From assembly GCF_024385525.1 (NCBI RefSeq), contig NZ_JANFLU010000004.1:124001-188000 (forward strand): a stretch of 64,000 bases of DNA. The letters run 5' to 3'. The position numbers were made by a program, and so were the translations under genes. The notes beneath the pieces are model-generated. The model ran no database searches and had not been told where the DNA came from. It worked only from the letters and a program-made list of their open reading frames with translations. Each line of letters starts with the position of its first letter. The first letter of the stretch is position 1. Positions 1 to 64,000 of this stretch are shown in pieces. The DNA comes from Arthrobacter sp. zg-Y238 (GTDB taxonomy: Bacteria > Actinomycetota > Actinomycetes > Actinomycetales > Micrococcaceae).

Positions 1-381
1 ATGGTTCCCTCGGTTCGGCGGGCGGACACCCTGTCCACTCGGGAACTGGACGCGGAGATCCGGCGTCTCACCTCGGCCGCCCAGGCCGGCCGCGCAACCC
101 CTGCCGAACTTTCCTCGGGCACGTTCACGCTCAACAACTACGGTGTCTACGGGGTGGACGGCAGCGCTGCCATCATCAACTACCCCGAGTCGGCCATCCT
201 CGGCGTGGGACGCATCATTGAAAAACCGTGGGTGGTTTCCGGCCGGCTCGCGGTCCGGATGGTCACCCAGCTGACCCTGGTGTTCGACCACCGCGTCTGC
301 GACGGCGCGACCGCCGGCGGCTTCCTGCGCTACGTTGCCGACGCCGTCGAAAATCCGGGCCGCGTGCTGGCGGACCTGTAA
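1..381 (+). CDS. 2-oxoacid dehydrogenase E2 acyltransferase, C-terminal part (5' end outside window)
   Basis: This is the last 126 residues of a dihydrolipoamide acyltransferase (E2) catalytic domain, which moves the acyl group from lipoyl-lysine to CoA in pyruvate or branched-chain 2-oxoacid dehydrogenase complexes. The visible core has a TFTLNNYGVYGVDG-type strand, the INYPESAILGVGRI segment, and the active-site motif DHRVCDGA near the end, carrying the catalytic His and Asp. The ATG at base 1 is an internal methionine, since the family normally has about 400 residues with N-terminal lipoyl and E1/E3-binding domains. The substrate (pyruvate or branched-chain) cannot be decided without the upstream E1 genes. 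Confidence 0.9.
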   Translation: MVPSVRRADTLSTRELDAEIRRLTSAAQAGRATPAELSSGTFTLNNYGVYGVDGSAAIINYPESAILGVGRIIEKPWVVSGRLAVRMVTQLTLVFDHRVCDGATAGGFLRYVADAVENPGRVLADL

Positions 382-444
382 TACGTGCCGCAGACAACCA
401 CCCGCGATAGGTTGGAAACCGAGCCGGCGAAAAGGAAAGCTGAC

Positions 445-1305
445 ATGACAGAAACACCGCAGCAGCACATCCCCACCCAGCGTGGCTGGCAGGAGGTCGC
501 GCCCCGGGTCTGGGTGCGCGCCAATGCTGCCTTTGCCGTTAACACCGGGCTGGTGATCGGGGACGATCGGGCACTGCTGATCGATACCGGAGCAGGCCCC
601 GGAATGGCGCAGGAGATCTACGACGCCGCCCGGACGCTGACCGACCTGCCGCTCACGGCAGTGAACACGCATGCCCACTTCGACCACTACTTCGGCAACG
701 CCCTGATGCTCGCCAACGGCGTGGAGGATATCTGGGGTACCGCCGGATGCGCCGCCAGTATCCGTGAAAACGGCAACAGCCACCGCCCGCAGGCTGCCGA
801 CGCCGAACCCGAAATGGCTGCAGCCATGGGCGAAAACACGGAAATCGCCGAACCCACGAAGCTGGTGGAGGACGCACCGGTGGACCTGGACCTGGGCGGC
901 ATCTCCGTGACCCTCTTCCACCTCGGACGAGGCCATACGGACCATGACCTGCTGGTGGGAGCCGGGGACGTGCTCTTCACCGGCGATCTCGTCGAACAGG
1001 GCGCTGATCCGGCCTTCGAGGACTCCTTCCCCAAGGACTGGATCCGCACGCTGGGGAAAATCTCGGCACTCGAGGACCTGTACACGGTCTTCGTTCCCGG
1101 GCACGGAAAGCCCGTCACCGTGGATTTCGTGACCACTCAAATGAACAAGATGCGCACCGCCGTCGCCGTCACCCGCAGCGCCATGGACCAGGCATCGGTG
1201 GACATGACGAAGGCAATTCCCATCCTGCCGTACGGGCCGGACCAGTCCCGGGCGCTGCTCACCCGCCTGCGGACCCTTGCCCGATGGAAGTGGCTCAAGC
1301 AGTAA
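445..1305 (+). CDS. MBL-fold metallo-hydrolase
   Basis: This is a 286-residue metallo-beta-lactamase-fold protein. The metal-binding signature THAHFDH (HxHxDH), a second His in GRGHTDHD, the bridging Asp in FTGDLVEQG and the late His in VPGHGKP are all present, so a binuclear metal hydrolase is likely. The ATG at 445 is chosen because an AAGGAAAG ribosome site lies a few bases upstream; an upstream in-frame ATG at 385 would add a non-conserved tail. The order of motifs resembles class B3/SoxH-like hydrolases, but nothing in the context gives the substrate. It follows the E2 gene by 63 bases and precedes an MFS gene. Confidence 0.85.
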   Translation: MTETPQQHIPTQRGWQEVAPRVWVRANAAFAVNTGLVIGDDRALLIDTGAGPGMAQEIYDAARTLTDLPLTAVNTHAHFDHYFGNALMLANGVEDIWGTAGCAASIRENGNSHRPQAADAEPEMAAAMGENTEIAEPTKLVEDAPVDLDLGGISVTLFHLGRGHTDHDLLVGAGDVLFTGDLVEQGADPAFEDSFPKDWIRTLGKISALEDLYTVFVPGHGKPVTVDFVTTQMNKMRTAVAVTRSAMDQASVDMTKAIPILPYGPDQSRALLTRLRTLARWKWLKQ

Positions 1306-1347
1306 TCACCGGCCGGACCGGAACCGGATTGGGGATAGTCTGGGGCC

Positions 1348-2580
1348 GTGCCAGCGGACGATTTCAGCCTTCGTAAAATAGCTATCCCGGCCTACGGGCC
1401 CACCCTGCTTTACGGGCTGGCGACCGGAGCCATCCTGCCGGTCATCGCGCTCAGCGCCCGCGGCCTGGGTGCCACTGTTGCCCTCGCAGCGCTGGTCATC
1501 ACCCTTACCGGCGTCGGTTCACTCCTGACGAATGTGCCTGCCACCATTGTGACCACGCGTTTTGGGGAGAAATGGGCGCTTGTGGCTGCCTCGGCCTGGT
1601 GCGCGCTGGCGATGGTCCTTGCCGCTCTCGTCCCTGTGCTGGCGGTTTTCGCCCTGGCCGTCTTTATGGTCGGGATGGCAGGCTCGGTCTTCGGGCTGGC
1701 CCGGCAGAGCTATCTGACGGAAGCCGTACCGGTGCACTTCCGGGCACGGGCCCTGTCCACGCTCGGCGGGGTGAACCGGATCGGCGTCTTCATCGGCCCC
1801 TTCGCAGCTGCCGGCGCAATCCACTTCTTCGGCACCACCGGGGCGTACTGGGTGGGTGCCGCGGCCGCCGTCGGCGCCGGGATCATCAGCCTCCAGGTGC
1901 CGGATCTTACTGTCCGTTCCGGGAAGCGCGGAGCGGGGCGGGAGTCCAAGGCCGACGCCGGCCCTGCGCCCACCGTGCGCTCCATCCTGCGAAGCCATGC
2001 ACGGATCTTCCGGACCATCGGCATCGGGGTGCTGCTGATCGCCGCCGTCCGTGCGACGCGGCAGGCAGTTATTCCGCTCTGGGGCCAGCACATCGGCCTG
2101 GACCCCACCGCTACAGCGCTGATCTACGGGCTCTCCGGCGCCATCGACATGCTGATCTTCTATCCCGCGGGCAAGGCCATGGACACCTGGGGACGGCGCT
2201 CGGTGGCGGTGCCCTGCATGCTGATCATGGGGCTGGGCCTCGGGCTGCTGCCGCTGGCTTCCGAAGCAACCGGACTGCTGCTGGCTGCACTGCTGATCGG
2301 GTTCGGCAACGGCATTGGCTCCGGAATCGTCATGACTCTCGGTGCGGACTTCTCGCCCTCGCCCGGACGCCCGCAGTTCCTGGGCATCTGGCGGCTGCTG
2401 GCAGACGTCGGGACCATGGGCGGCCCCGGCATCCTCTCCGGAGTGACTGCCCTCGTGTCGCTCTCGGCAGGAATCGGGGCCACTGCCGTCCTGGGACTGC
2501 TGGGCGCCGTCGTGCTCTGGATCTGGGTTCCGGGGCGGAAGGCCGCAGGCAATCCGGTCACCGCCGGAAAGGCCCGCTAG
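1348..2580 (+). CDS. MFS transporter
   Basis: This 410-residue integral membrane protein has about 12 hydrophobic segments in two halves, separated near residues 185-215 by a charged cytoplasmic loop (SGKRGAGRESKADAGPAP). A loop 2-3 type motif is recognisable in each half (TRFGEKWAL; GKAMDTWGRRS). The pattern is that of a drug/solute efflux carrier of the major facilitator superfamily. The start is the GTG at 1348. It lies 42 bases after the MBL-fold gene and runs convergent to the PAP2 phosphatase. No regulator adjoins it and the substrate is unknown. Confidence 0.85.
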   Translation: MPADDFSLRKIAIPAYGPTLLYGLATGAILPVIALSARGLGATVALAALVITLTGVGSLLTNVPATIVTTRFGEKWALVAASAWCALAMVLAALVPVLAVFALAVFMVGMAGSVFGLARQSYLTEAVPVHFRARALSTLGGVNRIGVFIGPFAAAGAIHFFGTTGAYWVGAAAAVGAGIISLQVPDLTVRSGKRGAGRESKADAGPAPTVRSILRSHARIFRTIGIGVLLIAAVRATRQAVIPLWGQHIGLDPTATALIYGLSGAIDMLIFYPAGKAMDTWGRRSVAVPCMLIMGLGLGLLPLASEATGLLLAALLIGFGNGIGSGIVMTLGADFSPSPGRPQFLGIWRLLADVGTMGGPGILSGVTALVSLSAGIGATAVLGLLGAVVLWIWVPGRKAAGNPVTAGKAR

Positions 2581-2601
2581 CCTCTATCGCACTGCTGCCC
2601 G

Positions 2602-3510
2602 TTACCGGCGTGCGGGGTCTCCGGCCTGCTGGTTGAACAGCCAGCAGGCGAGGGCGCTGACAAGGTAGCCGACGCCCACTATCAGGGACAGGCCCGCCCA
2701 GAAATACAGCGGCGCAGACGTGCTCACGGCGGTGGGGTCCCAGCGGGCATAGAAGTACAGTCCCAGGCTGGCAGCCGTGGCGAGCACGCCCGGCACGGCG
2801 CAGATGACGGCAATCGCTTTCGCCGCTCCTTTCGCCGTTCCCTTGGCCGGCCAGCGGTTCCAGTCCGGGTTGGTCCGCATCATCACCAGGCCGCCGACCA
2901 GTGTCCAGGCGGCCACCACCAGGAGCGAGGCCACGACGTCGGCCGGCCGGTGCCAGAGGTTGAGGAAGGTGGCGGCGCCCGCGAGCACGGCGTAGCTGCC
3001 GCCGAAGAGTGCAGCCAGGGGCCGCCAGCGCGGCGAGGCGAGCAGGAAGACCGCCGCGGCTGCAGAGGCGGCCAGCGTGGTGTGGCCGGACGGCAGCGAG
3101 TTGAAATCCAGGGTCACCACCCCGCGGTCCGGCCGGTCCAGCACGGTCCGTTTCAGCAGCTGGCTGCTGACATTTGCTGCTCCGAAAGTGCCGAGGGCAA
3201 TCACCGCCGGCGAAATCCGGTGCCGCAGGATGGATACAAACACCACCACGATCACGGCGATGAAGACGGAGATCAGCGGCAGCTCGTCCAGAAAGGCAAT
3301 CACCGGCCGTTCGGTGGCCGGTGCAATCAGCTCCGCTTCCTGGAAAGCGGACTCATCGGCGAGCTGGCCGGTGGTGGTGCGGACGAAGAACCAATACGTT
3401 GCGGCAACGCCGGCAGCGCAGAGGAGGGCTGCGAAAAGAAAGAGCGCCGGATTATGCGCAGCCGGTCGTTCGGCACGGGCGCGCTGTGCCAGCAAGTTGC
3501 GAGTATCCAT
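2602..3510 (-). CDS. PAP2-family membrane phosphatase
   Basis: This 302-residue membrane protein has about six hydrophobic helices. The PAP2 (type 2 phosphatidic acid phosphatase) signature is visible as KRTVLDRPDRG, then SLPSGHTTLAASAA, then LWHRPADVVAS, which supply the Lys/Arg, the SGH and the late His of the three catalytic motifs. Likely substrates are lipid phosphates such as phosphatidate or undecaprenyl diphosphate, dephosphorylated on the outer face of the membrane. A C-terminal hydrophobic tail of about 90 residues follows the core. It runs convergent with the MFS gene and is divergent from menC, from which its start is 85 bases away. Confidence 0.88.
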   Translation of the reverse strand: MDTRNLLAQRARAERPAAHNPALFLFAALLCAAGVAATYWFFVRTTTGQLADESAFQEAELIAPATERPVIAFLDELPLISVFIAVIVVVFVSILRHRISPAVIALGTFGAANVSSQLLKRTVLDRPDRGVVTLDFNSLPSGHTTLAASAAAAVFLLASPRWRPLAALFGGSYAVLAGAATFLNLWHRPADVVASLLVVAAWTLVGGLVMMRTNPDWNRWPAKGTAKGAAKAIAVICAVPGVLATAASLGLYFYARWDPTAVSTSAPLYFWAGLSLIVGVGYLVSALACWLFNQQAGDPARR

Positions 3511-3595
3511 TACATCCAGATTGCCACATCATGCTGGTCCTTACCTGTTCGACCCGAAGCGGGCAGCCGGTGAGGGTCAAGCGTAGGCTGGCAGG

Positions 3596-4594
3596 GTGCC
3601 GAACAACCCTGACCTGTCTGCCCTCCTCGCCGGAGCCCGCGTGGTTTCCATCCCCATGCGGGTGAAGTTCCGCGGCATCCTGCACCGCGAAGCCCTGCTG
3701 ATCGAGGGGCCAGCCGGTTGGGGCGAGTTTGCTCCGTTTCCGGAATATTCCGACGCCGAGGCCTCACCTTGGCTCGCCTCCGCCTTGGAAGCGGCCTGGC
3801 AGGGCTATCCCGAAGCGGTGCGGAAGTCCATCCCGGTGAACGGCACGGTCCCCGCCGTGGCGGTGGATCAGGTGGAGGGCGTGCTCGCCCGGTTCGGAAA
3901 CGTCCCTGCCGTGAAGGTCAAAGTGGCCGAAGCCGGCCAGTCTCCGCTTCAGGACCTGGCCCGGGTGGCCGAGGTACGCCGGCTGCTGCCCGACGCCGGT
4001 ATCCGGGTGGATGCCAACGCGGGCTGGGACGTGCGCACCGCCGTCGACACGCTGACCCTGCTGGCCGAGGCCGGGCTCGAATATGCCGAACAGCCCGTGG
4101 CGGGTATCGACGGCCTGCGCGCCGTCCGGACAGAGCTGCGCCGGCGCGGGGTTCCCGTACTGATCGCCGCTGATGAAAGTGTGCGAAAGGAAAGCGATCC
4201 GCTGAAGGTCGCCCGGGAAGACGCTGCGGACCTGATCGTCATCAAGGCGGCGCCGTTGGGCGGGGTGCGCCGCGCCGTGGAGATCGTGGCGCAGGCCGGA
4301 CTGCCGGCCGTGGTGAGCTCCGCCATCGACACCTCCGTGGGGATCCGTACCGGAGTGGCACTGGCCGCGGCGCTGCCCGAACTGCCCTACGCCTGCGGGC
4401 TGGGTACGTTGTCGCTGATGGCCGGGGACGTGACGGAAGAATCGCTGGTGCCCGACGGCGGTGCCCTGGCTGTGCGGGACGTGCCGGTGTCCGAGGAACT
4501 GTTGGAGCGGTTTGCCGCACCGCCGGAGCGCCGTCAGTGGTGGCTGGACCGGCTGGAGCGGGTGCACGGGCTGCTGGCCGTGCCGCGCCACTAG
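3596..4594 (+). CDS. menC: o-succinylbenzoate synthase
   Basis: This 332-residue enolase-superfamily enzyme dehydrates SHCHC to o-succinylbenzoate in menaquinone synthesis. The catalytic lysine motif KVKVA, the metal ligands in VDANAGWD, the YAEQPV strand, ADES, and the second lysine in VIKAAPLGG are all visible in the expected order. The start is the GTG at 3596; the following residues lead straight into the capping domain. It is followed 46 bases later by menD in the same direction, as in other actinobacteria, so the two are probably co-transcribed. The remaining men genes (menA, menB, menE) are not in this window. Confidence 0.93.
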   Translation: MPNNPDLSALLAGARVVSIPMRVKFRGILHREALLIEGPAGWGEFAPFPEYSDAEASPWLASALEAAWQGYPEAVRKSIPVNGTVPAVAVDQVEGVLARFGNVPAVKVKVAEAGQSPLQDLARVAEVRRLLPDAGIRVDANAGWDVRTAVDTLTLLAEAGLEYAEQPVAGIDGLRAVRTELRRRGVPVLIAADESVRKESDPLKVAREDAADLIVIKAAPLGGVRRAVEIVAQAGLPAVVSSAIDTSVGIRTGVALAAALPELPYACGLGTLSLMAGDVTEESLVPDGGALAVRDVPVSEELLERFAAPPERRQWWLDRLERVHGLLAVPRH

Positions 4595-4640
4595 GCCGGA
4601 CCCAGACACCTGCCCCGGCAGCTAACCCTAGGATGGAAGG

Positions 4641-6347
4641 GTGACCGGATCCTCGAACGCCCCCGCCCAGTCTTCCGCGGACCTGACGTCCCTGCAGGCA
4701 GCCCGCTCCGCCGTCGCAGCTCTGGCCGCCGCCGGGGTGCGCGACGTCGTCCTGGCCCCGGGATCGCGCAGCGCACCGCTCGCCTACGCGTTGGCGGAAG
4801 CGGAACTGCAGGGCCGGATGCGGGTGCACGTCCGGATCGACGAACGGGTTGCCGGCTTCACCGCGCTGGGCCTGGCGCGCGGCGGCCGCCGTCCCGCAGC
4901 CGTCGTGACGACGTCGGGCACCGCCGTCGGCGAATTAATGCCGGCCGTGATGGAAGCCCACCATGCCGGTGTCCCGCTGGTGGTTCTCTCCGCAGACAGG
5001 CCGGCCGAGCTGCACGGCACGGGCGCCAACCAGACCACCGTGCAGCCGGGAATCTTTGCCCACTACCCGGTGACGGCTGCAGACGTGGCGGCTGGCACCG
5101 ATCCCGCTGAAGCCATTTCCGCAGCTCTGGCCCGGCTCGGCCACGGAATTCCAGTTGGACCGGTGCACGTGAACCTCCAGTTCCGGGATCCGCTGACCCC
5201 CGGCGAAACCGACCCCCTGTTCCTCGAATCCGGCTCCGTCCCGGAGGCTTTGCCCGCCTCCTCCGCAGTTCCGGCAGAGGACCGCGTCCCGGCCTCCCAT
5301 CCACCGATTCCCGGCGTTCACCGCACAGTGGTGGTAGCGGGCGACGGCGCCGGGGAGCTCGCTGCGCTCTTCGCCCTGCGTGCGGGGCTGCCGCTGCTGG
5401 CCGAACCGTCCTCCAACGCCCGCTTCGGTCCCAACGCAGTGGGTGCGTACCGGCTGCTGCTGCCGGAACTGGGTCCACTGATCGAACGCGTGGTGGTGTT
5501 CGGCCGGCCCACGCTGTCCCGTCCGGTGGCCGCGCTGCTGGCCCGTACCGACGTCGAAAAGGCGCTTTACCTGCCCCGGCCGGTGAACTGGTTTACCCAG
5601 GGGCGGCGTCCGGAAACCATCATCAGCGACATTCCCGGACTCTTCGAGTTCGCCGGAACCGGTGCGCCCGGCTGGCTTGAGAAGTGGCGGACTGCCTCGG
5701 AAGCGGCACTGAACACGCTGAACAACCTGCTGGAACAGCAGCCTCGCCTCACTGGCCTGCACGTCGCCGATCTGGTGTGGGACGCCGCAGACGCCAACCT
5801 GGTGCTCGGTTCCTCCAACGTCATCCGGGACATGGACCTGGTGGCCTCTCCGGGCTGGCATCCGCTGGATGTCTACGCCAACCGGGGTCTGGCGGGGATC
5901 GACGGGACCATTTCCACCGCTACGGGCATTGCGCTGGCGAACGGCATTCCCACCCGGCTGCTGCTGGGTGACCTCACGTTCCTGCACGACGCCGGTGCTC
6001 TTCTCCTGGGAGACGGGGAGGACGAGCCCGACCTGCAGATGATCGTGCTGAACGACGGCGGCGGAGGCATTTTCTCTGTCCTCGAACACGGTGCACTAGG
6101 GGAGGACCCGCGATACACGGCCTTGGTGGAACGCTTCTTCGGGACACCGCACCGTGCCGACCTGGCCGGGCTGTGCCGAGGCTACGGTGTCCGGCACCAA
6201 GTGGTCAGCTCTGCCGATGAACTTGAAGCGGCGCTGGCCGAACCGGTTCACGGACGGTCGGTGCTGGAAGTACGCACGGCCAGGGAAACGCTGCGGGACC
6301 TGCACCAGCAGGTGCAGTCGGCAGTGGCGGCAGCGGTGCGGGGCTAG
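4641..6347 (+). CDS. menD: SEPHCHC synthase, first committed step of menaquinone synthesis
   Basis: This is a 568-residue thiamine-diphosphate enzyme that joins isochorismate with the succinic semialdehyde unit derived from 2-oxoglutarate. The N-terminal domain has VLAPGSRSAPLAYAL and the Glu-bearing RIDERVAGFTALG region, and TTSGTAVGEL is typical of the family. The C-terminal ThDP/Mg motif GDLTFLHDAGAL followed by NDGGGGIFS is complete. The middle domain (about residues 200-350) is present, so this is a full-length protein of normal size. The start is the GTG at 4641. It is downstream of menC; its substrate isochorismate would come from menF at 10418-11767. Confidence 0.95.
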   Translation: MTGSSNAPAQSSADLTSLQAARSAVAALAAAGVRDVVLAPGSRSAPLAYALAEAELQGRMRVHVRIDERVAGFTALGLARGGRRPAAVVTTSGTAVGELMPAVMEAHHAGVPLVVLSADRPAELHGTGANQTTVQPGIFAHYPVTAADVAAGTDPAEAISAALARLGHGIPVGPVHVNLQFRDPLTPGETDPLFLESGSVPEALPASSAVPAEDRVPASHPPIPGVHRTVVVAGDGAGELAALFALRAGLPLLAEPSSNARFGPNAVGAYRLLLPELGPLIERVVVFGRPTLSRPVAALLARTDVEKALYLPRPVNWFTQGRRPETIISDIPGLFEFAGTGAPGWLEKWRTASEAALNTLNNLLEQQPRLTGLHVADLVWDAADANLVLGSSNVIRDMDLVASPGWHPLDVYANRGLAGIDGTISTATGIALANGIPTRLLLGDLTFLHDAGALLLGDGEDEPDLQMIVLNDGGGGIFSVLEHGALGEDPRYTALVERFFGTPHRADLAGLCRGYGVRHQVVSSADELEAALAEPVHGRSVLEVRTARETLRDLHQQVQSAVAAAVRG

Positions 6348-6392
6348 TAGGTTCACCTTTACGCCCGCCCGGGTGAAGCGTAGCGTCGCCGC

Positions 6393-6587
6393 ATGGCTAC
6401 GCCGCTCGATGCCTTACCGAAGATCGGGGCGCCGGCTACCAGTGCCCTGACCGAGGCAGGCTATGACTCACTTCGGAAGCTGGCCGGTGTCCCGCAGGCG
6501 GAACTCGCTTCGTTGCACGGCATGGGTCCGAAAGCGCTGCGGCTCATAGCGCAGGCGCTGGAAGAACATGGACTCGCGCTGGGCTGA
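6393..6587 (+). CDS. small helix-hairpin-helix protein
   Basis: This 64-residue protein consists almost entirely of one (HhH)2-like domain: LPKIGAPATSALTEAGYDSL then LASLHGMGPKALRLIAQAL, in which GAPAT and HGMGPKA are the two hairpins. Such stand-alone HhH proteins resemble the RNA polymerase alpha C-terminal domain or DNA ligase tails and may bind DNA non-specifically. The function is not known. The ATG at 6393 lies 45 bases after menD, and the coding stretch is complete. It stands just upstream of a decayed LysR tail. Confidence 0.72.
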   Translation: MATPLDALPKIGAPATSALTEAGYDSLRKLAGVPQAELASLHGMGPKALRLIAQALEEHGLALG

Positions 6588-6602
6588 ATGAAGCGCCGGA
6601 CC

Positions 6603-6808
6603 GGTTGCACCTTAGAGGTGCAGGCCGCGCCGGCGGGTGTGCTGCTTCCGTCTTGGCCACCGGGCCCGGGATAACCCGGCGGCTCCGACCGCCGCTGGAG
6701 CGTGCGGACATCGCCTGGTCCGGCCGGCGGCGGCTGTCCCGTCGGTCGAGGGCCTTCATTGACCTGGTCCGGTCCCGTGCAGCCGATCTAGCGCCGGAGC
6801 CCGTATAG
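6603..6808 (+). pseudogene. decayed C-terminal fragment of a LysR-type regulator
   Basis: Two reading frames give pieces of the end of a LysR substrate-binding domain. The frame with GAG GTG CAG at 6615 reads VQAAPAGVLLPSWP, like the usual VxAGxGxALLP strand. After a frame change near 6655, the text reads GPGITRRLRPPLERADIAW and then RRRLSRRSRAFIDLVRSRA up to the stop at 6806-6808, like the usual xWxxxRxLSPAARAFLDL ending. No helix-turn-helix region exists upstream, because the HhH gene and menD occupy that space. The simplest reading is a deleted and frameshifted regulator gene. The 206 bases otherwise contain no plausible gene. Confidence 0.55.
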
Positions 6809-6826
6809 GAGCGGTGATTCCACGAA

Positions 6827-6863
6827 AACAGCCCTTCCGGACAAAGCCGGAAGGGCTGTTTTT
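6827..6863. terminator. strong bidirectional intrinsic terminator
   Basis: A perfect 14-bp inverted repeat (AACAGCCCTTCCGG / CCGGAAGGGCTGTT) encloses a 6-base loop. It is followed by a T run on the + strand and preceded by an A run that serves the - strand. It ends the amino acid ABC operon arriving from the right. Confidence 0.9.
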
Positions 6864-6878
6864 GCTGGGAGGAACCTT

Positions 6879-7628
6879 TTAGAGAACCTTCGAGAGGAAC
6901 GCCCGGGTGCGTTCGTGCTGCGGGTTGCCCAGGACGTCCTCGGGACGTCCCTGCTCCACTACGACGCCGCCGTCCATGAAGACAACGCGGTCGCCTACTT
7001 CACGGGCAAAGCCCATCTCGTGGGTCACCACCATCATGGTCATGCCTTCCTCGGCAAGCTGGCGCATGACGGCGAGCACGTCGCCCACGAGTTCCGGGTC
7101 CAGCGCGCTGGTGGGCTCGTCGAACAGCATCATGTCCGGATCCATGGACAGTGCACGGGCAATGGCCACACGCTGCTGCTGGCCGCCGGAGAGCTGGGCG
7201 GGGAATGCCGTGGCACGGTCCTCCAGGCCCACCTTGGCGAGGTTCTTCAGGGCTACCTTGGAGGCTTCCTCCTGGCCGCGCTTCTTCGCCCGGCGCTGCG
7301 CCAGGGTCAGGTTGCGCAGCACGTTCAGGTGCGGGAAGAGGTTGAACTGCTGGAAGACCATGCCGATCCGGGTGCGTACCTTGTCCAGGTCCGTGTCGGG
7401 ATGGGTAATGTCAACGCCCTCCACCAGGACGGTGCCGCTGGTGGGCTCCTCCAGGCGGTTGACGCAGCGCAGCAGGGTGGACTTGCCGGAACCGGACGGG
7501 CCGATCACGCAGACCACTTCGCCCTGGTCTACATGGAAGTCGATGCCCTTCAGCACCTCGTTGCTTCCGAAGGACTTGTGGAGGTTGCGGACCTCGATGG
7601 CAGGGGCGTTGGTGTTGGGAACGCTCAT
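6879..7628 (-). CDS. polar amino acid ABC transporter, ATP-binding subunit
   Basis: This 249-residue ABC ATPase energises import of polar amino acids (GlnQ/HisP type). Walker A is GPSGSGKST at residues 43-51, the Q-loop is in [11 protein letters not shown], the signature is [15 protein letters not shown] near residue 145, Walker B is [14 protein letters not shown], and the switch His is in VVTHEMGFA. Length and motifs match the family exactly. It is the last gene of the operon, starting 5 bases after the permease stop codon, and is followed by a strong terminator. The exact amino acid cannot be told from the sequence. Confidence 0.95.
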
Positions 7629-7633
7629 GGCTG

Positions 7634-8419
7634 CTACCTGCCTCTCTGGTTGTGTCGTTCAAGCTTTGCCACCAACTGGGTCAGCGGCAGCGTAATGATC
7701 AGGTACATCAGGGCGGCGAGCACCAGCGGTGTGGCGTTCGCTGTCTGCGAGACGGAGTCGCGTGCGAAGGTGGTCAGCTCGCGGTCCTGCAGGGCCATGC
7801 CGGCAATGAAGAGCAGCGAGGTGTCTTTGATCAGGATGACCAGTTCGTTGGTCAGCGGCGGCGTGATGATCCGGAAAGCCTGGGGCAGGGTCACGGAAAT
7901 CATGGTCCAGGCCGGACCCATGCCCAGCGACCGGGCAGCCTCGGCCTGGCCGGAGGGAACGGCCTGGATTCCGGCACGGATGGTCTCAGCAATGTAGGCA
8001 CCGGAGACAATGATCAGGGCCAGGAGTCCTGCGCCTGCGCTGCCTCCCGGCGGGCGCCAGTCAAAAGCGATCGGCACGGCGAAAGCGAAACCGAAGATCA
8101 CCAGCAGTGCAGGGAGTCCGCGGAAAAGTTCGATGTAGGCCGTGGCGGCCCAGCGGTACGGCGCTACCGGGGAAAGCTTCATCAGCGCCAGCAGCAGGCC
8201 CAGGAGGAGCCCGCCGGCGAAAGCGATGACGGTATAGATAATCGTGTTCTTGACCGCCACCGTGATGATGGTGGGGAAGGCCTCACGGGCCACCTCGGCG
8301 TCGAAGAAGTTCTCGCCGATGGCTTCCCAATCGGCAGCCAGCACTACGGCTACCAGCGCGATGACGAAAACGGCGTACAGGACGCCCCGGAACAGGCGTC
8401 TGCGGGTGGAGGGTTTCAA
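7634..8419 (-). CDS. polar amino acid ABC transporter, permease
   Basis: This is a HisM/GlnP-type permease with about five membrane helices. The EAA loop is seen as [18 protein letters not shown] followed by [16 protein letters not shown] place the start at a TTG (bases 8417-8419) that begins KPSTRRRLF, because GGAAGG lies 9 bases upstream of it and the reading frame before that point is not family-like; an in-frame upstream extension to 8476 is possible. One permease gene alone implies a homodimer in the membrane. It follows the binding protein gene and precedes the ATPase gene. Confidence 0.9.
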
Positions 8420-8492
8420 AGTGGGGAGCCTTCCAAGGAAGAAAAGGGGTTGTCCCGGGCACCCGGCCCGGGACAACGCAGTGGTCTAGGCG

Positions 8493-9281
8493 TTATTCGG
8501 TGAAGTACTTGTCGTAAATCTCCTGGTATTTGCCGTTGTCCCGCAGCTCAGCGAGCTGCTCATTAACGGCGGAGATGAGCTCGGTGTTGTCCTTCTTCAT
8601 GGCGAAGCCGTAGGACTCATCCGTCTCATACTCTTCGGCGATGGTGAATTCACCATCCTCCGTGTGTCCAATGTTCACCGGCAGGTCCTGGAGCACAGCA
8701 TCGACGTTACCGGACTGGATGGCAGGGAAAAGTTCGGCATCGCTCGGGAAAGCCACGATTTCCGCTCCGGCAGCATTCTCGCGGGCGTAGGACTCACCGG
8801 TGGTGTTTCCCTGGACACCGAGCTTCTTGCCCTCCAGGTCCTCGATGCTCTTGATGTCCGAGTCGACGGGGACCAGCAGTGACTGCAGCGAGTCATAGTA
8901 CGGATCGGCGAAGCCCATGGCCTCTTCACGTTCCGGGGTGATGGTGATTGCGCTGGCCTCAAGGTCGCACTGTCCCGCCGCGAGCACGGTGCCGCTGGCA
9001 ATTCCCTCGAACCCGGCGTCCTGGACTGCGAGTTCAAGATCAAGACCGGTCGCGATCTCCTTGACCAGGTCCATGTCGAAACCTGTGTATTCGCCGTTCT
9101 CTTCGTACTCGAACGGAACGTAGGGAATGTCCGAGCAGACCGTCAGCGTGCCTTCGGATACCAGGTTGTATCCGTTGGCAGCGTCGTCGGAGGCTCCGGC
9201 GTCGTCACCACCGCAGGCGGTCAGCGAAAGGGCGCCGATGGCCAGAAAGGTGAAGGCGGCGGTGCGGGCTTTGTACGGCAT
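8493..9281 (-). CDS. amino acid ABC transporter substrate-binding lipoprotein (copy 1)
   Basis: This 262-residue family 3 solute-binding protein has a lipoprotein signal (MPYKAR, a hydrophobic stretch, then the lipobox LTAC with Cys23), so it is anchored on the outer face of the membrane. The mature part has CSDIPYVPFEY, GFDMDLVKEIA and GVQGNTTGESYAREN, typical of polar amino acid binders. It is closely similar to the gene immediately upstream (9451-10230) over the whole length, pointing to a tandem duplication. It is the copy nearest to the permease and therefore the most likely main receptor. Confidence 0.93.
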   Translation of the reverse strand: MPYKARTAAFTFLAIGALSLTACGGDDAGASDDAANGYNLVSEGTLTVCSDIPYVPFEYEENGEYTGFDMDLVKEIATGLDLELAVQDAGFEGIASGTVLAAGQCDLEASAITITPEREEAMGFADPYYDSLQSLLVPVDSDIKSIEDLEGKKLGVQGNTTGESYARENAAGAEIVAFPSDAELFPAIQSGNVDAVLQDLPVNIGHTEDGEFTIAEEYETDESYGFAMKKDNTELISAVNEQLAELRDNGKYQEIYDKYFTE

Positions 9282-9450
9282 TGGTTTACAACCTTACGTC
9301 GGACGGTATGAGCGGTCTCACCCGTAGCTGGGTATTGGGATGCAGTCTAGAGCGTACGTAGTCCATATTTCGGTAACGTGTCCGCCACTGTCGGCAGCAA
9401 AACAGAAGCCCCGTGGCGTGCCGTACTGCGGCACCCGATTCCCTGTGCGG

Positions 9451-10230
9451 CTACTTCGTGAAGAACCGGTCATGGAGCTCCTGGTACTTCCCATTCTCCC
9501 GCAGATCAGCAAGCTGTTCATTTACCTTCGAAACCAGCTCCTCGCTGCCTTCCTTCTTCATTGCGAGGCCGTAGGATTCACCCGTCTCGAAGCTGGCTGA
9601 AATCCGGAACTTGCCGTCCTCGGTGTGGTCCTGGTTCACCGCGTGGTCCTGGAGGACCGCATCAATGTTTCCGGCCTGCAGTCCCTGGAACAGCTCCGCG
9701 TCGGTCTGGAAGGACATAATCTCTGCGTCGGCCGCGTTTTCCCGTGCATAGCTCTCACCGGTGGTGCCCTGCTGGACCCCTACCTTCTTGCCCTTGAGGT
9801 CTGCCAGGGAGGCAACCGAGGAGTCGGCAGGAACCAGGAGGGTCTGCGGCGAGTCATAGTACGGGTCCGAAAAAGCCAGTTTCTCGGCCCGCTCATCCGT
9901 GATGGACATGGCCGCGGCAATCACATCGCACTGGCGGGCAGCCAGTACGGTTCCGCTCTGCAGGCCGTCGAATCCAACGTTCTGCACCTCATGCTCGAGA
10001 CCCATGCCCTTGGCAATTTCACGGGTGAGCTCGATATCGAAGCCGGTGAACTCGCCGTCCACCACGTATTCAAACGGTTTGAAAGGAACGTTGGAGCACA
10101 CAGTGAGTGTGCCCTCGTTGACGGTCGTGAGACCGGACTCCGCGGAGTCGTCTCCGCCGCCGCAGGCGGTCAGGGACAACGCTCCGACAGCAAGGAGGGC
10201 AGCAAGAGTGGTGCGGGCTTTGTGCGGCAT
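9451..10230 (-). CDS. amino acid ABC transporter substrate-binding lipoprotein (copy 2)
   Basis: This 259-residue paralogue of the neighbouring binding protein has the same signal (MPHKAR, then lipobox LTAC followed by GGG), the same CSNVPFKPFEY and GVQQGTTGESYAREN landmarks, and the same KYQELHDRFF ending. The ligand-contact regions differ from copy 1 in several places (for example AMSITDERAEKLAF against AITITPEREEAMGF), so the two may differ in ligand preference. It is the promoter-proximal gene of the operon; a 169-base spacer separates it from copy 1. Confidence 0.92.
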   Translation of the reverse strand: MPHKARTTLAALLAVGALSLTACGGGDDSAESGLTTVNEGTLTVCSNVPFKPFEYVVDGEFTGFDIELTREIAKGMGLEHEVQNVGFDGLQSGTVLAARQCDVIAAAMSITDERAEKLAFSDPYYDSPQTLLVPADSSVASLADLKGKKVGVQQGTTGESYARENAADAEIMSFQTDAELFQGLQAGNIDAVLQDHAVNQDHTEDGKFRISASFETGESYGLAMKKEGSEELVSKVNEQLADLRENGKYQELHDRFFTK

Positions 10231-10342
10231 TGCGATTCAGAACCTTTGGTCGGCAGGAACAGAAGAGGCCGCAGGCGGAAACCAAACCGTCTCCAGAGCG
10301 GCATAGGGCGGAAGCGGCCATGACGGCGCGATCCGAGTTTCT

Positions 10343-10372
10343 ATTCTACCCACTGTAAATTTATGCAAAAAA
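10343..10372 (-). promoter_or_regulatory. candidate promoter of the amino acid ABC operon
   Basis: In an unusually A/T-rich patch upstream of the first binding-protein gene, the - strand reads TTTTGCAT, then a spacer, then TAGAAT (10348-10343), a good vegetative -10 box. The transcript would start near 10336 and run about 105 bases before the ATG at 10230. This is a pattern call only. Confidence 0.4.
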
Positions 10373-10417
10373 CCAATCGCCTATGCAGTTGGTCTCCGAC
10401 GGAGGTGCCGTGAGGCT

Positions 10418-11767
10418 TCAGGATCCCGAAGATGAGGATGCGAAATCGGGGTTACGCACCGGAACGGCGCGGGGCCGGTCCAGGCCGAGGGCCTCAAGCA
10501 TTGGACGGAACTTGCTCCAGGTTTCCTCTAGTTCCGCCGCAGGATTGGAGCCGGCCACAATTCCACAGCCTGCATAAAGCCGTACTTTCGTGGGGCTTTC
10601 GATCACTGCGCCGCGCAGGGCGATACCCCATTCACCGTTTCCGGCAGCGTCCATCCAGCCGACCGGTCCGGAGTAGGGGCCGCGGTCCATGTGCTCAAGC
10701 TCACTAATAAGTTCGCCGGCAACGCTGGTGGGGAAGCCGCAGACAGCGGCGGTGGGATGCAGTGCTTCCACCAGGGTCAGGGGCGTGGGGATCAGTCCGC
10801 TCTCATCCGGCGCGAGCTCGGCGGTGACGTCTGAGGCCAGATGCCAGACATTGGGCAGTTCAAGGACAAACGGCTCCGTGTGGGAAGTCATCGAAGAGGT
10901 GAAAGGTTCAAGGGACCGGGTGAGGGAATCGATGGCAATCTGATGCTCGTGCTGCTGCTTGGCGGAACCGGCCAGCACCCGCTTGGCGTAGTGGGGATCG
11001 TCGGCAGGAGCAGTGGCGCGGTCCAGTGTTCCCGCCAGTACGCGCGCCTCGGCGGTACCGTTTTCGACCTTGATCAGCATCTCAGGGGTGGACCCGATCA
11101 ATCCGTCCACGGAGTACGTCCAGCAGTCACGGTAACGCACGGCCAGTTCACGCAGCACCTGTGACGCCACGAGGGGGTTGCCCAACTCCACGGCAATATC
11201 GCGGGCCAGGACAATCTTGCTTAAATCGCCGGCTGCTACATGGGCAACCGACCGTGCCACGGCGTTTTTCCACTCTGACTCACTCAGCATGCCCGGCAGG
11301 ACCCGGTCTGCCGGATCGCTTTCCCGGTAGACCGGAAGGTCCTCCAGGTAGCGGGCCAGTGCGGCCTTCGCGGTCTCCTCGTTGAGTTCCGCGTCGGGAT
11401 CCGTGGTTGTGTACGTCACCCAGCCGGCGCCGTCGCGCAGCCCAACGATGATTTCCGGAACCACCAGACGGGATTCAAAGGGGGAGCGCTTGGAGAAGGC
11501 GAAGGAACCAAAGGCGACGATGCCGGTGCCGGGAGCGGAAAGAGGGCCCTCGACGTCGGCGTCCGCAAGGAGGGACCGCCACCATTCCTGTGCCCGGGCG
11601 AAGCGCTCGGGGCCGCTGGAGGTGAAGCGGGCCGCTTCCCCAAAGCCCACCAGTCCCTCCTGACGCCGGATCCAGCACAGTTGCTCGTCAAGAACCAAAT
11701 ACTCCAGAAGGCCGATGGCGGCGGAAAGCTCACCTACAGGCACGGTCACAGAACGCAGGGTGGTCAT
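10418..11767 (-). CDS. menF: isochorismate synthase
   Basis: This 449-residue chorismate-utilising enzyme converts chorismate to isochorismate for menaquinone. The C-terminal domain shows KIVLARDIAVELG, the GSTPEMLIKVENG strand, RVLAGTLDRA, KQQHEHQIAIDSL and VEALHPTAAVCGFP, then the Mg-binding EHMDRGPYSGPVGWMD; this order is diagnostic of MenF/EntC/DhbC. No siderophore genes are nearby, whereas menC, menD, menG and a polyprenyl synthase are, so a menaquinone role is preferred. It is transcribed divergently from menG with a 119-base spacer that may hold both promoters. Confidence 0.92.
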   Translation of the reverse strand: MTTLRSVTVPVGELSAAIGLLEYLVLDEQLCWIRRQEGLVGFGEAARFTSSGPERFARAQEWWRSLLADADVEGPLSAPGTGIVAFGSFAFSKRSPFESRLVVPEIIVGLRDGAGWVTYTTTDPDAELNEETAKAALARYLEDLPVYRESDPADRVLPGMLSESEWKNAVARSVAHVAAGDLSKIVLARDIAVELGNPLVASQVLRELAVRYRDCWTYSVDGLIGSTPEMLIKVENGTAEARVLAGTLDRATAPADDPHYAKRVLAGSAKQQHEHQIAIDSLTRSLEPFTSSMTSHTEPFVLELPNVWHLASDVTAELAPDESGLIPTPLTLVEALHPTAAVCGFPTSVAGELISELEHMDRGPYSGPVGWMDAAGNGEWGIALRGAVIESPTKVRLYAGCGIVAGSNPAAELEETWSKFRPMLEALGLDRPRAVPVRNPDFASSSSGS

Positions 11768-11886
11768 AGTGGTTCCACACTACTCCGCCGCCGGTACACG
11801 CCCGATATCGGGGCCGTCGGCTGAGAGGAACCAGACAACCCGACGGCCGGTTCGGCGGCCCTCCCATTGTTTGAGACAATGACAGA

Positions 11887-12597
11887 GTGAACCGCGCATC
11901 GTTGGAAAAACGCCCGGATGAAGTTGCTGCCATGTTTGATGACGTGGCACCTAAATACGACGTCGTAAACGACGTGCTGTCCCTCGGACAGACACGCCGC
12001 TGGCGGCGCATTGTGGTGGACGCCGTCGGCGCCGTGCCCGGACAGCGGGTCCTGGACCTCGCCGCCGGCACCGGCACCTCGAGCGAGCCCTACGCAGACG
12101 CCGGCATCGACGTCGTTGCCTGCGACTTCTCCCTCGGCATGCTCAAGGTAGGCAAGCGCCGCCGCCCGGATATCGACTTCGTCGCCGGCGATGCGACTAA
12201 CCTGCCGTTCGAGGACAACTCCTTCGACGCCTCCACCATTTCCTTCGGCCTGCGCAACGTCAACGAGCCGAAAAAGGCCCTGGCGGAAATGCTCCGGGTG
12301 ACCAAGCCCGGCGGCCGCCTTGTCATCGCGGAATTCTCTTCGCCGGTGGTTCCGGTATGGCGCACCATGTACACCGAATACCTGATGCGTGCCCTTCCTT
12401 CGATTGCCCGCAAGGTCGCCTCCAATCCGGATGCGTACGTCTACCTCGCCGAGTCCATCCGGGCGTGGCCGAACCAGGACGGCCTGGCAGCGTGGATTGC
12501 CGAAACCGGCTGGCAGGACGTTGCCTACCGCAACCTCACCGGCGGCATTGTGGCTGTGCACCGCGCCGTCAAGCCCGGAGGGCATCCGGACAAGTGA
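11887..12597 (+). CDS. menG: demethylmenaquinone methyltransferase
   Basis: This 236-residue class I SAM-dependent methyltransferase of the UbiE/MenG family carries out the last methylation of the naphthoquinone ring. Visible landmarks are the N-terminal [19 protein letters not shown], motif [13 protein letters not shown], the [17 protein letters not shown] strand, [15 protein letters not shown] and [10 protein letters not shown]. The start is the GTG at 11887. Its stop codon overlaps the GTG start of the following reductase gene (GTGA), so the two are translationally coupled. Confidence 0.95.
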
Positions 12598-13922
12598 AGG
12601 TCCTTATCGTCGGTGCCGGCCCCGCCGGTTCCACAGCCGCGTACTACCTCGCCTCTGCAGGGGTGGATGTAACAGTTCTCGAAAAGACCGCCTTCCCGCG
12701 GGAAAAGGTCTGCGGCGACGGCCTGACCCCCCGCGCCGTGCGCGAAATCCAGTTCCTGGGCCTGCCGCACGAAGAAGCCGAAGGGTGGCGCCGGAATAAG
12801 GGGCTACGCCTGATTGCCGGCGGTAGAACGCTGGAACTGCCATGGCCAGCGCTGTCGGATTTCCCCGATTACGGCCTGATCCGAACCCGTCTCGGTTTCG
12901 ACGAGGCACTTGCCCGCCACGCGCAGGCTGCCGGAGCGAAGATCCTTGAGCGGCACACAGTAGTCTCTGCCATCCGCGGCGACGACGGACGTGTGGAAGG
13001 CGCAGTCGCCAACGTTCTGGATGAAAACGGGAGGCGCACCGGCGAACGGCGGGAGTTCTTCGCCGACGTCGTCCTGGCTGCCGACGGGAACTCAAGCCGC
13101 ACCGCCCTGAGCGTGGGCATCGAAAAACGCGACGACCGTCCCATGGGCGTAGCCGTACGTACCTACTTCGAAAGCCCGCGCACCAATGACGACTGGATGG
13201 AAGGCTGGCTGGAGCTTCCGGATGCCTCCGGCAATCCGCTGCCCGGCTACGGCTGGGTCTTCGGAGTGGGAGACGGAACGTCCAATGTTGGCCTCGGCAT
13301 CCTGAACTCCTCCAAGGAATTCGGCAAGCTGGATTACCGCAAGGTCCTGCGCGACTGGACCGCCGGCATGCCCGCAGAGTGGGGCTTCACCCCGGAAAAC
13401 CAGGTGGGCGAGATCCGCGGGGCAGCCCTGCCCATGGGCTTCAACCGCACCCCGCACTACTCGCCGGGGCTGCTGCTGCTCGGCGATGCCGGCGGCATGG
13501 TCAGCCCGTTCAACGGCGAAGGTATTTCCTACGCCATGGAATCGGCGCGGTTTGCGGCCGAACACATCATCGAGGGCTCCGGGGCCGCACTTGCACCGGG
13601 CCTGCTCACATCGCAGGCCGCGTTCGACGTCGAACTGCGCGCCTATGCCGACCACGTGCGGGAAGAATGGGGCAGCCACTTCACGCTCGGCCGCATCTTC
13701 GCCGCCATGATCGGCCGCCCCGCAGTCATGAAACTGGCGCTGCGCACAGGAATGCCGATTCCCGTGCTTATGCGTTTTGTGGTGCGTATGCTCGCTAACC
13801 TGACGGACAGCAGTTCCAAGGGCATAGAGGATAGAGTGATTGCCTTACTGGAAATGCTGGTCCCGCCGGCAAGCAACCAAGGAACGCCGATAACTCCCCG
13901 GCAGCCTGCGCAGCACCCGTGA
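12594..13922 (+). CDS. menJ: geranylgeranyl reductase family protein, probable menaquinone reductase MenJ
   Basis: This 442-residue FAD-dependent oxidoreductase begins with the dinucleotide-binding motif [18 protein letters not shown], has the [14 protein letters not shown] segment of the geranylgeranyl reductase family, and the second FAD motif [20 protein letters not shown] around residue 290. The GTG at 12594 is chosen because it overlaps the menG stop codon and leads straight into the Rossmann strand. Lying between menG and a polyprenyl diphosphate synthase gene, it very probably saturates one isoprene unit of menaquinone, as MenJ does in mycobacteria, whose gene has the same neighbours. 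Archaeal-type lipid reduction is less likely here. Confidence 0.85.
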
Positions 13923-13971
13923 CTTCTATGCCTGTTGTCCACCCGTTCCGACAAATAGTGAGTCTTGAACA

Positions 13972-15027
13972 GTGACTGAATCCACCAACACCAGCCCGGA
14001 AACCGTGCCAGGCACTTCCGCACTGCCGCCGGGCTTCGCCCTGCTGGCTGAGGACCCGAGGCTTGGCCCGTCCATGGCCGCATCCCTGGAGCAGGTGGAA
14101 CTGCGGCTGCGCGAAGCGGTAGCCAACTCCGATCCCTTCGCCGATGTCACCTCCCGGCACCTTGTGGAGGCCGGCGGCAAGCGGATCCGTCCGCTCCTGA
14201 CCCTCCTGGCTTCCCATCTCGGTGCCGAAGATGCGCCGGAAAAGGTTATCCAGTCGGCCGTGGTCGTCGAGCTGACGCACCTTGCCACGCTCTATCACGA
14301 CGACGTGATGGACGAGGCGCCGTACCGCCGCGGAGCCCCGACAGCACATGAACTCTGGGGCAACTCGGTGGCCGTGCTCACCGGCGACCTCATCTTTGCG
14401 CGGGCTTCCAGCCTGGTCTCCGCCCTGGGTGGCCCTGCGCTGGCTATCCAGGCACACACATTCGAGCGGTTGTGCCTGGGTCAGCTGCACGAAACGGTTG
14501 GCCCTGCCGAAGGCCAGGATCCGCTCGAACACTACCTGTCCGTGATCGCGGACAAGACCGGTTCACTGATTGCCGCCTCCGGCCAGTTCGGTGCGTTGTT
14601 CTCCGGCGCGGGCCAGGAAACCATCGACATCATGGTCGAATACGGCGAGAAGGTAGGCATCGCCTTCCAATTGGCCGACGACGTCATTGACGTCACCGGC
14701 AAGCAGGCGAAGTCCGGGAAGACGCCGGGCACCGACCTGCGCGAAGGCGTTCCCACCTTGCCCGTGCTGCTGCTTCGGCGTGCCGCGGCCGACGGGGATG
14801 CCGAAGCCGCAGCCGTGCTCGAACTGGTGGAAAGGGACCTGAGCTCCGACGAGGCGCTGGCCGAAGCCGTAGCTGCCCTGCGCAGCAGCCCGGTCACGGA
14901 TCAGTCCTGGGAAGTTGCACGCAGCTGGTCCGAAGACGCCGTAGCTGCCCTCGCACCGCTGCCTGAGTCCGTAGTGAAGGAAGCCCTGGCCGCTTTTGCG
15001 CGCGCCGTGGTCAACCGCGAGGTGTAA
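13972..15027 (+). CDS. long-chain polyprenyl diphosphate synthase (menaquinone side chain)
   Basis: This 351-residue trans-prenyltransferase has the first Asp-rich motif in LYHDDVMDEAPYRRG and the second in LADDVIDVTGK, plus GGKRIRPLL near the N terminus. The two residues before the first motif (around LATLYHDD) are small or medium rather than bulky, which fits a product longer than C20. It follows menG and menJ, so it most likely makes the nonaprenyl-size tail of menaquinone; the separate crtE at 38568 serves carotenoids. The start is the GTG at 13972, 49 bases after menJ. Confidence 0.9.
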   Translation: MTESTNTSPETVPGTSALPPGFALLAEDPRLGPSMAASLEQVELRLREAVANSDPFADVTSRHLVEAGGKRIRPLLTLLASHLGAEDAPEKVIQSAVVVELTHLATLYHDDVMDEAPYRRGAPTAHELWGNSVAVLTGDLIFARASSLVSALGGPALAIQAHTFERLCLGQLHETVGPAEGQDPLEHYLSVIADKTGSLIAASGQFGALFSGAGQETIDIMVEYGEKVGIAFQLADDVIDVTGKQAKSGKTPGTDLREGVPTLPVLLLRRAAADGDAEAAAVLELVERDLSSDEALAEAVAALRSSPVTDQSWEVARSWSEDAVAALAPLPESVVKEALAAFARAVVNREV

Positions 15028-15067
15028 CTTCCGCTGCCGGGACTGCATGTCACGGGATTCCTCGGCC

Positions 15068-15094
15068 GCCGCAGTTTCCTGCTGGAACTGCGGC
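15068..15094. terminator. hairpin between convergent genes
   Basis: A 9-bp inverted repeat (GCCGCAGTT / AACTGCGGC) with a 9-base loop lies between the polyprenyl synthase and HIT genes. It touches the HIT stop codon. No T run follows, so it may be a weak or Rho-assisted terminator. Confidence 0.4.
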
Positions 15095-15582
15095 TATAGG
15101 ACCGCGCGCAGCTCGGCGGCCTTGCGGGCACGCACAGCGGGCGGCACGATGGGCCGCTTGGGCGTGAAGTAGAGCCCGTCGTCCGTCCAGCGAGGGAGCA
15201 CATGCTGGTGGTAGTGCCACACGTGCTGGCTCCCGGCGGGCTCGTTGTGCTGCCTTGTGGTGACGCCGTCGGGATGCCAGGCCTTCTTGATGGCCACCGC
15301 CATATCCCGGGTCACGAGCATGATCCGCGCCGCGACGTCGTCGGGCAGCTCATAGAGCAGTTCGTAGTGCTGGCGCGGCGTGACGAGGACGTGGCCGGGC
15401 TCAGGATCAAACCCGTGTGAAGCTATGAACGCCAGCACCAGCTCGTCGGAGTAAATCAGGTCTCCGGGCTCGCACAGGTTTCCGGGATTCCGGAACTCGC
15501 CCGAGGCCATGTCGCAGAACGGACACTGGTACCCGTCAGGTGCGTGGCTTTTCCAAGTTGTTTCGGGAAAAACGTCCTTCAT
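15094..15582 (-). CDS. HIT-domain nucleotide hydrolase/transferase
   Basis: This protein of 162 residues has the histidine triad HVWHYHQHVLPR (H-x-H-x-H) near residue 120 and a CPFC zinc-knuckle-like pair near the N terminus. HIT proteins cleave or transfer nucleotide phosphates, for example of Ap4A or adenylylated substrates. I place the start at the ATG ending at 15582 (MKDVFPETT); the reading frame upstream of it is not family-like. Its ATG is 7 bases after the stop of the SMI1-like gene, so the two probably share a transcript. The specific substrate is not deducible. Confidence 0.86.
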   Translation of the reverse strand: MKDVFPETTWKSHAPDGYQCPFCDMASGEFRNPGNLCEPGDLIYSDELVLAFIASHGFDPEPGHVLVTPRQHYELLYELPDDVAARIMLVTRDMAVAIKKAWHPDGVTTRQHNEPAGSQHVWHYHQHVLPRWTDDGLYFTPKRPIVPPAVRARKAAELRAVL

Positions 15583-15589
15583 AGACGGC

Positions 15590-16018
15590 TCAGTCCTCGT
15601 CTTCATCCTCTTCAAAGACCCACTCGAACATGTCCAGGACATACTCGCTAAGGGTGCCTTCTTCGCTCTGCCAGTCACCGCGCGCGTTGTTGCGGCGCCA
15701 CACGATGGGATCGGGAACGTCCAGCTGGTCCGCACGGATGCCCCAGACGAACTTCTCGTCCTCATCTTCGAGGAACAGCAGGTAGCCGTCTTCGATCTCC
15801 AGCTCGTCCGGATCCCAGAAGAAGTGGAAGGCCTCCATCAGGTCTTCGCATCCGCCGAGGGCGAGGTAGAACTCACGCAGTACCAGCGGGATGTTGAAAT
15901 CGTGGGCGGCAAGCATCGAGTCGAGCTCCCGTTCGGGGATGCCGTCCTCTTCCCGCCAGTTGTCCTCAAGGTACTTGGGGACCAAGGCGCGGAATCGATC
16001 CAGGAAAATTTCACTCAT
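15590..16018 (-). CDS. SMI1/KNR4-like small acidic protein
   Basis: This 142-residue, strongly acidic protein ends in EEDEDED. The segment FNIPLVLREFYLALGGCEDL followed by an acidic FFWDPDELEIEDGYLLFL stretch resembles the SMI1/KNR4 fold, which in bacteria is found in immunity proteins of contact-dependent toxins but also in housekeeping proteins. No toxin gene adjoins it, so an immunity role is not supported here. A GGAGA ribosome site precedes the ATG at 16018. It is upstream of, and probably co-transcribed with, the HIT gene. Confidence 0.6.
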   Translation of the reverse strand: MSEIFLDRFRALVPKYLEDNWREEDGIPERELDSMLAAHDFNIPLVLREFYLALGGCEDLMEAFHFFWDPDELEIEDGYLLFLEDEDEKFVWGIRADQLDVPDPIVWRRNNARGDWQSEEGTLSEYVLDMFEWVFEEDEDED

Positions 16019-16161
16019 GTGGTCTCCAAGCGTGCGTTGAGTGGATGTATTCCAATCCTAGCCGGGACACGGAGTGGGTCCGGACGCGGGGAAGCGGAAG
16101 CCTTTGCGGAGCCCGAAGTCCGGAGTCCGGTGCCCGGTGTCTGGACGTGAGGGCCTGGACC

Positions 16162-16791
16162 TCAGGGCAGACGCGCGGCCAGTCCGGGGTAGTCGATGAC
16201 GGTGCCGTCCGCGTCGACGGTGATTTCGGCGGTGAACCCGCGGTTGGGCGAGCTGTAGAGGACGACGGCGTGGCCCTGGTCCGGAGAATAGGCGCGCACC
16301 TGTGAATACACCTGTCTGCTGGGCAGGACCCGCAGGCTGGGCATTTCCACCCACGCCATCGTCAGTTGGGTCTCATCCGGGGGAGCGGATTCGTTCAGCA
16401 GGTCCAGCCGCAGGATCGGCATGGTGTTGGTGAGCGGACACAGCGCAAGGTCACAGTCCTGGGCTTCGTCGAGGCTGCGCGGGTCGGCGATTCCGGGGGC
16501 GGGCAGGTCCGTGAGCCCGGACGTGGTTGTCTCCACGCTCCATCGGCCCTCGGTGCTGCGTTCGAGCTCCAGGGTCCGGGACCAGCCCTTCCCCGTCACC
16601 TCCACCGTCAGCCGCCGGGTGACCCAGCCCGGGATTGTGGAGAGCGTCCATGATGCGCGGTATTCGGCGGTGACAGAGGTGCCGGCTGCGGCTAGTTCCC
16701 GGTCCCGGAAAGACACCACTGCTGTGTCCGTGCGCTCCGGATCGTCCTGTCCCTGCCAGCGGACGGTCCTGGCCTGCGCGGTGGTAGTCAT
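16162..16791 (-). CDS. putative glycolipid-binding domain protein
   Basis: This 209-residue soluble protein looks all-beta. It matches in my judgement the actinobacterial/proteobacterial 'putative glycolipid-binding' family: early VRWQGQD, a long beta stretch WSRTLELERSTEGRWSV, then LCPLTNTMPILRL, a proline-rich AWVEMPSLRVLPSRQVY, and late FTAEITVDADGTVIDYPGLA. No signal peptide is seen. It begins 9 bases after the PucR regulator stop codon and is probably its operon partner. The ligand and function are unproven for the family as a whole. Confidence 0.68.
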   Translation of the reverse strand: MTTTAQARTVRWQGQDDPERTDTAVVSFRDRELAAAGTSVTAEYRASWTLSTIPGWVTRRLTVEVTGKGWSRTLELERSTEGRWSVETTTSGLTDLPAPGIADPRSLDEAQDCDLALCPLTNTMPILRLDLLNESAPPDETQLTMAWVEMPSLRVLPSRQVYSQVRAYSPDQGHAVVLYSSPNRGFTAEITVDADGTVIDYPGLAARLP

Positions 16792-16800
16792 TCCTAAAGG

Positions 16801-18210
16801 TTAACTGCCCAAACGGCGGACGTTCAGCGCAAGGTACAGGTGTACCCGGTCTGCGGTCACTGCGGGGTCGTATCCGGACAGCTCGGCAATCTGTGCAAGC
16901 CGGTACCGGACAGTGTTGCGGTGCAGGCCCAGATCTGCGGCGACGGCGGCCACCGACCCGTTCAGGAGCAGGTAGGTGTCCAGGGTAGGGATCAGCTGAG
17001 CGCCGTGCTTCTTGTCGAAGGCGATCAGAGGGTCCAGGGCTTCGGCTGCCAGATCCGAGAGCGGAACATCGCGGCTGGCCATCAGCAGGGACGTGAGATT
17101 CAATCGGTCCGGTTCGTTCACTGCTGCACCGTTGCGCAGTGCCTCCCGTGCCTCGTAGTAACTCCAGCGCAGCCCTGCTGCTTCGGTGTACGACCCACCG
17201 ATCCCCACCTTCGCCGTCAGCCCGGCGCCAAAGAGATACGCGCTCAACTCAGCGGCCAGCACGTTCGCGTCGGCAGCCGGAACAACCATGGCCAGCAGGT
17301 TTTCATGGATGGCCGTGGGCACGTCGATGAATGCGGCCGGCAACGGCAGCGTAGGCAGGGTGCGGATCTGGCCGGATGCTACTTCCACCAGGAGTATGGC
17401 TTGCCGCAGACCCGAGTCGATGCCCGCTGCCTGCAACCTCACAGCTGCGTCCTGACCTGCGAGCCGGCCATCCACCACGTCTCCCAGGAGCTGGCCGGCA
17501 ACCGCCCTGCTGCTTGCCCGTCTGGCGGCCTGGTTGCTCAGCTCCACGCCGATCAGGCTTTGCGCATAGGCAATGATGTCCGGCTGTACCGACGGTTCGG
17601 CAATGGCCAGTGTGCAGCGGTCCCGCATTCCCGTGGGGACGGGAATCCGCCGCCAGGAGGCATCCGCGTCGGAGGTAGCGAAGACCGGTGCACCGTATTG
17701 AAAGAGGGCAACGTCCGCCTCTACCAGCCGGGAGAGTTCTGCCAGCAGCCGTGGCAGGCCCTTGCCGCTGAGCAGTGCCTCTGCCAGTACCTGATGGCCG
17801 GAAAGCAATTGGTGCAGCTGGGCGACATGCTGGGCGGAAAGTGAATCGGCAACCAGCTTCCCCAGAGCCATAAACGGCGTGCCGTAGGGGACCTCGAAGA
17901 CGGGCACGCCCAGGCGGTCCGCCTCGGCGAGCAGGGAAGCCGGCACCGAGCCATGGCTGAGTCCGGTACCGAAACCGATTCCTATCACTCCAGCTCGCTC
18001 CACGCTTTGCACAAAGCGTTGCTGGGCCGCGCCGCTGCGGTGCCGCAGGCCCGTAGTCAGCACCACCTCGCCGCCGCCGAGGAACGGAGAGGGATCCTCG
18101 AGTTCGGTCACCGCGACCCACTGGATAGGCCGTGGAGACAGGGGCGCCGACCCGTGGCGCGTCAGGTTCAACCCGCCTGCCGCCAGCAGGTCTGAAAGTG
18201 TGATCGACAT
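16801..18210 (-). CDS. PucR-family transcriptional regulator
   Basis: This 469-residue regulator has an N-terminal PucR (purine-catabolism-type) sensing domain (about residues 10-125, including FLGGGEVVLTTGLRHR) and a C-terminal PucR helix-turn-helix with the hallmark NGSVAAVAADLGLHRNTVRYRLAQIAELSGYD. A GGDEF-like middle domain (about 255-380) contains the KVGIGGSYTEAAGLRWSYYE stretch. It is divergent from the aminobutyraldehyde dehydrogenase-gabT pair across a 146-base spacer, so it most probably controls putrescine/GABA catabolism. The true inducer is inferred, not seen. Confidence 0.88.
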   Translation of the reverse strand: MSITLSDLLAAGGLNLTRHGSAPLSPRPIQWVAVTELEDPSPFLGGGEVVLTTGLRHRSGAAQQRFVQSVERAGVIGIGFGTGLSHGSVPASLLAEADRLGVPVFEVPYGTPFMALGKLVADSLSAQHVAQLHQLLSGHQVLAEALLSGKGLPRLLAELSRLVEADVALFQYGAPVFATSDADASWRRIPVPTGMRDRCTLAIAEPSVQPDIIAYAQSLIGVELSNQAARRASSRAVAGQLLGDVVDGRLAGQDAAVRLQAAGIDSGLRQAILLVEVASGQIRTLPTLPLPAAFIDVPTAIHENLLAMVVPAADANVLAAELSAYLFGAGLTAKVGIGGSYTEAAGLRWSYYEAREALRNGAAVNEPDRLNLTSLLMASRDVPLSDLAAEALDPLIAFDKKHGAQLIPTLDTYLLLNGSVAAVAADLGLHRNTVRYRLAQIAELSGYDPAVTADRVHLYLALNVRRLGS

Positions 18211-18356
18211 TGCACCACTATAGGGCTGCTGGCTTTAGGCGATTGCACTGCCATCATCGGGCGAGGCTGTGCAGGCGACCGTATGTGTGACCTGCGCTTC
18301 ACAGTAGGTTTGAGCTAACCGAATACGCACCCGCCCGCCCCGAAAGGACGTCCGGC

Positions 18357-19787
18357 ATGGCTGAGACACTGCAGAACTTCATCAACGGTGAGTTTGTCCC
18401 GTCCCGCGGAACCGATGTGCTCGATGTCGTGAATCCCACGAACGGCGAAGTGGTGGCCGTGTCGCCCGTGTCCGTGCAGGCCGACGTCGACGCGGCCATG
18501 GATGCCGCCGCGGCAGCGTTCCGCACGTGGAAGCGGACCACTCCCAGCGAACGCCAGCGAATGCTGCTTCGTCTGGCGGATGCCTTTGAGGCCCATTCCG
18601 ACGAATTGGTGGAAGCCCAGCACCGCAATACGGGTCAGGTCCGTTCACTGATTGCCGCAGAAGAAGTGGCTGTCGGGGCGGATCAACTCCGCTTCTTTGC
18701 CGGCGCTGCCAGACTGTTGGAGGGCAAATCCGCCGGCGAGTATATGGAAGGGTTTACCTCCTTCATCCGTCGCGAGCCGATCGGCGTCGTTGCCCAAGTG
18801 GCTCCGTGGAACTACCCGCTGCTGATGGCGGTCTGGAAGATCGGTCCTGCGCTTGCCGCGGGAAACACCGTGGTGCTCAAGCCCTCCGACACCACCCCCG
18901 AATCCACCTTGGTCCTGGCCCGCCTTGCGGCAGACATTTTCCCTGCCGGCGTGTTCAATGTTGTCCTTGGCACCGGTGCCACCGGTGAGCTGATGGTTGA
19001 ACACCCCGTGCCCGGCCTGGTTTCCATCACCGGATCAGTGCGGGCGGGCATCGCCGTGGCCTCCGGAGCGGCAAAGACCCTCAAACGGGCCCACCTGGAA
19101 CTCGGCGGCAAAGCCCCCGCAGTCGTATTTGCAGACGCAGACCTGGACCGGACCGCCACAGCTGTTGCCGAATTCGCATTCTTTAATGCCGGTCAGGACT
19201 GCACAGCCATCACCCGCGTTCTGGTGGAGGATTCCGTCCACGACGCACTGGTGGACAAGCTGGTGGCTGCGGCCAAGGAGCTGAAGACCGGCAGCGACAA
19301 CGACGAGGAAAACTATTTCGGTCCGCTGAACAACATCAACCACTTCAACGCGGTGAACGCCGTGATCGAAGCGCTGCCCGCGCATTGCCGTGTGGAGACC
19401 GGTGGGCGGAGAGCAGGCTCTAAGGGCTTCTTCTTCGAACCCACCGTCATTACCGGTGCCCGCCAGGACGACGACGTGGTGCAGAAGGAAACCTTCGGCC
19501 CGGTCATCACTGTGCAGAAGTTCGACACCGAGGAGCAGGCCGTGGAAATGGCCAACGATGTTGAATACGCCCTTGCCTCCAGCGTCTGGACCACGAACCA
19601 CGGCCGGGCCATGCGTCTGTCACGGGACCTGGATTTCGGAGCGGTCTGGATCAACACGCACATTATGCTCACTGCCGAGATGCCGCATGGAGGTTTCAAG
19701 AGCTCCGGCTATGGCAAGGACCTCTCCATGTACGGCGTGGAGGACTACACCCGCATCAAGCATGTGATGACCGCGCTGGACGCCTAG
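18357..19787 (+). CDS. patD: gamma-aminobutyraldehyde dehydrogenase
   Basis: This 476-residue NAD(P)-dependent aldehyde dehydrogenase has the cofactor motif WNYPLLMAVWKIGPALAAGN, the general base Glu in HLELGGKAPAVVFADAD and the catalytic Cys in NAGQDCTAITRVLVE near residue 282. The MAETLQNFINGEFV opening, the DCTAITR active-site context and the partner gabT suggest action on 4-aminobutyraldehyde from putrescine, giving GABA. A GAAAGGA ribosome site precedes the ATG. The divergent PucR regulator likely controls it. Substrate assignment rests on context as much as on sequence. Confidence 0.82.
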   Translation: MAETLQNFINGEFVPSRGTDVLDVVNPTNGEVVAVSPVSVQADVDAAMDAAAAAFRTWKRTTPSERQRMLLRLADAFEAHSDELVEAQHRNTGQVRSLIAAEEVAVGADQLRFFAGAARLLEGKSAGEYMEGFTSFIRREPIGVVAQVAPWNYPLLMAVWKIGPALAAGNTVVLKPSDTTPESTLVLARLAADIFPAGVFNVVLGTGATGELMVEHPVPGLVSITGSVRAGIAVASGAAKTLKRAHLELGGKAPAVVFADADLDRTATAVAEFAFFNAGQDCTAITRVLVEDSVHDALVDKLVAAAKELKTGSDNDEENYFGPLNNINHFNAVNAVIEALPAHCRVETGGRRAGSKGFFFEPTVITGARQDDDVVQKETFGPVITVQKFDTEEQAVEMANDVEYALASSVWTTNHGRAMRLSRDLDFGAVWINTHIMLTAEMPHGGFKSSGYGKDLSMYGVEDYTRIKHVMTALDA

Positions 19788-19836
19788 CCCGGCATCCGAT
19801 CCCTGTTCCCCGGCAGTACTTCCGAAAGGCAAACCC

Positions 19837-21192
19837 ATGAGCATCTCCGTCACCACCCCGAGTTACCGCATCGAACAGCGACGCCGGATTACCGGCACTT
19901 TCCCGGGTCCGAAGTCTGAAGCACTTCAGGCCCGGCGTGCTGCAGTGGTTGCGAAAGGCGTTGCCTCGAGCGTTCCCGTGTATGCCGCTGACGCCGATGG
20001 CGGCATCATTGTGGACGTAGACGGCAATGCCTTCACTGATCTGGGCTCGGGTATCGCCGTGACCAGCGTCGGTGCCTCTGATCCAGCCGTTGTCGCCGCC
20101 GTGCAGGATCAAGTGGAGCACTTCACGCACACGTGTTTCATGGTGACGCCCTACGAGGGATATGTGGCGGTTGCCGAACGTCTTGCTGCGGTGACTCCGG
20201 GAGATTTCGAAAAACGGACCGTGCTGTTCAACTCCGGCGCCGAAGCGGTGGAGAACGCCGTGAAGATTGCCCGCTCGGCTACCGGGCGCGACGCAGTAGT
20301 GGCTTTCGACCACGCCTATCACGGCCGGACCAACCTCACCATGGGGCTCACCGCGAAGGCCATGCCGTACAAGACCGGTTTCGGCCCCTTTGCCCCGGAA
20401 ATTTACCGGATGCCCATGAGCTATCCGTTCCGTGAAGAGAACCCGAACCTTACCGGCGCGGAGGCTGCGGACCGGGCCATCCTGGCGATCGAGAAGCAGA
20501 TCGGTGCGGACCAGCTTGCCGCCATCCTCATTGAACCGATTCAGGGCGAGGGGGGATTCATTGTTCCTGCGGAGGGCTTCCTGCCGCGGCTCGCGGAGTG
20601 GGCGCAGACCAACGGCGTGGTCTTCATTGCCGACGAGGTGCAGTCAGGTTTCTGCCGTACGGGTGAATGGTTTGCGGTGCAGCACGAGGGCGTGGTTCCT
20701 GACCTGATCACCATGGCAAAGGGGATTGCCGGAGGGTTGCCGCTCTCCGCGGTGACGGGACGCGCGGAATTGCTCGATGCTGTCCACCCCGGCGGTCTGG
20801 GCGGCACTTACGGCGGTAACCCGGTCGCTTGTGCAGCTGCTCTGGCGGCGATGGACACCATGGTTTCGCAGGACCTGGCCGAGCGGGCACGGCACATCGA
20901 GGAGCTCGTCCTGCCCCGGCTGGAGGCACTGGTGGTCGAGGGCGGCGTCGTTGGCGATGTCCGTGGACGCGGGGCCATGCTCGCCATGGAATTCGTTCGC
21001 CCCGGGTCTAAGACGCCCGACGCCGAGGCGGCCAAGGCTATCGCGGCGGCGTGCCTGCAGGAGGGTGTCATTGTGCTGACCTGCGGAACCTACGGGAACG
21101 TCATCCGGCTGCTGCCGCCGCTGACCATCGGGGACGAGCTGTTGCTTGATGCACTTGACGTGTTGGAAACCGCGGTCCGCGCCCGGAGCTGA
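19837..21192 (+). CDS. gabT: 4-aminobutyrate-2-oxoglutarate transaminase
   Basis: This 451-residue class III PLP aminotransferase converts GABA plus 2-oxoglutarate to succinate semialdehyde plus glutamate. Landmarks are LFNSGAEAVENAVKIAR, AFDHAYHGRTNLTMGLT, IEPIQGEGGFIVP, the PLP Asp in FIADEVQSGFCRTG, and the Schiff-base Lys in ITMAKGIAGGLPLSAV. Length and order match GabT. It follows the aldehyde dehydrogenase by 49 bases with an AAAGG ribosome site, forming a two-gene putrescine/GABA unit. No succinate-semialdehyde dehydrogenase gene is seen in the window. Confidence 0.92.
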   Translation: MSISVTTPSYRIEQRRRITGTFPGPKSEALQARRAAVVAKGVASSVPVYAADADGGIIVDVDGNAFTDLGSGIAVTSVGASDPAVVAAVQDQVEHFTHTCFMVTPYEGYVAVAERLAAVTPGDFEKRTVLFNSGAEAVENAVKIARSATGRDAVVAFDHAYHGRTNLTMGLTAKAMPYKTGFGPFAPEIYRMPMSYPFREENPNLTGAEAADRAILAIEKQIGADQLAAILIEPIQGEGGFIVPAEGFLPRLAEWAQTNGVVFIADEVQSGFCRTGEWFAVQHEGVVPDLITMAKGIAGGLPLSAVTGRAELLDAVHPGGLGGTYGGNPVACAAALAAMDTMVSQDLAERARHIEELVLPRLEALVVEGGVVGDVRGRGAMLAMEFVRPGSKTPDAEAAKAIAAACLQEGVIVLTCGTYGNVIRLLPPLTIGDELLLDALDVLETAVRARS

Positions 21193-21222
21193 CACCGTCA
21201 CGGAAGGACATCGCGGGACGCG

Positions 21223-22983
21223 TCAGGTTCCGTTTGGGATCCCGCCGGAGGCCAGGAACCCAGGATGGAAGTACGTGTTCCGCAGCGGTCTGCGCTCGGG
21301 ATCTATGTAAGCAGGCGGCAGGAACCATGGGATGCCTGCGCGCATCGATACCTGCCAGTTGCCCTGATGGATCAAGTGGTGGTGGAAGGAGCACAGCAAC
21401 ACGCCGTTCCCGATGCTGGTGTCTCCACCCCGTTCCCAGAATGTGACGTGGTGCGCTTCGGTCCAAGGTCCCGGAACTGTACATCCGGGGAAAGCGCAGC
21501 CCCGGTCGCGGGCGTGGAGGGCCTTACGCAGGTGGGGAGGGAAAAGCCGGGCGGCCCGGCCCAGGTCCAGTACCTGTCCCTTGGATCCCAGGACTACCGG
21601 AATCAGGTCCGCGTCGCAGGCTATGCGCCGGACAGTTCGGGTGTCGATTGGTCCGGAGAAGGCAGCGATGCCAGGCGACGGAGAACGCGGCGTTTCGGTG
21701 TTCCTGTTATCCGGACCATTGGCGGCATCTTGTCCGGCTGGTCGAGCCCGGCGGATCCTGCGGTTCCTCGCGCCCGACCCGCCCGTTGGGTGTGACAGCC
21801 CCAGCAGGAGTGCGTCATGACTGATAGTGACCATAACCTGAGGGCGCATACCCCCGGAAGCGGGCAGGCCTCCAGACGCCAGGGCAGTACGGACAGCGGC
21901 GAGCAGTCCCTCCAACAGCAGTTGCGGGCGGGTTGGTCTGGGCAGCCGGTCCAGAATTTCGGAGTGCGCAGGTGAACCCTGTCCCGCTGCTGCAGGTGTA
22001 GAAGCTCCCGCGACAGGAATGTGGGGCTCGGGCTGGATGTCGTCTTGTTGGGCAGTGCTGGATGGGGCAGTGCCGGATGGGGCAGCCCCGGATGGGGCAG
22101 CGCCGGATGGGGCAGCGCCTGGTTGGGCCGCGCCGGGTGGGGTCGCGCAGCCGGGTTCTGTCCTGCTTTCTGGTTCCGGGGCGCCGCGGTTGGCCCCGTC
22201 CTGGCCGTTCACCCGCGGGTTGGAGGCGCTGTTTATCAGGGTTGTGAGTGCCTCGTGCTGTTCATCGGTGCAGTAAATGTGGAGATGGTTCAATCCGTTT
22301 CGGCGTCGTCCCGGGAAGATCCCTTGGAATCGGACGAGCTCTTCTTCGGTAGGTGGCCGGTCCTGGTCCAGCAGGGCGGTCCAGTGCTTCGCCGTACGGA
22401 CGAGAAAATCATGGTCCTGATGGGAGCCGATATCCGTGAGCTGCTTTTCCATGGCGTCGAGAGCCTGTGGTTCCATCCGAGGAAGTGCTTCTTCCAACGC
22501 ATGTGCGATCACATCTGCATCAGTTGCAGCGACGGCAGCATCAGCGCAAGCCTCAGCTAACCGCGGATACGCGGGTGGGCGGGTCTCACCTGTGATCGTG
22601 GTTGCGGGGAGGACAACTGAACCGAGTGCCAGCCTGCGGCGCGCTTCTGTCCGTGAGATCCGAAGGCGTGCCCGCATGAAATCTGCAGTACTTCGGAACT
22701 CCCGCAGGCCGTCCTCTCCACGTGTCTGGGCGGTCCTCTGCCGATCGATGGCCGCGGCAGCGATCAGCTTCAGGTAGTCCGTAATGCGTGAAATACCTTC
22801 AATCGCCGCGGCCAAATCCACGGCATCTTGAAAGCCTAGAAGCCCCCACCCCTCAGCCGCGTCGTCACGGAGTTCATGGGCTTCCCCAAGGAGTGCTTCG
22901 GCACGTTGAATCAGGCTCGCGCCGGTTGTCGCGACGGAGAATTCCGCCGGTTGCTGCAACTCGCTCAAAGGTTCCGAAGCCAT
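21223..22983 (-). CDS. DUF222/HNH endonuclease-motif protein with internal repeat
   Basis: This protein of about 586 residues has an N-terminal DUF222 region (about 40-360) and a C-terminal HNH motif: RDRGCAFPGCTVPGPWTEAHH, then NGVLLCSFHHHLIHQG, with the Cys pair, HH and His-rich end expected for a zinc-supported nuclease. Such genes are multicopy in actinobacteria with unproven roles. Between them lies a disordered Ala/Pro/Gly/Ser stretch coded by a 15-bp tandem repeat. I choose the ATG ending at 22983 because a possible -10 (GATAAT) lies upstream of it; a TTG at 23043 would start inside that promoter. No clear ribosome site precedes either start. Confidence 0.8.
   Translation of the reverse strand: MASEPLSELQQPAEFSVATTGASLIQRAEALLGEAHELRDDAAEGWGLLGFQDAVDLAAAIEGISRITDYLKLIAAAAIDRQRTAQTRGEDGLREFRSTADFMRARLRISRTEARRRLALGSVVLPATTITGETRPPAYPRLAEACADAAVAATDADVIAHALEEALPRMEPQALDAMEKQLTDIGSHQDHDFLVRTAKHWTALLDQDRPPTEEELVRFQGIFPGRRRNGLNHLHIYCTDEQHEALTTLINSASNPRVNGQDGANRGAPEPESRTEPGCATPPGAAQPGAAPSGAAPSGAAPSGTAPSSTAQQDDIQPEPHIPVAGASTPAAAGQGSPAHSEILDRLPRPTRPQLLLEGLLAAVRTALASGGLPASGGMRPQVMVTISHDALLLGLSHPTGGSGARNRRIRRARPAGQDAANGPDNRNTETPRSPSPGIAAFSGPIDTRTVRRIACDADLIPVVLGSKGQVLDLGRAARLFPPHLRKALHARDRGCAFPGCTVPGPWTEAHHVTFWERGGDTSIGNGVLLCSFHHHLIHQGNWQVSMRAGIPWFLPPAYIDPERRPLRNTYFHPGFLASGGIPNGT
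22045..22149. repeat. 15-bp minisatellite inside the DUF222/HNH gene
   Basis: Seven head-to-tail copies of a 15-bp unit (best copies GGATGGGGCAGCGCC at 22090 and 22105) run without gaps. The first and the last two copies are diverged. The unit is five codons, so copy-number change keeps the frame; it encodes Gly-Ala-Ala-Pro-Ser-type pentapeptides linking the two domains. Confidence 0.9.
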
Positions 22984-23374
22984 GAAACAAGGCTGCCGCA
23001 GCAAAGTGACTCGTGGTCCGGTGAGGCTCCGGATTGGGGACAATTATCAACACCCACGGCCTAGAGCGAAGCAGGGGAGGACAACTCGACCCGACCGGTC
23101 CTGGCCAAGCCCGCCCGGCCTTGGGCAAGCTCTCCCGGGCCGGCCCACCCTACGAGCGACCCTAACCAGCCCGGCCCTGTCTGGCCCGGCTGCGCCGCCC
23201 GGCTGCGCCGCCCGGCCCCGCCGCCCGGCTGCGCCGCCCGGCCCCGCCGGCCGGGCCTGAACCCCGCCGCCCGGCCGTAAACCTCGCTGACCGGCGCCGG
23301 CCCCGCTGCCCGCCCGTAAACCCCGCTGCCCGCCCCTACTCGCTGGCCAAGCTCTGTCTCAGCACAACTGGCCC
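22984..23374. other. intergenic spacer with GC-rich tandem repeats
   Basis: No gene is supported in these 391 bases. The part next to the HNH gene holds a possible - strand promoter (GATAAT near 23046). From 23188 to 23252 there are five 13-bp units (GGCTGCGCCGCCC or GGCCCCGCCGCCC). After these, a CCGTAAACCCCGCTGCCCG-like unit recurs imperfectly near 23275-23335. The composition is nearly pure C/G on one strand with C excess. Confidence 0.75.
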
Positions 23375-24481
23375 CTACACAGCCGCAGCGCGCAGCCGAC
23401 GGTTGCGGCGGGGGCCGCCGATCATATCGACGGTCAGCATCACCAGTGCGAGCCAGACGAGGCCGAAGCCCGCCCAGCGCTCGGGCGGCATCGCTTCCTT
23501 GAACACAGTCAGGGCCAGGATGAACTGCAGGGTAGGCGCCAGATATTGCAGCAGCCCCACCGTGGACAGCGGCAGCCGTCGTGCAGCCGCTCCGAAGAAG
23601 ATCAGCGGCACGGCAGTGATGATGCCGGAGGCGACCAGGAGCCAGAGATGCCCCGCACCGTTGGTAGTCAGCGTGGCCGCACCGGTCATGGAAAGCCAGA
23701 TCATCACACCGATTGCAATAGGCGTGAGGACGGCCGTTTCAATCGTCAGGCTGGAAACTGCGTCAACACGGGAGCCGATGCCCTTTTTGACCAAGCCGTA
23801 GAACCCGAAGCTGAAGGCCAGAGCCAGAGCCACCCACGGCACGTTTCCGTACGCGAACGCCAAGACCAGAACGGCAATGAAGCCCACTGCCATGGCCGCC
23901 CATTGGAGCGGACGCAGTTTCTCCTTAAGCACCAGCACACCGAGCAGGACCGACACGATCGGATTAATGAAGTAGCCCAACGCTGCTTCCACTGCGTGTT
24001 CGTTCAGCACGGCCCAGGAGTACGTCAGCCAGTTCACTGCGATCAGCAGGGCAGCGCCCGCCAGGGTTCCTACTGTGCGGGGGTTCCGACCCGCGGCAAG
24101 CATCGGCTTCCAGGCCCGCATGACGGTGAGCAGGATGGCGCAGAACACCAGTGACCAGACAACGCGGTTCGCAACGATTTCCACCGCACCGGCCGGTTTG
24201 AGGACCATGAAGTAGAGCGGAAGCAGGCCCCAGAGCCCGTACGCACCAATTCCGAAGAGGATGCCGGGAAGGTTCTCGCGTCCCGCCGGTCCGGACGACG
24301 CAGGCCCGGACGACGACGGCGCAGCGGACACCTCTGCCGCCCCCGGCGCCCCCGGCGCACCGGTAGACGAACCGGTAGGCGAACCGGGGGACGAGCCGAC
24401 GCCCTCGCCGGGCGTAGCAGTAAGGACGGCGTGCAGGGCGGGGACAGGCTTTGAGAAAGGCACGCAGTGCTCAACACCCAT
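23375..24481 (-). CDS. rarD: RarD-type EamA permease with N-terminal low-complexity extension
   Basis: This 368-residue membrane protein has about ten helices from residue 70 on. The start of the core, GILFGIGAYGLWGLLPLYF, the WLTYSWAVLNEHAVEAALGYFINPIVSVLLG block and the QYLAPTLQFILAL block are characteristic of RarD (chloramphenicol-sensitive protein) within the DMT superfamily. RarD is usually about 300 residues; here about 65 extra N-terminal residues are rich in Gly, Ser, Pro and Ala. An alternative GTG six codons in would shorten it only slightly. Transport substrate unknown. Confidence 0.85.
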   Translation of the reverse strand: MGVEHCVPFSKPVPALHAVLTATPGEGVGSSPGSPTGSSTGAPGAPGAAEVSAAPSSSGPASSGPAGRENLPGILFGIGAYGLWGLLPLYFMVLKPAGAVEIVANRVVWSLVFCAILLTVMRAWKPMLAAGRNPRTVGTLAGAALLIAVNWLTYSWAVLNEHAVEAALGYFINPIVSVLLGVLVLKEKLRPLQWAAMAVGFIAVLVLAFAYGNVPWVALALAFSFGFYGLVKKGIGSRVDAVSSLTIETAVLTPIAIGVMIWLSMTGAATLTTNGAGHLWLLVASGIITAVPLIFFGAAARRLPLSTVGLLQYLAPTLQFILALTVFKEAMPPERWAGFGLVWLALVMLTVDMIGGPRRNRRLRAAAV

Positions 24482-24555
24482 GGGCCGGTCCGTATTCCCC
24501 AGGGTGTCACGAACGCGGTTTTCCGAGCCGTTTAGACGGTGGCGAACCCGGCATT

Positions 24556-24561
24556 TAGAAT
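24556..24561 (+). promoter_or_regulatory. candidate -10 box of fprA
   Basis: TAGAAT sits in a locally A/T-rich stretch 57 bases before the fprA start, whereas the surroundings are very G/C-rich. The -35 match (TTTAGA, spacer about 19) is weak. A ribosome site AGAAGGA precedes the GTG at 24618. Confidence 0.35.
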
Positions 24562-24617
24562 AAATAACTGTGTGTTAATTGCGCACCCAGAAGCTCTGAA
24601 GAGAAGAAGGACTATCA

Positions 24618-26039
24618 GTGACTAACCCTGCCGCGGACAGCGCCCAGCGTCCTTTGAGGGTCGCCATTATCGGCGCAGGCCCCGCCGGTGTTTACGCCGC
24701 CGACATCCTTACCAAAGCCGATCGGGACTTCGAGGTCAGCATTGACCTCTTCGACCAGTACCCCGCGCCCTACGGGCTCATCCGTTACGGCGTGGCCCCT
24801 GACCACCCCCGGATCAAGGGCATCGTCAACGCCTTGCACAAGGTGCTGGACCGCGGTGACATCCGTTTCCTCGGCAACGTCAATTACGGCCGCGACCTGA
24901 CGCTGGCAGACTTCCGCCACTTCTATGACGCCATCATCTTTGCCACGGGCGCCATCAAGGACGCCCCGCTGAACGTGCCCGGCGTCGATCTGGAAGGCTC
25001 CTTCGGCGGTGCGGAATTCGTGTCCTGGTATGACGGGCATCCTGACGTTCCGCGCGAATGGCCGCTGGACGCAAAGGAAGTTGCGGTGATCGGCAACGGC
25101 AACGTTGCCCTCGACGTCGCCCGCATCCTCTCCAAGCACGCAGATGACCTGCTCACCACGGAGATTCCGACCAACGTCTACGAGGGCCTGAAGAAGTCCC
25201 CGGTCACCGATGTGCACATCTTTGGCCGCCGCGGACCGGCACAAGTGAAGTTCACGCCGCTGGAACTGCGTGAACTCTCCCATTCCCGCGACGTCGACAT
25301 TGTCCTGTACCCCGAGGACTTCGAATTCGACGAAGGCTCCGACGAGCAGATCCGCACCAACAACCAGACCAAGACCATGGTCAACACCCTCACCAACTGG
25401 CTGGTGGAGGAACAGGACACCGGAGCTTCCCGCCGCCTGCACCTGCACTTCCTGCACAGCCCCGTGGAGATCTATGAGGACCCCGCGGATCCGGGCAAGG
25501 TCGCCGGCATGAAGTTCGAGCGAACCGAACTGGACGGCACCGGAAACGTCCGCGGCACCGGTGAGATTGTCGATTACCCGGTCCAGGCTGTTTACCGGGC
25601 CATCGGATACTTCGGCTCCGAGCTGCCCGAGGTGGGCTACGACGAGCAGCGCGGCGTGATCCCCAACGAGGGCGGCCGCGTCATCAACGAAGACGGCGCT
25701 CCGGTGCCGGGTATCTACACCACCGGTTGGATCAAGCGCGGCCCGGTCGGCCTGATCGGCCACACCAAGGGCGACGCGCTGGAGACCATCGGCTTCCTGC
25801 TGGAGGACCGGCTGAACCTGCCGGCCGCCACGCACCCGGATCCGTCGTCGATCATTGAGCTGCTTGAAGAACGCGGCGTCAAGTACACCACTTGGGAGGG
25901 CTGGCTGAAGCTGGATGCCTATGAGCGCAGCCTGGGCGCCTCCTACATCCACCCCGACCCGCTGACCGGCGAACTCGTCCGTGAACGTGTCAAGGTGGTC
26001 GACCGCGAGGAAATGACCCGCATCTCCCGCGGCGAGTAG
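24618..26039 (+). CDS. fprA: FprA-type ferredoxin/flavodoxin-NADP+ reductase
   Basis: This 473-residue flavoprotein resembles mitochondrial adrenodoxin reductase and mycobacterial FprA, passing electrons between NADPH and ferredoxin. It has the FAD motif VAIIGAGPAGVYAADIL near the N terminus, the family block YGLIRYGVAPDHPRIKGI, the NADP motif VIGNGNVALDVARIL, the IFGRRGPAQVKFTP strand, YRAIGYFGSELPEV and the FAD-contact GWIKRGPVGLIGHTKGDA. It is complete, and monocistronic as far as can be seen. The GTG start has a good ribosome site. No ferredoxin gene adjoins it. Confidence 0.93.
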   Translation: MTNPAADSAQRPLRVAIIGAGPAGVYAADILTKADRDFEVSIDLFDQYPAPYGLIRYGVAPDHPRIKGIVNALHKVLDRGDIRFLGNVNYGRDLTLADFRHFYDAIIFATGAIKDAPLNVPGVDLEGSFGGAEFVSWYDGHPDVPREWPLDAKEVAVIGNGNVALDVARILSKHADDLLTTEIPTNVYEGLKKSPVTDVHIFGRRGPAQVKFTPLELRELSHSRDVDIVLYPEDFEFDEGSDEQIRTNNQTKTMVNTLTNWLVEEQDTGASRRLHLHFLHSPVEIYEDPADPGKVAGMKFERTELDGTGNVRGTGEIVDYPVQAVYRAIGYFGSELPEVGYDEQRGVIPNEGGRVINEDGAPVPGIYTTGWIKRGPVGLIGHTKGDALETIGFLLEDRLNLPAATHPDPSSIIELLEERGVKYTTWEGWLKLDAYERSLGASYIHPDPLTGELVRERVKVVDREEMTRISRGE

Positions 26040-26118
26040 CCGTAAGCAGCAACCCGCAGTTCCTCTGGCCTCCGCCGGTCCGCGCATGGGAGCATATCCA
26101 GCAAGGTGTGTTCCCTAA

Positions 26119-26151
26119 GCGGACAACGTCCAATTCGAAGACGTTGTCCGC
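26119..26151. promoter_or_regulatory. 12-bp inverted repeat upstream of the GAF regulator
   Basis: Perfect arms GCGGACAACGTC and GACGTTGTCCGC are separated by 9 bases and lie 25 bases before the regulator's GTG. No T run follows, so a terminator is less likely than an operator (autoregulation) or an RNA hairpin near the start. A similar element recurs at 52651-52676. Confidence 0.6.
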
Positions 26152-26176
26152 ATATCAGCGTGGATAGGCGGGGGCC

Positions 26177-27568
26177 GTGCGCATTGCGGCGCGAAATGAA
26201 GGTTTGGCCCAGAACGGGCAGTCCGGTGTCTTGCCGCGGGTCCCGGCGGAGGCGCTGCTTCACAACGCCGTCAGGGCCCACGAGGCGCTCGGTGCCGGCA
26301 GCGGGTGGCTGGAACGGCTTAGGCCTTCCATCCGGGAGTCCTGGCAGCGTTCCCTGCAGCACCACTCGGACCCGGATGTTTCGCGTCCGGAGCTGGTGTT
26401 CGACGACGCCGCCCTGGACCGTTATCGTGCCGCGCACCCGCTCGCTGCCGTGATGCCGGTAATCCGCCGCCTGCTCGTGGAGCCCGGAGAGGACTCCGGG
26501 TTATTGGTGGCCGTAGGCGATGAACTGGGCCGCTTGCTCTGGGTCGACGGAGATGCCGTCCTGCGCCGCCGTGCGGAAGGCATGCTGTTTCTTCCCGGCG
26601 CGGATTGGTCAGAACGAACGGTCGGCACCAGTGCCCCCGGAACTGCCCTCGCCACAGGGTCAGACGTGCAGATTGCCGGACCGGAGCATTTCAGCCGGCT
26701 TGTTCACTCCTGGAGCTGCACCGCCGTACCGGTCCATGACCCGGATACCGGTTCCGTGCTGGGCGTTGTGGACGTCACCGGAGGCCCCGAAGCCGTCGCT
26801 CCGCATACGCTCGCCCTGGTCCGGGCAGCTGTCGCTGCCGCCGAGGCCCGGCTGCAGGTCCAGCGCCTGCAGGCCCGACGGGATACCCGTAACGGATCAT
26901 TCGCTGCCTCCGGAGCTCCGCTGCGCCGCCGCACCCGCCGGCCAGCCTCATTGCCCGCCAGTGACTTCACGGAGAGCCTGGAGCTGCTTGGCCGGGACCG
27001 GGCCGTCCTCCAGATCGGCGGCAGGTCGGTGGAACTCAGTTCCCGCCACGGCGAACTGCTGGCGGTGCTGGCGCTGCATCCGGGCGGGCTGACGGCGGAG
27101 GAGCTGGCCTCACTTGCCTACCCCGACGGCGGCCAGGCAGGTACCGTGCGGGCCGAGATGCTGCGGCTGCGCAATCTCATGGAAGCAGTGGCAGCTGGAA
27201 CCGAGCCGCTGGTCCCGCGCTCCCGCCCATACCGGCTGGCCCGCCCGCTGGAAGTGGACGCCGCGCAGGTCCTGCGGTTCCTGGAACACGGTGCCTACCG
27301 GCTGGCCCTGCGGAGGTACGGCGGACCGGTGCTGCCGCGCTCGGAAGCCCCCGCCCTCATCCGGCTGCGGACCGAGGTCTCCGCCGTTCTGCGCCAGGCG
27401 ATGCTGTCCGACGCCGGCGCCGACACCCTGCTCCAGTACCTGCACCTGCCGGAGGCAGAGCACGACGCCGAGGCCTGGCAGCTTGCCCTGCGCGTGCTTC
27501 CGCCGCGCTCGCCCCGCAGGGCCGCCGTCGTCGCGGCCTTGGAACGGATCGAACGCGACCTGGCCTAG
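26177..27568 (+). CDS. AcoR-like GAF regulator with SARP/BTAD-like C-terminal domain
   Basis: In this 463-residue protein the N-terminal region has the RPSIRESWQRSL motif and a GAF domain (about residues 95-215: GMLFLPGADWSERTVGTSAP, then SWSCTAVPVHD, then VLGVVDVTG), as in the sensor half of AcoR-type activators. The sigma-54 ATPase domain of AcoR is missing. Instead residues 265-463 look like a winged helix of the SARP type (VELSSRHGELLAVLALHPGGL, then EMLRLRNLME) followed by a short BTAD-like helical tail. It lies near an aldehyde dehydrogenase/adhP/DUF779 group, which it probably controls. The GTG start at 26177 is the likely one. Confidence 0.72.
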   Translation: MRIAARNEGLAQNGQSGVLPRVPAEALLHNAVRAHEALGAGSGWLERLRPSIRESWQRSLQHHSDPDVSRPELVFDDAALDRYRAAHPLAAVMPVIRRLLVEPGEDSGLLVAVGDELGRLLWVDGDAVLRRRAEGMLFLPGADWSERTVGTSAPGTALATGSDVQIAGPEHFSRLVHSWSCTAVPVHDPDTGSVLGVVDVTGGPEAVAPHTLALVRAAVAAAEARLQVQRLQARRDTRNGSFAASGAPLRRRTRRPASLPASDFTESLELLGRDRAVLQIGGRSVELSSRHGELLAVLALHPGGLTAEELASLAYPDGGQAGTVRAEMLRLRNLMEAVAAGTEPLVPRSRPYRLARPLEVDAAQVLRFLEHGAYRLALRRYGGPVLPRSEAPALIRLRTEVSAVLRQAMLSDAGADTLLQYLHLPEAEHDAEAWQLALRVLPPRSPRRAAVVAALERIERDLA

Positions 27569-27581
27569 GCAGCTTCCGGAG

Positions 27582-29264
27582 TTATCTCTCCTGCGTCGAC
27601 GACGTCGGCGACGACGGACCGGACCCGGAGCGTTTCGTGCTGCCGGAAGGCGCCTTGCCGTCCCCGGGACCCGCGGCCGGCCGAATCCGCAGGCTGCTGA
27701 GTAAACCGACCAGCAGGGCCGCCGCCGCTATCCAGCTTGCCAGTGACGCGCCGTCGGTCATTGCCTCCCTGGCCGCGTCGGCAATGAAGGCAGTCTGCGG
27801 ATCGGCCGCCAACTGCTGGATGCTCCCTCCCGAGGTTGCATTGACGGAATCCACCAGGCTGCCCAGCTGCGGAGCGTTTGCCGCCGTTTCCGCCGCTCGG
27901 TTTTCGGTCCCGGTGCGCAGCGTCGTGAAGAATGCGGTACCCAGAACGGCGATGCCGAGCGCTGAACCGGTCTGTCGTGCGGTGCTCTGGGTAGCTGACC
28001 CCTGTCCGCTCTTGGCTACCGGAACGTCGGCGAGGATCACCGAAGTCAACTGCGCCGTGGCCAGTCCCACACCCATTCCGTAAACGAGCAGGATCGGCGA
28101 CGTCAGCCACGCGTTGCTGTCCGGCCTGATCAACAGTGCCAGCGAGGCAATGGAAAGGATTTCCAGGCCCAGGCCTATCCGCACCACCACAACCGGACGG
28201 AAAACCTTGGCCAGGGCCGTTACCGCGCCGCTGGCAAGGAAGGAGCCCAGCGCCAGCGGAAGCAGGGCGAGGCCGGCCTCGAAAGCGCTGTAGCCGAGCA
28301 CATTCTGGAACCAGAGGGGCAGGGAAAGGATCAGGCCGAATTCGCCGAAACTGACGATCAGCGCCGTGACGTTGCCGTTGGCAAAGGACGGAATCCGAAA
28401 CAGCGAAAGGTCCAGGATGACGCCCTTGCCTGCGGCAGTCCGCGACCGTTCCAGCAGTACGAAGCGGAACAGTGCCACGGCGGCGAGAAGGAAGGACAGG
28501 GGAACGGGGGAGAGGGGCCCCACCTGGAACAAGGCACCCTCTGCGGGGGCCCACCAGCCGAAGCTGCGGCCTTCGATCAGCCCGAAAACCAGGGCACCAA
28601 AGCCCACGATGGATAGGAGTGCCCCGCCCAGGTCCAGCCGCTGCGCAGCAGACGTGATTTCCTCCCGTGACTCGGCCACAAACAGCAGCAGGCCGGCGAC
28701 AATCACCACGCCCACGGGGACATTGATCCCGAAGGCCCATCGCCAGCTGGCATGCTCCGTCAACCACCCGCCCAGCAACGGGCCGACGGCGGCCATCCCG
28801 CCGATCGTCGAACCCCACACAGCGAAGGCGATACCGCGTTCGCGTCCCTGGAAGTTCGCGTTGAGCAGGGCCAGGGTGGTGGGCAGGATCATCGACCCGC
28901 CGAAGCCCTGAACGGCCCGCCCGAGGATGAGGACGCCTCCGGAGGACGCGGCCGCGCAAAGCAGGCTGGCGGCCACGAAGATTACGACGCCGGTCAGCAT
29001 CACCCGCCGTCGACCCAACCGGTCCGCGAGCCGGCCCCACGTAAGAAGCAGGGCCGCGAAGAGCAGGGTATAGATTTCCTGGACCCATTGGATCTCGGTG
29101 CTGGAGATGCCCAGGTCCGCAACGATCGAGGGGATGGATACGGAAACGATAGTGGCGTCCATGATGATCATGGCCACGCCGAGACTGATGGCCAGCAGGC
29201 CCCACCAGCGGTAACGGACAAAGCGGTTGGGTGGAAGGGGATCGCTACCGGAACGATTGGCCAT
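27582..29264 (-). CDS. DHA2-type MFS multidrug exporter
   Basis: This 560-residue protein has about 14 membrane helices, as in the EmrB/QacA branch of the major facilitator superfamily. Landmarks are the early [46 protein letters not shown] (motif A) and [19 protein letters not shown] (motif C region). A large loop near residues 445-510 and a Ser/Gly-rich C-terminal tail follow. I choose the ATG ending at 29264 because AGGA lies 6 bases upstream; the longer reading frame to 29450 is not conserved-looking. It runs convergent with the GAF regulator (13-base gap) and divergent from the aldehyde dehydrogenase. Confidence 0.88.
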
Positions 29265-29366
29265 ATGCCGTCCTGGGTTGATGGTGCCTGAGACGTTGTC
29301 CCACGACACGGTACGGCGGTGCGGCGGCAGTCTGCCAGTGGTGAAGGCCGCGGACGGCCAGGAAGA

Positions 29367-29385
29367 GTTGCAACCTGCTTGCAAC
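29367..29385. promoter_or_regulatory. candidate operator upstream of the aldehyde dehydrogenase gene
   Basis: A perfect 7-bp inverted repeat, GTTGCAA-N5-TTGCAAC, lies 66 bases before the ATG at 29452 in the divergent spacer between the exporter and the dehydrogenase. A further GTTGC half follows directly at 29386. The size and symmetry fit a dimeric regulator site; the GAF regulator is the nearest candidate. Confidence 0.55.
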
Positions 29386-29451
29386 GTTGCGCTCCGTATC
29401 CTCGGGGATGTCCGCAACCGACACCGACGTCGAACGCACAAGGAGCGCAAA

Positions 29452-30975
29452 ATGACCGTTTACGCACAACCAGGCACCGAAGGATCAAAAGTCACCTTCA
29501 AACCGCGCTACGACAACTGGATCGGCGGGGAATGGGTGGCGCCGGTCAAGGGGGAGTACTTCGAGAACGTTTCGCCGATTAACGGACGGGCATTCTGCGA
29601 AGTGGCCCGCGGTACATCTGCCGACATCGATCTCGCGCTGGACGCCGCCCACAAGGCAGCGGGTGCCTGGGGCAAGACGGCGGTAGCCGAACGGGCACTG
29701 GTCCTGACCCGCATCGCGGACCGGATCGAAGCCAATCTCGAAATGCTGGCCGTCGCCGAAACCTGGGACAACGGCAAACCGATCCGGGAAGTCCTGGCCG
29801 CGGACCTGCCGCTGGCCATTGACCACTTCCGCTACTTTGCCGGCGCTATCCGCGCCCAGGAGGGCGGCATCTCCCAGATCGATGACAACACCACCTCGTA
29901 CCACTTCCACGAGCCGCTGGGAGTTGTGGGACAGATCATTCCGTGGAACTTCCCCATCCTCATGGCCGTCTGGAAACTCGCTCCGGCGCTCGCCGCAGGC
30001 AACGCCATTGTGCTGAAGCCCGCTGAGCAGACGCCGACGTCGATCCTGGTCCTGATGGAACTCATCGCGGACCTGCTGCCGGCAGGCGTGCTGAACGTGG
30101 TGAACGGCTTCGGTGTGGAGGCAGGCAAACCCCTGGCATCCTCGAACCGGATCCGGAAGATCGCCTTCACAGGTGAGACCACCACGGGCCGGCTTATCAT
30201 GCAGTACGCCAGCCAGAACCTGATCCCGGTCACCCTCGAACTGGGCGGCAAGAGCCCGAACATCTTCTTCGCCGACGTCGCCGCTGCCGATGACTCGTTC
30301 TACGACAAGGCACTCGAAGGCTTCAACATGTTCGCCCTGAACCAGGGCGAGGTCTGCACCTGCCCGTCCCGCGCACTGGTCCAGGACTCCATGTATGACT
30401 CCTTCATGGCGGACGCACTGGCCCGCACGGCACAGATGATTCAGGGCAATCCCCTCGATACCAACACCATGGTGGGTGCACAGGCGTCCAACGACCAGTT
30501 GGAGAAGATCCTCTCCTACCTGGATATCGGCAAGCAGGAGGGCGCACGGGTCCTCGCCGGAGGCGAGCGCGCCCACTTCGACGGCGACCTTGCCGGGGGC
30601 TTCTACGTCCAGCCCACCGTCTTCGAGGGCACCAACAACATGCGCATCTTCCAGGAGGAAATCTTCGGTCCGGTGGTTTCCGTGACCCGGTTCTCCGATT
30701 ACGGGGAGGCCATGGCCATCGCCAACGACACCTTGTACGGCCTTGGTGCCGGTGTATGGTCCCGGGACGGCAACACCGCCTACCGGGCCGGACGCGACAT
30801 CCAGGCCGGCCGGGTATGGGTGAACAATTACCACGCATATCCCGCCCATTCCGCTTTCGGCGGCTACAAGTCCTCCGGCATCGGCCGCGAGAACCATGCC
30901 ATGATGCTGGACCACTACCAGCAGACCAAGAACCTGCTGGTCAGCTACGCCGAAAACAAGCAGGGGTTCTTCTAA
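29452..30975 (+). CDS. exaC: acetaldehyde-type NAD-dependent aldehyde dehydrogenase
   Basis: This 507-residue aldehyde dehydrogenase has [22 protein letters not shown] for the cofactor, [17 protein letters not shown] with the general-base Glu, and the catalytic Cys in [17 protein letters not shown]. The CTCPSR context and the MTVYAQPG opening are those of the ExaC/AcoD/AldA branch that oxidises acetaldehyde and other short aldehydes. The ATG at 29452 has the ribosome site AAGGAG. It is followed by adhP and a DUF779 gene, a recurrent trio in soil actinobacteria and proteobacteria. Together they would take an alcohol to the acid. Confidence 0.9.
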
Positions 30976-31057
30976 GCGGTCCCCGGACCTGCCTAGGCTT
31001 GGGTGTCACTCACTTTCCACTGGAACTTCCCTAGACCGCTGATGGAACGAGGACCCC

Positions 31058-32077
31058 ATGGCCAGCATGCAGGCAGCAGTAGTGAACCAACTCGGTGAAG
31101 GCCTCTCCATCGAGGAAATGGCGGTGCTTGAACCAGGTCCGGGCCAGGCGCTCGTCAAGCTGGTGGCATCGGGTGTATGCCATACGGATCTGCATGCCGC
31201 AGACGGTGACTGGCCCGTGAAGCCGACTCCGCCGTTCATCCCCGGCCATGAGGGCGTAGGTGAGGTGGTGCAGGTCGGTGAAGGGGTCACCGACCTGCAC
31301 CCGGGCGACATGGTGGGCAATGCCTGGCTCGCCTACGCCTGCGGTGTATGCGAGTACTGCCGGACCGGCTGGGAAACCCTGTGTGAGCAGCAGAAGAACA
31401 GTGGTTACTCCGTGGACGGCTCCTTCGGCCAGTACATGCTGGTGGATGCGCGTTTTGCGGCGCGCATTCCTGAAGGGGCCGATCCGCAGGAAATTGCTCC
31501 CGTCCTCTGCGCAGGCGTCACGGTCTACAAAGGACTGAAAGTCAGCGAGGCACGGCCCGGTCAGTGGGTCGTCATCTCCGGCATAGGCGGGCTGGGACAC
31601 GTGGCAGTGCAGTATGCCATTGCCATGGGACTGCGCGTCGCCGCCGTGGATATCGCAGATGACAAGCTGGAGCTGGCCACGAGGTACGGAGCCGAGGTTG
31701 TGGTCAATGCGCGCAACGAGGACCCGGCGGAGGTTATCCAGGAAAAGATCGGCGGTGCGCACGCAGTACTTGTCACCGCGGTGCATCCGACAGCCTTTGG
31801 ACAGGCCATCGGCATGGCCCGGCGCGGGGGAACGATTGTGTTTGTCGGGTTGCCGCCGGGGGACTTCCCGGCCCCGATCTTTGACACTGTGCTTAAGGGC
31901 CTCACCATCCGGGGGTCGATCGTGGGTACCCGCCAGGACCTGGCGGAGGCAATCGACTTCTACGACCGCGGACTGATCCACCCCAACATCAGCGTCCGCA
32001 GCCTGGAAGAGATTAATGACGTGATGACTGAACTCCGAGAAGGCCGCGTCGATGGCCGTGTGGTGATTGGATACTGA
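31058..32077 (+). CDS. adhP: zinc-dependent alcohol dehydrogenase AdhP
   Basis: This 339-residue medium-chain dehydrogenase of the AdhP (ethanol/propanol-preferring) type has the catalytic zinc ligands in SGVCHTDLHAADGDW and PGHEGVGEVVQVG. The four structural-zinc cysteines lie in the CGVCEYCRTGWETLC stretch, and the NAD motif is ISGIGGLGHVAVQYA. The LPPGDFPAPIFDTVL and IRGSIVGTRQDLAEA segments are typical of AdhP. A GAGGA ribosome site precedes the ATG. It lies 82 bases after the aldehyde dehydrogenase and its stop codon overlaps the start of the DUF779 gene. Confidence 0.92.
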   Translation: MASMQAAVVNQLGEGLSIEEMAVLEPGPGQALVKLVASGVCHTDLHAADGDWPVKPTPPFIPGHEGVGEVVQVGEGVTDLHPGDMVGNAWLAYACGVCEYCRTGWETLCEQQKNSGYSVDGSFGQYMLVDARFAARIPEGADPQEIAPVLCAGVTVYKGLKVSEARPGQWVVISGIGGLGHVAVQYAIAMGLRVAAVDIADDKLELATRYGAEVVVNARNEDPAEVIQEKIGGAHAVLVTAVHPTAFGQAIGMARRGGTIVFVGLPPGDFPAPIFDTVLKGLTIRGSIVGTRQDLAEAIDFYDRGLIHPNISVRSLEEINDVMTELREGRVDGRVVIGY

Positions 32078-32472
32078 TGGATTCTTCGCTTGCTTCCCCG
32101 CTGGATGCGGCTGCCGCACTGCCCGGGGAGACTTTCTCCCGGGTGGCGCTGACGCCGCAGGCACAAGCCCTGCTGCTGCAGCTACGGCCCATCCACGGTG
32201 CGCTGATGTTTCACCAATCCGGAGGCTGCTGTGACGGGTCCTCACCCATGTGCTTCCCGAAGGGGGAGTTTCTCACTTCAGATGCCGATGTCCTTCTGGG
32301 GGTTTTCGACCTGGCGGGCGAGGAATTGGAGTTCTGGATGTCGCGTGAACAGTTTGAGTACTGGAAGCACACCCATCTGACCGTGGATGTTGTCTCCGGA
32401 CGGGGAAGTGGGTTTTCCGTGGAAGCCCCTGAGGGTAAACGCTTCCTTATCCGGTCCCGTCTGCTTGACTAG
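32077..32472 (+). CDS. DUF779 family protein
   Basis: This 131-residue protein has the DUF779 landmarks: MFHQSGGCCDGSSPMCF with a CC pair and further Cys, then LGVFDLAGEELEFWMSREQFEYWKHT and a C-terminal GSGFSVEAPEGKRFLIRSR. The family is small, often sits next to aldehyde dehydrogenase genes, and has no agreed function. The conserved cysteines suggest metal binding or redox sensing, which is inference. Its ATG overlaps the adhP stop codon (TGATG), so it is translated together with adhP. Confidence 0.85.
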   Translation: MDSSLASPLDAAAALPGETFSRVALTPQAQALLLQLRPIHGALMFHQSGGCCDGSSPMCFPKGEFLTSDADVLLGVFDLAGEELEFWMSREQFEYWKHTHLTVDVVSGRGSGFSVEAPEGKRFLIRSRLLD

Positions 32473-32494
32473 GATCCAAATAGTAAGCTGACTG

Positions 32495-32522
32495 TTGAAC
32501 CTGCCGTTTTGAACGGTAGGGT
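32495..32522 (+). promoter_or_regulatory. candidate promoter of the YtxH-like gene
   Basis: TTGAAC and TAGGGT are separated by 16 bases, a fair vegetative promoter pattern, 53 bases before the ATG at 32575. The spacer also forms a small hairpin (CTGCCGTT / AACGGTAG). Confidence 0.4.
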
Positions 32523-32574
32523 GCAGTGGACGGAACTTATCAAGGCCCCGTGAGGGCAGGAGAAGAGGAAGACC

Positions 32575-32946
32575 ATGGTAAAGAAGTTTGTATTTCTGGC
32601 GGGCGCGGGTGTTGGCTACCTGGTTGGTTCCAAGGGCGGCCGCGAAAAGCTGATGCAGCTTTGGAATGACCCGAAGGTGCAGGAAACCGTTTCCCACGGC
32701 ACCGATTGGGCGAAGGAAAAGGCGCCGGGCCTGCAGGACAAGGTTACGGGCGTCGCCAAGGATGCCGCCTCCAAGGTCACCGGTTCCAGCAGTGGATCCG
32801 GCTCTTCCGGCAGCACCGGATCCGGCTCCGCCGGGTCCACCGCGAGCACCGGTTCTTCCGCTGCCGGCAGCACGGGAACCAATGGTTCCTACACCTCCGG
32901 CGGCGAGCAGAAGATGTCTCCGGCTGAACCGCAGCCCGAGGCATAA
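32575..32946 (+). CDS. YtxH-like small protein with Ser/Gly-rich tail
   Basis: This 123-residue protein starts with a short hydrophobic helix, KKFVFLAGAGVGYLVGSKGG, as in YtxH-domain proteins. A charged amphipathic stretch follows (REKLMQLWNDPKVQETVSHG, then AKEKAPGLQDKVTGVAKDA). The last 55 residues are nearly all Ser, Gly, Thr and Ala, ending with an acidic Pro-rich tail. It is likely membrane-associated. Similar proteins occur widely in actinobacteria without a proven role; general stress is often suggested. It stands alone with its own promoter candidate and terminator. Confidence 0.7.
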   Translation: MVKKFVFLAGAGVGYLVGSKGGREKLMQLWNDPKVQETVSHGTDWAKEKAPGLQDKVTGVAKDAASKVTGSSSGSGSSGSTGSGSAGSTASTGSSAAGSTGTNGSYTSGGEQKMSPAEPQPEA

Positions 32947-32964
32947 CCGCAAAGAGCAAGAGAG

Positions 32965-33006
32965 GCACCGGACAGGTAGGCGAAGGCCTGCTTGTCCGGT
33001 GCTTTT
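32965..33006 (+). terminator. intrinsic terminator of the YtxH-like gene
   Basis: GCACCGGACA pairs with TGTCCGGTGC across an 18-base region that can pair partly itself, followed by TTTTC. It begins 18 bases after the stop codon. Confidence 0.75.
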
Positions 33007-33045
33007 CTGTGCCCCTTGCCCGCCGTGCAAACTTGCACCTAGTGT

Positions 33046-33672
33046 ATGGGCGTGGCAGCAGGAGAAACGGCCGCCCCTTCACGGCGGGAGCGGAACAAAT
33101 CGGTGACACGCGCAGCCATCGCTGCGGCTGCCCTCAGCCTGGTCCGCAGTAACGGACCGGGCAATTTCACGGTCGACGACATCGCGGAGCGGGCCGGTGT
33201 CTCCCGCAGGACGTTCTTCAACTATTTTTCCAGTATTGAAGCATCGCTCACGGTGGCCATGGAAGGCTTCCTGGAAACCGTGCTGGGCCAGTTTGAGTTA
33301 CGGCCGCAGGACGAAAACGTCGTGGAGTCCATGCTGCAGGCACTGACTGCGCCGGCGGATCCGGAGCGGCTGGCGGTGACCGCCGAGCTTTACGCCATTG
33401 CCCAGGACAACCCGGAAATGATGCGGTTCCAGCTCGAGGCCTGGAACCGGGCGGAACAGCGCATTGTCTCTTCCATCCGGCAGCGACTGGGTGATGCCGC
33501 CGATCCCTTTTACATCTCCTGCCTGGTCGGATCTGTGCTGACCTGCGGACGCAGTGCGTTTGCGCAGTGGGAACGGCGCACGCAGGGCGCAATCAACCCG
33601 GAGTCACTCAAGCTGCTGGAAGAACTGTTTGCTGAAGCGATTGGTTTCCTCCGCAACGGATTCAATCGTTAG
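33046..33672 (+). CDS. TetR/AcrR-family regulator
   Basis: This 208-residue regulator has an N-terminal TetR helix-turn-helix: TRAAIAAAALSLVRSNGPGN, then FTVDDIAERAGVSRRTFFNYF (residues about 22-65), with the usual FFNYFxS ending of the recognition helix. The C-terminal all-alpha ligand domain is of normal size. The ATG at 33046 is used; a GTG two codons later is possible. No clear target gene is adjacent, since the neighbours are a YtxH-like gene and, after a 269-base empty spacer, a DUF4193 gene. Confidence 0.88.
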   Translation: MGVAAGETAAPSRRERNKSVTRAAIAAAALSLVRSNGPGNFTVDDIAERAGVSRRTFFNYFSSIEASLTVAMEGFLETVLGQFELRPQDENVVESMLQALTAPADPERLAVTAELYAIAQDNPEMMRFQLEAWNRAEQRIVSSIRQRLGDAADPFYISCLVGSVLTCGRSAFAQWERRTQGAINPESLKLLEELFAEAIGFLRNGFNR

Positions 33673-33941
33673 CGACTCCCGCCGAAAAAGCGGAACCTGC
33701 ACGGCTGGATGCACGTTGAGGTAGGGAAGGGCGCTCAGAGGACCGCACCGGGACCCCCGATGGGCTTCCGGTCGCAGCGCGCGTTACGGTAGCCGTGGAA
33801 CCGGGTGCCACGTCCGAAGAAAGAAAGTTGCAACTGAACGGTCCACGGGAATAGTACGCAACCGTACATCCGTTATGTTCGGCTAGTATCGAGTGCCCCG
33901 GAAACAAACACAACTACGGATTTGGAGTGTGAGCCGAGAAA

Positions 33942-34241
33942 ATGGCTACAGATTATGACGCGCCGCGCAAGACTGAGGAAGAAGCCGGACCGGCTTCTAT
34001 CGAAGAGCTTCAGGCACGGCGCAGCGACAAGCAGTCTGCCGTAGTTGACGTGGACGAGACCGAGGCGGCTGAAGGATTTGAACTGCCCGGCGCAGACCTG
34101 TCCGGTGAAGAACTGCTTGTCCGCGTCGTGCCGCCGCAGGAAGACGAGTTCACCTGCAACTCCTGCTTCCTGGTCCGCCACCGCTCCCAGCTGGCCGTCG
34201 AAAAGAACGGCCTGGCCTACTGCAAGGACTGTGAAGGATAA
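33942..34241 (+). CDS. DUF4193 family protein (probable zinc-binding)
   Basis: This 99-residue actinobacteria-specific protein begins MATDYDAPRK and ends with a treble-clef-like pattern, FTCNSCFLVRHRSQLAVEK followed by YCKDCEG, i.e. two CxxC pairs 20 residues apart, which should bind one zinc ion. The N-terminal half is acidic and probably disordered. This family is conserved as a single gene in actinobacteria, and its role is not established. The preceding 269 bases (33673-33941) hold no gene I can support; TAGTAT at 33884-33889 may be its -10 box. Confidence 0.85.
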   Translation: MATDYDAPRKTEEEAGPASIEELQARRSDKQSAVVDVDETEAAEGFELPGADLSGEELLVRVVPPQEDEFTCNSCFLVRHRSQLAVEKNGLAYCKDCEG

Positions 34242-34322
34242 CTACCCGAAAACTCAGCCGTCGCACCATCCAAGGGTGCGGCGGCTGCCTGTTTAAGCCC
34301 GGCCCGGAGTAAGGACAGACGA

Positions 34323-34976
34323 ATGAGCGGAACGACGACGGCGGTCCTGCTGGCTGCCGGTGCCGGCACACGCCTTGGCCGCGGGCCCAAGGCACTGCTG
34401 CCCTTCCGCGGGCGGCCGCTGATTGAACATCAGGTGGAGGTGCTGCTGGCCGGCGGGTGCACCAAAGTGGTCGCGGTGCTGGGCGCCGGGAGCACGGAAA
34501 TCCTGGCCTCTGTTCGGCTGCAGGGCGCTGAACCAGTTGTTAATCCACAGTGGGAGCTGGGAATGGGCACCAGTTACCGGTGCGGGATCGTGGCGGCGCT
34601 GGCCCCGGAACCGGCAGCCGCGATCCTCGTGGCCCTGGTGGACCAGCCCGGCTTAACCCCGGCCGTAGTCTCGCGCGTCCTCGCGGCGGGGCGGCGCGGC
34701 AGAATCGCCGCCGCCGGCTACCGGGGGCCGGACGGCCGGTTGCGGCGCGGGCACCCTGTTCTGTTGGATGCTTCCCTGGCCTCGCGAAGCCTGGAACGGG
34801 ATGCGCGTTATTCAGGGGCTGAACTTGCAGGGGAAGGGAAGCCGGGAGCCGGTCCGGATTCCGGGGCGCGTGCGTTCCTGGCTGCCCACCCGGAACTCCT
34901 GGACGTCGTGGACTGTTCCGACCTGGCCGACGGGCGGGACGTGGACTGCGAAGCGGACCTTCCCCTGTTAGACTGA
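34323..34976 (+). CDS. MobA/MocA-like nucleotidyltransferase
   Basis: This 217-residue protein has an NTP-transferase fold with the N-terminal nucleotide motif VLLAAGAGTRLGRGPKALLPF, the second motif VALVDQPGLTPAVVSRVL with its metal-binding Asp, and the C-terminal DVVDCSDLADGRDVDCEADL ending (…VD…D.D). It most resembles MocA/MobA-type cytidylyl or guanylyl transferases acting on molybdopterin, or related sugar-phosphate enzymes. No molybdenum-cofactor gene is near, so the substrate stays open. Its stop codon directly abuts the manganese riboswitch of terC. Confidence 0.8.
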   Translation: MSGTTTAVLLAAGAGTRLGRGPKALLPFRGRPLIEHQVEVLLAGGCTKVVAVLGAGSTEILASVRLQGAEPVVNPQWELGMGTSYRCGIVAALAPEPAAAILVALVDQPGLTPAVVSRVLAAGRRGRIAAAGYRGPDGRLRRGHPVLLDASLASRSLERDARYSGAELAGEGKPGAGPDSGARAFLAAHPELLDVVDCSDLADGRDVDCEADLPLLD

Positions 34977-34980
34977 TTGC

Positions 34981-35108
34981 TTCGTAGGGGAGTATCCCAA
35001 AACGCAGATATCCGTCAACACGTGGAGCACCGACGCTCCGCCGGGTTCAGCGGCCAGCCTATTCAGGATGGCGGGAGAGACCTATGCTCCTTCGGCATAC
35101 CCTACGAA
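34981..35108 (+). promoter_or_regulatory. yybP-ykoY (Mn2+) riboswitch upstream of terC
   Basis: The leader has the two conserved internal-loop strands of this riboswitch class: GGGGAGTA at 34987 and GCGGGAGAGACCTATG ending near 35085. These are closed by a perfect P1 stem, TTCGTAGGG (34981-34989) with CCCTACGAA (35100-35108). A CGTCAACAC stretch and several internal hairpins lie between. The class is known to sense Mn2+ and to control Mn exporters of the TerC and MntP families. The ATG follows 12 bases after P1, so control may act on translation. Confidence 0.9.
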
Positions 35109-35120
35109 AGCAGATATTTC

Positions 35121-36311
35121 ATGACTGTTTCCCCCTTGGTCTGGGGAGTGACCATTGTGGTCATCCTGGCCCTATTGGCCTTTGATTACTTCTTCCACAT
35201 CCGCAAGGCTCACATCCCTACGCTGAAGGAAGCGGCCATTTGGTCCTCCATTTACGTAGGTCTCGCCTTAATCTTCGGCGGTGTTGTCTGGGTCCTTGGC
35301 GGATCCCAGATGGGCACCGAGTATTTCGCCGGGTACATCACCGAGAAAGCACTCTCGGTAGACAACCTGTTTGTCTTCCTGATCATCATGGCGAGCTTCC
35401 GCGTTCCCCGTGAGGACCAGCAGAAGGTCCTGCTGTTCGGCATCGTCTTCTCCTTGATCGCCCGTACCGCCTTCATCCTTCTCGGCGCCGCGCTGATCAA
35501 CTCCTTCTCCTGGGTCTTCTACATCTTCGGTTTGATCCTGCTGATCACGGCGGGCAACCTGCTCAAGCCTGAAAGCACCGAGGGCGACGATGAAGCCAAC
35601 AACTTCATCATTCGCCTGGCCCGGAAGATCTTCCATACGTCGGATAGCTACGACGGCGACAAGCTGTTCACCATGGAGAACGGCAAGCGCGTCCTCACCC
35701 CGATGCTGCTGGTCATGGTGGCCATCGGCGGTACCGACATCCTCTTCGCGCTCGACTCGATCCCTGCTATCTTCGGCCTGACGCAGAATGTCTTCATTGT
35801 CTTCACCGCCACGGCGTTCTCCCTGATGGGCCTGCGCCAGCTCTACTTCCTCATCGACGGACTGCTCGACCGCCTGATCTACCTCAGCTACGGCCTGGCC
35901 ACCATCCTGGCCTTCATCGGCGTCAAGCTTGTCCTGCACGCCCTGCATGAGAACACGCTGCCCTTCATCAACGGCGGCGAGCATGTTTCGGTCGTGGAGA
36001 TCACCACCGGCCTCTCGCTCTCCGTCATTGTGGGCGTCCTGCTGGTGACCGTTGTTGCGTCCCTGGTCAGCCCCGCCGGCAAGGCCATGACAGCCGTCAA
36101 CAACGCGCGGCGCCATGCAGATGCTTACCTGGACCTGCACTACACGGCTGATCCCGAAGAGCGTGAGCGGGTCTACAAGGCCCTGTGCGATGAAGAGCAG
36201 GACATCCTGAAGATGGACCTCAAGTACCGCGACAAGGTCAAGGACATCGAAGAAATCCGCGAAACCGTAGCCCGCGCCCACAGCGAGCACGAGCGGTACC
36301 TCTCCCGCTAG
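35121..36311 (+). CDS. terC: TerC-family membrane protein, probable Mn2+ exporter
   Basis: This 396-residue protein has about nine membrane helices. The TerC signatures are ITEKALSVDNLFVFLIIM and, in the second half, GGTDILFALDSIPAIFGLTQ, supplying conserved acidic and Asn residues in the membrane; a VKLVLHAL block follows. The last 65 residues are a charged, probably coiled-coil cytoplasmic tail (HYTADPEERERVYKALCDEE). The ATG at 35121 follows the manganese riboswitch, which argues strongly for Mn2+ export rather than tellurite resistance. It ends before a stable hairpin at 36346. Confidence 0.92.
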   Translation: MTVSPLVWGVTIVVILALLAFDYFFHIRKAHIPTLKEAAIWSSIYVGLALIFGGVVWVLGGSQMGTEYFAGYITEKALSVDNLFVFLIIMASFRVPREDQQKVLLFGIVFSLIARTAFILLGAALINSFSWVFYIFGLILLITAGNLLKPESTEGDDEANNFIIRLARKIFHTSDSYDGDKLFTMENGKRVLTPMLLVMVAIGGTDILFALDSIPAIFGLTQNVFIVFTATAFSLMGLRQLYFLIDGLLDRLIYLSYGLATILAFIGVKLVLHALHENTLPFINGGEHVSVVEITTGLSLSVIVGVLLVTVVASLVSPAGKAMTAVNNARRHADAYLDLHYTADPEERERVYKALCDEEQDILKMDLKYRDKVKDIEEIRETVARAHSEHERYLSR

Positions 36312-36345
36312 CGAGAACAGCCGGCGGTGATCCGCCAGCAGTACC

Positions 36346-36381
36346 GGGCATTCCGGGCAGCCACCGCTGCCCGGGATGCCC
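36346..36381. terminator. hairpin after terC
   Basis: A 16-bp stem (GGGCATTCCGGGCAGC / GCTGCCCGGGATGCCC, one G-T pair) has a 4-base loop and lies between the convergent terC and YjdF-like genes. There is no T run, but the stem is very stable. Confidence 0.65.
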
Positions 36382-36444
36382 TTCGCAGTTAAGCGCGTGA
36401 ACCCGGTGCCACAAGTCGGCTATCAGCGGCGCGCGGGCCCCGGG

Positions 36445-37074
36445 CTAGCGGCGGGTACGGTGCGGCACCGGGGCAATCCGCCGCGCACCGGACCGGCGGA
36501 CCGCAAAACCCAGGCACAGGCCCGCGGCCAGGGCTCCCAACCCTGCGGCGGCCAGATCTCCCATGGTGTCCGCATATCCGACATTGATGCTTGCATCCAC
36601 GTACGTGTGGCCCCACCACTCACCGATCTCCCAAAGCACACTCATCCCCAGTCCCAGCGCCAGCACCAGCAGCGGAACCACCACGGGGAGCGAGGGGGAA
36701 TGCCGGTGCGGGCGCTGGACCGCCGGTACCGCGCCGAACTGCACCAGCAGGAAATAGGCAATCACGGCCAGCGCGCCGGTGGCGGCGAAGTGAACGGCGA
36801 GATCCCACCAGGAGACGCGGGCGTAGAGGTCCGCTACGCTGCTCCACGCTGCAACCAGCAGGACCAGGCCGTAGGCGGCGTCGAAACCGGGGAAGACCGC
36901 CAGTGCCCGGGAGACCAGAAGTCCCAGCAGCACCAGCAGGAACAGGGCCGTTTCCACCGGTCCCAGCAGTACCAGTGACGCCAGGACGCTGAGCACTCCC
37001 AGCGCACGTACCGCGTCGGCTAGGTATTCCTTCCGGGATTCCGGCGGGCGGAGCAGTGCATCGATCATCCTCAT
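36445..37074 (-). CDS. YjdF-like (DUF2238) integral membrane protein
   Basis: This 209-residue protein has five or six membrane helices. The conserved YjdF/DUF2238 features are visible: SWWDLAVHFAATG, then VLWEIGEWWGHTYVD, then DTMGDLAAAGLGAL, giving intramembrane Asp, His, Glu and Trp residues. The function of the family is unknown; the His/Glu/Asp set could bind a metal. A short basic tail ends the protein. It is divergent from the glycosyltransferase gene, with an 83-base spacer. Confidence 0.72.
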   Translation of the reverse strand: MRMIDALLRPPESRKEYLADAVRALGVLSVLASLVLLGPVETALFLLVLLGLLVSRALAVFPGFDAAYGLVLLVAAWSSVADLYARVSWWDLAVHFAATGALAVIAYFLLVQFGAVPAVQRPHRHSPSLPVVVPLLVLALGLGMSVLWEIGEWWGHTYVDASINVGYADTMGDLAAAGLGALAAGLCLGFAVRRSGARRIAPVPHRTRR

Positions 37075-37157
37075 ACGGTAGCCCGGTGCCGGCCACGGAA
37101 GCAGTGGGCACCGGAAACCGGCCCGGAGAACCAGCGGCCCCGCGCTAAACTCAGCCC

Positions 37158-37943
37158 ATGCCTTCTGAGCTTCCGGCAGTTTCCGTGGTCATCCCGTGCC
37201 GCAATGATGCAGTCCTGCTGGAAGCGTGCCTGCAGTCGCTCGCGCGGCAGAGCCTGCCGCCCCGGGAAATAGTGGTGGTGGACAACAACAGCAGCGATGC
37301 CAGCGCAGAGGTTGCCCGGAGGTTCGGCGCCCGAGTGGTTTTCGAACCGGCTGCGGGAATCCCTGCCGCTGCCGGCGCCGGGTACGACGCCGCCTCGGAG
37401 CGCCTCGACCCGGACGCCGTTATTGCGCGGTGTGACGCCGACTGCGTCCTGCCCCCGGATTGGATTGCGCGCATAGCTGAAGCTTTCGCTGCCGACCCGA
37501 AGTTGGAAGTGCTTAGCGGGCCCGGTGTTTTCTACGGGATGCCCCGCCTCCCGGCGCTGCTGCTTTCCCGGTTGTATCTGGGGTCCTATTACCTGGCGAT
37601 GGGTTCAGCGCTGGCCCACTGGCCGTTTTTCGGCTCGAACCTGGCTCTGCGCGCCGGGACCTGGCGGGCCGTCAGCGGCGAGGTGCACCGAAACGATGCG
37701 CAGATGCACGACGACGTCTGCCTCAGCTTCCATCTCGGCCAAGGTCGTCGCTGCCGCCGGGATCCGCATCTGACTGTGGGGATGGCGCCGCGCGCGGTGC
37801 AAAGCCGGGCAAACGTGGCCCTGCGCTTCCGCCGGGCCTTCCACACCCTGGCCGGCCACTGGCCCCAGGAGTACCCCTGGGTTCGCTGGAGCAGGAGATT
37901 CGCGGGCAGCAAAGCCACAGTACCCGCCGCACCGGCGGACTGA
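37158..37943 (+). CDS. family 2 glycosyltransferase
   Basis: This 261-residue GT-A enzyme has VVIPCRNDAVLLEACLQSL, EIVVVDNNSSDASAEVARRF, the metal-binding segment AVIARCDADCVLPPDW, and later ALRAGTWRAV and DDVCLSFHLG, the expected acceptor/base region. A hydrophobic stretch (LLLSRLYLGSYYLAMGSAL) near residue 135-150 may touch the membrane. Located just beside idi and the C50 carotenoid operon, it could glycosylate the carotenoid end groups as CrtX does in related bacteria; that is inference. The last codons overlap the first copy of a 25-bp direct repeat. Confidence 0.8.
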   Translation: MPSELPAVSVVIPCRNDAVLLEACLQSLARQSLPPREIVVVDNNSSDASAEVARRFGARVVFEPAAGIPAAAGAGYDAASERLDPDAVIARCDADCVLPPDWIARIAEAFAADPKLEVLSGPGVFYGMPRLPALLLSRLYLGSYYLAMGSALAHWPFFGSNLALRAGTWRAVSGEVHRNDAQMHDDVCLSFHLGQGRRCRRDPHLTVGMAPRAVQSRANVALRFRRAFHTLAGHWPQEYPWVRWSRRFAGSKATVPAAPAD

Positions 37944-37999
37944 GCACCTCCGGCGTACCAGCCTGAGTGCCCGCGCACCGGCAAACTGAGCACCTCCGG
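37929..37999. repeat. imperfect 46-bp-period direct repeat after the glycosyltransferase gene
   Basis: A 25-bp block beginning GCACCGGC and ending ACTGAGCACCTCCGG occurs at 37929-37953 and again at 37975-37999 with two mismatches. The first copy covers the stop codon of the glycosyltransferase gene. The arrangement looks like a small local duplication. Confidence 0.7.
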
Positions 38000-38010
38000 T
38001 GGAACCGGTT

Positions 38011-38532
38011 CTAGGGGTAGAGCAGCGGAAGCTGCAGCACCAGCCAGGGACTGAATGCCCACGGCGTCAGCCGAACCGCCGGAACGAGCTGCGCCGGATC
38101 CGCCCACTCCCAGTCCATGACCTCGTCCGGTGCGGGGACCGGATCGGCGTCGGCCACAGCCGTGTAAACGGGGCAGATCTCATGCTCGACAATCCCCGAG
38201 GCATCCACGGCACGGTAACGGAAATCCGGCAGCCGCAGCGTCAGGTCCCGCACTTCCAGCCCCAGCTCGCGCCGGGCGCGCCGGTTCACGGCGTCCTCCG
38301 TAGCCTCCCCTGGACCGGGGTGGCCGCAGAAGGAATTTGTCCAGACTCCAGGCCAGGTCAGCTTCGACATTGCACGGCGGGTGACCAGCAATTCGCCTCG
38401 CGTATTGAAGACGTGGGTGGAGAACGCCAGATGCAGCGGAGTGTCAGTGGTATGCACGCCGGCTTTGTCCCGAGTGCCCACGGGACGGCCGTCATTGTCG
38501 ACCAGAACCACGCGTTCTGAGCCGTCTGTCAT
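38011..38532 (-). CDS. idi: isopentenyl-diphosphate delta-isomerase (type 1)
   Basis: This 173-residue Nudix-fold isomerase interconverts IPP and DMAPP, feeding crtE. The active-site Cys lies in TNSFCGHPGPGEATEDAVNRRA, preceded by TRRAMSKLTWPGVW, and the metal/acid region is in RAVDASGIVEHEICPVY with the catalytic Glu. I place the start at the ATG ending at 38532 (MTDGSERV), because AGGGGAAG sits just upstream; an in-frame ATG ending at 38550 would add six residues. It is divergent from crtE with only 35 bases between starts. Confidence 0.93.
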   Translation of the reverse strand: MTDGSERVVLVDNDGRPVGTRDKAGVHTTDTPLHLAFSTHVFNTRGELLVTRRAMSKLTWPGVWTNSFCGHPGPGEATEDAVNRRARRELGLEVRDLTLRLPDFRYRAVDASGIVEHEICPVYTAVADADPVPAPDEVMDWEWADPAQLVPAVRLTPWAFSPWLVLQLPLLYP

Positions 38533-38567
38533 TTCTTCCCCTAGTCCCATACGTGTTTACTTTACCT
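38533..38567. promoter_or_regulatory. very short divergent promoter region idi/crtE
   Basis: Only 35 bases separate the chosen starts. On the + strand TTTACT (38556-38561) is placed as a -10 box for a leaderless crtE mRNA beginning at the ATG at 38568, which has no ribosome site. On the - strand TAAAGT in the same place could be the -10 of idi, whose ATG has a good ribosome site. The two promoters would therefore overlap. Confidence 0.4.
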
Positions 38568-39635
38568 ATGCAGACCCACCCCCCGCTCGACTTGTCTATC
38601 GGCCAGGACCTGGTCGAGACCGTCCTGAACCGGTTCTACGAGCGGGCCAAAGCCCGGGCCGCGAAACTGGGACCCGGCTACCTCTCACTGTGGCAGGCGC
38701 TGGAAAATTCGACTGCCGGAGGTAAGCGGGTCCGCCCGCGCATCCTTTTGACGGCCTACCTGAATCTCGGCGGCACCGACACGGCGGCAGCTGCCAGGGT
38801 AGGCGCCGCCTTCGAACTGCTGCATACGGCACTGATCGTGCACGACGACGTGATCGACCTGGATTTCACCCGCCGGGGACTCGAAAACGTCTCCGGTGTC
38901 TATCGGGGGCTGGCCACCGCTGCGGGCGTTGAAGCCGGCGCAGCCCGGCACCGGGGCCTCTCCGCCGGGGTCATCGCGGGGGACCTGGCGCTGACCGGTG
39001 CTTTCCGCCTGCTGGGCAGTGCCGAGGTGGACACGGACGTCCGGGAGCGGCTGGCCGAGATCCTGGACGACGCCGTCTTCGCGTCCGCCGGCGGAGAGCT
39101 GATTGACGTAGACCTTTCCTTCCACCCGGACGCTCCGCCCATCGCCGAAATCCTGCACATGGAGCGGCTCAAGACCGCTGTCTACTCCTTCGAAGCACCG
39201 CTGCAGGCCGGAGCGGTACTGGCCGGGGCATCGAACGACGTCGTGACCACCCTCGGTCTCTTCGGCCGGGACATCGGGATTGCCTACCAGGTGGTGGATG
39301 ACCTGCTGGGGGTGTTCGGCACGGAGAGCACCACGGGCAAGTCCAGTTTTTCGGACCTGCGTGAGGGAAAGCGCACGGTGCTGGTCTCCTATGTTGCACG
39401 GAAACCGGAATGGGCGGAACTCTCGGGCCTGATCGGGAACTCCGAGCTGACCGCCCGGGATGCCGCCCGCGCCCGGGAACTGCTCGTCTCCTCCGGTGCC
39501 CGGGACCATGCGCAGCAGCTGGTGCGCGAATATGCGGACCGTGCGCGCCAACACCTGGACTGCCCTGCGGTCACCCCCGGGCTGCGCACAGCACTGTCGA
39601 CAGTGGTCGACGACGCCGTGAACCGGGGACGGTAG
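38568..39635 (+). CDS. crtE: geranylgeranyl diphosphate synthase
   Basis: This trans-prenyltransferase of 355 residues makes the C20 precursor of carotenoids. The motif GGKRVRPRILL, the first Asp-rich motif in LIVHDDVIDLDFTRRG and the second in VVDDLLGVFG are seen; the stretch between them has the RHRGLSAGVIAGDLALTGA block of actinobacterial crtE enzymes. The ATG at 38568 is preferred; a GTG at 38553 would add five residues. It opens the carotenoid operon and its stop is 3 bases before the crtB GTG. Confidence 0.92.
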   Translation: MQTHPPLDLSIGQDLVETVLNRFYERAKARAAKLGPGYLSLWQALENSTAGGKRVRPRILLTAYLNLGGTDTAAAARVGAAFELLHTALIVHDDVIDLDFTRRGLENVSGVYRGLATAAGVEAGAARHRGLSAGVIAGDLALTGAFRLLGSAEVDTDVRERLAEILDDAVFASAGGELIDVDLSFHPDAPPIAEILHMERLKTAVYSFEAPLQAGAVLAGASNDVVTTLGLFGRDIGIAYQVVDDLLGVFGTESTTGKSSFSDLREGKRTVLVSYVARKPEWAELSGLIGNSELTARDAARARELLVSSGARDHAQQLVREYADRARQHLDCPAVTPGLRTALSTVVDDAVNRGR

Positions 39636-39638
39636 TCC

Positions 39639-40574
39639 GTGGCACCTGAGCAGGGCCTGTCCCTCTATAACGCCGTTGCGCGCCGGACGTCGGCCGTGCT
39701 GATCCGGTCCTATTCGACGTCGTTCGGGCTGGCCTCCCGGCTGTTGCCGGCCCGGACGCGCCTGCAGATTGAAACCGTCTACGCGCTGGTCCGGCTGGCG
39801 GACGAGATTGTCGACGGCGTGGCGGCGGCCGCACTGGTGCCCCGCACGGAGATCGGCGGGTTGCTTGATGAGCTGGAGGCGGACACGGAACGTGCCCTGC
39901 ACACGGGCTACAGCGTCAATCTGGTGGTCCATGCGTTCGCGCTGACAGCGAGGGAAGCCGGCATCGGTACGGATCTCACCCGTCCGTTCTTCGCCTCGAT
40001 GCGGGCAGACCTGGACCAGGTGGAACACACTGAAGCCAGCTTCAACGAGTACGTCTACGGCTCCGCCGAAGTGATCGGGCTGATGTGCCTGCAGTGTTTC
40101 CTCGACGGAGTTCCGCTGCCCGATGACCAGGCCAAGCGGCTGCATGAGGGCGCCCAACGCCTGGGGGCGGCCTTCCAGAAGGTTAACTTCCTGCGGGATC
40201 TCGCCCAGGACTTCGAGGCCCTGGGACGCAGCTATTTCCCCGGCGTCACCGTGGCAGCGTTCAGCGAAGCGGACAAGCACCGGATCCTGGACGGGATTGA
40301 TGCTGATCTGCTGGTTTCGGGTGCCGCGGTGGCGGAACTCCCGGCAAACTGCAGGGCCGCCGTCGCGCTGGCCCAGGACCTGTTCGGTGAATTGGCCCGC
40401 CGGCTCCGGAACACACCCGCCGAACAGCTGCGCACCTCCAGGGTGCGGGTACCGAACCCCGTGAAGGTCCGTATCGCAGCGCGTGCGGTCCTGACCCGCC
40501 GAGTGGCCGGTCCTGCCGGGCTCCGGCACCACGGCGGAAACCCAGCGGTCCCGGGAAACGAAAGGCAACCATGA
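39639..40574 (+). CDS. crtB: phytoene synthase
   Basis: This 311-residue squalene/phytoene synthase condenses two GGPP to 15-cis-phytoene. The two Asp-rich sites are YALVRLADEIVDG (first) and NFLRDLAQDFEALGR (second), with AYGSAEVIGLMC-like EYVYGSAEVIGLMCLQCF between and AAFQKVNFLRDL. The RSYSTSFGLASRLL opening is typical. The GTG at 39639 is the start. The stop codon TGA overlaps the crtI ATG, so the genes are translationally coupled. Confidence 0.94.
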   Translation: MAPEQGLSLYNAVARRTSAVLIRSYSTSFGLASRLLPARTRLQIETVYALVRLADEIVDGVAAAALVPRTEIGGLLDELEADTERALHTGYSVNLVVHAFALTAREAGIGTDLTRPFFASMRADLDQVEHTEASFNEYVYGSAEVIGLMCLQCFLDGVPLPDDQAKRLHEGAQRLGAAFQKVNFLRDLAQDFEALGRSYFPGVTVAAFSEADKHRILDGIDADLLVSGAAVAELPANCRAAVALAQDLFGELARRLRNTPAEQLRTSRVRVPNPVKVRIAARAVLTRRVAGPAGLRHHGGNPAVPGNERQP

Positions 40575-42256
40575 GTATGCGTCCGCGCACCGCCGTCGTG
40601 ATCGGCGGCGGAATTACCGGACTGGCCACCGCGGCACTGCTGTCGCGGGAAGGCCTGGAGGTCACGGTGCTGGAGAAGCAGCCGGAGACCGGGGGACGGG
40701 CCGGCAGCTGGGAGACCGGAGGCTTCCGCTTTGACACGGGACCGTCCTGGTACCTCATGCCCGAGGTCTTCGACCACTTCTTTAGGCTGCTGGGCACCTC
40801 CGCTGCGGAACAGCTGGAGCTGGTCCGGCTGGATCCGGGGTACCGGGTGCTCTTCGAGGACACCGCCGAACCGGTGGACGTGGCCGCCACCCGGGACGGC
40901 AACATTGCGTTGTTCGAGTCGCTGGAACCCGGTGCCGGAGCCCGGCTCGAGGAATACCTCGAGTCCGCCGAAGAGGTCTACGCCATGGCCAAGAAACGGT
41001 TCCTGTATACAACGTTCGCCTCGTTCCTGCCGCTGCTGCGCCCTGATGTCCTGCGCAGCGGCCCCCGGCTGGCCAGGCTGCTGCTGGAACCGCTGAGCAC
41101 CTTTGTTGCCCGGCGTTTCACGGATCCCCGGATCCGGCAGATCCTGGGCTACCCGGCCGTTTTCCTGGGCTCCTCGCCGTTCACCACGCCCAGCATGTAC
41201 CACCTGATGAGCCGGCTGGACCTGGCCGACGGGGTGCTTTATCCCGTGGGCGGCTTCCACCGGATAGTTTCGGTCATTTCCGACCTGGCGCGGGCCGAGG
41301 GCAGCCGGGTCATCACCGGGGCCGAGGTCACCCGGATCCGTACTTCCGCTCCGGCCGCCGCCAAGAACGGACGGCCCCGCTTCCCCCGCCGCAAACCCCG
41401 GGCCGTGGGCGTGGAGTACCGGGATGCCGCCGGCTCACTGGTGTCGCTGGACGCGGACCTGGTGGTTTCCGCAGCGGATCTGCACCATACGGAGACCGCC
41501 CTCCTGCCCCGGGCACTGCAGACCTATCCGGAGGAATACTGGGAGCACCGGGTCCCCGGTCCCGGCGGGCTGCTGCTGCATCTCGGCGTGCAGGGGCAGC
41601 TGCCGCAGCTGGAACACCACACCCTGCTGTTCACCCGGGACTGGGAAGCCAACTTCCAAAAGATTTTCGGCCAGGAGACCTCCGTGCCGGATCCGGCATC
41701 CCTGTACGTCTGCCGTCCAAGCGCGACGGACCCCGATGCCGCGCCGGAAGGACACGAAAACCTGTTTGTCCTGGTGCCGGTGCCTTCGGATCCGTCGCTG
41801 GGAGCCGGAGGGATTGACGGCGCCGGGGATCCCCGGATCGAGAAGATGGCCGACGCCGTCATCGAGCAGCTCTCGTCCTGGGCCGGAATACCCGATCTGG
41901 CCGAGCGCATCATTATCCGCCGAACCGTGGGCCCGCAGGACTTTGTCGCCGACCTCAATTCCTGGCGGGGAACCCTGCTGGGACCGGCGCACATCCTGAA
42001 GCAAAGCGCGTTCTTCCGCGGAACGAACGCCAGCCGGAAGGTGGAGGGGCTGCTGTACGCCGGCGGGTCCACCCTGCCGGGCATCGGCCTGCCTATGTGC
42101 CTGATCAGTGCGGAGCTCGTGCTCAAGCGGCTGCGCGGGGAAACGGGCACCGAGGCCCTGCCGGAGCCCGCACCGTGGGCGGCACAGGTGTCATCGAGCC
42201 AACTGCCGGGAGGGGAGCCCCCGGCCCCGCAGCCGTCGGCAGAGGCGGGAACGTAA
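40571..42256 (+). CDS. crtI: phytoene desaturase
   Basis: This 561-residue FAD enzyme desaturates phytoene in four steps to lycopene. The N-terminal motif AVVIGGGITGLATAALLSRE with the GGRAGSWETGGFRFDTGPSWY continuation, and the C-terminal YAGGSTLPGIGLPMCLISA flavin motif, define CrtI. The last 30 residues, rich in Pro, Ala and Glu, extend past the usual end. An ATG two codons downstream (40577) is an alternative start. The 5' end overlaps crtB by 4 bases, and the TAA overlaps the crtYe ATG by 1 base. Confidence 0.95.
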   Translation: MSMRPRTAVVIGGGITGLATAALLSREGLEVTVLEKQPETGGRAGSWETGGFRFDTGPSWYLMPEVFDHFFRLLGTSAAEQLELVRLDPGYRVLFEDTAEPVDVAATRDGNIALFESLEPGAGARLEEYLESAEEVYAMAKKRFLYTTFASFLPLLRPDVLRSGPRLARLLLEPLSTFVARRFTDPRIRQILGYPAVFLGSSPFTTPSMYHLMSRLDLADGVLYPVGGFHRIVSVISDLARAEGSRVITGAEVTRIRTSAPAAAKNGRPRFPRRKPRAVGVEYRDAAGSLVSLDADLVVSAADLHHTETALLPRALQTYPEEYWEHRVPGPGGLLLHLGVQGQLPQLEHHTLLFTRDWEANFQKIFGQETSVPDPASLYVCRPSATDPDAAPEGHENLFVLVPVPSDPSLGAGGIDGAGDPRIEKMADAVIEQLSSWAGIPDLAERIIIRRTVGPQDFVADLNSWRGTLLGPAHILKQSAFFRGTNASRKVEGLLYAGGSTLPGIGLPMCLISAELVLKRLRGETGTEALPEPAPWAAQVSSSQLPGGEPPAPQPSAEAGT

Positions 42257-42678
42257 TGGGCGTCCTCTACCTGCTTTTCCTGCTGCTGTCGCTGGGCTGC
42301 ATGGTGCTGCTGGATCACCGGTTCCGGCTGTTCTTCTTCGCCAACGCACGGCGGGCAGCCGTAGTACTGGCGATCGGACTGCTGTTCTTCACCGCCTGGG
42401 ACCTGGCCGGCATCGGCTCCGACATCTTCTACCGCGGCGAGACCCCGTTTATGCTCGGCCTGACTTTGGCACCGCACCTGCCCGTGGAGGAGATCTTTTT
42501 CCTGGCCTTCCTTTGCTACCTGACCATGGTGGTCTTCGGTCTGGTGCAGCTGGTTGCGGAACGAACAGCGGAACGGGCCGCGGAACGAACAGGGGAACGG
42601 GCTGCGAAACGACACCAAACCGCGGAACAGGCCAGCGAACACCCGGGCCGCAGGCCGGCGGAAAGGACGCAGCAGTGA
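42256..42678 (+). CDS. crtYe: C50 carotenoid cyclase subunit CrtYe-like
   Basis: This 140-residue protein has three or four membrane helices. The heterodimeric lycopene cyclase-domain features are LLDHRFRLFFFANARRA, TAWDLAGIGSDIFYRG, and LPVEEIFFLAFLCYLTMV with the PxEE motif. It forms the epsilon- or gamma-cyclase of C50 carotenoids together with the next gene. The last 35 residues are a highly charged repeat (AERTAERAAERTGERAAKR) not expected in the family. The ATG at 42256 overlaps the crtI stop; the end overlaps the crtYf GTG. Confidence 0.88.
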   Translation: MGVLYLLFLLLSLGCMVLLDHRFRLFFFANARRAAVVLAIGLLFFTAWDLAGIGSDIFYRGETPFMLGLTLAPHLPVEEIFFLAFLCYLTMVVFGLVQLVAERTAERAAERTGERAAKRHQTAEQASEHPGRRPAERTQQ

Positions 42679-43019
42679 CCTACTGGACCCTCAATGCCTT
42701 CTTCCTCGTTCCGGCGGCGCTGATCTGCGCAACAGCCCTGCTGCGTCGGAACCGCCCGCGGTACTTTGCCGCCGCGGCGGCCGTTACCGCCGTCGTCCTG
42801 CTGGTCCTGACTGCGGTCTTCGACAACCTCATGATCCGGGCGGGCCTCTTCTGGTACAACGAGGACCGCATTTCCGGTGCCTTTGCCGGCGCCGCGCCGC
42901 TGGAGGATTTTGCCTACCCCCTGGCGGCCGTCCTGCTGCTGCCGGCGCTCTGGGTGCTGCTGCCCGGACGTGCCCCCGCCCCGGGAGGCGCCAAGCCGGA
43001 CACTAAGGAAACGCCGTGA
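42675..43019 (+). CDS. crtYf: C50 carotenoid cyclase subunit CrtYf-like
   Basis: This 114-residue membrane protein is the partner of the preceding subunit. Landmarks are VFDNLMIRAGLFWYNEDRIS and APLEDFAYPLAAVLLLPALW, where the PLEDF motif supplies the acidic residue of the active site. About three helices are present, as expected for half of a heterodimeric cyclase. The GTG at 42675 overlaps the crtYe stop, and its own stop overlaps the crtEb start (GTGA both times), showing continuous coupling. Which ring type (epsilon or gamma) is made cannot be told by eye. Confidence 0.87.
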   Translation: MTYWTLNAFFLVPAALICATALLRRNRPRYFAAAAAVTAVVLLVLTAVFDNLMIRAGLFWYNEDRISGAFAGAAPLEDFAYPLAAVLLLPALWVLLPGRAPAPGGAKPDTKETP

Positions 43020-43903
43020 GCACCGCCGCCACCGGAACCAGGGGAACCCTGCGGATGCTGCTGGTGTCCTCGCGGCCGCTCTCCTGGGTGAACACGGCGT
43101 ATCCGTTCGCCGCGGCGTATCTGCTCACCACCGGGCGGATCGACCTGACCTGGGTGATCGGAACCCTGTACTTCCTGGTTCCCTACAACCTGGCGATGTA
43201 CGGCATCAATGACGTTTTCGACTACGAGTCGGACCTGCATAATCCGCGCAAGGGCGGAGTGGAAGGCGCCGTCCTGGACGGCGGCTTCCACCGCACTACG
43301 CTGTGGGCAGCGGTTCTCACGAACGTGCCGTTCCTCGCCGCCCTGGTCCTGCTCGGAAGCCCGCTGTCCTGGCTCGTGCTGGGCGTGAGCGTCTTTGCAG
43401 TGATCGCCTACAGTGCACCCGGGCTCCGGTTCAAGGAACGCCCCTTCCTGGATTCGATGACGTCGAGCACCCACTTCGTCAGCCCTGCCGTGTACGGGCT
43501 GGTCCTGGCCGGTGCGGTATTCACGCCGGGGCTTTGGGCGGTGCTGGGGGCGTTCTTCCTCTGGGGCATGGCGAGCCAGGCCTTCGGCGCGGTGCAGGAC
43601 GTGGTGCCGGACCGCGAGGCCGGCATCGGATCCATTGCCACGGTGCTGGGGGCGCGGCCGGTGGTGGTGCTCGCCGCCGCTGCCTATCTGGCGGCCGGCC
43701 TGCTGATGCTGCTGACTCCCTGGCCGGCGATGCTGGGCGGGCTGCTGGCACTGCCCTACATCCTGAACCTGGTTCCGTTCCTGCGCATCACCGACGCCGG
43801 GTCGGGCAGTGCGAACGCCGGCTGGAAACGGTTCCTGAAGCTGAACTTCCTCACCGGTTTCCTGGTGACACTGCTGATCATCTGGTACTGGCCTACCCGG
43901 TAA
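43016..43903 (+). CDS. crtEb: lycopene elongase, UbiA-type prenyltransferase
   Basis: This 295-residue membrane prenyltransferase adds C5 units from DMAPP to both ends of lycopene to give the C50 flavuxanthin-type skeleton. The first Asp-rich motif is in YGINDVFDYESDLHNPRKGG and the second in QDVVPDREAGIGSIATVLG; PLSWVNTAYPFAAAYLLTTG opens the protein. About eight helices fit UbiA proteins. The GTG at 43016 overlaps the crtYf stop. It is the last gene of the operon, before a strong hairpin. Confidence 0.92.
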   Translation: MSTAATGTRGTLRMLLVSSRPLSWVNTAYPFAAAYLLTTGRIDLTWVIGTLYFLVPYNLAMYGINDVFDYESDLHNPRKGGVEGAVLDGGFHRTTLWAAVLTNVPFLAALVLLGSPLSWLVLGVSVFAVIAYSAPGLRFKERPFLDSMTSSTHFVSPAVYGLVLAGAVFTPGLWAVLGAFFLWGMASQAFGAVQDVVPDREAGIGSIATVLGARPVVVLAAAAYLAAGLLMLLTPWPAMLGGLLALPYILNLVPFLRITDAGSGSANAGWKRFLKLNFLTGFLVTLLIIWYWPTR

Positions 43904-43917
43904 GAGGCAGGACACAC

Positions 43918-43953
43918 AGCAGCGGCCGGCCCCCGAAGGGACCGGCCGCTGCT
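43918..43953. terminator. hairpin after the carotenoid operon
   Basis: AGCAGCGGCCGG pairs with CCGGCCGCTGCT, with further pairing in a short loop of C and G runs; GGTTACT follows instead of a T run. It lies between the convergent crtEb and catalase genes and could serve both. Confidence 0.7.
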
Positions 43954-43982
43954 GGTTACTGCTGGTTTAGCGGGTGCTGGAA

Positions 43983-45473
43983 TTACTCAGCAACGCCCAC
44001 GAACTCGGCCTTTTCGTTGGCCGTGGTCTCGCCCTGAGCCAGGGAAAGGCGCAGCTTCTCGCCCAGGACCGCGTCAACGTTGGTCCAGTACTGGATCGCA
44101 GCTTCGCGGATGTGCGGACGCTTCACGCCGGAGATGGCACCGGTGATGGTTTCCAGGAAACGCTGCTTGGCGGCGTCGTCGAAAACCTCGCGGTACAGCG
44201 TGCCGGCCTGGCCGAAGTCGCTGTCCTCGGAGTGCAGGGTCGCAGCGGAACGCACCAGGGCGCCGTCGTTCTCCCAGCTTCCCGCACCCGCCAGCGCTGC
44301 GTCGGCCGCGGGGCCGCCCAGCGTGTTCGGAGCGTAGACCGGAGTCTCCGGGGAGTTGTAGGAGAAGCGCATGGCGCCGTCCTGCGAGTAGTTGTTAACC
44401 GGAGCCTTCGGCGCGTTGACCGGCAGCTGGTTGTAGTTGGCGCCGATGCGGTAACGCTGGGCATCCGGGTAGGAGAAGATGCGGGCCATCAGCATCTTGT
44501 CCGGGCTGGCGTCGATGCCGGGAACCAGGTTCGCGGGGGACAGGGCAACCTGTTCGATCTGCGCGAAGAAGTTCTCCGGGTTGCGGTTCAGGGTGTGGGT
44601 ACCCACCTTGATCAGCGGGTAGTCCGCGTGCGGCCAGACCTTGGTCAGGTCGAACGGGTTGAACCGGTACGTCTTGGCATCTTCGTACGGCATGACCTGC
44701 ACGTGCAGGTCCCAGGACGGGAAGTTGCCGGCCTCGATGGCCTCGTACAGGTCGCGGCGGTAGTAGTCGGCGTCGGCGCCGGCAATCTTCTCGGCCTCGG
44801 CACCGGTGATTTCGTGGTTGCCCTGGTTGGACGTGAAGTGGTACTTCACCCAGAAGCGCTCGCCGGCGGCGTTGATCCACTGGTAGGTGTGCGAGCCGAA
44901 GCCGGGCATTTCACGCCACGAGGTCGGCAGGCCGCGGTCGCCCATCAGGTACGTGACCTGGTGTGCGGACTCGGGGGAGTTGGTCCAGAAGTCCCACTGC
45001 ATGTCCGCATCGCGCAGGCCGGAGCCCGGCAGGCGCTTCTGCGAGTGGATGAAGTCCGGGAACTTGATGCCGTCGCGGATGAAGAACACCGGAGTGTTGT
45101 TACCGACGATGTCGTAGTTGCCCTCGGTGGTGTAGAAACGCAGCGCGAAACCGCGTACGTCGCGCCAGGTGTCGGGGGAACCCATTTCACCGGCAACCGA
45201 GGAGAACCGCTGGACGGTTTCGGTGGTGGTGCCGGGCTGGAAAACAGCGGCACGCGTGTACTTGGAGACATCCTCGGTGACAACGAACTCACCGAATGCG
45301 CCGCCGCCCTTGGCGTGCACGATGCGCTCCGGAATGCGCTCCCGGTTGAACTGCGCCAGCTTCTCGACCAGGTAACGGTCGTGAAGGGCAATGGCGCCGT
45401 CGGCGCCGGTGCTCAGCGAGTGTGCGTCGCTGGCAACCGGGGTGCCGGTCTGCGTGGTGGTGAAGTTGGACAT
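43983..45473 (-). CDS. katA: monofunctional haem catalase
   Basis: This 496-residue clade 3-type catalase breaks down H2O2. The catalytic His53 lies in [14 protein letters not shown], the Asn in [16 protein letters not shown], and the haem-ligand Tyr in [18 protein letters not shown]. The ATG ending at 45473 is chosen because AGAAAGAA lies a few bases upstream. It follows the Fur-family gene by 52 bases on the same strand, so the two form a regulator-catalase operon. No signal peptide is seen; it is cytoplasmic. Confidence 0.95.
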
Positions 45474-45525
45474 ACTGGTTCTTTCTCTGGTGCTGACAAA
45501 AGGGAGGAAAGGCTTTGGGTGCGTG

Positions 45526-45975
45526 CTACGAGGCTGCGGCGGCGCAGTCTGTGCAGATCCCGCGGTAGAGCACATCCGCAATCTGGATGGTCATACCGTG
45601 TGTGTTTCCGGGGGTGAGGCAGGGAGCGTGGCCGACGGCGCAGTCCACGTCCTCGATCCGCCCGCATCCGGTGCAGATCGCGTGATGGTGGTTGTCATTC
45701 ACGCGGGTCTCGTACCGGGCCGGAGAATCGGGGGTTTCGATCTTCCGCAGCAGGCCGGTTTCGGTGAGGTCCGCCAGGACCACATAGACGGACTGCAGGG
45801 AAATGTCCGGAAGTTCCTGACGCACGCTGGCCGCGACGTCGTCCGCTACCGAGTGCGGTGCGGTGTCAACAGCACGCAGCACGGCAAGGCGCTGCTTGGT
45901 GACGCGGCGGCCGTGGGAGCGCAGCTCGTCGGACCACCTGGCGGTGGTTTCCTCTGCAGCTGCGTTTGTGGTCAT
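45526..45975 (-). CDS. Fur-family regulator (FurA/PerR-like)
   Basis: This protein of 149 residues has the winged-helix region [20 protein letters not shown] followed by [20 protein letters not shown], the histidine-rich metal site [20 protein letters not shown] and a second Cys pair ICTDC near the end, so both a structural zinc and a regulatory metal site are present. The neighbouring catalase suggests a peroxide-type (PerR/FurA/CatR) role rather than iron uptake. I prefer the ATG ending at 45975, with AGGA 8 bases upstream; an ATG ending at 45984 is possible. A palindromic box lies right before it. Confidence 0.9.
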
Positions 45976-45989
45976 GTCCAACATCCTAG

Positions 45990-46016
45990 CCTTATTTTGA
46001 ATTATTCATAATAAGG
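45990..46016. promoter_or_regulatory. Fur/PerR-like operator upstream of the fur-katA operon
   Basis: A 27-bp near-perfect palindrome has CCTTATTTTGAAT on one side and ATTCATAATAAGG on the other with a central T and one mismatch. It is A/T-rich in a G/C-rich genome and lies 5-14 bases before the possible start codons of the Fur gene. This pattern fits an autoregulated peroxide operator. Confidence 0.75.
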
Positions 46017-46099
46017 ATCGCCTAACCTGCTTCGGCGCCGGTACGCTGGCCTTAAAGCGTCCCGACAAGCGTCTCGACGAAACAGGAAGCAGAGGCACA

Positions 46100-46888
46100 G
46101 TGCCTGCAGCAGAAGCTCGAACGGGATTCCAGCGCGTCACGGTAGGGGACACGCACGTGGATATCCGCACCTACCGCCGCTTTGACGACGCCGGAACACC
46201 AGACTGGACCGAAACCCGCGCCGAGGTGGTCCTGGTGCACGGGATCGGCGCCTCGGAGCGGTACTACCGCCCGCTGATCTGGGAACTGGCCCGCACCTCC
46301 ATCGTCCATACCCTCGAGCTGCCCGGTTTCGGCTCCACCCCGAAGCCGCGCCGGCAGCTGCAGATGGAAGAGTTCGGACGCATCGCCGCAGAGGCGCTCG
46401 ATACCGCCGGCATCCGCGGCGCCCAGTGGGTGGGCCATTCCATGGGTTGCCAGGTAGTGGTGGAGATGGCGCTCGCCGCCCCGGACGCGGCCTCGTCAGT
46501 GGTCCTGCTGGGGCCGACCATCAACGACGCCGAGCGCTCCGCCCCGCTGCAGGCACTGCGGCTGATGCAGGACTGCATGGGCGAACCTCCGGCCGTCAAT
46601 TACATCCTGGTCACCGACTACCTGCGTGCCGGACTCCGCTGGTACTTGTCCACGCTGCCCGTGATGATCCGCCACCGCCTCGAGGAGCGGATCGGCGAGG
46701 TAAAGCCTCCGGTCCTGCTGGTGCGCGGCGGGAAGGACCCCGTGGTGCGCGCCGACTGGCTGGCCCGGCTGGCCCTTGCCCGGCCGGGTGCGGTGACGGC
46801 GGAAATCCCCGGCCAGCCGCACGTGGTGATGTACACCCGCCCGAAGGAAACCGCCGAGCTGATGCGCACGGCGGCCGCCGTCCAGTGA
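46100..46888 (+). CDS. alpha/beta-fold hydrolase
   Basis: This 262-residue hydrolase has the oxyanion-hole region VLVHGIGASERYYRPLIW, the nucleophile elbow WVGHSMGCQVVVEMAL (GHSMG), an acid in VRGGKDPVVRADWL and the late His in GQPHVVMYTRP, a complete Ser-Asp-His set. No signal peptide is present. The GTG at 46100 is used. Its stop codon overlaps the GTG of a second alpha/beta hydrolase, so the two form a coupled pair. The substrate is unknown. Confidence 0.86.
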   Translation: MPAAEARTGFQRVTVGDTHVDIRTYRRFDDAGTPDWTETRAEVVLVHGIGASERYYRPLIWELARTSIVHTLELPGFGSTPKPRRQLQMEEFGRIAAEALDTAGIRGAQWVGHSMGCQVVVEMALAAPDAASSVVLLGPTINDAERSAPLQALRLMQDCMGEPPAVNYILVTDYLRAGLRWYLSTLPVMIRHRLEERIGEVKPPVLLVRGGKDPVVRADWLARLALARPGAVTAEIPGQPHVVMYTRPKETAELMRTAAAVQ

Positions 46889-47637
46889 CGTCTCCACGCC
46901 CAGGTGTCCGTCCGCGCCGGCAGGGACGGATCTTCCGGTGGGCGCGGCAGGCGCGGGGCTGGGCCTCGGATTATCTATACGTGGCGTACTGGCAGGCGCA
47001 CGGCTTCATCTTCCGCCGGGACCCGGCGGCGTATCTGCATCCGGAGGGTGCGGTGCGGGCTCCGGTGGTGCTGATCCCCGGCGTCTACGAGAACTGGCAG
47101 TTCCTGCGCCCGCTGGCCGACTACCTCTATGAGCGGGGCCATCCGGTGCACACCGTGGCGCCGCTGGGCTACAACCGCGGCTCCATCGAGGACATGGCGG
47201 TGCTGGTGGAACGCTACCTGGCGGAGGCGAACCTGCAGGGCGTCCTGGTGCTGGCACACAGCAAGGGCGGGCTGATCGGCAAGCACCTGATGACCCTCCC
47301 CGACGGCGGCGCGCGGGTGGACCGCATGATCGCCGTCAACACGCCCTTCTCCGGCTCGGTCTATGCCAACCTGTTTCCCCTCGCGGCGATCCGCGCCTTC
47401 TCGCCCCGGGACCCGTTCCTGCAGAAGCTCCTGCGCAACGAGGACGTAAACGCCCGGATCACTTCGGTGTACAGCAGCTTTGATCCGCATATTCCGGCCG
47501 GGAGCCACCTAACCGGGGCGCGGAACATCCAACTGGAAACCATGGGGCATTTCCGCCCCATCGGGGATTCCCGGCTGCTGGAGGTCCTGGCGCAGGACCT
47601 GGACGACGCCGCGTCCCGGAGCGGCGAACAGGGCTAG
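46885..47637 (+). CDS. alpha/beta hydrolase, lipase/PGAP1-like
   Basis: This protein of 250 residues starts with a basic stretch and a Trp/Tyr-rich segment, then the strand APVVLIPGVYENWQFLRPLA, the nucleophile elbow VLVLAHSKGGLIGKHLM (HSKGG) and a late His in ETMGHFRPIGDSRLLE. The pattern resembles triacylglycerol lipase or PGAP1-like esterases. The GTG at 46885 overlaps the upstream hydrolase stop (GTGA). Its 3' end overlaps the convergent metallo-hydrolase gene by 4 bases. Function unknown. Confidence 0.8.
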   Translation: MTSPRPGVRPRRQGRIFRWARQARGWASDYLYVAYWQAHGFIFRRDPAAYLHPEGAVRAPVVLIPGVYENWQFLRPLADYLYERGHPVHTVAPLGYNRGSIEDMAVLVERYLAEANLQGVLVLAHSKGGLIGKHLMTLPDGGARVDRMIAVNTPFSGSVYANLFPLAAIRAFSPRDPFLQKLLRNEDVNARITSVYSSFDPHIPAGSHLTGARNIQLETMGHFRPIGDSRLLEVLAQDLDDAASRSGEQG

Positions 47638-48377
47638 GACGCGCCGCGGGCCAGAGCCTGTTCCACGGCCGCCGCTGAGCCGTCCCGCCACGGCTCCCCG
47701 TGCCCGGTGAGCAGCAGGGGAGCATCGGCCTCCGCCAGCAGGGAGAGGGAGGCGAGTGCCTGGGCGCTGTCTGCGGTGGCGGCACCCGAAACGATCTGCG
47801 GCCCCTTGGCGCCGGTGTAGGGATCGAGGGTGACCAGCGAATCGCCGCTGATCAGGGCCCCGCGGTCCGGATAGTGCAGGGCCACGTGGCCGGCGGTGTG
47901 CCCGGGCGTGTACAGGATCCGTGGCCTGCCCGGCAGTGCGTCGCCGGATTTCGGGGTAAGGCTGTGCAGGTCGGTCACGCCGCGCACGTTCAGTGCCCCG
48001 GCGAGGGTCATCGCGCCCAGGACGGGAACCGACTTGGGATAGCGCAGCGGATACAGGAACCGGTTGGTCTCGTGCCGGTAGCGGTAGGGGTGCGCGGCAA
48101 TGTACCGGTCGGCGTCGTGCACCAGGATGGGTGTGCGGTACTCCTGCCGCAGCCGTGCGGCAGTGCCCACGTGGTCGAAATGCGCGTGTGTCAGCACCAG
48201 CGCCCGGACATCGCCGGCGCCGTAGCCCAACTCGTCCAGCGCGCCGGTAAGGTGCGGCCACATTCCCGGCAGGCCGGCGTCGATCACCGCCACGCCGTCG
48301 TCGTCCTCGACCAGGTAGACATTCACATGGGCATGCTCAATGCGGTGGATTCCTTCGGCAACGTTGCGGGTAAACAC
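47634..48377 (-). CDS. MBL-fold metallo-hydrolase
   Basis: This 247-residue protein has the HxHxDH signature in VLTHAHFDHVGTAARL, then YTPGHTAGHVALHYPD, ALISGDSLVTLDP with the bridging Asp, and LLTGHGEPWRDG. These are the ligands for two metal ions in hydrolases of this fold, e.g. glyoxalase II-like or quorum-lactone-type enzymes. The start is a GTG (MFTRN) with GAAGGAG upstream. It is unrelated in detail to the other MBL protein at 445. Substrate unknown. Confidence 0.86.
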   Translation of the reverse strand: MFTRNVAEGIHRIEHAHVNVYLVEDDDGVAVIDAGLPGMWPHLTGALDELGYGAGDVRALVLTHAHFDHVGTAARLRQEYRTPILVHDADRYIAAHPYRYRHETNRFLYPLRYPKSVPVLGAMTLAGALNVRGVTDLHSLTPKSGDALPGRPRILYTPGHTAGHVALHYPDRGALISGDSLVTLDPYTGAKGPQIVSGAATADSAQALASLSLLAEADAPLLLTGHGEPWRDGSAAAVEQALARGAS

Positions 48378-48497
48378 AGCGGTTACTCCTTCGGCAGGGT
48401 GCGGGGAAATCGGTTTCGTCCCATCCTAAGCATGCTTTCTATTAGGGTGCGCGTGTGGTGCGCCGGAACCGGCCCGGCAGGCCCCTAGACTGCTCTG

Positions 48498-49769
48498 GTG
48501 CCAAGACTGCTCGCTGACCTCACGCCCCTGCGCGAAAGCCCCGAATTCCGCCGGCTCTGGACCGGAACCGCGCTCTCCGCCGTCGGGACCCAGCTCACCC
48601 TCGTGGCGGTCAGCCTGGAGGTCTACGAGCTGACGAAATCCAGCTTCAACGTCGGGCTGCTCGGGCTGGTGGGCCTGGTGCCCCTGGTCCTGGCCGGGCT
48701 GTACGGCGGATCGGTGGTGGACGCGTATGACCGGCGCAAGGTTGCCCTGTTCTCGTCGGGCCTGCTCTGGCTCAGCACCATCGGGATAGCAGCCCAGGCC
48801 TGGGCCGGGGTCGGCAACGTCTGGCTGCTGTACTTCCTCGTGGCCGTCAATGCAGGGGCGGGCGGGCTGAACCAGCCGGCGCGCAGCGCCATCATCCCCC
48901 GCCTGGTCCGTCCCGAACTGCTGCCCGCCGCCAATGCGCTGAGCATGATGACCTTCGGCCTGGCCATGACTGCCGGGCCCCTGCTGGCCGGAGTACTGGT
49001 GGCCCGGGTGGGTTACGGCTGGACCTACACCATCGACGTCGTCACCTTCACCGCCGCCATGTGGGCGCTGTACCGGCTGGCGCCCATGCTGCCGGTGGGC
49101 AAGGTGCAGAAGGCGGGGCTGGGCTCCGTGCTGGAGGGGTTCCGGTTCCTGGGCACCCGTCCCAACATCCGCATGACTTTCGTGGTGGACCTGTGCGCCA
49201 TGGTGTTTGCCCAGCCCCGTGCGCTGCTCCCGGCGATCGGGGCGCTGATGCTCGGCGGCGGCGCCACCACCGTGGGGGTGCTGCTGGCGGCCACCGCCGT
49301 GGGCGCCTTCCTCGCCGGCTTGTTTTCCGGGCCGCTCGGGCTGGTGCGCCGGCAGGGCCTGGCCGTGCTCTGGTCCGTAGCGGCCTGGGGTCTGTCGGTG
49401 ACGGCGTTCGGCGTCGTGGTGGTGCTGGCCGGCTCCAACGACGGCGCGGTCCCCTCCCGGTGGCTCATTCCCGCGGCGCTCGCGATGGCCTGTGCCGGGA
49501 TAGCCGATTCCATCAGCGGTGTCTTCCGGTCCACGATCCTGCAGTCCGCCACCCCGGACGCCATGCGCGGCAGGCTGCAGGGTGTGTTCGTGGTGGTGGT
49601 GGCCGGCGGACCGCGGCTGGGCGACCTGGTGGCAGGCGTGGACGCCTCCCTGGTCGGGGAGGGCTGGGCGGCAGTGCTGGGCGGACTGATCTGTCTGGCC
49701 CTGGTGGCGGTGCTGGCGCGCAGCCAGCCCCGGTTTGCACGGTACGACGCACAGCATCCGGAGCCCTGA
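48498..49769 (+). CDS. MFS transporter, EntS-like exporter family
   Basis: This 423-residue protein with about 12 helices begins LTPLRESPEFRRLWTGTALS, the usual opening of the EntS/MFS_3 exporter group. Motif A-like text is GGSVVDAYDRRKVALFS, and NAGAGGLNQPARSAIIPRLV is a well-known signature of that group, followed by LPAANALSMM. The second half ends with SATPDAMRGRLQGVFVVVV. No siderophore genes are near, so siderophore export is not implied. The GTG at 48498 is the start. Substrate unknown. Confidence 0.87.
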   Translation: MPRLLADLTPLRESPEFRRLWTGTALSAVGTQLTLVAVSLEVYELTKSSFNVGLLGLVGLVPLVLAGLYGGSVVDAYDRRKVALFSSGLLWLSTIGIAAQAWAGVGNVWLLYFLVAVNAGAGGLNQPARSAIIPRLVRPELLPAANALSMMTFGLAMTAGPLLAGVLVARVGYGWTYTIDVVTFTAAMWALYRLAPMLPVGKVQKAGLGSVLEGFRFLGTRPNIRMTFVVDLCAMVFAQPRALLPAIGALMLGGGATTVGVLLAATAVGAFLAGLFSGPLGLVRRQGLAVLWSVAAWGLSVTAFGVVVVLAGSNDGAVPSRWLIPAALAMACAGIADSISGVFRSTILQSATPDAMRGRLQGVFVVVVAGGPRLGDLVAGVDASLVGEGWAAVLGGLICLALVAVLARSQPRFARYDAQHPEP

Positions 49770-49874
49770 ACCCTCGTCGGAGCAGGAACAGTCCGGCCCG
49801 GTTAAACGTTGAAGTATATGCATTTACCGGACGCTGCGGGCCTGAAAGGGCCTGCCTGAAAGGACTTTGTACCC

Positions 49875-50747
49875 GTGCACCGACATTTCAACGGCCTCAA
49901 GACGGCAGCCCTGTTCGGCGTGCTTTTCGCCGTGCTGCTGGGAATCGGGGCCCTGCTTTCAAGTGGAACCGGAAGCCCGGCGTTTATCTGGGTTTTCCTC
50001 GTCATCGGCCTGGCCACCACCGCGTACAGCTACTGGAACAGTGACAAGCTCGCCATCCGGGCAATGCGTGCCGTGCCCGTCACCGAGGCGCAGGCCCCGG
50101 AGATGTACCGGATTGTCCGTGAGCTTTCCCTGCAGGCCGGGGAGCCCATGCCCCGGCTCTACATTTCGCCCACCATGGCGCCCAACGCCTTCGCCACCGG
50201 CCGCAACCCACAGCACGCTGCGGTGTGCTGCACGCAGGGCATCCTGGCGCTGCTGAACGAGCGTGAGCTGCGCGGCGTGCTCGGCCACGAGCTGATGCAT
50301 GTCTACAACCGGGACATCCTCACCTCCTCCGTGGCGGCTGCCATTGCCGGCGTCATCACCTCGCTGGGGCAGTTCCTGCTCTTCTTCGGGGGCGGGGACC
50401 GGCGCAATGCCAATCCGCTGGCCATGATTGCCATGGCCGTCCTGGCGCCGATGGCCGCGTCGCTGATCCAGATGGCTATCGGCAGGACCCGCGAGTACGA
50501 CGCCGACGAAGACGGTGCGAAGCTCACCAACGATCCGCTGGCGCTCGCCTCGGCCCTGCGCAAGCTGGAGAGCGGAACCCAGCGCGCTCCGCTGCCGAGC
50601 AATGACCAGAAGCTGGCCAACACCTCGCACCTGATGATCGCCAACCCGTTCCGTGCGGGTGTGCGCGGCCTGCTGGCCACCCATCCGCCGATGGCGGACC
50701 GCATCCAGCGGCTGGAACGGATGGCCGGCCGCACCCTGGGCGCCTGA
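49875..50747 (+). CDS. htpX: membrane zinc metalloprotease HtpX
   Basis: This 290-residue M48 family protease takes part in membrane protein quality control. Two N-terminal helices (residues 8-50) are followed by the zinc motif HELMH at 138-142 in [17 protein letters not shown] further pair of helices comes next ([13 protein letters not shown], then [17 protein letters not shown]), then the third ligand Glu in [12 protein letters not shown]. Length and topology match HtpX. The GTG at 49875 has AAAGGA upstream. It appears to be a single gene, with the phosphatase gene 43 bases downstream. Confidence 0.94.
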
Positions 50748-50790
50748 CGCGGTGCTGATCCGTCATCCGCTGACGAAGTAGGCTTCGAGC

Positions 50791-51468
50791 ATGCGACTGA
50801 TACTTGTCCGTCACGGTCAGACCCCCTCCAACGTGGAGCATTACCTCGACACCGCAGTCCCCGGACCGGGGCTGACGGAGCTGGGGAGGGAGCAGGCGGC
50901 GGCGCTGCCCGAAGCGCTCGGGCACGAACCCATCGACGGGATCTTTGCCTCCAACCTGGTCCGCACCCAGCTCACCGCCGAGCCCCTGGCAGCCGCCCTG
51001 GGCCTGCCCGTCCAGATCCGCGACGGGCTGCGGGAGGTCTTCGCCGGAGACCTGGAAATGCGCAATGACCGGGACGCGATCATCACTTACCTGAAAACCG
51101 TTTACCGCTGGGTCTCCGGTGACACTGCAGTCCGGATGCCCGGCGGCCCGGACGGAGCCGAGACGCTGGGGCGCTTTGACTCCGTGGTGGAGGAACTGGC
51201 TGCCGCAGGGTTGAAATCCCCGGCAATCTTCAGCCACGGGGCGATCATCCGGGCCTGGGCCACCGCGCGGGCCGAGAATGTGGGGCCGGACTTTATTGTG
51301 GCGAACGCCCTGAGCAACACCGGCGTTGCCGTGCTCGAAGCGGAAGAGCTGCCCGGCGGCGGCTTCGGCCCGTGGCAGCTGCTCACCTGGATGGGCGAAG
51401 CCGTGGGCGGGGAAGCACTGGAGGACTACGGCGACGACGGCCCTGCTGCCGACGACGTCGCGCTCTAA
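50791..51468 (+). CDS. histidine phosphatase family protein
   Basis: This 225-residue phosphoglycerate-mutase-like phosphatase has the catalytic RHGQT in LILVRHGQTPSNVEHYLDTA, the arginine in SNLVRTQLTAEPLA and the second His in FSHGAIIRAWATA. The acid residue is likely in LREVFAGDLE. It acts on an unknown small phosphoester; RHG enzymes of this size often act on sugar phosphates or cobalamin precursors. It is followed by a strong hairpin at 51491. Confidence 0.88.
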   Translation: MRLILVRHGQTPSNVEHYLDTAVPGPGLTELGREQAAALPEALGHEPIDGIFASNLVRTQLTAEPLAAALGLPVQIRDGLREVFAGDLEMRNDRDAIITYLKTVYRWVSGDTAVRMPGGPDGAETLGRFDSVVEELAAAGLKSPAIFSHGAIIRAWATARAENVGPDFIVANALSNTGVAVLEAEELPGGGFGPWQLLTWMGEAVGGEALEDYGDDGPAADDVAL

Positions 51469-51490
51469 GCCGACGTGCTGCTGTAAACAC

Positions 51491-51527
51491 CGACGGCGCC
51501 GTCCCCGCTGCGGGGGAGGCGCCGTCG
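51491..51527. terminator. hairpin between phosphatase and yajQ
   Basis: CGACGGCGCC on one side pairs with GGCGCCGTCG on the other, and inner C and G runs extend the stem to a small loop. It separates convergent genes. The T run is poor. Confidence 0.75.
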
Positions 51528-51545
51528 TAAGTGTTGTGCTGTGAC

Positions 51546-52037
51546 TTAGCGGAAGTTGATGAACTGCAGGTCGACCTCGAGGTCCGCACCCTTGAGCAGG
51601 GCCATGGTGGCCTGCAGATCATCGCGGGACTTGGAGCTGACCCGCAGCTCGTCACCCTGGATCTGGGACTTGACGCCCTTGGGGCCTTCGTCGCGGATCA
51701 GCTTGTTGATCTTCTTGGCCTGGTCCTGGGCGATGCCCTCCTTCATGGAGGCCTCAATCCGGTATTCCTTGCCGGAAGCGTACGGCTCGCCGGCATCCAG
51801 GGACTTCAGGGAGATGCCGCGCTTGACCAGCTTGGACTGGAGCACGTCCAGTACGGCCTTCACCCGGTCTTCCGAGTTGGCCTTCATCAGGATCTTCTCG
51901 CCGCTGAAGTCCACCTCCGCGCCGACGCCCTTGAAATCGTAGCGCTGGACGATTTCCTTCTGCGCCTGGTTCAGCGCGTTGGCCACTTCCTGCTTATCGA
52001 TCTTGCTAACGACGTCGAACGTGGACTCGCTGGCCAT
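51546..52037 (-). CDS. yajQ: YajQ-family nucleotide-binding protein
   Basis: This 163-residue protein begins [20 protein letters not shown] and has [19 protein letters not shown] and [20 protein letters not shown], then [20 protein letters not shown], all hallmarks of YajQ (two ferredoxin-like folds). Members bind cyclic di-GMP in some bacteria and have been called nucleotide- or tRNA-binding in others. It is complete and well preserved. It is monocistronic between a hairpin and a divergent small secreted protein gene. Confidence 0.94.
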
Positions 52038-52171
52038 TTCGGGACTCCTCTAAGTTGGTGACTTTTCCTGCTACTTAGCGTAGTAGGTCCGCGCCCCGAT
52101 GGCGCCCCGTTCCCAGCCGGTACACAGCAAACGCCCGGCGTCGTCCCATCGGGGCGGGGAAGGGTGAGGGG

Positions 52172-52516
52172 GTGGAAAACAATCCCAATGCCGCTTCCCG
52201 TCCTTCAGTCCGCCGCCCTGCAGCTGTCAGGATCCGCACCGCGGCCGCCGGGTCCTTCCTGGCGGCAGCGTCAGCAGCGGGGCTTGGAGTCGTCGGTGCG
52301 GCGCCGGCTCGGGCCGCGGTCTGCCCCGTGTCGTCTCCGGTATCGTCCGCCGTGGACAGCGCGGCAGAGGCCGCCGGCGTCGACCGCGGACGCGAGGAAC
52401 GCCTGGCAGGGATCCGTACGGACCTGGGGAACGCCGTCGCCTGGGGATCGGTGACCCAGACCCAGGCCGACCGGTTCTATGCCCAGCTCGAAGATCGAAT
52501 CACACGGGGGCTGTAG
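52172..52516 (+). CDS. small secreted or surface protein, function unknown
   Basis: This 114-residue protein begins with a GTG. The N-terminal part is basic (RPSVRRPAAVRIR), then a hydrophobic alanine-rich stretch and a likely signal peptidase site after GAAPARA, leaving a mature protein of about 65 residues. The mature part has one Cys and a short helical ending (GNAVAWGSVTQTQADRFYAQ, then LEDRITRGL) like the ends of small actinobacterial DUF-type secreted proteins. A GAGGGG ribosome site precedes the start. I do not recognise a family. Confidence 0.6.
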   Translation: MENNPNAASRPSVRRPAAVRIRTAAAGSFLAAASAAGLGVVGAAPARAAVCPVSSPVSSAVDSAAEAAGVDRGREERLAGIRTDLGNAVAWGSVTQTQADRFYAQLEDRITRGL

Positions 52517-52635
52517 GGGCTCCGATAAGCGGCCCGGGGGCGGTTTACACCCCGCCGGCAACGGCCGGAAACGGACCGGCAGGACTCTGTTTCGGGCTCG
52601 ATTCGTAACTTCGGAGAATCTTCGGTAAAGTTGTC

Positions 52636-52676
52636 TTGTCCGCAGCTGCTGCGGACAACGTCTTCGCTTGAAGACG
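52636..52676. promoter_or_regulatory. two adjacent hairpins immediately upstream of tRNA-Tyr
   Basis: TTGTCCGCAGC (52636-52646) and GCTGCGGACAA (52648-52658) form a perfect palindrome around one base. Directly after it CGTCTTC (52659) pairs with GAAGACG (52670-52676). The tRNA starts 3 bases later. A weak -10 box, TAAAGT, is at 52626, so both hairpins would be in the tRNA precursor leader. The right part repeats the element at 26119. Confidence 0.6.
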
Positions 52677-52679
52677 CTC

Positions 52680-52761
52680 GGCAGATTACCCGAGCGGCCA
52701 AAGGGGGCTGACTGTAAATCAGCTGGCAACGCCTTCACTGGTTCGAATCCAGTATCTGCCA
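52680..52761 (+). tRNA. tRNA-Tyr (anticodon GTA)
   Basis: The acceptor stem GGCAGAT/ATCTGCC, the anticodon arm CTGACTGTAAATCAG with GTA at its centre, a long variable arm of the class II type, and a T arm ACTGG-TTCGAAT-CCAGT are all visible. The CCA end is not encoded. It is followed by a textbook terminator. Confidence 0.95.
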
Positions 52762-52767
52762 CCGACA

Positions 52768-52801
52768 AACCCGTCCTCACTTCGGTGAGGGCGGGTTTTT
52801 C
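52768..52801 (+). terminator. intrinsic terminator of tRNA-Tyr
   Basis: AACCCGTCCTCAC pairs with GTGAGGGCGGGTT (one mismatch) around a TTCG tetraloop, followed by a T run. It lies 7 bases after the tRNA. Confidence 0.93.
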
Positions 52802-52837
52802 CGGTTTCCGGGCCCTTGCGCCCCAGCCCACTAGATA

Positions 52838-52850
52838 TTAGGGTCCCTAA
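52838..52850. promoter_or_regulatory. candidate MarR operator
   Basis: A perfect palindrome, TTAGGG-T-CCCTAA, ends only 2 bases before the ATG of the MarR-family gene. Its flanks (ATA on one side, ATAT on the other) are also nearly symmetrical. Its place suggests autorepression; the AGGG in it might double as ribosome site. Confidence 0.6.
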
Positions 52851-52852
52851 AT

Positions 52853-53290
52853 ATGAGTAGCGATTCCGCCCTGGACGAGCTCGCCGAGGAATTCCGCGAG
52901 TCCCTCCGGCTGGCACTGTACATTGCGCGCAACATGGACGCGGATACGGACTTCAGCGCCACGCAGGTCAGCATCATGAAGATGGCCGCCGGCGAGGGGA
53001 TGCGAGTGAGCGAGATCGCTCGGAACCTCGGAGTGAAGGTCCCCAGCGCCACGGAGCAGATCATCCGCCTTGAGGGTGCGGGCCTGCTGAAGCGCAGCCC
53101 GGATCCCCATGATTCCCGCGGTGTCCGGGTGACTCTCACCTCGCAGGGAGGGGAATCGCTTCAGGAAGCCAACGGCAGCAGGACGGCACTGATGGCGGCC
53201 CTGCTGGAGCAGCTGAGCAGCGAGGAGCGGAGCGCCCTCTCAGCGGCACTGCCCGTCATCCGCCGGTTGACGAAGCTGCCGCGGGCCTAG
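52853..53290 (+). CDS. MarR-family transcriptional regulator
   Basis: This 145-residue winged-helix regulator has FSATQVSIMKMAAGEGMRVS followed by EIARNLGVKVPSATEQIIRLEGAGLL as the recognition unit, then the wing RSPDPHDSRGVRVTLTSQGG (the DxRGxxVxLT pattern), flanked by N- and C-terminal dimerisation helices. The ATG at 52853 directly follows a palindromic site. No obvious target gene accompanies it; thioredoxin follows 63 bases later and might be read from its own promoter. Confidence 0.92.
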   Translation: MSSDSALDELAEEFRESLRLALYIARNMDADTDFSATQVSIMKMAAGEGMRVSEIARNLGVKVPSATEQIIRLEGAGLLKRSPDPHDSRGVRVTLTSQGGESLQEANGSRTALMAALLEQLSSEERSALSAALPVIRRLTKLPRA

Positions 53291-53353
53291 GGGCGCTTCA
53301 CCGGACAGCGAACAGCTAGAGACAATGCAGCCGGCCGCGGCTAGCGTTGGACC

Positions 53354-53755
53354 ATGGCTACTATCGACATCACCGAAGCAACGTTCCCCGAGACCATCGA
53401 GGAAAATGACATCGTCTTCGTGGACTTCTGGGCGGACTGGTGCGGTCCCTGCAAGCAGTTCGCACCCGTGTACGATTCCGTTTCGCAGCAGCACGACGAC
53501 ATTACCTTTGCCAAGGTGGACACCGAGGCTGAACAGGGTCTGGCAGCTGCCGCCGGCATCACCTCCATCCCCACCCTCATGGCCTTCCGCGAGAAGGTGC
53601 TGGTGTTCTCGCAGCCCGGCGCCCTGAACGCCAGCCAGTTCAGCGAACTGGTGGAAGCAGTCAAGGGCCTGGACATGAAGGCCGTACACGAGCAGATTGC
53701 CGCGCAGGAGCGCGAGGCAGCAGCAGGCTCCAACGGACAGGCCAAGCAGGCTTAG
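53354..53755 (+). CDS. trxA: thioredoxin
   Basis: This 133-residue protein has the active site WCGPC at 29-33 within FVDFWADWCGPCKQFAPVYD, the cis-Pro in ITSIPTLMAFRE, and the usual alpha/beta fold. About 28 extra residues at the C terminus (EQIAAQEREAAAGSNGQAK and more) are helical then disordered, longer than the typical 105-110 residues. It reduces protein disulphides in the cytoplasm. It ends in front of a perfect hairpin. Confidence 0.94.
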   Translation: MATIDITEATFPETIEENDIVFVDFWADWCGPCKQFAPVYDSVSQQHDDITFAKVDTEAEQGLAAAAGITSIPTLMAFREKVLVFSQPGALNASQFSELVEAVKGLDMKAVHEQIAAQEREAAAGSNGQAKQA

Positions 53756-53773
53756 CCCCACCCGCTCTTTCTT

Positions 53774-53805
53774 CAGGGAAGCATCCGCTCCAGGATGCTT
53801 CCCTG
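53774..53805. terminator. hairpin after trxA
   Basis: A perfect 13-bp stem, CAGGGAAGCATCC / GGATGCTTCCCTG, with a 6-base loop lies 19 bases after the trxA stop. No T run follows. Confidence 0.7.
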
Positions 53806-53982
53806 ACTGCGTTAAGGGTGCCGACAGGCCTGCACGGATCCGATAACACCACGTCTACCGTCGCCGCAGCGGCCGTTGTACGCTCGCTTCCACAGGGCGC
53901 ACCGCCTGGGGAGCGCATGGGGAGCGCACGGGGGAGCGAGCAGCGCGGACGTCAACGACGACGAGACGACAGCGAGGAAGAC

Positions 53983-55203
53983 ATGAGTTCCAACCGAGGA
54001 ATTGCTTACCTGGAACCGGGCGTAGTGGAAGTCCAGGACATCGACTACCCCAGCTTCGAACTGAAGGACGGGCCGGGCGTGAACCCGGCCAACATCGGGC
54101 GCAAACTTCCGCACGGAGCGATCCTGAAGGTGGTCACCACCAACATCTGCGGATCGGACCAGCACATGGTCCGCGGGCGGACGACGGCGCCGCCCAACCT
54201 GATCCTGGGTCATGAAATTACCGGGGAAGTGGTGGAAACCGGATCGGACGTGGAGTTCATCAAGGTTGGGGACCTGGTCTCCGTGCCGTTCAATATTTCC
54301 TGCGGCCGCTGCCGCAACTGCAAGGAACGCAAAACCGGGATATGCCTGAACGTGAACCCCGAACGTCCCGGCAGCGCTTACGGATACGTGGACATGGGCG
54401 GCTGGGTGGGCGGCCAGGCCGAATACGCCATGGTGCCCTACGCAGACTGGAACCTGCTGCGGTTCCCGGACAAGGACCAGGCCATGGAGAAGATCCTGGA
54501 TCTCACCATGCTTTCGGATATCTTCCCCACTGGCTATCACGGCGCTGTCACCTCCGGGGTGGGGGTCGGCTCCACCGTCTACATTGCCGGGGCAGGGCCC
54601 GTCGGCCTGGCGGCAGCAGTCTCGGCACAATTGCTGGGTGCCGCCGTTGTGATCGTCGGCGACCTGAACGAGGAGCGGCTGGCCCAGGCACGCAGCTTCG
54701 GCTGCGAAACCGTGGATGTATCGCTGGGTGCTCCGCAGGACCAGATCCAAATGATCCTTGGGGTGCCGGAAGTGGACTGCGCAGTCGACGCCGTCGGATT
54801 CGAGGCCCGCGGCCACGGTGCCGGGTCAAGCAGCGAGGCACCGGCGACTGTGCTGAACTCGCTGATGGACGTCACGGCTGCCGGTGGGGCACTGGGCATC
54901 CCAGGACTGTACGTCACCGGCGATCCGGGCGGCGTGGACGAGGCTGCACAGCAGGGTTCGCTGAGCCTGAATCTGGGTACCGGCTGGGCCAAGTCGCTGT
55001 CCTTCACCACCGGGCAGTGTCCGGTGATGAAGTACAACCGGGAGCTCATGATGGCGATCCTGCATGACAAGGTGCAGATCGCCAAGGCGGTCAGCGCCAC
55101 TCCGATCAGCCTGGACCAGGCACCGGAGGCCTATCGCGAGTTCGATTCGGGCGTGGCGAAGAAGTACGTTATTGACCCCAACGGAATGCTGGGCTCACAC
55201 TGA
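53983..55203 (+). CDS. fdhA: glutathione-independent formaldehyde dehydrogenase
   Basis: This 406-residue zinc-dependent, NAD-linked medium-chain dehydrogenase is of the Pseudomonas FdhA type. Catalytic zinc ligands are in NICGSDQHMVRGRT and LGHEITGEVVETG, the structural-zinc cysteines in ISCGRCRNCKERKTGIC, and the NAD motif is YIAGAGPVGLAAAVSAQLLG. The long insertion around QGSLSLNLGTGWAKSLSFTTGQ is typical of FdhA and absent from AdhP. The ATG at 53983 has GAGGAAG upstream. It oxidises formaldehyde to formate; no formate dehydrogenase is nearby. Confidence 0.92.
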   Translation: MSSNRGIAYLEPGVVEVQDIDYPSFELKDGPGVNPANIGRKLPHGAILKVVTTNICGSDQHMVRGRTTAPPNLILGHEITGEVVETGSDVEFIKVGDLVSVPFNISCGRCRNCKERKTGICLNVNPERPGSAYGYVDMGGWVGGQAEYAMVPYADWNLLRFPDKDQAMEKILDLTMLSDIFPTGYHGAVTSGVGVGSTVYIAGAGPVGLAAAVSAQLLGAAVVIVGDLNEERLAQARSFGCETVDVSLGAPQDQIQMILGVPEVDCAVDAVGFEARGHGAGSSSEAPATVLNSLMDVTAAGGALGIPGLYVTGDPGGVDEAAQQGSLSLNLGTGWAKSLSFTTGQCPVMKYNRELMMAILHDKVQIAKAVSATPISLDQAPEAYREFDSGVAKKYVIDPNGMLGSH

Positions 55204-55243
55204 CGCGTCCTCTCGCCGGGTAAGCGCGCCCGGAGAACAGGAG

Positions 55244-55280
55244 AGCCGGCGGGACCGAAACCAATTCGGCCCCGCCGGCT
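55244..55280. terminator. terminator hairpin after fdhA
   Basis: AGCCGGCGGG pairs with CCCGCCGGCT, extended by an inner CCGA/TCGG pair around a short loop. TTCGCTCTGT follows. It lies 41 bases after the fdhA stop. Confidence 0.75.
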
Positions 55281-55491
55281 TCGCTCTGTGCCCGTTCCCT
55301 TCTGATGCCCTGCGGCCCGGCGGTAAGCTCGACGTGTCCGGGCGCCGGCACCGGGTTTCCGGGCCCCGCCACTCGAATGCCAACGGCCCCTCTAAAGGGG
55401 TTGGAAGCGGGGACCACATGTACGGCAGCAGCGGGACGATAAGCACCGAAAGAACCGGTACCGGTACAGCCATATCCATGCGGGGCCCGGC

Positions 55492-57078
55492 ATGAACGGG
55501 GCGGACACGGCATGGGTGTTGGTCTGTGCGGGGCTCGTACTGTTTATGACACCGGGCCTGGCCCTCTTTTACGGCGGGATGGTGCCGGTACGCAACGTCC
55601 TGACCATGATGATGCAGAACATCATTCCGCTGGGGATCATTTCCCTGACCTGGGTGCTGGTGGGGTACACGCTGGCGTTCAGCAATAAGGGCAATTCCGT
55701 GGTCGGCGACTTCGACGCCTTTGCGCTGCTCGAGCTCGACACCCCGCAGTTCCATTCGGTGGCCGCGGGTGTGACCATACCGACGCTCGCCTTCGTGGCC
55801 TACCAGATGATGTTCGCCGTAATTACGCCTGCGCTGCTTACGGGAGCGACGGCGGGCCGGCTCCGGTTCGGCGGATGGGTGGTGTTCCTGGCCGCATTTT
55901 CCATTCTGGTGTACCCGCAGGTGGCGCGCTGGCTCTGGCATCCCAAAGGATGGCTGTTTCAACTTGGTGCCCAGGATTGGGCCGGCGGCATGGTGGTCCA
56001 TGCCTCTGCAGGCGCAGCAACGGTGGCGGTGCTGCTGGTGGTTGGCCGGCGGCGCGGCTGGCCCAACCTCCGGACCTCACCGAACAACCTTCCGCTGATG
56101 CTGGTTGGCGGCGGCATCCTTTGGTTCGGGTGGTTTGGCTTTAACGCGGGAGACGGGCTTCAGGCCAACGGCATTGCCGCGCAGGCCCTGATCAATACCC
56201 ACGTGGCAGGGGCGGCCGCGATGCTTACCTGGCTGCTCGTGGAACGGATAGGCAATGGGCGCTGCACCTTGGTGGGTGCCGTCTCCGGTGCCGTGGCCGG
56301 ACTGGCGACGATTACCCCCTGCGCCGGGTACGTGGGCACCGGCGCAGCCCTCCTGATCGGACTGATCGCCGGCTGCCTCTGTGCGGTGGCTGTCCGGCTC
56401 AAGCATGTGCTGCGCTACGACGACGCACTGGACGTGATCGCCGTCCATTTTGTGGGCGGCGTGCTGGGTTCCTTCCTGCTGGGTTTCTTCGCCGACAGCT
56501 CGGTAAACCCCGTCAGCGACGACGGCATCTTCTCCGGCGGCGGCGGAGTGCTCCTGTGGCACCAGACGGTGGCCATAGTCTCCGTGGTGCTCTTTTCCTT
56601 CGTGCTGAGCTGGATTGTGGCCGTCATTATTTCCCGCACCATTGGGCTGAAAGAGGCCGGGCCCGACCAGGAGGACCAGGACCGGGTCCAGCAGGGTGCC
56701 TCCGCATACTCCCTGAGCGGCATTAGCGCCCGCCCCGCAACGGCGGGCCGGGCGGCCAGCGAGGGCGCCGAAGATGCCCGGCGGGGGCGTTCCAGCCGGC
56801 TGGTCAGCGCCGTGGTCAATACGGATCGGGTTGACGGCCTGCGGGACGCGTTGCTGATGGCCGGCGCGCGATCCCTGGAGATGTCCGACGCCGCGGCCTA
56901 CACCGGAACCGTCCGTACCGAGGCTTTCCGCAGCGAAAAGCGGAGAATCGACTTTGAGGACCGGCTGCGGGTGCAGGCCGCGGTGGACGAAGAGCACGAG
57001 GAAGCAGTGGTGGCCGTCCTGAAGCGCTTCGGGGCGGAACCGGATTCGATTTACCGGCTCTCTGTCATTCCGTACTGA
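55492..57078 (+). CDS. amt: ammonium transporter fused to a degenerate PII-like domain
   Basis: This is a 528-residue protein. Residues 1-385 are an Amt channel with 11 helices: MTPGLALFYGGMVPVRNVL near the start, the pore twin histidines His170 (GGMVVHASAGAA) and His319 (DVIAVHFVGGVLGS), and FGWFGFNAGDGL. After a disordered linker (386-435), residues 436-528 resemble a PII signal protein (SRLVSAVVNTDRVDGLRDAL, then VQAAVDEEHEEAVVAVLKRF). The T-loop carries TEAFRS where PII has TELYRG, so the modifiable Tyr51 is Phe479, and the TGxIGDGKIF nucleotide loop is missing. No separate glnK follows. Confidence 0.9.
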   Translation: MNGADTAWVLVCAGLVLFMTPGLALFYGGMVPVRNVLTMMMQNIIPLGIISLTWVLVGYTLAFSNKGNSVVGDFDAFALLELDTPQFHSVAAGVTIPTLAFVAYQMMFAVITPALLTGATAGRLRFGGWVVFLAAFSILVYPQVARWLWHPKGWLFQLGAQDWAGGMVVHASAGAATVAVLLVVGRRRGWPNLRTSPNNLPLMLVGGGILWFGWFGFNAGDGLQANGIAAQALINTHVAGAAAMLTWLLVERIGNGRCTLVGAVSGAVAGLATITPCAGYVGTGAALLIGLIAGCLCAVAVRLKHVLRYDDALDVIAVHFVGGVLGSFLLGFFADSSVNPVSDDGIFSGGGGVLLWHQTVAIVSVVLFSFVLSWIVAVIISRTIGLKEAGPDQEDQDRVQQGASAYSLSGISARPATAGRAASEGAEDARRGRSSRLVSAVVNTDRVDGLRDALLMAGARSLEMSDAAAYTGTVRTEAFRSEKRRIDFEDRLRVQAAVDEEHEEAVVAVLKRFGAEPDSIYRLSVIPY

Positions 57079-57100
57079 GCCATCCCGTACTGATGAACGG

Positions 57101-57391
57101 TTAGACCTGTTCCACCTTCAGCGGTTCGGCCAGCAGGGCGCTGAGGGATTCCTGCAGGTCCTGGAGGGCGGCACCGCGTGCGTGGCGCTCCAGGTCCTCG
57201 CGGGAGGCCCACTGTTCCGCCAGCACAATTGCCGACTCCGAGTCCTCAATGATTTCGTAGCGCAGGCAGCCCGGTTCCATCCGTACCTGCTCAATGGCGA
57301 TGTCCAGGGCCAGCTTCACCCGCGTGTGTTCACCGGCGTTCGGGACCATAGTGGCGCGGAGATTGATGGGGGTATTGGTTTCTTCAGTCAT
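57101..57391 (-). CDS. antibiotic-biosynthesis-monooxygenase (ABM) fold protein
   Basis: This protein of 96 residues has a dimeric alpha/beta-barrel pattern: INLRATMVPNAGEHTRVKLA, then RMEPGCLRYEIIEDSES, then IVLAEQWASREDLERHARGA. This is typical of the YgiN/ABM quinol-monooxygenase group, where small proteins act on quinols or haem, or have no known substrate. The ATG ending at 57391 has GGGGA upstream; a longer frame adds eight residues. It is convergent with the ammonium transporter gene. Confidence 0.85.
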   Translation of the reverse strand: MTEETNTPINLRATMVPNAGEHTRVKLALDIAIEQVRMEPGCLRYEIIEDSESAIVLAEQWASREDLERHARGAALQDLQESLSALLAEPLKVEQV

Positions 57392-57521
57392 TTCCCCACC
57401 ATAGGACTTTCTCAAGACCGCCGTCGCGGGGCGCGCTCGGCAAGATCAGGCGCTCCCTTCGCAGGGAAGCAAAGTGTTGGTAGCGTTGCCGCCACCTGTC
57501 CCGCAGCCAAAGGAGCCTGCC

Positions 57522-59174
57522 TTGTCCTCATACGCCGCTTCCCCGTCGCAGATTCCCTTGTTGGCGGAAACCATCGGGGAAAATTTTGAGCGGACCGTCC
57601 GCCGCTTTCCCGATGCCACCGCGCTGATCGATGCCCCCACCGGCCGGTCCTGGACCTATGCCGAACTGGACCGGCAGGTCAACGACGTCGCGGCCGGCCT
57701 GATGGCCCGAGGGATCCAAGCAGGGGACCGGGTGGGCATCTGGTCACCCAACTGTGCGGAATGAACCATTGCCCAGTACGCCACTGCCAAGGCCGGTGCC
57801 ATCCTGGTAAACGTCAACCCGGCCTATCGGCAGGCGGAACTGGACTTCGTGGTGAAACAGAGTGGAATGCGGATGCTGCTCACCGCCCCGAGCGACCAGC
57901 GCAACGACTACGAGGCCATGGCTCGGAGCGCCCTCGAAACCGGGGCCGGCTTGGAGACGCTGGTATTCCTATCCGGGGTCGGTGCCGACAGCTTCGAGGT
58001 GCTGGCTGCGGAGGGAAGGGATTCAGGTGAGCCGGGGGCAGCTGCCCTGGCGGAACGGATGGCTGGACTGCAGCCCGGGGACCCCATCAACATCCAGTAC
58101 ACCTCCGGAACCACCGGCTTCCCCAAGGGTGCAACGCTGACCCATTCGAACATCCTGAACAACGGCTACTTCATCGGCGAACTGCTGGGCTACACCGAAG
58201 CGGACCGCGTGGTGCTTCCGGTGCCGTTCTACCACTGCTTCGGGATGGTCATCGGTAACCTTGCAGCCCTTTCGCACGGCGCCGCCACCATCATTCCGTC
58301 CCGGACCTTCGACGCCGGCCGGGCGCTCGCCGCCGTCGAAACGTACAGGGGCACGTCCCTGTACGGGGTGCCGACCATGTTCATTGCCGAACTGGGGCTG
58401 CCGGAGTTCGGCCGGTACGACCTTTCCTCGCTCCGGACCGGCGTGATGGCCGGTTCGCCCTGCCCCGAGGAGATCATGAAACGGGTGATCGGCGAGATGA
58501 ATATGGCCGAAGTGGCTATTTGCTACGGGATGACCGAAACCTCCCCGGTTTCCACCATGACCCGGCGCGGGGACTCGCTGGTGCGCCGCACCCGCACCGT
58601 GGGACGCACCATGCCCCATTTGGAAAGCCAAGTGGTGGATCCCGGAACAGGGGAGCAGGTGCCCTACGGAGAAATCGGTGAACTGTGCACCCGCGGCTAC
58701 AGCGTGATGGCCGGGTACTGGAACCAGCCGGAGGCAACCGCCCAGGCCATCGACGCCGACGGCTGGATGCATACCGGGGACCTGGCCCGGATGGACGAAG
58801 AGGGCTACGTCAGCGTGGAGGGACGCATCAAGGACATGGTCATCCGCGGCGGGGAGAACATTTATCCGCGGGAGATCGAGGAGTTCCTCTACACGCACCC
58901 TTCGATCTCCGATGTCCAGGTGATCGGCGTTCCGGATGAGCGGTACGGAGAGGAGCTCATGGCCTGCATCATTCCGGTCCCCGGTGCACCTGAACCGGAT
59001 GCGGCGGCCATTGCCGAGTTCTGCCGTGACCGGCTGGCCCACTACAAGATTCCCCGGTACGTGCAGATCCGCGGCAGCTTCCCCATGACGGTCTCAGGCA
59101 AAATCCGCAAGGTGGCCATGCGTGAGGAAGCGGTCAGCGGGCTGGCAGCCAGCGGGGAACCAGCAACCTCCTAG
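57522..59174 (+). pseudogene. acyl-CoA synthetase (AMP-binding) interrupted by one in-frame TGA
   Basis: The reading frame from a TTG at 57522 (AAGGAG upstream) to 59174 encodes a complete 550-residue FadD-like ligase except for TGA at 57762-57764 (codon 81). It reads SPNCAE, stop, TIAQYATAKAGAILVNVN; relatives have Trp (SPNCAEWTIAQYATAKAG), so TGG became TGA. The remainder is intact: YTSGTTGFPKGATLTHSN (P-loop), the YGMTETSPVSTM motif, DGWMHTGDLARMDEEGY, and the catalytic Lys in TVSGKIRKVAM. A translation restart at a later ATG (57868) would lose the N-terminal core. It may be a recent mutation or a sequencing error. Confidence 0.85.
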
Positions 59175-59290
59175 CGTGCATTCGCTGGAGAGGGGTCCGG
59201 ATGAGGCGGCTTTAATATTTCCTGTGAGCTCTGCGAGCGGGGAATTTCGTTGCCGCCGACCCGGGCCCCGACCCGGCCAGGCACCCTGCC

Positions 59291-60271
59291 TCAGCGGCGG
59301 CGGTGGTCCATCGGGGCGAGCTTCGGTCCGTAGGTGGGCTTGCGGTAACCGCTGAGCATGATCATCCGCACCACCCGCTGCCGGTGTCCCTGCCAGGGTG
59401 CGAGCAGCTCCAGCATGCCGGCGTCGTCGGTCCGCTTCCCGGTGAGCGCCGCGCCCACGTAGGCGGCCAGATGATAGTCGCCAACGGAGACCGAATCCGG
59501 AGCACCGTGTGTCCGCTGGGTGATTTCCGCAGCGCTCCACACTCCGATTCCCGGAACCGAGCAGAGCTTGGCGGTCAGGTCCTCGCCAAGCGGATCCTCT
59601 GCCAGCCGCTCCAGCCCCGAGGCGAGCGCACAGGCCCGCATGATGGTGGTGGAACGGGAAAGGTCCACCCGTGCCTGGTGCCAGTCCCAGCTGGGGATCT
59701 TCCGCCAGGTTTCCGGGGCCGGGGCGGCTTTCATGCCCGACGGCGCCGGGCCGGGTGCCTCAACGCCGTAGCGGGTCACAAGGTAGCGCCATGCGTAGTA
59801 GGCCTCCAGCACGGTGACTTTCTGCTCCAGCACCACAGGGATCAGGCTGTCCATGATCCGGCCCGTGCTCGGCAGCCGCAGGGAGGGGTTTCGGCGCCGG
59901 GCTTCGGTGACCATCCGGGGCAGGGTGGCGAGGAACGCGTCGTCGTCAAAACCGGACCAGTCGTCGTGTTCGCCCAGCAGGGAGGGTACCGAGTCCAGCG
60001 CGCACCGGGCACCCGGTCCCCAGGCCTGTGCGCGGACCCGTGCGCCGGGGGCAGGGACGGGTTCCTCCCGAAGGTTCAGGGTGGCCGGGCCCTCCGGGGT
60101 GAGGAAAGCCAGCCAGGCAACGCCCGGACCGAGGCGGATGGTCGGATCCTGCTTACCGCGCACCAGGATGCGCAGCGAAGTCTGCAGGCAGTACGGGGCG
60201 GGGGACTCCCAGTAGCGCACCAGACCGGAGGGAGCCTGCTGCAGCGCTGGAACAGCGGCAGTGAAGGACAT
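59291..60271 (-). CDS. AlkA-like DNA-3-methyladenine glycosylase (HhH-GPD)
   Basis: This protein of 326 residues is in the HhH-GPD superfamily. The helix-hairpin-helix LCSVPGIGVWSAAEI is followed by the catalytic Asp in DSVSVGDYHLAAYVG, and LIPVVLEQKVTVLEAYYAWR is the usual upstream helix. An N-terminal beta domain of about 130 residues is present, as in AlkA. The C-terminal PWQGHRQRVVRMIM block fits the actinobacterial 'DNA-3-methyladenine glycosylase family' group, which removes alkylated bases. The ATG ending at 60271 is used; the frame upstream is not conserved-looking. Confidence 0.85.
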   Translation of the reverse strand: MSFTAAVPALQQAPSGLVRYWESPAPYCLQTSLRILVRGKQDPTIRLGPGVAWLAFLTPEGPATLNLREEPVPAPGARVRAQAWGPGARCALDSVPSLLGEHDDWSGFDDDAFLATLPRMVTEARRRNPSLRLPSTGRIMDSLIPVVLEQKVTVLEAYYAWRYLVTRYGVEAPGPAPSGMKAAPAPETWRKIPSWDWHQARVDLSRSTTIMRACALASGLERLAEDPLGEDLTAKLCSVPGIGVWSAAEITQRTHGAPDSVSVGDYHLAAYVGAALTGKRTDDAGMLELLAPWQGHRQRVVRMIMLSGYRKPTYGPKLAPMDHRRR

Positions 60272-60395
60272 GCAACTATCGTTGCACGGACCACCCCCGC
60301 TTCTGCCCGCACTCATGGCCGCTCGAATGTGGCTTTTGCTACGCCGCGTTCCGTCCCCCATGCCACAGCGGAGACAAAGAAGTACCGTGGGTCAC

Positions 60396-61775
60396 ATGAA
60401 GTATGCCAATACCGTCCTGGACCTGATCGGCAACACTCCCTTGGTGAAGCTCCACCACGTGACCGAGGGCATCAGTGCCACCGTCCTGGTGAAGCTGGAG
60501 TACCTGAACCCGGGCGGATCCGTGAAGGACCGCATTGCCGTGAAGATGATCGACACGGCCGAGCGTGAGGGGAAGCTGCTGCCCGGCGGCACGGTGGTTG
60601 AGCCCACCAGCGGCAACACCGGCGTCGGGCTGGCGCTGGTGGCCCAGCAGAAGGGCTATAAGTGCATCTTCGTTACCCCGGACAAGGTGGGGGTGGAGAA
60701 GCGGGACGTGCTGCGTGCGTACGGTGCCGAAGTGGTGGTCACCCCGACGGCGGTCGCTCCGGACAGCCCCGACTCCTACTACGGAGTCTCCGACCGGTTG
60801 GTGCGTGAGATCGACGGCGCGTACAAGCCGGACCAGTTCTCCAACCCGTCGGCCCCGGCCAGCCACTACGAATCCACGGGACCTGAAATCTGGGCAGATA
60901 CAGACGGCCGGGTGACCCACTTCGTGGCAGGCGCCGGTACGGGCGGCACCATCACCGGCACCGGACGCTACCTGAAGGAAGTCTCCGCGGACCGTGCCAG
61001 CGGGCCGGTGCGCGTGATTGCCGCGGACCCGGACGGTTCCGTGTATTCCGGCGGTGCCGGGCGCCCCTATTTCGTGGAAGGCGTGGGGGAGGACATGTGG
61101 CCGGACAACTATGACCCGTCCGTGCCCGATCAGGTGATTGCCGTGAAGGACGCAGAGTCCTTCGCGATGACCCGCCGGCTGGCCCGGGAGGAAGGCCTGC
61201 TGGTAGGCGGATCCTCGGGCATGGCTGTGACGGCGGCCCTTGAGGTAGCGCGCTCGCTGGGGCCCGACGACGTCGTCGTGGTCCTGCTGCCGGACAGCGG
61301 CCGCGGGTATATGGGCAAGATCTTCAACGACGACTGGATGCGCTCCTACGGTTTCCTGCAGGACGGCGGGGAGCAGGCCACCGTCCGCGACGTGCTGGCC
61401 ACCAAGGACGGTTCGCTGCCTGAACTGGTCCACACCCATCCGAACGAAACCGTGCGGGACGTCATTGCCATCCTGAATGAATACGGGGTCTCCTACCTGC
61501 CTGTCCTCTCGCAGGAACCGCCGGTGGTCCTGGGCGAAGTCCTCGGCTCGGTGGATGAGCGCTCGCTGACGGAGAAGCTTTTCCGCGGCGAGGCCAAGCC
61601 TACGGATCGGATCAGCGAGCACATGGGGCCGCGTCCGGTCTTCGTCGGAACGGGGGACACCGTGGCCGCTGCCCGTTCGAAGCTGCAGGAGGACGACGCC
61701 GTCATGGTTACGTCCGATGGCACGGCCGTTGGCATGCTGACCCGGCACGACCTACTTTCGTACCTGAGCCTCTAA
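60396..61775 (+). CDS. cbs: cystathionine beta-synthase
   Basis: This 459-residue PLP enzyme condenses serine and homocysteine. The PLP lysine is Lys44 in YLNPGGSVKDRIAVK; VEPTSGNTGVGLALVAQQKG, then GAGTGGTITGTGRYLKE and VGGSSGMAVTAAL form the cofactor site. Two CBS domains (about residues 335-459, starting ATVRDVLATKDGS) follow, as in mycobacterial Cbs. It is divergent from the glycosylase gene. metB lies 70 bases downstream in the same direction, together forming a transsulfuration pair. Confidence 0.94.
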   Translation: MKYANTVLDLIGNTPLVKLHHVTEGISATVLVKLEYLNPGGSVKDRIAVKMIDTAEREGKLLPGGTVVEPTSGNTGVGLALVAQQKGYKCIFVTPDKVGVEKRDVLRAYGAEVVVTPTAVAPDSPDSYYGVSDRLVREIDGAYKPDQFSNPSAPASHYESTGPEIWADTDGRVTHFVAGAGTGGTITGTGRYLKEVSADRASGPVRVIAADPDGSVYSGGAGRPYFVEGVGEDMWPDNYDPSVPDQVIAVKDAESFAMTRRLAREEGLLVGGSSGMAVTAALEVARSLGPDDVVVVLLPDSGRGYMGKIFNDDWMRSYGFLQDGGEQATVRDVLATKDGSLPELVHTHPNETVRDVIAILNEYGVSYLPVLSQEPPVVLGEVLGSVDERSLTEKLFRGEAKPTDRISEHMGPRPVFVGTGDTVAAARSKLQEDDAVMVTSDGTAVGMLTRHDLLSYLSL

Positions 61776-61845
61776 CCCGGCACACCTTCGCAGGTGCGTT
61801 GTTTTGTACCAACCTGCCGGCTCCGGCCGGCGCAAGGAGAACACC

Positions 61846-62991
61846 ATGACCAGCTTCAGCACCCGCGCCATCCATGCGGGGCAGGAACCGGATCCCACCA
61901 CCGGCGCAGTCATTCCGCCCCTGTACCAGAGCACCACCTACGCCCAGGACGGCATCGGCGGCCTGCGCAACGGCTATGAGTACGGCCGCGGCACCAACCC
62001 CACCCGCGATTCGCTGCAGCAGCAGCTCGCTGCCCTGGAAGGCGGAAAGCATGCCTTCTCCTTCAGCTCCGGGCTTGCCGCCGAGGATGCCCTGATCCGC
62101 GGGCTGCTTGCCCCCGGAGACCACATCGTCCTGGGCAACGATGCCTACGGCGGAACCTACCGCCTCATCAACAAGGTGCTGGGCAAGTGGGGGATTACCA
62201 ATACGGCGGTGGATATGTCCGACGCCGCAGCTGTCGCGGCTGCCGTTGCGGCCGGGAACACGAAGCTGGTGTGGCTGGAAACGCCGTCGAACCCGATGAT
62301 GAAAATCAGCGATATTGCCGCAACGGCGCAGGCAGCGCACGACGCCGGTGCTCTCCTGGTGGTCGACAACACCTTTGCGTCGCCGTACCTGCAGCAGCCG
62401 CTGGCCCTGGGCGCCGACGTCGTTGTGCACTCGACCACCAAGTACATCGGCGGGCATTCCGACGCCGTGGGAGGTGCCGTAATCCTGAACGACGACGCCA
62501 TGGCGGAGGAGGTCGGGTTCATTCAGTTTGCCGTCGGTGCGGTGTCGGCGCCGATGGAGGCCTGGCTGACCACCCGCGGGCTGAAGACCCTCGCGGTGCG
62601 GATGGACCGGCATTCGGCTACTGCCATGACCGTGGCGAAGTGGCTCAAGGAACAGCCCGCCGTGGAGCAGGTGTTGTATCCGGGGCTGGAAGAGCATCCG
62701 GGGCATGACCTGGCCAAGGCCCAGATGAAGGACTTCGGCGGCATGGTTTCGGTGTCCTTCAAGGGCGGCGAGGCTGCGGCCCGGAAGGTGGCGGAATCCA
62801 CGCGGCTGTTCCTGCTGGCTGAGTCGCTGGGCGGGGTGGAGTCCCTGATGAACTACCCCTCGGAAATGACCCATGCCTCGGTCAAGGGCACCGAGCTGGC
62901 CGTACCGGAGAACCTCCTGCGGCTGTCGGTTGGCCTGGAGGACGTCGAGGACCTTATTGCGGACCTCGACCAGGCGCTGGGGCAGCTCTAG
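61846..62991 (+). CDS. metB: cystathionine gamma-synthase (or gamma-lyase)
   Basis: This 381-residue PLP enzyme of the Cys/Met metabolism family has the Schiff-base Lys199 in VVVHSTTKYIGGHSDAVGG, YEYGRGTNPTRDSLQQQLAA near the N terminus, FSSGLAAEDALIRGLL, and LVWLETPSNPMMKISDI. AAGGAG precedes the ATG at 61846. Its position after cbs mirrors the mycobacterial cbs-metB arrangement. Synthase and lyase activities are hard to tell apart by sequence; with Cbs it could run reverse transsulfuration as a gamma-lyase. Confidence 0.9.
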   Translation: MTSFSTRAIHAGQEPDPTTGAVIPPLYQSTTYAQDGIGGLRNGYEYGRGTNPTRDSLQQQLAALEGGKHAFSFSSGLAAEDALIRGLLAPGDHIVLGNDAYGGTYRLINKVLGKWGITNTAVDMSDAAAVAAAVAAGNTKLVWLETPSNPMMKISDIAATAQAAHDAGALLVVDNTFASPYLQQPLALGADVVVHSTTKYIGGHSDAVGGAVILNDDAMAEEVGFIQFAVGAVSAPMEAWLTTRGLKTLAVRMDRHSATAMTVAKWLKEQPAVEQVLYPGLEEHPGHDLAKAQMKDFGGMVSVSFKGGEAAARKVAESTRLFLLAESLGGVESLMNYPSEMTHASVKGTELAVPENLLRLSVGLEDVEDLIADLDQALGQL

Positions 62992-63335
62992 CCTCGGCGG
63001 CGGGCCTTGCGGCCCGGCGGGGGAGGGGCCGGTGGGAGGTTTGGCAGGAACTGCCCGCAGGATTTCCCACCCGGCGGTCGCCCAGGACCTCAGCAGCATC
63101 AACCGCCCCCACTGGTGGGGCTGTGGCCGCACAGGCAGGGAGCATCAGCACCTGACCGTCGGAATCCCTGCGGTTTGTCCGATTCCCCGCGGGATGTCCG
63201 GATCCCTGCGCCGCGCCCAGCAGGATTTGTCACAAACCGCAGGGATCTCCCCAAAGCGAGGGGACCTCGGGAGCACCAAGCAGCATTGGGTGGAAGTTGT
63301 GCCGGCAGCGGTGCAGGGAGGCAACCCGAAAACGC
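62992..63335. other. 344-base intergenic region with repeats and a long inverted repeat
   Basis: I find no gene here that I can support. From 63158 to 63214 there are three imperfect 19-bp tandem units. The 15-bp sequence ATCCCTGCGGTTTGT within the first unit (63164-63178) is repeated in perfect inverted form, ACAAACCGCAGGGAT, at 63232-63246. The region lies between the convergent metB and a small membrane protein gene, where a simple terminator would be expected. Confidence 0.75.
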
Positions 63336-63779
63336 CTAACGGGGCCTGCGGCCCTTAGCGGCACGCTTCTTCGGGTCCCGGATCTGGAAATACCTGCTGC
63401 TCTGCGGTAGCCAGAGCAGCGCCGTGCAGGCCAGCAGCACCAGGCCTACGGCCACTAACGCCGGGCCGCGGAAAAGCAGGGGGAACCCGGCAATCACACC
63501 GATACTGCTGAGTGTTTCCCGGGCGCTGCGCTTACCGGCCCGCAGCCGCAGCACGCTGTAGGCGCTCAGTGCAGCGAGGACCAGGGCAAGGGCCCCCATC
63601 ATCGTCAGTGCAGCGCTGTCCTGATGCTGCGTCCGGGCCGAGACGATAAACGAAATGCCCGCAACGGCGACCAGGACGGCCGCCACGAGCCAGGCGGCAG
63701 CCGCCGCCCGGATGATGCCGGGAGGGCGGGTGTGAGGCGGGGGAGTGCGCGGCGCGGGGGTGCCGGAACCGAGTCCCAT
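63336..63779 (-). CDS. small integral membrane protein, function unknown
   Basis: This 147-residue protein begins with a Pro-rich N terminus (GTPAPRTPPPHTRPPG), then has four hydrophobic helices (for example AAAWLVAAVLVAVAGISFIV and FRGPALVAVGLVLLACTALL), with a strongly basic C terminus (KKRAAKGRRPR) that should face the cytoplasm. I recognise no family. Its ATG overlaps the stop codon of the upstream amidohydrolase gene (TGATG on the - strand), so it is probably translated with it. Confidence 0.72.
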   Translation of the reverse strand: MGLGSGTPAPRTPPPHTRPPGIIRAAAAAWLVAAVLVAVAGISFIVSARTQHQDSAALTMMGALALVLAALSAYSVLRLRAGKRSARETLSSIGVIAGFPLLFRGPALVAVGLVLLACTALLWLPQSSRYFQIRDPKKRAAKGRRPR

Positions 63780-64000
63780 CAGCGGGGCGCCACGATCTGT
63801 TCGCGGGCGTCAAGGTCGTAGCGGTAGACCTCCCGGCCGCCGATCCACACCTTCAGCGCACGCTGCATCACGTCCAGCGGATTCCCGCTCCACAGGACAA
63901 GATCGGCATCCTTGCCGGGTTCCAGGGAACCGAGTCGGTCCGCGAGGCCCAGCACCCGGGCGGGATTGATCGTCACGGCGCGCAGCGCCTCGTCGGGGTC
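63779..64000 (-). CDS. amidohydrolase family protein, C-terminal part (5' end outside window)
   Basis: The last 73 residues of an imidazolonepropionase-like amidohydrolase are visible: ALRAVTINPARVLGLADRLG, then LEPGKDADLVLWSGNPLDV, then the final KVWIGGREVYRYD. This is the closing beta-sandwich segment that follows the metal-dependent barrel in enzymes of this superfamily. The frame stays open to the window edge, so the catalytic part lies outside. The substrate cannot be inferred. It overlaps the small membrane protein gene by one base. Confidence 0.85.
   Translation of the reverse strand, partial: DPDEALRAVTINPARVLGLADRLGSLEPGKDADLVLWSGNPLDVMQRALKVWIGGREVYRYDLDAREQIVAPR

What the first reader, a model, noticed from the sequence alone, without database searches (positions are those of the whole stretch)
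55492..57078. Ammonium channel with a built-in, unmodifiable PII-like regulator
Seen: the Amt part is complete (twin histidines at 170 and 319) and is followed, after a linker of about 50 residues, by a 93-residue segment that aligns with PII from strand 1 to the last helix. The T-loop is nearly the normal length, but the Tyr that is uridylylated or adenylylated in PII is Phe479, and the TGxIGDGKIF nucleotide-binding loop is absent. Known: Amt channels are normally blocked in trans by GlnK. Inference: here the blocking domain is fused and cannot be released by covalent modification, so gating may be constitutive, ligand-independent, or set by a new signal.
Basis: partly seen in the sequence, partly recalled or inferred. 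Interest (0 to 1): 0.78.

Follow-up and report, generated by a model that had tools for sequence, protein, structure and literature searches.

The report
Ammonium channel with fused, degenerate PII
In all 29 sampled genomes of one Arthrobacter genus, an ammonium channel is permanently joined to a worn-down copy of the protein that normally plugs such channels; the plug tip is kept but the parts that sense the cell's nitrogen state are gone, so this channel is probably controlled in an unusual way.

Summary
ORF 55492-57078 is a real 528-aa Amt (twin His H170/H319) with a C-terminal domain (436-528) homologous to PII: weak by Pfam (13.8 bits, cut-off 25), clear by profile (hhalign 96.9%, P 1.8e-10) and predicted fold (50 listed Foldseek hits all PII). 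One reader detail is wrong: Phe479 aligns with PII Tyr46; the modified Tyr51 is Arg484, and Arg480 is GlnK's pore-plug residue Arg47. F479, R480 and R484 are invariant in 29/29 genus genomes amid variable neighbours. The B-loop is deleted and Gln39 replaced, so ATP/2-oxoglutarate sensing is probably gone. 'Unmodifiable' explains little: no GlnD was recognised in the family, and E. coli Y51A GlnK still leaves AmtB (PMC4274968). The fusion is in 29/29 genus genomes, 0 of 114 other-genus family genomes, 0 of 395 others in a phylum sample. Its Amt has a rewritten regulatory tail, Ser219 to Asp, and an overlapping upstream short ORF in 28 of 28 assessable loci. Most likely a tethered T-loop plug released from the Amt side or by an unknown signal; mechanism inferred, not shown.

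The parts
55403..55413 (+). conserved Shine-Dalgarno-like block GGAAGCGGGGA in front of the short upstream ORF
55418..55495 (+). 25-codon upstream ORF whose TGA stop overlaps the amt start codon (ATGA)
   Evidence: same arrangement in 28 of 28 genus loci with enough upstream sequence (25 by a strict pattern, 3 with a variant block); 1 of 29 not assessable
55492..57078 (+). Amt-PII fusion gene, 528 aa
55492..56643 (+). Amt channel part, residues 1-384
   Evidence: PF00909 334.7 bits over residues 7-406; pore residues aligned to E. coli AmtB
56152..56154 (+). Asp221 at the position of AmtB Ser219 (outer ammonium site; the role of Ser219 is recalled)
   Evidence: 29 of 29 genus genomes; Ser in 24 of 24 non-fused sibling Amts, Ser and Ala in the two other Amts of the own genome
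56644..56709 (+). rewritten Amt C-terminal regulatory region, residues 385-406
   Evidence: AmtB Gly393, His399, Glu401 kept in 24 of 24 siblings and lost in 7 of 7 fusions and 29 of 29 genomes
56710..56796 (+). variable linker, residues 407-435
   Evidence: 29-84 residues in 29 genomes; highest dN of the five tested regions
56797..57075 (+). degenerate PII (GlnK-type) domain, residues 436-528
56902..56949 (+). T-loop, residues 471-486
   Evidence: alignment to E. coli GlnK
56929..56931 (+). Arg480 = GlnK Arg47, the residue that plugs the Amt pore
   Evidence: 29 of 29 genomes with 3 synonymous codons
56941..56943 (+). Arg484 = position of the modified Tyr51 of PII
   Evidence: 29 of 29 genomes with 4 synonymous codons

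Best explanation
A lineage-specific Amt paralog carries its own PII-derived plug in cis. Shown by sequence: an Amt plus a PII-homologous domain, plug arginine and T-loop tip kept, nucleotide/2-oxoglutarate site and Tyr51 lost, Amt C-terminal region changed as well. Inferred: the three tethered domains form a PII-like trimer under the Amt trimer and place Arg480 in the pore exits, giving a channel that is shut or throttled by default. Release would then not be set by ATP/ADP/2-oxoglutarate or GlnD, but from the Amt side (ammonium occupancy of the pore, sensed at the Asp221-modified outer site and relayed by the rewritten C-terminal region), by expression level, or by an unknown ligand.
For: PII homology: 26 of 27 hits at E<=1 named PII or GlnK; 96.9%, P 1.8e-10; the 50 listed matches all PII. 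Arg480 = GlnK Arg47, the residue that blocks AmtB (PMC4274968 and PMC3198391, passages). F479, R480 and R484 are the only invariant positions of 16 in the T-loop in 29 genomes, with synonymous codon changes at 480 and 484. Domain found without an inner stop in 29 of 29 genus genomes and under purifying selection (median dN/dS 0.23; linker 0.39, Amt 0.08). Sensing site lost: B-loop deleted and Gln39 replaced in 20 of 20. Equivalents of F107, F215, D160, H168, H318, D313 and S263 kept in 7 of 7. The seven fusion Amts form one group, support 100/99.
Against: No transport, binding or trimer data. The T-loop is the least constrained part of the domain (dN/dS 0.39; 3 of 16 positions invariant against 33 of 78 elsewhere, p 0.095) and one residue short. 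R47A GlnK behaves like wild type in binding AmtB (PMC4274968), so a kept arginine alone proves little. The Amt tail that takes part in normal regulation (recalled) is degraded. The T-loop is modelled with low confidence. The 29 genomes are one genus, two of one species, so their counts are not independent.
Confidence: 0.45

Rival explanations
1. The PII-like domain is only a folded trimer cap or anchor. It no longer plugs the pore, and the channel is constitutively open or regulated only by expression.
For: T-loop is the most variable part of the domain and shortened by one residue; effector site deleted.
Against: F479, R480 and R484 are invariant in 29 of 29 genomes amid variable neighbours.
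Confidence: 0.27
2. The protein is an ammonium sensor rather than an uptake channel: Asp221 tightens ammonium binding at the outer site and the PII-like domain is the output, in the manner of the sensor Ks-Amt5 whose Amt part is fused to a histidine kinase.
For: Asp at the Ser219 position in 29 of 29 genomes against Ser in 24 of 24 sibling Amts; rewritten C-terminal region; long stem branch of the group; a precedent for an Amt turned sensor (PMC5764959, passages).
Against: All tested pore residues including both histidines are kept; no known output activity in the domain.
Confidence: 0.15
3. The domain works together with the organism's free GlnK, by mixed trimers or by competing for the pore, so that nitrogen status still reaches this channel in trans.
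For: One free GlnK above the PF00543 cut-off in 29 of 29 genus genomes; in the own genome it follows another amtB.
Against: Nothing tested; domain and free GlnK are too far apart for BLASTP to align.
Confidence: 0.1
4. Artefact: assembly error, read-through or chance resemblance to PII.
For: Pfam match below cut-off; most other Amt-PII ORFs listed from the database are singletons.
Against: Same fusion, no stop inside, in 29 of 29 genus genomes and 32 database proteins; profile and fold results.
Confidence: 0.02

Closest known systems
AmtB-GlnK pair (amtB and glnK side by side)
   Same: Same two families; T-loop tip with the plug arginine; the same genome holds such a pair on contig C7.
   Different: Here in one chain; the PII part has no B-loop, no Gln39, no Tyr51; the Amt C-terminal region is altered.
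Canonical Amt-PII (or PII-Amt) fused ORFs in databases
   Same: 87 of the 120 proteins listed (of 269 found) carry both PF00909 and PF00543 (my count of the table).
   Different: 118 of those 120 are singletons. Of the 75 with an Amt motif, 74 keep both the Tyr51 motif and the GDGK loop and one (P0134) fails the Tyr51 motif only; the query was a canonical GlnK, so this is partly built in. Several linkers look like out-of-frame joins of neighbouring genes (my reading). P0139, P0141 and P0142 have PII in front.
Ks-Amt5 (Amt fused to a histidine kinase)
   Same: Amt with a fused cytoplasmic module and a changed ammonium site (PMC5764959, passages).
   Different: The module is a kinase, not PII; its Amt part was reported to have lost transport, which is untested here.
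Proteins of the same fold (CutA, PstA, LarC2)
   Different: The sequence profile hits PII and no protein named CutA, PstA or LarC, and the domain keeps the TExFR...DF stretch of the PII T-loop.

Membership tests
Amt ammonium channel (PF00909) | family profile above cut-off | tested here: met
   334.7 bits, cut-off 23.2; TIGR00836 378.6, cut-off 343.3
Amt ammonium channel (PF00909) | twin histidines, Phe gate, conserved Asp | tested here: met
   H170, H319, F108, F217, D162 aligned to E. coli H168, H318, F107, F215, D160
Amt ammonium channel (PF00909) | conducts ammonium | not testable with these tools
   needs a transport assay
Classical PII (PF00543) | family profile above cut-off | tested here: not met
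   13.8 bits in the whole protein, 18.5 for the domain, cut-off 25
Classical PII (PF00543) | homology by profile comparison | tested here: met
   hhalign 96.9%, P 1.8e-10; hmmsearch best E 4.9e-6
Classical PII (PF00543) | beta-alpha-beta-beta-alpha-beta fold | tested here: met
   model mean pLDDT 74.7, 50 listed Foldseek matches all PII; other families of this fold score alike in VIA-align
Classical PII (PF00543) | B-loop nucleotide site (TGxxGDGK) | tested here: not met
   deleted in 20 of 20
Classical PII (PF00543) | Gln39 and Lys58 of the 2-oxoglutarate/Mg site | tested here: not met
   Gln39 is Ile, Val, Leu or Ser in 20 of 20; Lys58 is Arg in 18 of 20
Classical PII (PF00543) | Tyr51 modification site (not universal in PII function) | tested here: not met
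   Arg484 in 29 of 29 genomes
GlnK-type Amt inhibitor | Arg47 at the T-loop tip | tested here: met
   Arg480, 29 of 29
GlnK-type Amt inhibitor | trimer that inserts T-loops into Amt pores | not testable with these tools
   no multimer prediction offered

The most novel reading that the evidence does not exclude
A self-plugged ammonium channel in which the GlnK inhibitor became a fixed, effector-blind subunit, and control moved to the channel side: ammonium binding at an Asp-modified outer site lifts the tethered plug through a rewritten C-terminal region. It would be a transporter that gates itself by its own substrate.
Probability: 0.15. Interest if true: 0.85.

Novelty: new variant of a known kind. 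Interest (0 to 1): 0.55.

Why it matters
AmtB-GlnK is the textbook case of a channel plugged in trans by a metabolite sensor. A genus-wide fusion under purifying selection that keeps the plug tip but has lost the tested sensing features separates plugging from sensing, and offers a natural test of what the T-loop does once nucleotides and 2-oxoglutarate cannot move it. It also gives a naturally 1:1 tethered complex for structural work.

Tried and rejected
Chance resemblance or assembly artefact: rejected by 29 of 29 genus genomes with no inner stop. A known RNA element in front of the gene: the Rfam scan of 55150-55600 gave 7 matches, all below their gathering scores.

Relatives outside the genus: at E<=1e-15 none in 395 other genomes of a phylum sample (in the listed rows only the best 12 first-look candidates were scored). 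In 396 genomes of the order, 73 matched at E<=0.001: 4 of the genus at 167.7 bits or more, 69 others at 41.9 bits or less. Of those 69, 26 came with loci; 23 of the 26 read as free GlnK and 3 (L018, L029, L033) were missed by my pattern; 43 were not read. A second protein search with the divergent member P0029 listed 27 proteins, all Amts with matching tails, of which only P0154 and P0155 were new. The genome-contig scan gave one locus, Arthrobacter sp. zg-Y769.

Literature: eight searches; I saw listings with titles and starts of abstracts, and none announced an Amt-PII fusion. The six exact phrases were found in no paper. A search for 'fused' and PII/GlnK-domain terms in the 2023 review PMC10433425 found only reporter fusions. 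PMC12918730 (passages) describes no Amt-PII fusion in them. The library lacks most subscription papers; the 2009 review of Tremblay and Hallenbeck, cited in PMC5764959 for natural Amt fusions, was not seen, so an earlier mention is possible.

Full report
What is there. The frame 55492-57078 (+) encodes 528 residues. Residues 7-406 are an Amt (PF00909 334.7 bits).

What was kept and lost, by alignment with E. coli GlnK. Kept: Arg47 (Arg480); an aromatic at Tyr46 (Phe479); Glu44 (Glu477, in 21 of 29 genomes, else Asp or Gln); a basic residue at Lys58 (Arg491 in 27 of 29). Lost: Tyr51 (Arg484), Gln39 (Ile, Val, Leu or Ser), the B-loop, and most of the C-terminal loop (Arg522 falls on Arg101, but that stretch aligns poorly). 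In 29 genus genomes F479, R480 and R484 are the only invariant positions among 471-486, and codons at 480 and 484 vary synonymously. In E. coli, Arg47 blocks the AmtB pore, and Gln39, Lys58 and the bound nucleotide set the T-loop (PMC4274968 and PMC3198391, passages read).

Modification is a weak argument. PF08335 gives exactly two matches in each of 120 family genomes, as expected from GlnE alone (recalled: GlnE has two such domains); I read this from the per-genome counts, as not every second match was printed. TIGR01693 finds nothing above its cut-off in the own genome, though that cut-off is not decisive for actinobacteria. The free glnK lies between amtB and ffh, without glnD beside it. 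A review states that glnD is ubiquitous in actinobacteria (PMC4285133, passages). Tyr51Ala GlnK still binds and leaves AmtB in E. coli (PMC4274968).

The Amt part changed too. I compared 7 fusion Amts with 24 sibling Amts, the best-matching non-fused ones from other genera of the family. AmtB Ser219 is Asp in 7 of 7 and Ser in 24 of 24; Gly393, His399 and Glu401 of the tail are lost in 7 of 7 and kept in 24 of 24. The two other Amts of the own genome have Ser and Ala at 219 and keep the tail residues. In 29 genomes Asp221 is found in 29, and the three tail residues are replaced in 29. By a motif search, Asp stands in 34 of 35 fusion proteins (Ala in one), against Ser in 57 and Ala in 2 of 59 other Amt-PII ORFs.

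Distribution and selection. The fusion is in 29 of 29 genus genomes, each with one free GlnK. In 120 family genomes the full-length match without stops is in the 6 genus members; none of the 114 others has one, though a few align across stops further on. Phylum sample: 1 of 396 at E<=1e-15, the own genome. The seven fusion Amts form one side of a branch at 100/99, with a long stem. Median dN/dS over 21 pairs of 7 loci: Amt 0.08, tail 0.18, linker 0.39 (20 pairs), PII-like domain 0.23, T-loop 0.39. So the domain is kept by selection, more loosely than the channel.

An upstream short ORF. A Shine-Dalgarno-like block followed by ATG opens a 16-59 codon ORF whose TGA overlaps the amt start (ATGA or GTGA). 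With a strict pattern this holds in 25 of 25 loci that have the block; three others have it with a variant block, and one (L087) has only 36 bases upstream. The overlap itself follows from the invariant Asn2 codon; the point is the open frame. The peptide is similar only within subgroups, and the loci are related, not independent. Translational coupling is the plain reading. The gene lies next to an fdhA-like gene in the window and in six of six relatives' loci checked, but no amt was found within 1.5 kb of fdhA in nine loci of other genera.

How it works. Best reading: a tethered plug, three domains per Amt trimer, shut or throttled by default, blind to nucleotides and 2-oxoglutarate, with release from the Amt side or by an unknown signal. 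The parts are shown, the mechanism is inferred. The main rival, a fold kept only as a cap, is favoured by the loose T-loop. A sensor role is suggested by Asp221.

Novelty. Amt and PII in one ORF is not new to databases: 87 of the 120 proteins listed (269 found) carry both Pfam domains, but 118 of the 120 are singletons, and 74 of the 75 with an Amt motif keep the Tyr51 motif and B-loop, which the canonical query favours. No paper listed by my eight searches announces a fixed, genus-wide, effector-blind version. I file it as a new variant of a known kind.

Noticed in passing
55403-55495: Short upstream ORF with its own ribosome-site-like block, stop overlapping the amt start; 28 of 28 assessable genus loci. 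Peptide similar only within subgroups.
   Followed up: partly
own genome and 120 genomes of its family: No GlnD recognised (two PF08335 matches per genome) although the free GlnK of the own genome keeps Tyr51; its glnK is followed by ffh.
   Followed up: partly
56152-56154: Asp in place of the AmtB Ser219 equivalent in the fusion Amts.
   Followed up: partly
53974-55203: fdhA-like formaldehyde dehydrogenase gene is the upstream neighbour in six of six relatives' loci but has no amt within 1.5 kb in nine other-genus loci.
   Followed up: yes
proteins (P0034-P0153): Most listed database Amt-PII ORFs are singletons, several with linkers that look like frame-shifted joins of amtB and glnK.
   Followed up: partly
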